35,442 nucleotides of DNA from Coprinopsis marcescibilis (taxonomy: Eukaryota; Basidiomycota; Agaricomycetes; Agaricales; Psathyrellaceae). Of this stretch, positions 1 through 35,442 are shown piece by piece. The stretch is from positions 1 through 35,442 of the forward strand of contig ML210264.1 in the NCBI GenBank assembly GCA_004369085.1, read 5' to 3'. Under the pieces are notes generated by a model. That model had not been told where the DNA came from. It did no database searches and worked only from the letters and a program-made list of their open reading frames with translations. The first letter of the stretch is position 1. Every line of letters starts with the position of its first letter. A program made the position numbers and the translations under genes.

Positions 1-758
1 TGTCCAGCCCTGACTACATTATCCCTTTGTGCATTCTTTCATTATTCTCATAGATTCCTCTCTATGTTTGTTTTCAATATAAAAATCCTGGACACATAAA
101 CGGTGTTTGACAAGCCACTGGGCATTCCGCAGCGCACGCTGAAACTTGACCTGACTTAATCTCAAAGTGGTCACGAGTTCGCCTGAAGTCCTCTCGACGG
201 AACTCGTGACTTTGCCAAGCTGATACGCATAATTATAATCACCAAATATGGACTATCAAGCGGTGTCTGGGGTCGCACCTCGGCAAATGTGCCGGGAGCT
301 GATCCCATCAGAAGAACATAGCGTGATAGTCCGGTCAACCATACTGATACCTCGCGCCCTGAAGCCAGTTCCGGCCACTCCGACTTGAAGGGCTCTACGG
401 TCTTATTGAAGCAGATTATTAGTGATTTGATTACGACAACCAATCATGGCAACAGTTCACAGACGTATCATACCTTTGAACTGGCTATGCTAGCCGAGCC
501 GCCCCTAGAGGAATATACCCCGTCAGCACCGGGAAAACCGACATTCAGAACTATCTATGTACACATGCCGATATGTTCAATGCGCATGTACGTACAAATA
601 AGGTTACAAATCCAATAAGTAGACCTGATGTGACATGATGATATCAATAAAAGGAGGGACGGGCGGGACGGGGTCATATAAGCTCGCGGCTCATCAAGTC
701 GTTGATATAGCAGAATTCTGCTGCGCAGTCTTCCATTCCTTTCAAGGTACAGCACAAA
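1..758. other. Left-edge intergenic region
   Basis: No gene can be supported here. Short open frames exist on both strands but have no recognisable domain, no plausible splice partners and no codon pattern. The last 90 bases hold the likely promoter of the following secreted-protein gene. Confidence 0.6.
677..682 (+). promoter_or_regulatory. TATA-like element of the secreted repeat-protein gene
   Basis: TATAAG lies about 80 bases before the ATG at 759, a normal distance for a fungal TATA box. The assignment rests on sequence and position only. Confidence 0.4.
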
Positions 759-2764
759 ATGCCCGCCTTCACTCACACCCCCGCTCGAACCATGCGGATG
801 GTCCTATCCTACATCCCCGTGCTCACCGTCGCGATTTCAGCGATGGGAGTACACGCCACTAGCCTGGAATCCCGGGCCCCAAACCCAGATGGGCTGTAAG
901 TTCGCTGGTGTTCATCTCACCTGGAACAACCCTAACGTTTGTCTACCTACTACATTTTGCCAGTGAAACGGTATATTTAATGCCAAGAATGGATGCCGTC
1001 AACGATGCCAGGCAGAAAATCGGGCAGGATGCCAAGTACCTGTCAACCGAGGAAACAAAGAAGTTGCGCCCCGGTTTGGAGAATGCGCTGGATAGCAGCC
1101 CACTCAAAAAAGGTCAGGACGGCGTCATCTCGTCGAAAGACCTCGCAGGCATCGACAGCAAACCGACCGGAGACCGCAGACCTCCGGGAGGTCCATCCGC
1201 GCCAGGAACGAATGTTGTGAATGACTCGGCTCCGGGCAGATCTGCGCCAGGTGGGGGCGTCAATGATATCAAGGGCAAACTGGGGTCGGATGGATACTTG
1301 CCGAAGGAAGATGCGGCGAAGCTCAAGCCAGGCTTGCAGAATACGTTGGATGGGAGCTCAGTCAAGAATGATAAAAATGTCAAGGACGGGAGGATTTCGG
1401 CGGCAGATCTTTGTGCGAGGGACGGAGCGGCTTGTGCATACAAGCCCAGGAAGCCCGCCGAGAATGCAAAGGGGCAAGGAAGCCCCTCCGTACGTCCCAC
1501 GCAGCGACAAGCTGGACGAGCTCAGAAATCCGTGTCTGGCGGAAGCAGACCTGCCAAAGCGTCGACAAGGAATGGTTGGAGTCGTGGTGCAAACCGAGCA
1601 GGGGGGAGAAACCGTTCAGGAAGCAGTTCCAGAGGCGCGGGCAGCAGGAGGAATGAACAATCAAGGGGTGGTCGAGCAAAGGGCAGTGGAAATAGTGGTG
1701 CCGGAAGAAGAGTCAGGGCAAAAGCTCGATCTGGGAGCACCAGAGGCGCGGGTGTTCGAGCGAGTAGACAACAACCGGCACGTTCGGGAGGAGCTGAGAG
1801 ACAAGGTGGCCGAGCGAGTTCAAGACCGGGTCGTTCAGGTCGCACCAGCCATGGTAGCTCAGCATCCAGGGGCAACCGTACGCCAAAAGGAAGACAAACA
1901 AGCGTAAATTCCTCCACAAAATCCAACGGCCGACCGAGATCCAAGACTACCACGAGAAGCCAAAGGCCAGGGCGTTCGACTGGAGCACAGGGTGGCACGA
2001 AAACGTCGAGTCGGACCAACAGAACTTCTGGTGGCAGATCTGCGAAGCGAACCCCATCAAGTCGCGGCAGAGAGCAATCGGCCACTAATAGAAAAAGCTC
2101 AGCAGCTCGACCACAGCCAGGACGCCAGCGGGGTACTGGAGCCAACAGATCAGGTTCGCGGGGAAATAGATCAGCAGTTGGTGGCCAAAGGAAGCGACAA
2201 ACGTCAGCGAGGAAGCCAGCAGCGAGCCCTTCAGCACGTAAGCCCGCGGGAAGATCAGGACAACGAAAGCCAGCAGCCAGATCGTCAGTTCGGAAACCCT
2301 CAGGAAGACCAGCACAACGCAAGCCAGCCGGGAGACCTGCACAGCGTCCTGCATCGAAACCAGCGGGAAGGCCAGCACAGCGTAAACCAACTGGTAGACC
2401 GGCACAGCGAAAGCCAGCGGGGAGGCCAACACAACGTAAACCAGCAGCGAGATCTTCAGCACGGAAACCCCCAGCCAGGCCAGCACAACGCAAGCCAGCC
2501 GGGAGACCTGCACAGCGTAAACCAGCTGGTAGACCGGCACAGCAAAAGCCAGAGGGGAGGCCAGCGCAGCGAAAGCCATCTGGGAGACCAGCACAGCCTA
2601 AGCCAGCATCGAAACCGGCAGCAAGACCGGCACAGCGCAAACCAGCAGGAAAACCAGCAGGAAGACCGGCACAACGTAAACCATCAGCAAAGGCCCAGCG
2701 TAAACCAGCACCTCGACCAGCAGCAAAACCAGCCCCACGGGCAGGTGGGGGAAAGAAAAAATAA
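759..2764 (+). CDS. Secreted Lys/Arg/Pro-rich repeat protein (2 exons)
   Basis: Exon 1 (759-895) starts at an ATG and encodes a basic N-terminus followed by a hydrophobic stretch (VLSYIPVLTVAISAMGVHA), a convincing signal peptide. The intron at 896-963 has a GTAAGT donor, a CCTAACG branch site and a CCAG acceptor, and it keeps the frame into exon 2 (964-2764). The product is about 645 residues. After the signal come two related blocks of about 40 residues, each ending in an EF-hand-like DGxIxxxDL (QDGVISSKDL and KDGRISAADL). Their calcium loops are incomplete, so binding is doubtful. The remaining 450 residues are Ser/Gly/Arg-rich and then become tandem variants of GRPAQRKPA, ending in AGGGKKK. 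I do not recognise the family. A cationic wall-, polyanion- or membrane-binding secreted protein is inference. Two paralogs lie at 22330-23280 and 34999-35442. Many open frames on the opposite strand are composition artefacts. Confidence 0.8.
896..963 (+). other. Spliceosomal intron in the secreted repeat-protein gene
   Basis: The intron is 68 nt, with donor GTAAGT, branch site CTAAC at about 932-936 and acceptor CAG. Removing it joins the signal-peptide exon to the long repeat frame; without splicing the frame stops at the TAA inside the donor. Confidence 0.85.
2230..2750 (+). repeat. Coding tandem repeat (GRPAQRKPA units)
   Basis: Units of roughly 27-30 nt encode variants of GRPAQRKPA and SARKPAGR. 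A higher-order duplication is visible. The stretch beginning AGCACAACGCAAGCCAGCC at 2311 recurs at 2482, a spacing of 171 nt or 57 codons, with similar flanks. Such arrays usually expand and contract by slippage or unequal exchange. Confidence 0.85.
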
Positions 2765-4735
2765 TTATCAACTCGTCAGATCTGATCAATTTTCTCAGCG
2801 ACCCCACAATCGTTTTATTTACATATTTATTTATTTCCTATATTTATTTGATTCCAAGCAAGGAAAGCGGCAAACCTGATGGATTCGAAGAAAGGCAGCA
2901 AAGGTGCTGGCGACCCCTAGTACGTATTCAAACGCTACGCCAATTATTCCATCGGCGGACAGTGTCCTGATCACATTGGTCTCTGAATCCAGGTCCGCCC
3001 GGAGGGCCTTACCTATAGATAAGACAACAGATAAGATCTCAGGCACCTCCCATGTACTGGACCTGCCGATGCCGTGTGATGGTATGATGGCCCAGGCTCC
3101 ATTGTGATGGGCATCCGCAAGAGGCTCGCTTGAAGGTTTAATCCCACTGGATAAGTCCTGCCATAGAAGCGGCCCAGAAGAGACACATCGCGAACTTTCC
3201 CAATGCACAATAGGTGGTCATATCTCTGCGGTCTCTGCAAAATCAAGTCCGAAGTACTTAGTAAAATTGGATTACGGGCACCAATCTGGACGAGCGCTTA
3301 CTGACTCCATTTGACTTATGCATCCAGGTACCAGCAAAATCGATGAGATAGAGGTAGATGTCTACCCTACTCATGTCAAAGAGTCGCCATCAGCTTACAA
3401 TCTACGGCTGCCCTTGATACAATGGGATTCCTGCCAGGTCCCGGGACTGCCGTCCGTACGCTGGAACGCTCGCCCGTGGTGATCGCTCCTCCTAGTCACC
3501 GGGAATGGGATCATCGTTATGTGGCCAGCTTGTATAATATGGAGGGCTCCTTCTCCCTGTACCCCATGCTTGGGGGTTTCCGCTGGGTGATATCAATTAT
3601 ACATCGTATGCATGCTGTCGCCAAGTTGAATTCAGATGTTCGCACAATTTATGACTTTTTTCGACTGTTCTTGTTCTGGTTGAACAGTTAGCAGATATTA
3701 GTACCAGTAAATCCGCTACAGTGTTCTGGCCGCGCACAACTGTGCGCAATCCAAGATTTAAATGACGGAAGTGGCAAATTTTAATCAATCCAGGCGGCCC
3801 TTAATTCGTCAATAGACGCCCATGTGTGAATGTTCCCATGTACTGTCAGGGTCTCTGTGATGCATTCAAAGTGTCCACGAGCAATGCAGAATAAGCTCAT
3901 CGATTTACATAAAACCGATGAAAGGATTCTGACAGATTCATGCGCTTTTTAAAGCGTCAGCCATTACAATTACATCCAATGTTTCATGACAAATAATCAG
4001 GTACATAGCTGCGGAGGCGCATCATGTGTACGAATCAGTACGATTGATAGAAATTTATTAATAAACTCGGATGTACTGGAGCGCCGATGTGTCGATAAGA
4101 GTGAGATAGGCGCGCAATACTGGTATCTTGTCCTTTCGGGCGTCGGTATTGGCAAAATTTATGTGCCAAGATGTTTCAGCGAAGGAAAGCGACCGGTAAC
4201 AGAAAAACTGCGCTTGTAGAATCACCCGATTTGGGTCATAGAATCCGCCCTTGTAAGTTGTAGGGGGTTGCGATTTACTGCTAACTTTCTGCTGGGTACC
4301 CTAATTTACATACATGTTTTCTAGTACCTCAAATTGGCAGGTAGATTAGCAGTCAGCACGTAATTTACCGCATAAGCTTACTCACAAAGATCTGGCTCCA
4401 CAGTCAACTGTCACACTGACTGTTTGGCGCCCTCCGTGGAAGCCTGGACTCTGGAAGAAGGTGTCAAGCTTTAAAAAGCCTGTATACATCTCCGTTTGGC
4501 TAAATTATACGGGCGTTTTGACTTGCCGTGTTACAAGCCAAATTAAGTAGAGTAGATTTATAGTCCTTCATTTATATTGTGGGTGGTGTTCTTTCGATTT
4601 CCCCGCGACCAACCTCAGCGCTTGAAACAAACCGCCAAGGACGCATTTACTCCAATTATCGCCCAAGTTTCTTACATTCGAACCTCCCTTGTATTCAGCT
4701 GCAGTGTTATTTCATCCGGTCAGAGTCAGTGCACC
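2765..4735. other. Gene-poor region
   Basis: The first 120 bases are an AT-rich 3' flank of the repeat-protein gene with TTTATTTATTT runs. A 125-codon minus-strand frame around 2831-3208 has no recognisable domain or supporting exons. Nothing else here can be supported as a gene. Confidence 0.5.
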
Positions 4736-7080
4736 ATGACCTCTTCCAACGACACATCCTGCGTTGCTGCAAATCCGGACATCGCAGGGTACGGCGTCAT
4801 GGTCGCAATCACCGCTCAAGCCGCCTCCTCATTCGTCGCCCCACTCCTCTCCATCACAGACGGAAAACTCACCCCCGAAGAGAATAAGCGCATCTCCAGT
4901 CTTCCTATTGTCAACAGCATCTACCTCTGCTCCCTCGTCGTCACCGGCATCGTCCAAGCAGCCCAGAACCAGCTGAGCGCTTACCACGGCATCATGATCC
5001 TCAACATGGCATGGGAGCTAGAAGGATACCTGATCCTCAGCCACCATTTCATCGACCACGGCTTGGGCCGCTGGTTCCACGGTGGCTCATCAGCGATGGA
5101 CGTCGTACAGGCCGGATCCGTCATGTCCGTGATGCTCTCGATCTCGCGCATCGTGCTGGGCGCATGGGGGGTCACACTCTCCGTGCTCACATTCGCACGC
5201 AAGCTGACATGCGTGGAACGCACCGTGATAGTTATCGTCCATCGCGGATGGGTAGTGCGCATGGGGGACCCGCGGGCTCAGATAGCCTGTGGCATCTTGA
5301 ACGGGCTCAGAGGCATATTCGGGTTTTTCAGTCTAGCTCGGGATTTCCGCGGGGCGAGGCCGAAGGAGTCGCCGCTGGGCAAGCGGGGAACTCGCAGGCA
5401 CAAAGACTGGCACGAGCTTGCCGACACCGAGTGCCCCAATTCCGGCGGGGAGGATAGAGATAAAGGAGATGCACATGCCACTCGGGACGTGGCCGTCAAC
5501 CGGTGGGTTATCGCCTTTCGGGGACTTGGTGCCTTCATCTTCTGGGTATGCCTCGTCATCACCACATACACCACTCGGTCCAGGAACATTGACACAAAGG
5601 TGGTCTCGGAGGGCGAGAATGATTGGGGGTACGGACAAATCTTGGCTCTGTGTTTGGTGGCACATCCAGTCCTTCTGACGATACGAGTACGAGCTGTGAG
5701 GGAGTGGATTCGTGCCCGGTGCAGGAGGAAGGCGGTCGGGGACACCGGCATTCGGAAGCGAGAGTCAGAGTACAACGTACGTGCATTTCATCCTGGATCT
5801 TTGATAATTTTGGTTACTCAATTCGGTGTGGTATATCCGTTGGGGGAATGTGCATCGATACATCAGCAACCCGCAAGTAAGGCCGAAGTGATGAAACTGA
5901 AGACTGTGGAGACCGAAGAAATAAAGTCCCCGTTGACCACCAGTGAAGGCATGAGACACCGAAAGTTGTCAAATATGGTGCGCGGCTCAAAGCAGGTCGT
6001 CCTTCCAGTCTTCTAAACAGCTGTTGGAAATGTACAGGGAGGCCTTGATGCCCCGAAAGGCTCGGAACGTGTCAAATTTCCCACAGGGGAGGTGAGTACC
6101 TTGTCTCTTTGGGTAGGTCTTCATGACGCGAGCACCTATTCATTACCTTTTCAGTCTACAGTACGTTCCTTTCTCTGTTATCATCCTATTTGGCATAGAT
6201 AGGTCAATGTCCCCACCTTTCAGGAAGTAAGCACGCCTCTTCAATCCGAAATATCTGACCTGACAGAGTGTATGTTGTTCCTACCATTATGTCGAGCGCA
6301 CGGCACTTACCGTTGTTTGTTCTAGATCATCTTTAACTATTCTTTCTATCAGGCACAGACGGTACGTTTGACCCCCTATATGGTTGTTGACTGTGCCCAC
6401 CACTAACACCCCATGTTTTTTTAGTATATCTCATGCACAAATGTACGTCACTCTCCCTTTCCATACAGCTAGAGCCTTCTGCTAAACTCGGGGCACCGCA
6501 CATAACTCTGACAATCTAGATGGTGCGTACTACGCCCATATATAAACTTAACGTGTTCTAAGAAAAACGGCTGCAGATAATCAATACTGTAAGTACTATC
6601 CCAACCTTTGGTGCTCCACCAACGCCCTCATATACTGTTGTGCCTATATCAACTTGCGTCCACAGTATGTGCGTATCTTGGGCCCAAGCCACACCGACCA
6701 TAAATGCTGATGACCCAACGCAATCCGCAACATCTCAATATACAGTACGTAAGTGTCGCCGTTCGCACATCATACAGCACTGCCTAGAGCCCTGATCTTT
6801 CGTCCAGAATCAACCTGTGAGTACACGACCCTCCCGCCTGACGAATCCCTCCCAACGTCGTATCGGTAACCAGCCAGACACCACGAATCAGGGGTCAATT
6901 CCTTGGCAAATAGCACAGCAAATGCAGTCGAACGCGTTCCCGCAAAGCTATCCAACCTATGCCACGGCAAACACAGCCATCCCAGCTGTAGTCGTCACGG
7001 GCCCTGAACCCTCCCCCAGAGCCTTGGTGTTCGGCTCTCTCAACAACGACTCGGAAGAGACACTCACAGGTCTGGATTAG
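4736..7080 (+). CDS. Multi-pass membrane protein with a micro-exon 3' half
   Basis: The start is ATG 4736 in a good context (CACCATGAC). The large first exon encodes a membrane protein with NPDIAG at residues 13-18, which I recall as a hallmark of a large uncharacterised fungal membrane-protein family. Hydrophobic segments lie near residues 16-40, 56-77, 84-103, 125-155, 257-277 and 298-316. The loop near residues 205-250 is charged. An in-frame 90-nt intron (5777-5866, GTACGT...CAG) is possible but optional. An intron at 5978-6037 (GTGCGC, branch TTCTAAAC, TACAG) avoids the stop at 6014-6016 and opens an 18-codon exon (6038-6091). A string of tiny exons follows, then a final exon at 6874-7080. 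The spliced product is about 502 residues, with a Tyr/Asn/Gln/Ser/Thr/Pro-rich tail. If the 5978 intron is not removed, the protein simply ends at 6016. The N-terminal half is certain; the tail model is inferred from splice signals. Confidence 0.7.
6092..6873 (+). other. Micro-exon array: ten exons of 3-36 nt between phase-0 introns
   Basis: Reading along the strand, each tiny exon sits between a YAG acceptor and a GTRNGT-type donor. The exons are 6155-6160 (6 nt), 6224-6226 (3), 6267-6269 (3), 6326-6361 (36, or 6353-6361 with a nearer acceptor), 6425-6442 (18), 6520-6522 (3), 6577-6588 (12), 6666-6668 (3), 6746-6748 (3) and 6808-6816 (9). The introns are 63, 63, 40, 56, 63, 77, 54, 77, 77, 59 and 57 nt. 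Clear branch sites include CACTAAC and CTTAAC. Every exon length is a multiple of three, every junction is phase 0, none adds a stop, and the chain enters the last exon (to 7080) in frame. Any exon could therefore be skipped without a frameshift. The 40-nt intron is the weakest. Confidence 0.65.
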
Positions 7081-8632
7081 AGTGCGATGCACTTCAGGTT
7101 CGTACAACCACATTGAACCTCCGCCAGTGGTCTCGACGCTAATCGAGAGGATAAGGCTTGAAAGGCAAAAGCCAGTTTTGCGACACTGTTGCTACAAAGG
7201 CAACATTCATTTCTGTGCAGTGGGTAGCTAGCTAGCTACATACGCATGTACATTGTTGGAATTTGAGATTCCATAGGTTTAACGTCGACTTACGATCGAC
7301 GAAGTAATGGTAGCTCAGATGCTACAGATGCTACTGCAGACATGTTATAAAGGCTCCAAAGAATGCCCATTCACTAAGGTATATAATGTATTTAAACGAA
7401 CTTTTGTCTTGTATACCTCGCTTTGTATTTATGGACCAGCTCTATATGAGAGAGGAATGGTATGAATGGGAATGTCATGAATGGGACCGAGATGGAGAGG
7501 AACAAGAAGGTAATGGTGTGAATTGAAGCGGCATGAGAGGGGTCTCAAGCATCGCTGGGATGGAACGCCTGACCAAGATCGAGCGAAATCCTACGACGAA
7601 GGGCCCGGGGATGCGAACAATCGTGCAGACACTGGAAGGAGGATGTGAAGGAGAAAAACGGGAGAGAGTGCAAGGATGAGGAGAGTGGGTAGGGAGAGCC
7701 TACTTCGAGTGGATAGAGGGAGGAATCAGGGAGCGAGGGAGCGAAAGAGCTCGCAAAATATATACTGGGAAGGGCATAGACGAACTTGAAGATCTACATG
7801 ACATGATGGGAAGTCAGCGAGACAGGATAGATGTGAAATAGCAAAACAGCCATGGGATTCGTTTACACGAATCCCCGTAACACGGCCTGTCTGCTTTTAA
7901 ATGAATCCGTTTATTCCCATCTATACAGAAGTACATGGATGGCCGACAGGGCAGAAACTGGAAACTGGAATAAACGCTCAATCAACGCCAAATAAACGCC
8001 GAAATTGGTCAACACATTAGATGTTACAGGAAATAGGAAAGAGCCGGAGCGTCCGTTGGGACAAAGCCCTAGCTCTACGCTTGGCACGCGGGCTCAGACC
8101 TCGCTGGAGCCGCCATTTAGTTAGGGCTCAGGTCAGCGAGGATATGCAATGGTAATAGATATGGACGTCCACGTGCTTAATTACTCTGTTTTCTGAATGG
8201 AAACAGTCATCCCCGAGCAGATACATGCTTAACAGCAGTGATATCTCAATTTCTGAAATACCTTTGATTCTCTAAGCTCAGTAGTCTTGCATATCGCGGG
8301 TGAACTATCGTAAACGCTACACAATCGATACAATCCAACATTGTACTTGTCCGGCTCACGTACTTCAAACTTGAATATAGGTTTTCACAATCGTAATCCG
8401 GGACTGTTCACGAATCTATCCAACTCCAACTTCTGAAACCAATGAGCGGGTAAGATGCTATTTAAAAACACGAAAACCGCTAACGGTAATAAAATCATAC
8501 AACGCACGGGCGTATTCAACTAAAACAAAACGGTACAAATTCATTCCTATTACCACCAATTGATCATTCATCAATAATCATTCCGACACCCAACACCCAC
8601 CCAAGGACATCGCGACCGAAATACTCACCACC
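7081..8632. other. Intergenic region with a purine-rich tract
   Basis: No gene can be supported. From about 7440 to 7760 the plus strand is strongly purine-rich (repeated GAGAGG, GGAGGA and GAATGGGA runs) with no long open frame. From about 8400 to 8610 the sequence resembles 14110-14345, the 3' flank of the F-box gene; this is described separately. Confidence 0.5.
8458..8610. repeat. Copy of the F-box gene 3' flank
   Basis: This segment aligns by eye with 14170-14345. Shared strings include ATCATACAACGC, ATTCATTCCTAT, ACCACCAAT and CCCAACAC in the same order, with small indels and roughly three-quarters identity. It lies immediately beyond the stop codon of the farnesyltransferase gene. Together with the exon copy at 11287-11366 it marks an old duplication. 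Confidence 0.6.
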
Positions 8633-11019
8633 TCAAATCCCATACGCCCACTTGATAACCCCCTCGGTATGCGTAACAGTCAAATTAGTAATCGGATGCG
8701 TCGCATTCAGCTTATTCTCCTTCCCACCCACAATCTGATCCGCATTCACAACCGGGTCCTCCACCCACGACAAAAGCGCCCCAAGCGCTTCCCTCCGCAT
8801 CGCTATCAACCCGCCACAAAGTAAAGAAGTAAACAAAACGAAGATCAGCCATGCATCGATAATAGAATAACAAGAAATGCAAATCACCTTGATCAACCTC
8901 CCTATCACGCTCAGATACCCCCAAATCGGATTTACGCCCGCGGGTGCCGCCGCTCTCGGCGGCGTCCCATTTCTGCAGCAGCGTCGTCTTCTTGCTCGCG
9001 GAGGGGGAGATGTGGTGCTGCGCAGAGGACAAACCAGAGAGACAATAATGCGTGTGATACGCGTCCGCAGGTCTACAACGTCAAGAATAAGCTGCCGTCA
9101 AGAATTAAACACAAAACGAGCGAAACCGAAGAACAGGATTATCCATAACCAAAAACAAAGAGAAGACATACTTGGGCGGTTTATCCCTCAACCCACCAGA
9201 CGGACTCTGACCAGCATACAGCAGGTATTCCTGCAAAGCCTTTGAATTGAACAGCCCATCTAAAGACAAAATCCGTCACTCATCAGCTTCGTTTTCTTCA
9301 TCAAATGCAAGATGCAAGATCCTCACCATCGACGTCGACCCATCCCGGCTGTTGACCCCAACCCCCCCAACCGGTTGATTCTTTCCCCCAACCGGCGGCT
9401 GGCTGCCCCCAGGGGTCCCTCGCCGACTGCGCATCGGCATGCGGCTCTCCTGGTTCGGCTGCACTTCCTTCTCCTTCTGTGGGTAGGTCCGCCCCCCCAG
9501 CCTCGGTACCATCGACGGCACCGGCCACTTTCCCATCGCAACTTTTCGCACTACTCTTCACACTACCCTCGCCCGGCCCATTACTCTTTACACTCCCAGC
9601 TACACTCCCAGTCTTTACGCTCCCATCTACGCTCCCAGTCTTTACACTCCCAGCTACACTGCCACTTGCACTCTTACCCAAAGGAACCCCCCACGGATCC
9701 ACCACGAGCTCAACCCCCCTCGTCTCATCCACCCCCACCCCCAACGCCTCCAACAGCCCAAACGCACCCGCACACCACCACGCATAGCACCCATCCACCA
9801 GCTTGTTCGTGCGGCCCTTGAACCCGCCCAACTCGCTCTCCCCACCCTGCATCTGGACCAACCACCGCGTCAGCGTCCCGAGGTCGATCTCCGGCCTCCC
9901 TCCCCCTTCCGCTTCCCCTTCCTTGCCACCCAAAGCCAAATCCACATACGGCTTCAACAACACCCAGCTCGCCAACGCGCAAAACGTGTACCCACCATGC
10001 GCCTCGCCCAACGGCGGTCGCGGCGCACCCCGCAGCAGCTTCTGGGCCGCATCGTACGACGGGAACGACGAGCTGGCGAACCCGCCCTCGTATGTCTGGC
10101 ACGAGGCGATGAACTCGGCGGTATCCTCCACGAGCGCGGGCGTGAGGATGTCGAGCAGCGTGGCGACGATGAGCAGGCAGTAGATCCCGCGCACGTCCAC
10201 CTCTGCGTGGTGCGCCACTAGGAAGCTGCCGTCCGGTTGCTTGAGGCTGAGGAAGAATTTGTAGAGGGCTTGTCTGTCGTTTGTGATTGCATAGGAGTGG
10301 GAATAGGGATAGATAGATGGGATGGTGGTTGGTGTGTTATCGCGTGGAATTGGTTAGTGCGGTACGGGAATGGTAAGAGGAGAACGCACCGATCGATATC
10401 GTCCCATCCACCGCCCGGACCCGGCCTCCCAACAATCGCAAGAGCACACACAGACGCATACGTCGTGAGCAGATGCGCAGCCTGCCCTGGGCCACCCCCA
10501 AACCCTCCCCCGGGATGCTGCCACTTAAGTATCTTATCAATAACCCTGAAAAAACAATGCCATCAGCCCACCTGCCCACCAGCCAACCAACTAATGCACA
10601 ACGCACCTCTGCTTGTTCAGCGGATCGAGCACGACGCCCAAGGCCCCAAAGCTCTGCAGCGTCCAGTACATCAGCCACGGCTGGCTGGCATCCTGGCTCG
10701 TATACCGCGATCCAAAGCCGTGCATTAGATTGCGCACCAGGAACTGCATGTGCGCGTGCTTGTTGAGCACCTTACTGGGCACCGGTGGATGTTTCTTCCC
10801 CTCCTTCCCTCGTTCGGATGCGCTGGCGACGGAAGCAGCAGGGCTTTGCGCATGCGCGTGGATGGGGTTCTGCGGGAGATGCTTCAGAAGGATCTCCTCG
10901 GTTTCGTGCTGCAAGACGCTGGTCGCAGTGCTGTAGCCATCGTCGGGCGTGAGCTTGGGCAGCAAAGGCGCGATGGGCGGCGGCAGTGGTTGCTGATCGG
11001 GTGGTGGTGGGGTAAACAT
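8633..11019 (-). CDS. RAM1: Protein farnesyltransferase beta subunit (6 exons)
   Basis: This is the catalytic zinc-binding subunit that, with the alpha subunit, attaches farnesyl to CaaX proteins such as Ras and pheromones in the cytosol. Exons by eye are 11019-10607, 10545-10390, 10274-9327, 9259-9172, 9072-about 8919 and 8802-8633; the donor of the last intron is ambiguous (8918, 8908 or 8887). The start is the ATG encoding MFTPPPPD, since the longer open frame begins with a non-ATG codon. Family landmarks are GGGFGGGPGQAAH, LKQPDGSF with DVRGIYC, CQTYEGGF, EAHGGYTFC, LVDGCYAWW (the zinc-ligand Asp and Cys), GGLRDKP, and DAYHTHYCLSGLS (the zinc-ligand His). The protein is about 640 residues, well above the usual 430-520. 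Most of the excess is a low-complexity insertion after LVDGCYAWW. Confidence 0.96.
9327..9720 (-). repeat. Low-complexity insertion inside farnesyltransferase beta
   Basis: Between the Asp/Cys zinc-ligand motif and the GLFNSKALQEY segment, the frame carries about 125 residues absent from typical family members. They comprise tandem GSVKTGSVAGSVK-type units, an acidic Glu/Gly/Ala stretch, and a Trp/Gly-rich end (GWGKESTGWGGWGQQPGW). The motif DPWG occurs at both borders of the insertion. It lies within exon 3, so it is translated unless an unseen intron removes it. Confidence 0.75.
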
Positions 11020-11286
11020 AATTGGACTTGGATGATTCGATATTCCTTTCAATTCGTGTAATATGTAATAATGTCAGCTCTACCCCTGATCGATACGGCC
11101 GCCAGTCTCAAGAGTACAACACGAATCCGACAAGGCGTGCGAGACGAGCGAGGTGGTCGAGGACGTCGTAACGAACGAAGCAGTTCCATCTCAAACACAA
11201 AAGAAACAATAGCACTTGTTGATTATCTAACCTGCGATCAGCTAATCTTATCTTATCGCACAGTGGCGCCCAATCTTAACCCAATG
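11020..11286. other. Region between farnesyltransferase start and F-box relic
   Basis: This should hold the farnesyltransferase promoter on the minus strand. I see no clear TATA box and no gene. Confidence 0.4.
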
Positions 11287-11366
11287 CTAAGGCCTCGCAC
11301 GCGGGTTCGTCAATGGCCTGCGAGGTGGCGGCACACCAGGTGTCAGCGACCATCTTGACAATAGCA
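11287..11366 (-). pseudogene. Detached copy of the F-box gene last exon
   Basis: This 80-nt segment matches the last exon of the F-box gene at 14489-14568. It has equal length, no gaps and nine differences by eye (about 89% identity). The acceptor TAG before it, the reading frame and the TAG stop are all preserved, giving VLLSRWSLTPGVPPPRRP and onward to ARP-stop. About 50 nt of flank on the stop side also aligns. No F-box coding sequence is recognisable upstream (at higher coordinates), so this is a solo exon or the end of a lost paralog. Confidence 0.8.
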
Positions 11367-12189
11367 CTAAATCACAAGTTCAATCAGCATCCTCCTCCCA
11401 CCCAAACCACGAAACACACCGGAGAGTTATTTCTACTATGGCGCGTTGATGGTGCGCTTATAATTCGCACTTTGGCCCAAGTTAAGGTAGTGGAATTAGC
11501 CGATGGCAGTCAAGAGTACAAGACATGCGCTACGGCGACCAACCATCAAAGCTAGCGAATACAGACCCGTGTACGAGTATGACGGGTCAAGAGTTTCTGC
11601 GTCTACGACTGGTCCAGTTTTGATAACTGAACTTTCATCATTTTAATAAATGGCTAAAGGGCAAAGCTGACTGGTTTCCCAGACGAAGGTGATAGCTTGA
11701 CATGCATGAGGAAGGGCTTGATCGTAGTTCGCAACAGCGCCAGCAAATCTGTAGCATATTCATACATGGGGTGTAGGAAGGAGAGGTGGTCCCAAGGTTT
11801 GCATATTTCAGAGTCCAGACACTGTACTCTTCAGAATGGGCGTCCAAAAACGATAAGTGAACAGACACTTTAGAAAGTGCAAGCAAGTACAAACTGATTG
11901 AGGGGGTATCTTTATAGATATGAGTAATCTGCACTCAATTAATTTCATACAACGAGTCAGTCAACAATCAGTACATGTATGCGCATTAACATAACCAATG
12001 GATTATTTTAGTTTCTTATGTAATTGAGAACGCTATAGCTAGATGAGTCAGTGACCGAGGGGGATGGGTACAGATGCACGGGTAAGCATATAGTGAAGAT
12101 AACATATACAAGAGACCGTGGGAACGTGAACTTGCGCTTGCGCTGAGCGCCAAACTCCAACATGAACATCTTGCCCCTTCTACTCCTTC
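11367..12189. other. Intergenic region without supported genes
   Basis: Both flanking genes lie on the minus strand. The open frames here are short and have no recognisable product. I see nothing further. Confidence 0.5.
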
Positions 12190-13568
12190 CTACCGGCCAC
12201 CAGAAGGCACAAACGCCGCCTTTTCACGCCGTCTCTCAACAATGGCGTGGTCTGCAAATACCAAGGGTCCAGAAAAGGTTGATGCTGTGACTTGGCTCGA
12301 GTGGGTAAACGATCTCCCAGTTGTCACCTTGAATATGAGCAGCTGCGGTGATAAGATCTGGGTTTGACGGTAAAATGCGCATGGTTAGTATGCCTTTGAT
12401 CATTACAAGCGAATGTGACGTACAGCGGCGGCGTTGTACAACAGTTGGAACGTTATATCCACAGTGAACTGCATCGCAGTAATGTCGACTCGCGCGACCT
12501 TTGCCTCTAGTGTTTCTCGCCCAGGGCGCTCGAACAGAGGGGTGTCGTATTGGCCCTCGGTGCGATGCTTTACAATGCTGGTTATAGCTGAGCACAGCCC
12601 AAAAACAGCGAGTGGCAGCGCAGATTCTACGAGGATAGCCAATGCACCTCTGTATAGGGGGAACCTTTTGCTGCATATGACCTTTTGGATACCACTCATC
12701 CATTCCGTGAGACGGCCCACAATAAGCGACGTGGTGAGGATGTTGAATATAACTGGAACGAGCGTCGTGAGGCCTGTGATTAGATTGTAGTTCTTGTCCA
12801 CTTGTTCTGTAAGGCTGACGATGCGGAGTGCTTGAATTGAATTTCGATTAGGTTGAAGAATACCTGCGATAGTCGTTGGACGCACCTATTCCTGCTAAGA
12901 ACATGACGGCGGGTAGGACGATAACCCATAGCCTGTCTCGCCATATGATGTAACACCTGAACAACTGAATGCCGGTCAGGTTAGCCGACCCTCCTGGAAG
13001 ATCCTCCACGCAACTGCGTTTGGATTCAAGCCACACTCACCAGAACTGCATCCCCAACGGTAATCCAGAGAATGGGCAACGCAGTCTGAACCTTGTTCAA
13101 CCCTTTGGCTCCCTCCAAATTTTCCTCGCTAAACACCCCTACCCAATCCCCCAGGAATACTTCTCCGTCCGACAGCGCCCTGACCGCATTGACTGTGAAG
13201 AACCCATCGACAGCTGCGGAAAGGGTGCTCGCAACGAGGATGGTTATGCTTACAACGATGTATGGGAACCGCCCTTTTTTTTCCCCCTTTGGCGTCTCGA
13301 GGTACACCGCAAGTCCATACAAACATAGTATGCCTTGCAGCCCTGAAAGCGCAGCATGAGTATGTATCGAGATTGAAGTGAAGCCGCCCCTCGATTATCA
13401 TGACCATGCATGTATTCCGTCAGCAAGGGAGGTGCGCTCACCTATGATGAAAAAGACTATAGCGACATTTACATAGGCCGCCTTGGCCATGGTCAATCTA
13501 AGCCTATCCAAGGCTTGCATGATCTCGTCCTGGAAGATGTTCTCATCAAAGCCCGAGGTGGACTCCAT
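12190..13568 (-). CDS. Seven-helix fungal membrane protein (5 exons, 360 aa)
   Basis: Exons read on the minus strand are 13568-13442, 13342-13041, 12964-12886, 12830-12424 and 12357-12190. All four introns (99, 76, 55 and 66 nt) have GTRNGT or GTGAGC donors and keep the frame; the 55-nt intron has a CCTAATC branch. The start ATG gives MESTSGFDENIFQDEI; the longer frame upstream begins with GTG. Hydrophobic segments appear at about residues 30-55, 70-95, 135-150, 155-180, 190-215, 230-260 and 290-315. The order AVYLETPKG, LLFRCYIIWRDRLWVIVLP and ILSPQLLIF matches a large uncharacterised family of basidiomycete multi-pass proteins with an RCYxxW motif. The function is unknown and the location is presumably the plasma or an inner membrane. 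The tail is hydrophilic and basic. Confidence 0.85.
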
Positions 13569-14488
13569 CGCATATGCTGGGCGATGAAGGAGAAAGAAAG
13601 AAAGAGATACAGTGGGCGACGCCGGAAGCTGCACAAGGGACTGTGGGCTTTTTAGTCGATAGCAACCAACTTGGTGAAATCAAATGAACACCACCAACAT
13701 AAATACCACTCATCTGTTCTGTTGACCGGTATGTGTGGACGACCAACGCGTGGGCGCCCGAGATGAGCATAGCCAAGCTCTAGGGTTTCGGTGCGTGATA
13801 TAAATGAAAGAAGCCTTGGAGGGAGTAGATCAAGTACATATCTACTCTTTTCAGCTGAGCAGCGGCGGATGAGGATCTTCACAGAGATATGTGCCTGATT
13901 TTATACGCATCTCGGGGATGAATAGAGGTCGGTTCATTCCCATGGGAAGCGTTGTACATGTATGTTGGTGTGGGCGCGTGGAAGATATCACAAGCGGCCC
14001 GCCGGCACTCCCAGACCTGCTGGCCCGCTTTCGTACCCCGTCCAACGCAAAAGCGGCTGGACGAGAAATGTCAACTCACAGCTCGAATGCATACCACTCA
14101 GCACCCAGCGCCTCGCACATAGTAGTAAGTCAAGACTCACGACCCACAGAAACCCCCTGGGCGGCCAAAATGGTATTCAAAAACACACACCGCAAACGGC
14201 ACTAATAAGATCAAAATCATACAACGCCCAGACAGGCATACTACAAAAATGTTACAAAAATTCATTCCTATCTTCCGTGATCCCACCAATCCAGCATCCA
14301 TCGTCGATCATTCCAACGCCCAACACGCACACAACCACCAATCCAGCACCCATCGTCGATCATCCCAACACACACACCCAACACCCAACACGCACCCATT
14401 ACCCGAGCCGCACTCCCAAAAGCGATCAGCCACATGCGATCATCTACATAATCTTATCCTATCGGAGAATGGCGCCTTTAATCAAATC
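13569..14488. other. Intergenic region and F-box gene 3' flank
   Basis: No gene is seen. From about 14110 to 14345 the sequence is the 3' flank of the F-box gene that recurs near 8400-8610. The stretch at 14290-14400 is a C/A-rich, partly self-similar tract with repeated CACCCATCGTCGATCAT-type and CCCAACAC strings. Confidence 0.5.
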
Positions 14489-16542
14489 CTAGGGCCTCGC
14501 AAGCGGGTTCGTCAACGGCTTGCGAGGTGGCGGCACACCAGGTGTCTGCGACCTCCTCGACAGCAGCACTACACAAATAACAGAATGAGGCAACACCCAC
14601 ACAAAATCGACGCGATAAACGCACCTTTTTTCAAACCCACAGTCAAACTCGAGCTGGCGCCTACACCCGAAGTCCTCACCCCACCGCCACCTGAGGTAAT
14701 ACTCCCAGAGCTCGAATGAGAATGCATGTTGCTCCTCGACCTAAATCCACACACATAGCTCGGCAAATCAACTGTGGTTCTCATCGACATTGGCCGCTCT
14801 TCCTCCTGCAACCCCACATCCAACCTATCCCCACCAAACACCAACGGTTCCAAACTCGGTGCACCCTCTGCACCTCCCTCATTCCCAAAATGCGCAGAAA
14901 CAGCCCCACCCACATCCCCACCCGCACCCGACCCCAAACTCCTCCTCCTACCCCCAAAGAGCCCATTCGGCGGACTAGGATTCTGCCGAACCGTAACCCA
15001 ATCATCATGGATCCACGACACATACCCATTCGTCAACGTCAAATCCAACCCCCCACCGCCCTGTCCCACCGCCCCCGCGCTCAAGCCCTTCAACGCAACT
15101 TGCACCTCCCGACTCAAATTAACACCACTCGTCGATTCAATATACACCCTTTCCAGCTTCGCAACTGGAGCACAACCCGGTATTCGCACCGCACCCGTGC
15201 GGACCTCGAGCATCGTCTGCAAGGCCCGTCCACTCACATCAACAGGTCCGCTATACTCCAACACCCGCAATTTCGGGACCAGCGGTTTGTCAAAGACACC
15301 GTAGCCGCCACTAGGCGTCCCAGACCCAACCAACGCACCCAGAAACACATCCGAGATAAACATACCCTGCGACGTCTTGGGATACTCCACATGCAACACA
15401 AGCTCCTCCAACCCCGGCATAACCTCCAAACAATCCACCAACTCCTCCTCCACCAACCTTACATTCACAACCTCCATCCTCCTCACCCCTGCTCCTGTCC
15501 TTGCCCCGCACGCCGAACGCCCCTCCCCACCCCCATACTGCACCCCCCGCCTTACCAAATCCACCACACACCCCATCCCAAACCTCTCCCGATCCTCAAA
15601 ACTAAACCCCAACCCCACACAAACCTCTTCCAACCGCGGCACAACCAACGACCCCAACACCGCCCTCGCCACCCCATTCCCCACATTCCTCACCTCCAGC
15701 CTCCTCAGCGCCTCCAGCACGATCGCCTCCCCCGCTGCGTACACAAACTCGCCCGCCTGGTGCACGCAGTCCAGCCGCACGGCCTGCAGCGCGGGCGCTG
15801 CGCGCAGGGTGCGGTAGCACTCGGACACACTCAGGTCCTGCGCGGAGAGGTGCGTGAGGTTGGACAGGGGCAGCTGTGGCCCGCTGGGGGGCGGGCAGAG
15901 CCCTTTGAGGGCCAGCCGCACCAGATTCGGCGCGTCCGCGAACAGGGCCGCTGGGTGCGAGGTCTGCGCATGCAGCCCATCCGGCGCACGCAGCGTCAGC
16001 ACCTGCAACAGCGGCAGAGCCCCGCCTTGCCCGCCGTCTATGGCCCTGTGCATGCACGCGAGGTCGGGGTAGCACAGCGCAGGGATGAACAAGTCGGCAC
16101 TGCGCCACCGCCGCGACGCACCAGCAAGCAGCCGCACCACCTCGCGCGGCGGGTGCATCTCCCACCACCCCGCCTCCGCATCCTCCGCATCCCCCTCCGC
16201 ATCCCCCGCGCCCTCCCCACGCCCACGTAGAATAACATCAAGCGGTCGCCCCCCGCTGCGCACCACCAGCCACTCGCGCAGCAGGGCCACCTGCGTGGGG
16301 TAGTGCCGCGGGTGCAGCGTGAGCGTGAGGGAGCCCCAGAGCTCCGGCGCGCCCTGCGTCAGCACGCGCCAGTGTGCGCAGATCTTGGCGAAGAAGAAGG
16401 GTGTGAGGGGCGTGTGCGGCGGGGTGTACGCCGTCCAGTGCGTGCGCGCGGGGGGCTGCAGCACGCGCGTGAAGATGTCGATGATGAGCTCTGGCGGGAG
16501 CTTGGTCGTTAGAAGATCTGTTTGGCGGGGCCGGGGGTGCAT
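14489..16542 (-). CDS. F-box protein (2 exons, about 665 aa)
   Basis: The start is ATG 16542 (MHPRPRQTDLLTTK), directly before a good F-box-like motif, LPPELIIDIFTRVLQ, at about residues 14-28. FFFAKICAHWRVLTQGAPELWGSL follows, the usual continuation in agaricomycete F-box proteins. The middle contains irregular leucine-rich segments (LPLSNLTHLSAQDLSV, MPGLEELVLHVEY). Such proteins link substrates to SCF ubiquitin ligases; the substrate is unknown. An in-frame ATG at 16890 would add 116 poorly conserved-looking residues. A 56-nt intron at 14569-14624 (GTGCGT...TGTAG) joins LTVGLKK to a last exon ending LTNPLARP. Unspliced, the frame stops exactly at the acceptor TAG. The exon copy at 11287-11366 supports the spliced model, because the frame and stop of that last exon are conserved there. 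Confidence 0.88.
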
Positions 16543-18330
16543 GGTGTGTTGGTGATTACTACTAGCGCTGCGCTGCGCACGTAGTAGGGCGGTTGGTTGG
16601 TCGTTTGGTTGAAGAAATGGACGTAGGGAAAGGGGCAGTCGCGAATCAGGATCAGGGAGCGCCAATACGAGACAGCGCAGCATCATCCAAGACTCGTGCG
16701 CGCTGCGTTTCTGCGGTCTCAGACATGCGCAGCTTTGAAATGATTCTTGCATGGATTCTATGAGGTCGGAGCTTGGTCCGTTGTAGGACCGACTGAATTG
16801 CGATTCTTCATGCGCGGCGACTGTGGAACAAGACGTGCATACCTTGCTGGAATCCGTGGTTGGTCCATTCGACAGAGAATTCGACGTCATAGAACAGATA
16901 GAAAAGGTTGGGAAAGGGTGCTATCTGGTACACGCTGCGAAGAAAGTCTCAGCCTACATGGAGCAAACTTGCAATCCCATTCTGGTTTCAGCAGCTCTGC
17001 ATACCTGGCGCAGCTCGATTGTCGCCTCGCAGCCCCCATTTCGATGCCTACATCCCAGCTTTTGGCAGTACATATCAGTAACAGAAGAATAGTAGACTGT
17101 AGGCTGGCGTCGACGCACCCATAAGGTCAGACCGGCCAATGGTAGCCCTCAAACCATGATCATCCAACGCCACGTTGCAAGGGTATATTTACCTCTGAAG
17201 AGAGGTTCTTCGTGTGTGTGAGGGCGCTTGACTTGCTTTGGGCACGAGTCAGACCACTCGCAGGTAAGTTTCGAGGTTGAGAGTAGAGTTGGGAGAGAGA
17301 TGGGCTCGGTTCTGCTGGCTGGAACCGATCAGCGGAAGCGCAGTGGCTTTGGAAGAGAAAGTATTCGATTGAGAGGTAGTAGGTAAGTCCTGAGGTGAGC
17401 TAGAGCTGTCCCTAGAGGATTGCTCTGTCTAGATACTTATAGTTTTCTAGACTAGTTGGTAAATAGGTAAATGAGTAAATAAATAAAGTTAAATGGGGAA
17501 GAATCGAGCCAAGAAGCTCTAGAATATTCGTATGTACAATACAAAACCCTGAAACCGGGTGTAGATACGATGAGGAATGAAAATTTCCAAGTCAATCTTC
17601 GCCGGGTATCAGGTATTTTGGGTCTTAAGGGTCGGTCTCCCACGCACTAAGCCAATTCTGGACTTTGTTGGGTGCTCGGAAGCGAGATGAAGCCCAATGT
17701 GGGTGCCCGATGATCGAAAGAGTGGGGCTGGGGGTGTTTTGGGGCGGAGATGTGGCTTGAAAGGGGATTTGGATGCTTGCGATGGGCGGGAATCTCGAAG
17801 TTTCGGTGGACACGTGATCAGGCGCCTAAATGATTGCACCATGTTGGCGCTGTTGGGTGCGAGATGCATCTTTGATGAGAGAACAGAGATGGGCTTGGCT
17901 GTTCACAGCCAAGTCCCAGTCTCTACACCTCTTACTCACAAAGAGTTAGCCGGCGCAAGTGTCTCTTACATATACATCCCTCTGGATGGTGTGGTTCTGG
18001 GGTTTGAGACATATGCATATGCAAGGTTCCTGGCACAAATTGGGGCGAGGCTGGTTTGTGATCGATCATGCACAAGCAGGGTTGCGTGGACGCGTTAGCA
18101 ACTAACCTCCAAGTTGGCCCGTGCGCGGGTATTCGTCGTTCGGCGAGTGCTTCCGACTCCGAGCCTTCTGCAACATAGGAAAGGGCACACTCTTCAAGAA
18201 AGCCATAAACTGGATAGTTGAAAAAAGAAATCTTCCTGCTCTACGAATTCTCAACCAAACCAGCTCGTCTGATATAGCTTTCAACAAAACATTATTCCAA
18301 GTATAAGACAATGCAAATCACGCCGAACAG
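16543..18330. other. Gene-free interval upstream of the F-box gene
   Basis: I find no supported gene. The open frames are short, overlap on both strands and show no domains. The stretch at 17250-17480 is rich in purines and short GTAAAT/GAGTAA-like words. F-box gene promoter elements should lie in the first few hundred bases, but none is obvious. Confidence 0.5.
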
Positions 18331-18470
18331 CTACGCATAATCAGTCTCAAACGGCTTATACCTATCAACCCTAATCTCCGGCTGTTTTGAATTATAACAG
18401 AATATGTTCACAACGTTCGACCCGAGGAAATAAGCCGCACCGGTAACATTCAAACTGTACTCGTCACCGT
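18331..18470 (-). pseudogene. Duplicated C-terminal module of the neighbouring clade A gene
   Basis: Directly after the stop of the 18477-19088 gene comes a second copy of its last 45 or so codons, displaced by 179 bp. It is open and reads GDEYSLNVTGAAYFLG, then YNSKQPEIR, and ends FETDYA-stop at 18331-18333. The matching segment inside the gene is about 18513-18649. The duplicated module has no start codon or splice acceptor of its own that I can defend, so it is probably untranslated 3' sequence. It shows that the upstream gene gained a new, slightly longer tail at the duplication junction. Confidence 0.75.
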
Positions 18471-18476
18471 AGATAT

Positions 18477-19088
18477 TCAATACCTCATCTCTGCACTATC
18501 AGTTAAAAGATCCGCATAGTCAGTCTCAAACACCTGATACCTAACAGCCCTAATCTCCGGCTGTTTCGAATTGTAATGGAATAGGTTGACGACGTTCGGC
18601 CCGAGGAAATAGGTCGCACCGGTAACATGCAGACTGTACTCATCGCCCTCTGCGTCCCTGAACATGTACTTCCCCGGCCTGGCCGTGCTCACCTGGACCT
18701 CGTAGGGGTAGATCCAGGCGTATCGGTCATGCTTGGTAGTGTAGAACCGGATGTGTGTCTCGGCGAAGACGTCGGGGGGCGTGTAGACGTGCCGGGTCTC
18801 GATGGGCCATTCCACAGGCACCCAGTCGCTGTCGCCAAGTCTGAATGCCCGCACCGTGTGGGATGCATCGTCGGAGGGGTGCGGTTCAGACTCGATGTCG
18901 ACGTGTGTGGTCGCGGAGGCGGAGGCGGGGCTGTCTCCGGCGTCAAGAACTTTGACCCCTACCTGGTAGGTGATGCCGTTGGAGGAGATAGCGTCTGAGA
19001 ATTCCATTCCCTCGCGGTCTTTGGGGGCCCCGTCGGTAGCGCTGGTATGCTTTGGAGGCTGGGGGGTATGATCCGTCTTGTCGCTCAT
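18477..19088 (-). CDS. Clade A member of a small beta-rich family (203 aa)
   Basis: I do not recognise this family from known domains. The start ATG at 19088 (MSDKTDHTPQPPKHT) matches the starts of paralogs at 26765 and 29439. Shared blocks are ISSNGITYQVGVKVLDAG, WVPVEWPIE, IRFYTTKHDRYAWIYPYEV, GKYMFRDAEGDEYSLHVTG and YNSKQPEIRAVRY. There is no signal peptide, membrane segment or cysteine pattern. The alternating hydrophobic pattern suggests an all-beta cytosolic domain. The C-terminus is altered. After FETDYA it continues DLLTDSAEMRY, because a 179-bp tandem duplication moved the original stop into the downstream copy. A 5'-UTR intron beginning GTGAGT upstream of the ATG is likely, by comparison with paralogs. 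Confidence 0.8.
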   Translation of the reverse strand: MSDKTDHTPQPPKHTSATDGAPKDREGMEFSDAISSNGITYQVGVKVLDAGDSPASASATTHVDIESEPHPSDDASHTVRAFRLGDSDWVPVEWPIETRHVYTPPDVFAETHIRFYTTKHDRYAWIYPYEVQVSTARPGKYMFRDAEGDEYSLHVTGATYFLGPNVVNLFHYNSKQPEIRAVRYQVFETDYADLLTDSAEMRY

Positions 19089-19508
19089 GGTGGTGTTGAT
19101 CACACTGCTGCTGGACGGTGCATAAGGGACATGCTCATCGTAAGAAACTAGGTTGCACTCACGACTAAGACCTTGGTATGCGGTGAGATGATCTGATGGG
19201 GGAGGATTGGGTTCGCTACCTATTATCTCAACGACTTTATGTATTCTCCAGTTCTCTGTGGATGTTCTGATGTTCGTACCCACCCCTCTATTCTAAGAAC
19301 GGGAATCGGGGTTATCTATCCCCGGTGACGTCATTTTCATGTTATCGCGCGATTGATGGACAGGACAAATGGAAGTGTGAGGTACTTAAACGTCTTCAGG
19401 CACTGGGAGTTTAAACCATGTGCTTCTCAATTCCCCGTATAGGCTTAAAAACAACAAGTTATTTCGACGCAAATTACAACTACATACCCCAGTTCATAGC
19501 AAACCTAC

Positions 19509-20078
19509 TTACAAGGGCTTGTAACAAACGGCCTTGATTGTCGGCTTTTTCGAATTATACCAAAGTACATGCATATCATCGGGGTTCCTCAAATGGAGAA
19601 AGTTCACCCCGGTATCAGTCAGACTGTACACATCCCCCTCCTCGTCCCTGAACTTGAACGTCCCCGGCTTGGTTGTGTCGACCCGTAGCTGGTATGAGTA
19701 GACCCACGAGATGCCTGACTTGACGACGGCGTAGTACCGGATGAAGATTCGATTTCCCAACTCATTCGAGACGGAGTTGAGCTTCGTGGTGCTCACTGGC
19801 CAATCGACATCCACCCAGTTGTCGCCCTGGGCGGATGCGCTGAGCGTGTTGGATGCGTCGGACGGTTCGGGAAGTTCCAAGTCGACCGTATGCGTACGCT
19901 CGTCCTCGTCGTCGGGCCTGTCCTCTGCGCTGCGTAGCTGGACCCCGACTCTGTATGCGTTCCCGTTGGACGAGACGGCATCTAGGAATTCCGAGTCAAG
20001 GGCCTGCGGGACTACTTCGGGGGCACCGCTAGGCTGTATGACATTAGGCTGAGGGGTACATTCCATCTTGGAACTCAT
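19509..20078 (-). CDS. Clade A member of the small beta-rich family (189 aa)
   Basis: The start is ATG 20078 (MSSKMECTPQPNVIQ) and the stop TAA is at 19509-19511. Family blocks in order are DAVSSNGNAYRVGVQLRS, an acidic linker, NWVDVDWPVS, FIRYYAVVKSGISWVYSYQL, GTFKFRDEEGDVYSLTDTG and YNSKKPTIKAVCYKPL. It is intact, with no signal peptide. It faces away from the clade B gene at 20790, and the two share a 711-bp intergenic promoter region. A likely 5'-UTR intron lies just upstream (GTAAGT around 20146). The function is unknown. Confidence 0.82.
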   Translation of the reverse strand: MSSKMECTPQPNVIQPSGAPEVVPQALDSEFLDAVSSNGNAYRVGVQLRSAEDRPDDEDERTHTVDLELPEPSDASNTLSASAQGDNWVDVDWPVSTTKLNSVSNELGNRIFIRYYAVVKSGISWVYSYQLRVDTTKPGTFKFRDEEGDVYSLTDTGVNFLHLRNPDDMHVLWYNSKKPTIKAVCYKPL

Positions 20079-20228
20079 AATCGATCACAGGCGGCGCTGG
20101 TTGGAGTTTAGAAGTATGCACTTCGTGGAATACTAGGCTGTACTTACGTACGATTATACGACCTTGGTATAAGATGATATGACCGGGAATTCGATACCTA
20201 TCATCTAAAAGTTGAAACAGGTCAAGAC

Positions 20229-20235
20229 CTTTATA
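20229..20235 (-). promoter_or_regulatory. TATA box of the 19509-20078 gene
   Basis: On the minus strand TATAAAG follows GGAATAGAGGC. The same arrangement (GGAATRGAGG-like then TATAWA) precedes the clade A gene at 26232, and a looser version precedes 28894, which supports it as the shared promoter core. Confidence 0.55.
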
Positions 20236-20479
20236 GCCTCTATTCCTCAATTCGACACTAATATTGTCTCAGCGCCTAAAGGTCTAGAACCAATCCAGAA
20301 GCTGTATTAATACAAGTGCTGGATCGGAATCCGGCAGTATACTATGCCCGGTGACCCTCCTCATTCACGGCTGTTCAGCTAAACGATAGATAGATCAAAT
20401 GGAAGTGCATATTTCCAGATACAAAGCCAGCGGTGAGAGTGTTGCATCCAGAATAAACTCCGCATGCGCAGCCTGGGCA

Positions 20480-20580
20480 GAAGTAATGCCCAATCCGAGT
20501 CGAAAGCCTCCATATCAGAAGCAGCATTGATTCACTCTTGCTCTCCGTTGACACCAATTCAAGCTGTCAGTCAAGTTTCA
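20480..20580. promoter_or_regulatory. Shared intergenic block of divergent gene pairs (copy 1)
   Basis: It contains TCCGAGTCGAAA (20494-20505) and ATTCAAGCTGTCAGTCA (20557-20573). Similar blocks with the same order occur at about 27235-27316, 29908-29992 and 31752-31880, between or beside other family members. It is either a conserved upstream control region or simply co-duplicated spacer. Confidence 0.5.
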
Positions 20581-20789
20581 GCATCTTGCCCGTGCTCCAT
20601 GGCTGTGATGACCGTAAGATGGCTGATCTAACAATTCAGGGCACAGGAACACGCGTGGAAGATGTGGGGTGATCATATACATAACGCATAACTACCGTAA
20701 ACTATATTCATGGCCAGGGCTGAATAAATCAACCCACCCAGTCCTCCCTCCATCTGCTCTTTGGACTTTGACGCTGAAACTCCATCACC

Positions 20790-21371
20790 ATGACTCTCCA
20801 CTCCACCCATGACCAAGCAGTCTCAGCTCCACCATCTATACCTCCATCCTCTGGATTTGCAGTCCAAGAAGCCTTGCCGGAGGGGATTGAGCTTGTAAAG
20901 GAAGCCGTAACCGCCGGTGGTACGCCATACAGAATTGGCTTCAGAGCCTCCGAGCCACCCTCCGACGCTCCCACCGACCCCACCACTCCCGAGTCCGACG
21001 AACACACACCCGACACCAACCTAGTCAAAGCCGCAACCTGGAACAAAGACAGAGCAGCCAACGAGGGCTACGGAATCGCCGTCGACTGGCCTGTCACGTC
21101 CGACTGGGTCGCCACCACCCCCGAAGTGTACAAAGTCACGTCCATTACGCGGTACAACCTTAAATACGACCCCAAGGCATTCGCGTACAACTACACGCTG
21201 GAGATCACCAATAAGGGCTCGTATGCGTTTGAGATCTACGATGAGACCGGCGATATGTATGGGCTTGGTGCGCTGCAGCCGGGGACGCATTGGCTTTGGT
21301 TCAACTCGAAGCAGCCTACGATAAAGTTTATTACCAGGCTTAGGTTTACGATGCTTGGGAAGTTTCCCTAG
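20790..21371 (+). CDS. Clade B member of the small beta-rich family (193 aa)
   Basis: A single open exon starts at ATG 20790 (CACCATGAC context). Blocks related to the clade A genes are AGGTPYRIGFRASE, an acidic PESDEHTPDT linker, YGIAVDWPVTSDWVATTPEV, ITRYNLKYDPKAFAYNYTL, YAFEIYDETGDMYGL and WFNSKQPTIKFI. Unlike the other two clade B genes (28061 and 30657) it has no intron before the acidic linker, so either an intron was lost here or gained there. There is no signal peptide or membrane helix. It is divergently paired with 19509-20078. The function is unknown. Confidence 0.82.
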   Translation: MTLHSTHDQAVSAPPSIPPSSGFAVQEALPEGIELVKEAVTAGGTPYRIGFRASEPPSDAPTDPTTPESDEHTPDTNLVKAATWNKDRAANEGYGIAVDWPVTSDWVATTPEVYKVTSITRYNLKYDPKAFAYNYTLEITNKGSYAFEIYDETGDMYGLGALQPGTHWLWFNSKQPTIKFITRLRFTMLGKFP

Positions 21372-22329
21372 ATGCTCAATACGTAATCGTAGTGGCTGTA
21401 CACTATAAGATTATCGGTAGACATATATATTGGAGTGAATGGGTGTAGTACATAGCACGAGCCGACAAGTACACTGACCTTATTGATTACGCTGCTGATG
21501 TTCATAGCCTCTGGGATAGTGTGTCTCCTACATCCTACATCAGCCCAGAAGTTGAGGAGACATGCACATGGACTCAGAATGTCTCTGAGCCCAACTAACA
21601 ACAGAAACACCCGCCAAGGGAGTCCTTTCACTAATTCCAGTGGCTATGTGCATCAGGGTTACATGGATGAGGATGAAAGTCAAGTTCTGATGCACCCTGA
21701 ATTATTGATCTTGATCCTCGTTTGGTCACCCGAAGACACGCTCTTGAAATCACCGCAACTTTGGAAGAATGCCAGTGCTGTGCAAATATGAGGTTATAGT
21801 GCCAGGGAAAATCTGAAGCAGAGCCAAAGCCTGGTGTAGGTTCCGATCATCCAAGATCCTGATGCATGCCATGATGCCTGGGTACAGCCTGGACAGTCGA
21901 TCATTGTTTTTGATTTCCTTGACAGACGCTGTGTTTATCTTCCAGTACCTACATATATTTGTATTCACTTAGTTGCGCGTTAGGTTCAACGTCTGTATCC
22001 ATTTAATGACAGTAACTTCCAACTTCCTAGGCACCACCTTGAAAACTGTGGGATTACGGAAAACCAAGTGCCTGGGCTCTGAAATCTCCTGCAACCAAGT
22101 CCGCCCGTTCGGCGTTCTGTGATTGTAATTGAATTAAATATGTAAGTTTTCAAAGTTGACAGATGCATAGGAGTCGAACGATGGGATTCCAGGAGGCCAA
22201 GGCAGTTCTCCTGAATCACGCCGTCGAACCCAGAGGACCATACTAGACTAAAGCTTGACCTTGAGAATATTTTATATACAGCATAAATACCTGTGGCCCG
22301 TTTTGTACCCACAACCTGCTGACGCCGTT
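21372..22329. other. Intergenic region, no supported gene
   Basis: Open frames occur on both strands, including a minus-strand frame at about 21986-22477 and a plus-strand LMHPELLILIL-like string near 21690, but neither has convincing family features. The right end runs into the open frame of the second repeat-protein copy. Confidence 0.4.
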
Positions 22330-23280
22330 GCTCTAGGCTTTTACATCCAGAGGGGTGGAGCGAGTTCAGCAGCAGCTCGTCCTCGTGCTGGCGGTAGAAG
22401 TCAAGGGCTTGGTGGAAAGGACAGGCAACCGACCCGAGCCAACCAAGTAGAGGGCACGGGTGGCACTCGTAGAGCACTGGGTGGTTCGGCTTGAAAACCT
22501 CCTGGACAGAGAGGCGGCAGAAAGGTCACTGCGGCTCGGGGAAGGGGTATGAAGCCAGGCACAGCGAATTCACGAGCCAGGCCGACGAGACAGTCTAGGA
22601 ATGGTGCAGCCGGAGCTACTTCCAGGACAGCGAAACAGCCCGCGAACAAGGGGAAAGGCGGCGCAAGGAAACAGCCAGCGCGACCAAGTGCGAGACCAGG
22701 ACGTTCGAACGCAAAAAAGGGACGGGTTGGGTCTGCACGAAGGCCTGCGGCAAGACCTAGACCTTCAGCTCGGAAGCCATCGGGGAGATCTGCACAACGT
22801 AAGCCAGTGGGGAGACCAGCACCACGATCAACACAGCGAAAACCTGCAGCGAGGCTAGCACAACGAAAATCAACACCACGGTCAGCACAACGAAAACCAA
22901 CACCACGGTCAGCACAACGTCAACCAGCAGCGAGGGCAGCACAACGTAAACCAGCCGCGAGGCCAGTACAGCGTAAGCCAGCGGCAAGGCCAGCACAGCG
23001 TAAACCATCAGCGAGACCAGCATCACGTTCACCACAACGTAAACCAGCGGCAAGGCCAGCACAACGTAAACTGGCAGCGAAGCCAGCACAGCGTAAACCA
23101 GCATCTCGACCAGCAGCGAGACCTGCACCAAGAAAACCTGCACTGAAGCTGGCAGCGAGGCCAGCACCACGGAAACCACCAGCAAGACCACCAGCCAAAC
23201 CTGCGCCCCGAAAACAGCCTGCAGCAAAGCCTGCGCCGCAGAGACCTGCATCTCGAGCAGGTGGTGGAAGGAGAAAGTAA
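22330..23280 (+). pseudogene. Second Lys/Arg/Pro-rich repeat-protein copy, 5'-truncated and stop-interrupted
   Basis: From ATG 22549 an open frame of 243 codons encodes the same kind of array as the 759-2764 gene (SARKPSGRSAQRKP, RPAQRKPAARPAQRK) and ends RAGGGRRK. The same frame is open and already Arg/Gly-rich from about 22330, broken by a single TGA at 22492-22494 (GGSA-stop-KPPGQRGGRK). One C-to-T change from CGA (Arg) would explain that stop. No signal-peptide exon or EF-hand-like blocks are recognisable upstream. It is either a decayed 5'-truncated copy or, if translated from 22549, a non-secreted basic protein. The 3' flank has the same TTTATTTATTT character as the other copies. Confidence 0.6.
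22780..23250 (+). repeat. Coding tandem repeat of the second copy
   Basis: Short units encode RPAQRKPAA and relatives. A near-perfect direct repeat with AACGAAAATCAACACCACGG around 22862-22885 recurs about 24-27 nt later, encoding successive RKSTPRSAQ and RKPTPRSAQ units. This suggests recent slippage. Confidence 0.75.
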
Positions 23281-23896
23281 ACCAGAAAGTAATTTGATGA
23301 TCTTTGCCTGGCTCCTGCTTGAATTCATTTATTTTCATTTTTATCTATGTACTTCATATTTATTTATTTATTATTTATAAACAAGAATAACAATAACGTT
23401 TGAGAATGGCCCGTGCGCGGAAACCACCTGCACAGCCCCGAGGATGACGCCGCCCAGCCTGACTCGGCTTACGTTTAAACTTTGAATCACAACAGTGTGT
23501 GGTCATCATCGTTGTTCTTCCACCGCCGTGTGGCCACTGCTTCCGAACCTCATATTGTGGGCGCTCCACACGAGCCATCCACCTCTGATCGTCGGTATGT
23601 TGGTCTTCCCATGCACAGACATCGAAGTGACGTTAATTGTATTCAACGGTGAACCAATAGATTGTGTGTGTATACACGGAACTGGGCAAGGTGAAAAGCA
23701 GACATTCTTGAACGAAACCACCACAAGCTCGATCAGCCCGGCTTATTTCAAACCTGTGAGTAACATAACACTGTCGTATATGGAAGAACTTCGGTGGCTC
23801 ATTCATGCAGAGCGACTCTATTGGATCTGCCCAGCGCACACTTATCGACCGACGCACACCGGCTTGAAGGAACAGCCAAGAGATACTTGATTCAAG
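23281..23896. other. Intergenic region with AT-rich 3' flank
   Basis: The stretch at 23320-23390 is an AT-rich TTTATTTATTTATTATTTAT run, the presumed 3' UTR of the upstream copy. The remainder holds no supported gene and probably carries the promoter of the next gene. Confidence 0.45.
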
Positions 23897-24603
23897 ATGG
23901 CTCCTAATCTGTGAGTCCAAAGTAGACCAACTCATTTGACCTAGAACTGACCTCACAACTGCCTCTCATTAATGAAGAGTCGACATCTTTTCATTAATTA
24001 CTGTGAGCAACAACAATACTCGTGTGGGCCTCGTGATAAACTTACCATCACCCAACCGATCTCAACAAACCTACTACAATCTCGCGGATAACCAACCACT
24101 CAGACCATCACACTTTGCGCTGGCTTCGTATTCTTCGCTGTGTACGGCCTGCGCACGATCCAGGCCGGGATCGCGAGCACGAAAGAGAGGTGAGTACCTG
24201 AATTTGCTCAGACAATTGATGATGTCCATTCATGTTCACATCGCCCATATCGCTCTATCTCCGCCTTCTACGCCAACTTGCACCTCGCCCCTACACATCG
24301 CCAAATGTCGAAATCAACAGCCTCAAATCCAAAGGCCTGACAGTCTCGCGGACTGGCGTCTCACTTAAAACGGACAAGAGAATGGACAGGGACGAGTACC
24401 TCAATGCTACACAGCGGTACGTGCATTTGACTGCCTACAACTTGAACTGTGTACTAATCTTGAACACGAACAGTGGTTTCGTAAACCTAGTCGAGGCTTC
24501 GAGTTTCCGCCGTGGAGATGGAACAGTTGTCACACCCGGACCTCTTCTACCCAGTCGGAGCACCGAGTCGAACGATTCGCATGGTGTACGAAAGAACAAA
24601 TGA
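23897..24603 (+). CDS. Small single-helix membrane protein (5 exons, about 116 aa)
   Basis: Assembled from splice signals: exons are 23897-23910 (only 14 nt), 23978-24002 (25 nt), 24104-24189, 24321-24416 and 24474-24603. All four introns have GTGAGT, GTGAGC or GTACGT donors and AG acceptors, and the frame is continuous. The product begins MAPNLVDIFSLIT, has one hydrophobic helix (ITLCAGFVFFAVYGL), then a basic/polar domain (SLKSKGLTVSRTGVSLKTDK, RMDRDEYLNATQR, GFVNLVEASSFRRGDGTV) and a polar tail. The last intron has a TACTAATC branch site. The compact sequence with a charged MDRDEY motif looks conserved and functional, probably in an organelle or endoplasmic reticulum membrane, but I cannot name the family. 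The 131-nt third intron could hide another small exon. Confidence 0.72.
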
Positions 24604-24882
24604 AATAATCGTACCATCGTCGCTGTGGGGGAAAATGCTTTGTATCCTATAATATTCGTGTAGGAGTACCTCATGCTTGAGGTCTCGGGCGTACCGGATT
24701 CTCGAGAAGTGCTTGAGGCGTATAGACAAGCTATCTATGGACATTAAATTCACACTTGTAGCATGTACTTACCTGTATATTGATTTGAGACTCGAATAAG
24801 CTAATGAAAGAAGTTTCATGTATGTGTTCATTGGATTTGTTAATGCATAGAATTTCGTAGTCCCCACTTCACACCGATCGTG

Positions 24883-25463
24883 CTACTCGACTCCAAAAGG
24901 TGTATAGCAAACAGCTTTAATCGTTGGCTTTCCCGAATTGAAAGAAAAAATGTTACAATAATCCTTCCCGAGAAGATAGGTCACACCCGTAACAAGTTCA
25001 AGGGAATACACATCGCCCTCCTCATCCTGAACTCATACCTTCCGGGCTTCTCGGTATTGATATAGAGCTCATACGAGTAGATGAACGAGTGGGCTTCGTA
25101 GACGAGGTGGTAGAACCGAACATGTGTCTCGTTCCGGATATCTTCGGGGGTGAACACCCGGCAGGCTGTGACGGGCCAGTCGACGTCGACCCACTTCCTC
25201 GGGCGATTGATGAATTCCAGAAATGTGGGGGGTGCCGCAGATGACATGGCGGTCGAGCCAGCTTGAGCTATGTGCAGTTCGGACTCGGTCGACTAGTAGG
25301 CTGCCGGCGATGACCTCGGAGTCGGTACACTTGACCCCCCAACTTTGTATGCGGTGCTGTTGGAGGAAACGGCGTGCTCGAATTCTTCGAGGACATTCGG
25401 GGGCGCGTCGATGGCGCTGGTCGCAGCCCCAGGGTGAGGGATGAGTTCTGTTTCGGAGCTCAT
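24883..25463 (-). pseudogene. Decayed clade A member of the small beta-rich family
   Basis: It starts MSSETELIPHPG at ATG 25463 and keeps AVSSNSTAYKVG, then loses the frame in a G-run and hits a stop. A different frame resumes with KWVDVDWPVTACRVFTPEDI and FIYSYELYINTEKPGRYEFR. A one-base deletion (AGGATGAGG where paralogs have AGGGATGAGG) shifts the frame again before SLELVTGVTYLLG, FNSGKPTIKAVCY and a TAG at 24883-24885. At least two frameshifts mean it cannot encode a full-length product. A TATA-like element (TATAAAG on the minus strand near 25564-25570) survives. Confidence 0.85.
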
Positions 25464-26231
25464 AGCGTGTATGGTAGGTGATGAGTCTGGGTGGCTGGAT
25501 TTAGAGCTCAATTGCGAGATGGTGGAGTGAGGCGTGGTTGATTGTTTGGAGAATAGCCAAGCTTTATACGCTCCCCTTATCTGGCCTATCAAGTCGTCAG
25601 GGAGCTCAGGGCGATCTAAAGCGCACAAAAGCGGATCAAGGAAGTGAGTTATTCCCGATGGCCAAACTAGGCTGTCAATCGGCTTTCCACCTGAATGGCG
25701 GAATGGCCAGATGGAAGCTCGAGGGACAAGGACATCACGAAGGGAGTGGAAATACGTATACATTGATGGATATTATGTAGAATTTGTGGGCAGAAGTTCG
25801 AGCTGCCAGTCAGGGAACGACGAGCGAACGTGGACGAGGCATGGGGAGGCCGTATGTACGTGTAACAGCCGGTAACTCAGTAGGAGTGAGCGTCCACCGC
25901 GCCGCGCTCATTTGGACGAAGACATGGGCAGCTTTACGTAGCTTTACGCCCATTAGTTATAATTTATGTCCAGACTCTCGTTCAGGTGAACTTGAAGGGC
26001 GGCTTTCACAGGCTTGCACTGGTGTAATGGCGCTTCTGATATTAATGTAGAGACCCGACTCGGATTCGACTTGTTATAGTTAAAACGAGCCCTAACCGTC
26101 ATAAACGATGGTTCTACCTATGAATCTTTCTTCCCTATCGAGTGATTGTTCATATAGGCGAGCAAAATTACAGGATTTGCAACTATCTAGATTCTACATC
26201 CAAGTGTATAGTAGACCTAAAAGTACGTCGC
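25464..26231. other. Intergenic region between clade A copies
   Basis: It holds the degenerate promoter region of the decayed copy and possible remnants of the shared intergenic block (GGCTGTCAATCGGC near 25670). No gene is supported. Confidence 0.4.
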
Positions 26232-26765
26232 TTACTTGTAACAAACAGCCTTAATCGTCGGCTTCTTCGAATTGTAAAACAAGATATTGACATAATTCTT
26301 CCCCAAAGCATAAGTCACGCCGGTAACAGTGAGAGTATACTCGTCGCCCTCCTCATCCCTAAATTTGTATATCCCTGGGGAGTCGGTGGCGACATGCAAC
26401 TCGTAGGAGTAGAACAGGGCGTGGCTGTCGTAGAAGAGGGAGTGGAACCGGACCTTGGTTGGCGTACGGATGTCCTGGGGAGTGTCGACGCGCTTGCCGT
26501 CGACAGGCCAGTCGACGGCGACCCAGTTGTCGCCCTGTGCAAATGTGTTGACCGGGCCTGATGAGTCAGACGGTTCGGTTTCTGACTCGACTTCCGTGTT
26601 ATCGTTGTCGTCGGAGCTGTCTTGCGCCTCGAGAACCTTGATACCGACTCTGTAGGCGACGCCGTTGGAGGAGACTGCGTCGGAAACGCTCTCGACGTCG
26701 TTCGGTGCTACCTCTGTGGTACTGGTATGCTTTGGAGGTTGGGTATGTTTTGTCTTGTAGTCCAT
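26232..26765 (-). CDS. Clade A member of the small beta-rich family (177 aa)
   Basis: The start is ATG 26765 (MDYKTKHTQPPKHTS). An in-frame ATG at 26813 exists, but by comparison with paralogs it falls inside a 5'-UTR intron (GTAAGT donor just upstream, GCTAAAAGCAG at its end). By residue: YRVGIKVL 38-45, acidic Asp/Glu-rich linker 50-70, WVAVDWPV 81-88, VRFHSLFYDSHALFYSYEL 105-123, YKFRDEEGDEYTLTVTG 133-149, YNSKKPTIKAVCYK 164-177. It is intact. It is the best reference sequence for the clade and is divergently paired with 28061-28643. The function is unknown; there is no secretion signal. Confidence 0.84.
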   Translation of the reverse strand: MDYKTKHTQPPKHTSTTEVAPNDVESVSDAVSSNGVAYRVGIKVLEAQDSSDDNDNTEVESETEPSDSSGPVNTFAQGDNWVAVDWPVDGKRVDTPQDIRTPTKVRFHSLFYDSHALFYSYELHVATDSPGIYKFRDEEGDEYTLTVTGVTYALGKNYVNILFYNSKKPTIKAVCYK

Positions 26766-26902
26766 GGTGTTGATTTCAGATGGTACTGCTTTTAGCATCA
26801 ATGGCATGCTCATCGCAGGACACTAGAGGCTATACTTACATTAAGGCTTTGGTGTGATTTGATGGGGAAGATTCGCTACGTATGTAAGTTATTATGTCGA
26901 GA

Positions 26903-26909
26903 TTATATA
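26903..26909 (-). promoter_or_regulatory. TATA box of the 26232-26765 gene
   Basis: On the minus strand TATATAA follows GGAGGAATGGAGGG, the same core order as at 20229. Confidence 0.55.
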
Positions 26910-27234
26910 CCCTCCATTCCTCCTTTAGATTTTCAAAATGTCATATCAAAGACCAATGGTCCAGAACCATCACAGAGCTCGTACTCAGTTAGGGACTAAG
27001 CCCAGAATACGGGAGTGATTTATCCCCGGTGACTCGAATAATGAATTTCTGTTATGGAGCGAATGGAAGACAGGTTGAATGGAGACTTAAGGCACAGGGA
27101 CAGGTCTCGATGGGTCCGTGAAGGGTTCCACGAATATTGAGTTATCTGATGAGGGCCCAATTTTGCATCAAGTGATTAATTGGTTCCCCACGCAGCGTGC
27201 GCACTGCGCGACGGATTTGGGCGAGTAATGGTAG

Positions 27235-27316
27235 TCCGAGTCGGAAGGATACCTGTCGGCTCTGTGTCAACCTTGTTTTCCATTGCAGCTTTGACCCCGA
27301 TTCAAGCTGTCAGTCA
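27235..27316. promoter_or_regulatory. Shared intergenic block (copy 2)
   Basis: TCCGAGTCGGAA is at 27235-27246 and TTCAAGCTGTCAGTCA ends near 27316, with a TTGTT-rich segment between. It lies about midway between the two divergent genes. Confidence 0.55.
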
Positions 27317-27920
27317 CCATTGGAGAATAAGATGGTCTGTGATCAAATTTTCAGAAAGGATCATGGGTCGATCGGATACTTTTCACTTACACGAATGTTG
27401 GAGCCTTTGGTAAGTGGCGTTTGGAAATTTCGATGACTCGAGTCTGTATACCAGCCTATGAGCTTGCCTTGTGAGCATCGAGCCTTTTCTATAGTCGTCA
27501 ACAGCACTACGAGCATATTTAAGTCCGGAAGTCCCATCACCTATCAAAATTCATCCGGCTTAAACTATCACGGGAGAGGGTGTTCTGTGAATTTGAGATT
27601 CTTGAGGATGACGGCCCTCGTGAGGCTGTTGCCTGAAATATCTCATACATATACCGATCTTTACACATTTACAAGAGCTTTCTAGCTTTTTAATACTGTC
27701 ACATTTATAGGAATTTGTTCATTTGTCAAGGTATAACGCCTAATGAGTGGGTAGTCTCTACTCCTTGGGCACACGCCTCGGCGCTTATTTGTCTACTGTG
27801 TGATCTTTACCGCGGTTAGGTCGCTATTATTAATTTGAATAGTAAGCCAAATATAGCCCTGTCTGTGTAGAATTACACAGCATACCCGGGTGAACTTGAT
27901 ATCCGAGCGTCCTCGACTAA

Positions 27921-27928
27921 CATAAAAG
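27921..27928 (+). promoter_or_regulatory. TATA-like element of the 28061 clade B gene
   Basis: CATAAAAG follows CCTCGACTAA; the 30657 gene has TTCTCGACTAG then TATAAAAG at a comparable position. Confidence 0.5.
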
Positions 27929-28060
27929 GTGAGCAGTCTTCCCTGTTATCCAAACCATCCCTCTACTCATTAACGCCAAGCACTCTAACATTGCTAATCT
28001 CCGCTATCATGGTTCTTAACAACGACAAAGACCAAGCGACAGTCACCCTCCCAGTGGCAG

Positions 28061-28643
28061 ATGCTCACCGTGTCCACCTCTCTAAGGAAGTCCAAACTGA
28101 ACGCCGTTTCTGCCAAAGGCTTCCCGTACAGAATCGAGTTCGGAGGCCCAGATATCAGGGGTGAAATCCCTGTTGTCGCAGCACCGGTAAGCGTAGTTTA
28201 AGTACCCGAGTTTGATTGTACAATGGCAGGATGCAACGTCGACACTCTCAGAGACCCCCGACTCGGACGAGCATTCCCCAGCACCATCTGAATCCGCTGG
28301 GGCATTGACTGCAAGCATCAAGTCCAGGGCTGTTCAGATCTTCGAAGTCGACTGGCGAGTCACGAGCGGAGCCCCCGCAGGGTCAAAGTGGGTGGCAGTA
28401 TCCCCAGAAATCACACAGGCCACAGGAATCAAAGGCTACCTACTCTATCGCATCGAGAACCTTGCCTTCAACCACGCACTGAAGTTCTATGGGCCTAAGA
28501 AGGGGCTTTTTAGATTCTTTGACGAAGAGGGTGATCGGTATAGTGTCACCATCACCGTATTTGGTACTTTATATGATGAGCATTCCGTCAGCTACCATTC
28601 GAAGATGCCAGCCATCAATCGCGTTGAGTCTATTGCGTCTTGA
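28061..28643 (+). CDS. Clade B member of the small beta-rich family (2 exons, about 179 aa)
   Basis: Exon 1 (28061-28186) contains AVSAKGFPYRIEFGGPDI. A 43-nt intron (28187-28229, GTAAGC...GGCAG) sits where the 30657 paralog has one, and exon 2 (28230-28643) has TPDSDEHSPAPSE, IFEVDWRVTSG, KWVAVSPEITQATGIKGYLL, DEEGDRYSVTI and YHSKMPAINRV. By alignment with the paralog the ancestral start would be ATG 28009. A 2-nt deletion near 28098 puts that ATG out of frame, so I take the in-frame ATG 28061, which gives a shorter, altered N-terminus (MLTVSTSLRKSKL). It could be a recently damaged gene. The second half keeps all family blocks. Confidence 0.68.
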
Positions 28644-28893
28644 GAGAATACTAGATAAAGTACGAGCGACATCCTCCAGTCTATATATATTACCTACAAC
28701 CTCTCTGTGTCTGCCTGAATGGAAATTCAAAGAGGCATTGTACTTCTGTTTGCTATAGTTTGAAGGAACCAAGGAGACTGCTGTGTTTACCCATAAATCA
28801 GACACGCCCCCAATAGACTTGCTTGAATCGTAAGTTTCCGGGTCTAAGTCAATATGCAGTACAGTTATCTCTTTCTACTGATCCATTGTACAC

Positions 28894-29439
28894 CTAAAAA
28901 GGCCTGTAACAAGCAGCCTTGATTTCTGGTTTTTTTGAATTATAATTGAACACATTCACAGCATTCTCACCCAAAACATACGTCACGCCAGTAACGCTGA
29001 GAATATATATATCGCCCTCCACATCCTTGAACATGTAAGTTCCCGGCTTGTTGGTGGCAACACGAAGCTCGTAGGAGTAAATCCATTGGTGGCTGTCGTA
29101 GACGAGGATGTAGAACCGTACATTGGTCTGATTACAGAAGTCTTGGGGAGCGGAGACACGGATTCCTTCAACGGGCCAATCTACGGCGATCCAGTTGTCA
29201 GCACCATGTGCCATGAGTGCGATGGATGGGTCTGAAGATTGGGTTTTTGACTCGACCTGAGTGTTGGTGTTCACACCGTCGGACTCCGCCGGGGCGAGGA
29301 CCTTAACCCCAACTCTGTATGTGGTGCCATTAGCGGAGAGAGCGTCTGAGAACTCCGAGTCCTTGAGGTCTTTCAAAGCCGCCTCGGTTTCGTCGGTACG
29401 CTTTGCAGGTTGAGGGGCATACTCAGTTCTGGAGCTCAT
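28894..29439 (-). CDS. Clade A member of the small beta-rich family (181 aa)
   Basis: The start is ATG 29439 (MSSRTEYAPQPAKRTD). Blocks are DALSANGTTYRVGVKVLAP, NWIAVDWPVEGIRVS, VRFYILVYDSHQWIYSYEL, YMFKDVEGDIYILSVTG and YNSKKPEIKAACYRPF. It is intact and is closest in tail sequence to the 26232 and 18477 members. It is divergently paired with the clade B gene at 30657. There is no signal peptide and the function is unknown. Confidence 0.84.
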   Translation of the reverse strand: MSSRTEYAPQPAKRTDETEAALKDLKDSEFSDALSANGTTYRVGVKVLAPAESDGVNTNTQVESKTQSSDPSIALMAHGADNWIAVDWPVEGIRVSAPQDFCNQTNVRFYILVYDSHQWIYSYELRVATNKPGTYMFKDVEGDIYILSVTGVTYVLGENAVNVFNYNSKKPEIKAACYRPF

Positions 29440-29593
29440 GTCGTTGAACGTAGTCGGCAGTAGGCTGGGTAGAGTATAGTAAGGAGTGTATTCCTTGTAT
29501 AAGAAAGATTGTACTTGCGATTTTGGCCTAGTGGTATGCGATGATCTGATTGCCGATGGATTCACTACCTAAATATAGGATTATTAGGTCGAA

Positions 29594-29600
29594 ATTTATA
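29594..29600 (-). promoter_or_regulatory. TATA box of the 28894-29439 gene
   Basis: TATAAAT on the minus strand, about 160 bases before the ATG. The distance is consistent with the 5'-UTR intron inferred in clade A genes. Confidence 0.45.
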
Positions 29601-29907
29601 TCCTGCATATCTCTCCTGAATATTATGAGACTTGTATCGGAGCTTGAGGGTCCAGAACAAATTCAGAACACGTACATACGACATATTCCAAGAGGTACTG
29701 GAACGGAACAAGGGCTGCTATCCCGTTGCCTCGGATTTTTGTTGTGATGAGCCGAATGGAAGCGTGCGGTGAGACAGGGCTCCCCATCTCCTCGCTCAAC
29801 TGAGCAATCTCAAGACGGGAGTCCCAATCAAGTGAAAGGCGACAGTGATATACGCATTGTGGAGAGTAAACCCTCAGTGCGTGTTCTCTACAGAAGTCGC
29901 ACTTTAG

Positions 29908-29992
29908 TCCGAGTCGGAAGGCTGACAGGTTGGAAACAACAGCGTCGGTTTGCCCTTGTTCTCCGTTGATTCCGTTTGAAGCTGTCAATCAA
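29908..29992. promoter_or_regulatory. Shared intergenic block (copy 3)
   Basis: TCCGAGTCGGAAGGCTGACAG, then CCTTGTTCTCCGTTGATTCC and TTGAAGCTGTCAATCAAC. It aligns with the blocks at 20494, 27235 and 31752. Confidence 0.55.
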
Positions 29993-30594
29993 CATTTGTT
30001 GCAGAGCTTCGTGACCTATAGAGACAAGCGCGTGAATCGAGCACTTTCAACCCACACACTGACAGCTTCATAGGAGCCATGCGCAAGTGACCTCCAGCGC
30101 CCGTGAAATTTGAGCCAGGTTCTGAGGTCGGCGCATGGAAGTTCCGATGGCTCTCGTGAACACATAATCGACTGGCCCTTAGGACCGAGTCACCGATACG
30201 GCAGGCCTCTATCACACATCTGTTGTCCTCACATGCACGATTGAACAATCAAACTGCGCGGCACTTCCGTGTCAGAATCCCCTATAATCAAGCATTTCCT
30301 TGCGAGATCCATACGAATTTCATAGGAATGGACTTGGTACGATACACAGTACTAGATAGTAGGATCATACTGGCACCTGCTCGCCCATCAGTATATAACG
30401 AGATGTCGATACTCCCGAGTCACCTTTCGCACGCCGGCGCTTATTCCGCTTGACTCAGTGTAATCATATTTACTGTAGATCGGTGACTATTCACGAATCA
30501 AAACTTGACTGACGGCTTGAATATACATCGGGGTAAAGATACACAGCCCACCGGTGATTTCAATTCTAAAGCCTTCTCGACTAGTATAAAAGTT

Positions 30595-30601
30595 GAAGAC
30601 G
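30595..30601 (+). promoter_or_regulatory. TATA box of the 30657 clade B gene
   Basis: TATAAAA lies 56-62 bases before the ATG, preceded by TTCTCGACTAG as in the 28061 gene. Confidence 0.6.
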
Positions 30602-30656
30602 GTACTGACCATCATTCAATCCACTGTACTACTCCAGGAATCCTAGCATCCTCATC

Positions 30657-31275
30657 ATGGTCCAACAAAGCGAAGAAAAGGAAGCTCAAGTTGTCTCGCC
30701 TTACAAGGAAGTCCAGAGTGAGGAAGCCGTATCTACAAAGGGCGTCCCGTACAGAATCGGGTTCGGAGGCCCAGATATCAAAGACGCGATCACTGATGGC
30801 GCAGCACCGGTGAGCATAGATAGACTACATATTTATGAACATGCCTAACATTTTTCAGGGCTTAGGGGTCCCGGACTCGGACGAGCGCCCCCTCCCCACG
30901 CCACAGGGACTCGTCAGGACATTGGCTGTCGACAAAAGAACCAAATGCTTCGACGTCGACTGGCCGATCACCGGGAAGTTCCCCATATCATTTAACCTAG
31001 ACCGGGTACCGGTATCCCAAGAAATCACCGACGCCACAGGCATCAAAAGCTACATGCTCGTGAATTACCGCAGCATCCAAATCTTCTACCAATACAAACT
31101 GTATTTCTATGGCACCAAGATGGGGACTTATGCCTTTATTGACCAAGAGGGTGACCGGTACAGTGTTGAGATTTCGCGACTCGGCACGTACTACACAGAG
31201 CATACCCTTTCCTTCAACTCAAAGATGCCAACTATTAAGCGTCTGGAATTTTCAGCCGCGGAGCCCATGCTGTAG
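30657..31275 (+). CDS. Clade B member of the small beta-rich family (2 exons, 189 aa)
   Basis: Exon 1 (30657-30809) starts at ATG in TCATCATGG (MVQQSEEKEAQVVSPYKEV) and includes KGVPYRIGFGGPDI. The 49-nt intron (30810-30858) has GTGAGC, GCCTAACA and TTTTTCAG, and both sides are phase 0. Exon 2 (30859-31275) has VPDSDERPLPTP, CFDVDWPITGK, VPVSQEITDATGIKSYMLV, IFYQYKLYFYG, YAFIDQEGDRYSVEI and FNSKMPTIKRLEF. It is complete and is the best clade B reference. No signal peptide is seen. The function is unknown. Confidence 0.82.
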
Positions 31276-32476
31276 ATACCCAATGTACCTTCCATTCAAT
31301 AGCACCCTTCTGTCGACGTCTCTCTTCCCTCCGCATGTGAATCTCACACAAAAAATAGAGGTTTAAACAAAGTCTATACGTTCGCCCTATCTCAATCCTG
31401 GCAGCCGATCCTTTCAAGCTATCAGCGCTTCTGACTTTAACTTGTCGAATTTACCTATGTTACGGTGCACAAGCATACAACCTGAATTTCTTTGCTGTAT
31501 GCTCTGAGGGGTCGAGTACCAAAGTCCGACCAGGTCGCCAGGATCAAAGGTCCAGAACACGAAACGCAGATCTGTCCCAGGCACGCAAGTTGTCCGGACT
31601 ATGAGAGTGATCTGCCCTGGTGCCCTATGATTGTCCAGGCAGATCGAATGGAAGCATCAGACAAAGGCCTTATTTATTGTTATTTCGGCGCCCACGGGCT
31701 CTCTCCCACGACCCGAGTCTCAATCCAGTGAACTGTGCGTTTACAACTTAGTCCGAGTCGGAACTTGTCTCTCGCAGGAAGGGTACATACCATAGTTATC
31801 AGCAACACAGCTTTGTTCAATCAGCCACCCTTGTTCTCCATCGACACCCATTCAAGCTTTGAACCGTCAACAGTCACCGTTTTGTCGCAGAGCTCTGGGG
31901 CTGTGATTCAATCAGATGGGAGGGACACACGTAGATCAAATACCTTTCTTCTACATACTCACAAGGCTGACAGCTTCAGAGGAATCATGGGCCATGACCC
32001 GGTACTCGCACATATATAATGGACCGGCCCCTAGGACGCGCTCATTCAAGTTGCGCGTCTCACCCCTCTGTGCAGCTTGCGAGACCACAACGACATGAAC
32101 CCCCACAACCCCCATCTAGGATGATACTCAAGACTGACAGCCCGCATGGGCGTCAAAGATCACAGGCATCTGCCTACACCACTCAATAAAAAATCAAGAA
32201 TAGTAAAGCGCGAACTAGAACAACTCGCTGCTGGTTGCCAGTCTGGGCGGCACAGAGAGCGTAGCGGTGTACCGGCCGGTGAACGGTGACAGGCCCAGCA
32301 TCCACCTACGGCATGCGCTGGACGTCCCCCGGGCCTGCCTTTGCCACTCTTACATTCACTATAATTTACTTCCATCAACACCACCACCCCACATTTACGC
32401 AATACGCACTACGCACTACGACTTCTGCGACTACAACGACCACTCCTCCTCCCCCTCTTCCTCCACCTCCACCCAC
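31276..32476. other. Intergenic region with a fourth shared block
   Basis: TCCGAGTCGGAA lies at 31752-31763, followed by TTGTTCTCCATCGACACCCATTC and a diverged CAAGCTTTGAACC segment to about 31880. GATCGAATGGAAGC occurs near 31643. The block lies upstream of the decayed clade B copy at 32477, which supports its origin as another pair. No intact gene is seen. Confidence 0.5.
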
Positions 32477-32778
32477 AGACATCCAAAGCTACAACCTCAA
32501 CCACAACCCCCAAAAACTGGATATACAAATACGAGCTGGACATCACAATCACCAAAACAGAAGGCGACCTCAAGTTCGCCGACGGGGAGGGGTTAACCGG
32601 GCTTGCCACGGAGACCTACTGGTACGTGAACTACAACTCCAACAAGCCGACGATCGTTCGTGTCAGTCAGCCGGACGCCCCATTTTTGAGCGGGCGTGGT
32701 TGGATTTACTGTGAAGTGATTATATATATGGATGTAGATGTGGATGGATGGATGGATATACACATGTATTTCGGTTAG
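32477..32778 (+). pseudogene. Partial, frameshifted clade B relic
   Basis: DIQSYNLNHNPQ (from about 32479), then, after a one-base shift at a C5A5 run near 32512-32520, WIYKYELDITITK, FADGEGLTGLA, YWYVNYNSNKPTIVRVSQP and a stop at 32776-32778. It aligns with ITRYNLKYDPKAFAYNYTLEIT and WFNSKQPTI of the 20790 gene. The N-terminal half (PYRIGF and DWPV blocks) is not recognisable upstream. The homopolymer shift could also be an assembly error, but the missing half argues for a relic. Confidence 0.6.
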
Positions 32779-33141
32779 ACATGGATATATAATAATGTAC
32801 ATGAAGGACCGATCCGCAGCCAACCCACCCTCAAAACCTAGTAACAACATCCCAACCACCAACCAACCCAACAAATCAAAACAGCCATTCAAATTCACAC
32901 CCAACGCAAGCTAGGTATAACAATGTACGAAGAAAAAAGATGAAAGATATCTGATATATGCAGGTAAGTAGCAGGTATGTAATATGTATGGGGCGGCGGG
33001 ACAAAACAAACAACGCTGGCAACGACGATAACGGCATCTCGAACGACATGCAACGCTAACGAGTCCAGACAGACAAACCAGCGCTATCAGTCTGTCCAAC
33101 ACGGCCCAAAACACGTAGATGTGGTGGACAAGAGTCACCAC
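32779..33141. other. Intergenic region downstream of PCNA
   Basis: This is the convergent 3' flank of the relic and of PCNA. It contains TGGATGGATGGATATA-like simple repeats just before 32780 and no supported gene. Confidence 0.45.
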
Positions 33142-34688
33142 TTAATCGTCGCCGATCTTGGGAGCGAGGTAGTACCGGATATAACCTGGTCCAAAATCAT
33201 ACGAAACCTAAAAATATTTGATCAGAAACGCGTCCGATTCGTACATGAAAAAAGAAAGAAAGTGGGCCATAACGGCACGAATAATAAAGGACAAGGGACT
33301 CACCAGCAAAGGCACATCGCCGCTCATCATGAGCTGCACATTCTTCGACAAGCTCGTGCTCTTGGCAAAGTTGACGAGGTACTTCAAGGAAAAGGTGAGC
33401 GAGACGTGTTGGTTCATCTCGACCACGACGCCGTCCGGTCCATCATCTTCGCTCTTGCTCTTGCCCTTTCCTTTCGACGTGGACGTCTTGGCCTTTTTGC
33501 TCGGCTTGGCGCTGCTGCTCTCCTACATAGCGCACATTAGATAGGGTAGAGAGCGAGAGTGGTAACGAGACCGCACCTTTTTCCTCCTCTTCTTCCCGCT
33601 GCTCTCTTCGTCGTCCGAATCTGCATCGGGCTTCTCCTCCTCGCCCTCCTCGTCAGATTCGGGCTTGAATTCTTGCTCTTGCTCCTCCTCTTCCTTGTCA
33701 TCCATGTCAACATCCCCATCGTCCTCCTTCTTAACCTTCTTGCTCTTCCCGCCCTTCTCCTTCTTGACCTTCCTCTTCTTCTTATCGCCATCCTCATCAT
33801 CCTCATCGTCATCATCGTCATCTTCCTTCTCCTCGTCCTCATCGTCGTTCCCATCCTTGGGATCGGCAACCAGGGGATCGCCACTGGTGATCACACCCTC
33901 AGTCTGCTTGAGGAGCACGTTCCCGTTGGCCGCCTCGCCCTCACTGGCGAACCGCACACCCTCCTTGCTAACCTCAATACGCACGCTCTCCCCCAGCTGC
34001 GACAGATCCCGCACAATACGGGCAAACTCGGCAGCGGGCATCGTCACGCGCGCGTCATACGCCGTCTCCGGGATGGACAACTGGTCCGAATCGATCTCCA
34101 TCAGCTTCATCTCATACTCCGCAATGCGATCCGAGCCTACAAGCGATGTGGTCAGCGGGAGGAACACACGCACGCGTCAGGCGCGTCGGGGAAGACAAAG
34201 GACGACGACGATGCCACGGCGCAAAAAAGGGAGGCGGGCGTACCTTTGGCTTCGTAGACGAGACTGAGCAGGTCGGCTTCGTCACCGGCTTTGAGCGTGC
34301 AGATGTCGTCGTCTTTCGCGCATTTGAGGACCTTGGTGAGGCTGTTGAGGTTCACGCCCAGCTGCATGGGCCGGTCGCAGCGGAACTTTTTGAACCCTGA
34401 GGCCTGCAGTTTCACAGCGACGAGCGCGACGTGCGAGTTGTCCATCGCCTGCAGCTGGAAGCCCTCCTCGTTGGCGGTAAAGTTGGCGTCGGTGACGAGT
34501 TCTTTGATAGCTGCAATGGAAAGTGAGTGAGCGCGACAGGTCCAGATTTTCAGTCCGAGTGAAAGGGAGGGAGGAACGGGGAGGAACGGGGAGGAACGAG
34601 GAGGAGAAGATGGGGATGGGTTACGGGAATGCGTACCATCGAGCAGCTTCTTCAAGAGGCCGGCTTCTGCGAGCTTTGCTTCGAGCAT
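33142..34688 (-). CDS. PCNA: Proliferating cell nuclear antigen, enlarged (5 exons, about 387 aa)
   Basis: This is the sliding clamp of nuclear DNA replication and repair, a ring-forming homotrimer. Exons are 34688-34637, 34510-34244, 34136-33577, 33522-33304 and 33207-33142; the introns (126, 107, 54 and 96 nt) all keep the frame. The start is MLEAKLAEAGLLKKLLDA. Visible landmarks are LQAMDNSHVALV, FRCDRPMQLGVNLNSL, DRIAEYEMKLMEIDSD (interdomain connecting loop, the partner-binding site), IVRDLSQLGESVRIEVSKEG with the lysine equivalent to K164, VSLTFSLKYLVNF, and the C-terminal RYYLAPKIGDD. The usual length is about 260 residues. Here about 125 extra residues, first acidic and then Lys-rich, sit between NGNVLLKQTEG and VVVEMNQHVSLTF in domain 2, and one intron lies inside them. 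Confidence 0.97.
33440..33880 (-). repeat. Acidic/lysine-rich low-complexity insertion in PCNA
   Basis: Long Asp/Glu runs (KEDDDDDDEDDEDGD), Lys-rich NLS-like strings (KKKRKVKKEK, KKRRKK) and a Ser/Lys stretch (SAKPSKKAKTSTSKGKGKSK) occupy the place of a short surface loop around residues 185-195 of ordinary PCNA. The opposite strand is correspondingly CTT/CCT-rich and shows spurious open frames. Confidence 0.85.
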
Positions 34689-34998
34689 GGTTGGTGGCGG
34701 ATTGTCTGCGTGTGTGGTGGGAGAAAGAGTGGATGGCTCACGACGCGTCCTTCCAAGCCAAAACACGCCCTGTCACACTTGTCACACATGCGTGACATCT
34801 TGCCGGATGCCGAACCTGGTCCGTGCGCATGCATTCATAATAAACGAAATTCATTGCAAAGAAATAAACGAGGGTAGTCGATTGTATGGAAAAGACAGGA
34901 ATAATGCACGGATTACATGCATTCGAGAGAATTTTTAAAATATGATAAGCGAACGAAAGTAAATAAATAAAATAAAAATATCACACGCGATCCGCTGA
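34689..34998. other. Intergenic region between PCNA and the third repeat-protein copy
   Basis: It should carry the PCNA promoter (on the minus strand, at 34690-34850). The AT-rich stretch 34930-34985 is the 3' flank of the third repeat-protein copy, on the minus strand TATTTTTATTTTATTTATTT-like. No gene is supported. Confidence 0.5.
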
Positions 34999-35442
34999 TC
35001 ACTTTCTTCTTCCAACTGGCCTAGCCGCAGGCTTCTGCACCACAGGCCTTGCCACAATAGGTGCCTTCTTCAACACTGGCGCCTGTACCTTCCTCTGAGC
35101 AATCACAGCAGGCTTCCTAGCCTGCACATTCGGCTTGCCCGCCCCACCACGTCGATTATTAGCCACTGCAGCATTCCGACCTTTCGACTGCGCCACCGGT
35201 TGGCGTCGAGCTGGAGCTGGCTTTCTCTGAGGCGCTTGCGTTCGCCCGCGATTGGCCGGCGCTGGACCTTGCTTTCGAGCCGCTGGCTTGTTTGGCCGTG
35301 CTGGTTGGCGGTTAGGTCGGGCTGGCTGCCTTTTTGCTGCACCCTGTGCCTTGCCCGCCTTAGCTCGTGCTGGTCTGGCGTTAGCTCGCGCTGGCTGACG
35401 TCCCTTGTTCGCAGTAGCTCTTGCTGGCTGCCTCTTCGCACC
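34999..35442 (-). CDS. Third Lys/Arg/Pro-rich repeat-protein copy (partial, C-terminus)
   Basis: An open minus-strand frame runs from the window edge to a stop at 34999-35001, giving at least 147 codons. It reads GAKRQPARATANKGRQPARA, RQPARPNKPAARKQ, RTQAPQRKPAPARRQP, NNRRGGAGKPN, RKPAVIAQRKVQAP and ends KPAARPVGRRK. Composition and ending match the genes at 759 and 22330, but the units are more diverged and less regular. The start and any signal peptide lie outside the window. A frame start within the window would be artificial, since the coding pattern continues to the edge. Confidence 0.75.
   Translation of the reverse strand, partial: GAKRQPARATANKGRQPARANARPARAKAGKAQGAAKRQPARPNRQPARPNKPAARKQGPAPANRGRTQAPQRKPAPARRQPVAQSKGRNAAVANNRRGGAGKPNVQARKPAVIAQRKVQAPVLKKAPIVARPVVQKPAARPVGRRK

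What the first reader, a model, noticed from the sequence alone, without database searches (positions are those of the whole stretch)
6092..7080. A chain of ten symmetric micro-exons, five of them a single codon, in a fungal membrane-protein gene
Seen: eleven consecutive GTRNGT...YAG introns of 40-77 nt separate exons of 6, 3, 3, 36 (or 9), 18, 3, 12, 3, 3 and 9 nt. All are multiples of three, all are phase 0 and none introduces a stop; the chain joins in frame to a 68-codon last exon. Established: exons below about 25 nt are hard to define for the spliceosome, and runs of symmetric micro-exons are known from schistosome micro-exon genes. Inference: this is an independently evolved fungal counterpart. 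Because every exon is symmetric, any subset can be skipped, giving combinatorial variants of a Tyr/Asn/Gln/Ser-rich tail. Standard gene finders would stop at 6016 and miss it.
Basis: partly seen in the sequence, partly recalled or inferred. Interest (0 to 1): 0.92.

Follow-up and report, generated by a model that had tools for sequence, protein, structure and literature searches.

The report
Chain of codon-sized exons in mushroom
A gene for an uncharacterised membrane protein in an inky-cap mushroom (Coprinopsis) seems to spell part of its tail with ten tiny exons, five of them a single codon; the pattern is far beyond chance and resembles a splicing trick reported in truffles, but no RNA data were available to prove it.

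Summary
The score is 33.9, against at most 13.3 in 912 tiles of the same genome and 10.5 in 1,000 shuffles. All ten exons are multiples of three although the search did not ask for it. The genome is that of Coprinopsis marcescibilis (Agaricales): the closest paralog is NCBI protein FA15DRAFT_707173, with one intron and no micro-exons. The predicted product is a membrane protein of 493 or 523 aa without a Pfam family. Most likely this is a real micro-exon array spliced by intron definition, where symmetry makes skipping harmless; combinatorial tails are possible but untested. It is not the first fungal case: truffle NACHT-ANK genes are reported to splice tens of 3-bp exons alternatively (cited in PMC4986451, PMC3689799, PMC10197012), and a basidiomycete gene with ten micro-exons is published (PMC9142197). 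New here are the phylum and gene family with one-codon exons. No RNA data and no ortholog were available.

The parts
4736..5776 (+). 5' coding exon: 347 codons, several hydrophobic stretches, start of an uncharacterised membrane protein; the ORF stays open through 5977
   Evidence: Translation and hydropathy; paralogs on C121, C226 and C55 of the same genome; Pfam none.
5777..5866 (+). possible 90-nt phase-0 intron (GTACGT...CATCAG); frame stays open if retained; the paralog's single phase-0 intron also sits at the end of its first exon
   Evidence: Frame cannot decide; the alignment at the exon ends is too weak to prove homology of position.
5978..6037 (+). 60-nt intron (weaker donor GTGCGC) that removes the stop 6014-6016; in both paths found from the 5' ORF to the chain in phase 0
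   Evidence: Path enumeration, 2 of 2 paths use it.
6038..6091 (+). 54-nt symmetric exon (18 codons)
6155..6160 (+). micro-exon 1, 6 nt
   Evidence: sampled probability 0.89.
6224..6226 (+). micro-exon 2, one codon
   Evidence: Sampled probability 0.78, the weakest of the ten; preceding intron lacks a good branch site.
6267..6269 (+). micro-exon 3, one codon
   Evidence: Sampled probability 0.90.
6353..6361 (+). micro-exon 4, 9 nt; alternative acceptor at 6325 gives 36 nt (6326-6361), another at 6358 gives 3 nt
   Evidence: 0.82 for 9 nt, 0.11 for 36 nt, 0.06 for 3 nt.
6425..6442 (+). micro-exon 5, 18 nt
   Evidence: Sampled probability 1.0.
6520..6522 (+). micro-exon 6, one codon
   Evidence: Sampled probability 1.0.
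6577..6588 (+). micro-exon 7, 12 nt
   Evidence: Sampled probability 0.998.
6666..6668 (+). micro-exon 8, one codon
   Evidence: Sampled probability 0.997.
6746..6748 (+). micro-exon 9, one codon
   Evidence: Sampled probability 0.996.
6808..6816 (+). micro-exon 10, 9 nt
   Evidence: Sampled probability 0.85.
6874..7080 (+). last exon, 68 codons plus stop; the acceptor at 6873 keeps the frame, a tandem AG at 6877 (preferred by the frame-blind search) does not
   Evidence: only copy found in the genome.

Best explanation
A protein-coding gene of Coprinopsis marcescibilis for a multi-helix membrane protein has a C-terminal tail interrupted by eleven short introns that leave ten symmetric micro-exons, five of one codon. 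Each intron carries its own donor and YAG acceptor, so the fungal spliceosome can pair sites across the intron (intron definition) and does not need the exon to be recognised. Neighbouring introns must be removed one after the other, because a 3-nt exon cannot hold two spliceosomes. Because inclusion of such exons is error-prone, only multiples of three in one phase were tolerated, so any skipping just shortens the tail by a few residues. Shown: the sequence pattern, its excess over chance, the symmetry and the frame continuity. Inferred: actual splicing, order, mostly constitutive inclusion, and origin by intron gain into a fast-changing tail.
For: Frame-blind chain search finds the ten exons, all 3n; score 33.9 against a background maximum of 13.3 in 912 tiles and 10.5 in 1,000 shuffles. 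YAG-N3-GTRNGY 6 against 0.098 expected; 0 on the opposite strand of the region. Introns have GC 0.48 against 0.57 in 4736-5977. 6 of 11 introns carry an in-frame stop, and of the 5 without one, 3 are not a multiple of three, so retention of 9 of 11 breaks the frame. The frame connects an upstream ORF to a 68-codon last exon through all ten exons and through every include/skip subset. The paralog's NCBI protein equals my one-intron model, which has a phase-0 intron at the start of the tail. Basidiomycete genes with several micro-exons and short introns are documented (passages of PMC9142197 and PMC1184071).
Against: No transcript evidence. Micro-exonic DNA is AT-rich, with GC3 0.30 against 0.71 in exon 1, unlike the rest of the gene. 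The linking intron 5978-6037 is weak (9.2 bits, below the 11.5 charged per intron), intron 2 has no good branch site, and the frame-blind optimum takes an out-of-frame last acceptor (6877). 65 of 100 perturbed models gave another chain; the commonest of these were shorter pieces or had exons 2 and 3 merged into a 46-nt, non-3n exon. The paralog has no micro-exons, and no ortholog was found, so conservation is untested. No protein of this gene was in the protein set at the lengths searched.
Confidence: 0.72

Rival explanations
1. Regulated diversification: exons are included or skipped in many combinations, giving a pool of tails, as proposed for schistosome MEGs and reported for truffle nank genes.
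For: All 1,024 combinations stay open and give 768 distinct peptides; tandem or alternative acceptors at 6325/6352/6358 and 6873/6877; truffle precedent in passages of PMC4986451, PMC3689799 and PMC10197012.
Against: Skipping a one-codon exon needs a 106-157-nt intron (99 nt in one case with the alternative acceptor 6325), outside the 40-83 nt of this gene's chain; no known recognition role of the tail; symmetry alone is explained by tolerance of errors.
Confidence: 0.25
2. Stepwise removal of one 782-nt intron: the sites act as internal splice pairs, and the tiny exons are later removed or rarely kept (recursive or nested splicing).
For: Micro-exonic DNA is AT-rich and its third codon positions differ from exon 1.
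Against: A pure recursive scheme needs no multiple-of-three lengths; ten of ten 3n has a chance of (1/3)^10, about 1.7e-5; the in-frame link to both sides; no zero-length (AG|GT) site in the optimal chain although allowed.
Confidence: 0.1
3. Non-functional or decaying 3' part: the real protein ends at the stop 6014-6016, and the downstream array is a relic or untranslated.
For: The ORF 4736-6016 is open without any intron; weak linking intron; no protein record found that holds the tail.
Against: A relic would not be expected to keep eleven scored introns and ten 3n exons without a stop; the last exon is open for 68 codons with GC3 0.60.
Confidence: 0.1
4. Chance: short splice consensus sequences happen to line up.
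For: The consensus sequences are short and were searched with freedom of choice.
Confidence: 0.02

Closest known systems
Tuber melanosporum nank (NACHT-ANK) genes with codon-sized micro-exons (Iotti et al. 2012; seen only as cited in passages of PMC4986451, PMC3689799, PMC10197012)
   Same: Fungal gene with many 3-nt exons that leave the frame intact.
   Different: Ascomycete, NLR-type receptors, reported tens of exons and alternative splicing. Here a basidiomycete membrane protein without NACHT or ankyrin match, exons of 3-18 nt, splicing unobserved.
Schistosome micro-exon genes (MEGs)
   Same: Runs of symmetric exons of at most 36 nt that can be skipped without a frameshift.
   Different: In MEGs most of the coding region is micro-exonic and the products are described as secreted or exposed to the host; here only about 4-6% of the coding region, in the tail of a membrane protein; no relationship shown or expected.
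Ordinary basidiomycete micro-exons (bglA of Rhodotorula minuta: 10 exons under 30 bp, minimum 6 bp; P450 genes of Phanerochaete chrysosporium: exons of 2-10 aa)
   Same: Basidiomycete genes with many short introns and exons down to 5-6 nt.
   Different: The passages seen do not describe an all-symmetric chain or exons of one codon.
Single-nucleotide exon of Fusarium CYP621A (PMC12940212)
   Same: Shows that a fungal spliceosome can include an exon smaller than 3 nt.
   Different: One asymmetric exon in a conserved motif, supported by SRA reads and orthologs.

Membership tests
Schistosome-type micro-exon gene (MEG) | Most of the coding region in short (36 bp or less) symmetric exons | tested here: not met
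   69 nt (96 with the 36-nt exon) of roughly 1,480-1,600 coding nt.
Schistosome-type micro-exon gene (MEG) | Exons symmetric, so skipping keeps the frame | tested here: met
   10 of 10 exons 3n and phase 0; 0 of 1,024 combinations has a stop.
Schistosome-type micro-exon gene (MEG) | Protein variation by alternative splicing | not testable with these tools
   No transcript data held.
Truffle nank-type codon-sized micro-exon gene | Several exons of exactly one codon | tested here: met
   5 of 10 micro-exons are 3 nt as sequence features; splicing itself not tested.
Truffle nank-type codon-sized micro-exon gene | NACHT and ankyrin domains | tested here: not met
   Pfam 0 families at E up to 1 for the predicted 523-aa protein.
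Truffle nank-type codon-sized micro-exon gene | Alternative inclusion seen in transcripts | not testable with these tools
   No transcript data held.
Intron-definition micro-exons of basidiomycetes | Short GT-AG introns, each with its own donor, branch site and acceptor | tested here: met
   11 introns of 40-83 nt, 10 of 11 donors GTRNGT, 11 of 11 YAG; branch sites fair to good in most, poor in introns 2 and 8.
Recursive splicing (zero-length exon) | AG|GT juxtaposed sites | tested here: not met
   Zero-length exons were allowed in the search and none was chosen.

The most novel reading that the evidence does not exclude
A basidiomycete has independently evolved a codon-by-codon splicing array: the exposed tail of a rapidly changing membrane protein is edited one to six residues at a time by choosing among ten symmetric micro-exons, giving up to 1,024 exon combinations (768 distinct peptides), possibly in self/non-self or biotic recognition, since one paralog lies beside a NACHT gene and another carries ankyrin-like repeats.
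Probability: 0.15. Interest if true: 0.85.

Novelty: new variant of a known kind. Interest (0 to 1): 0.56.

Why it matters
One-codon exons in a row are an extreme test of how small an exon a spliceosome can handle and of the order in which neighbouring introns leave. If real, the same architecture has appeared in truffle immune-type receptors (Ascomycota), in schistosome surface genes and in a mushroom membrane protein, which would suggest that symmetric micro-exon arrays are a recurrent way to vary exposed peptides. It also points to a class of exons that gene annotation and ordinary read mapping are likely to miss.

Tried and rejected
Chance alignment of splice consensus: rejected by background tiles and shuffles. 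Origin by tandem duplication of an intron-exon unit: 55 intron pairs compared, best z 1.47, no support; only one weak 29-nt repeat pair. Transposed or repeated copy: one match, itself, in the genome. A similar cluster of GTRNGT on the minus strand near 14000-15050 (14 in 782 nt) is a TG-rich stretch that does not score as a chain (background). Micro-exon chains in NACHT genes of the same genome: no chain longer than 2 introns in 112 tiles of the 8 loci fetched, out of 82 matches listed (27,879 bases). Widespread micro-exons: in 218 kb without this locus, 25 candidate exons of 0-36 nt between two good introns, some overlapping; 12 were 3n, no strong excess. An attempt to train the intron model on ORF-flanked introns gave a mixed set of 96 and was dropped. 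HET-domain search gave nothing, but the control genomes were silent too, so it says nothing. Orthologs: two single-sequence searches gave none, and a profile gave only the genome's own paralog; the searches score only proteins sharing short exact words. Structure prediction without an alignment was poor (mean pLDDT 45), so no fold search was made. Pfam gave 0 families for this protein and two matches below cut-off for the paralog; PDB sequences 0; Rfam 0 in 4500-8000. Paralog tail against this tail: no similarity (156 of 300 shuffles reach the score).

Full report
Observation. Ten of eleven donors are GTRNGT and one is GTAAGC; all eleven acceptors are YAG. Exons are 6, 3, 3, 9, 18, 3, 12, 3, 3 and 9 nt; exon 4 may be 36 nt through an acceptor 27 nt upstream. 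The last exon has 68 codons and a stop.

Chance. I scored candidate introns with a fixed consensus model (donor, branch site, YAG, pyrimidines; tables set from general knowledge of fungal introns, not trained) and searched for the best chain with exons of 0-54 nt, without any frame rule. The region gives 11 introns and the ten exons above, score 33.9; the last acceptor it prefers is 6877, 4 nt beyond the one that keeps the frame. The controls were 912 half-overlapping 900-nt tiles on both strands of about 218 kb of the same genome (tiles on the + strand around this locus left out), with a maximum of 13.3, and 1,000 dinucleotide shuffles, with a maximum of 10.5. With the penalty lowered the region scored 55.9 against 17.3. 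Sampling 4,000 chains gave 98.4% of exons as multiples of three and 84.7% of chains wholly so; the least certain exon is 6224-6226 (0.78). Perturbing the model 100 times gave the same chain 35 times and wholly 3n chains 76 times (some of them shorter pieces); other models broke the chain or merged exons 2 and 3 into a 46-nt, non-3n exon. The motif YAG-N3-GTRNGY occurs 6 times on the + strand (five exons and one alternative acceptor) and 0 on the - strand, with 0.098 expected; the twelve highest 782-nt windows listed all overlap this locus (this background includes the locus itself).

Gene model. The ATG is at 4736. The ORF runs to the stop 6014-6016. Among candidate introns only two paths reach the chain in phase 0, and both use intron 5978-6037, which adds the 54-nt exon 6038-6091; one also uses intron 5777-5866. 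Both paths score below zero net of the penalty, so this link is the weakest part of the model. The products are 523 or 493 aa with seven or six hydrophobic stretches, the seventh lying inside the optional intron. Retention of an intron breaks the frame or adds a stop for 9 of the 11 chain introns; introns 6092-6154 and 6817-6873 could be retained without harm. Introns are less GC-rich (0.48) than 4736-5977 (0.57). Against a coding reading, micro-exonic DNA has GC3 0.30 (exon 1: 0.71) and is poorer in GC than the introns. I cannot explain this fully; splice-site needs at exon edges may contribute.

Source organism and relatives. The assembly has 36.3 Mb in 448 contigs and 85 DUF6533 matches listed (that this family is typical of mushroom-forming fungi is recalled). 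A profile search found one protein, Coprinopsis marcescibilis FA15DRAFT_707173, whose longest contig is 91,770 nt, the length of C121, where the closest paralog lies. My one-intron model of that paralog reproduces the 443-aa record. So the genome is Coprinopsis marcescibilis, order Agaricales. The paralog has one phase-0 intron at the end of its first exon and a 77-aa tail in one exon, without similarity to this tail. A second paralog (C226) appears as one ORF, 562 aa from stop to stop; a third (C55) has ankyrin-like repeats behind the membrane part (read by eye). The stretches with these three paralogs (L006-L008) were among the background tiles, none of which passed 13.3. So among the 4 members found by two searches only this gene shows the array. 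The window gene's own protein was not in the protein set at 191-607 aa or about 288-915 aa. Whether it is unannotated or withheld in that set I cannot tell.

Mechanism. Fungal introns this short are generally recognised across the intron (general knowledge; S. pombe work on intron definition is listed among the references of PMC11121469, seen in passages). This frees exon size but forces neighbouring introns to be removed in sequence around a 3-nt exon. Skipping one of the five one-codon exons would need introns of 106 to 157 nt, or 99 nt for one of them with the alternative acceptor 6325 (computed from the coordinates), so I expect inclusion to dominate and skipping to be tolerated. Tolerance alone suffices to keep every exon a multiple of three. 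Diversification is possible but needs transcripts.

Comparison with the literature. Seen: PMC12940212 (outline with abstract, introduction, discussion); passages of PMC11121469, PMC4986451, PMC3689799, PMC10197012, PMC4350168, PMC8293314, PMC9142197 (including part of its Table 3), PMC1184071, PMC11590231, PMC4014442 and PMC3990503. Other papers were seen only in search listings. Iotti et al. 2012 and DeMarco et al. 2010 are not held and were not seen. [quoted passage not shown] PMC12940212 reports a 1-nt exon spliced in Fusarium. My ten searches listed no paper that I recognised as reporting a basidiomycete gene with a row of one-codon exons; I opened only the papers named, and the library holds only openly licensed papers. 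I recall, unverified, a long-read annotation of Coprinopsis cinerea that discusses micro-exons.

Verdict. The array is real as a sequence pattern and very probably spliced. It is a new variant of a known kind, not the first fungal case, and its use for diversity is open.

Noticed in passing
G000 contig C226: 7919-8173 (-) and 8923-9405 (+); loci L003, L007, L033: The matched stretch of a single-ORF paralog of this membrane protein lies about 0.75 kb from a NACHT match on the other strand, the best NACHT match listed for the genome.
   Followed up: partly
L008 (contig C55:41500-47500), minus strand: A paralog continues behind its membrane part into ankyrin-like repeats (read by eye); at reverse-strand position 3638 two good candidate introns abut with no exon between them, like a recursive splice site.
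   Followed up: no
L025 minus strand 3059-3062 and L019 minus strand 3177-3183 (offsets): Isolated candidate micro-exons of 3 nt and 6 nt between two well-scoring introns in unrelated regions, suggesting that single tiny exons may be scattered through this genome.
   Followed up: no
window 2213-2733 and 22774-23215: Two separate arrays of related 27-nt and 39-nt repeats with similar units (AAACCAGCAGCGAGACCAGCACAACG-like) inside long ORFs 863-2764 and 22495-23280, 20 kb apart; perhaps a repetitive protein family.
   Followed up: no
window 33523-34176 (-): ORF with a PCNA C-terminal domain match and a BUD22 match below its cut-off.
   Followed up: no
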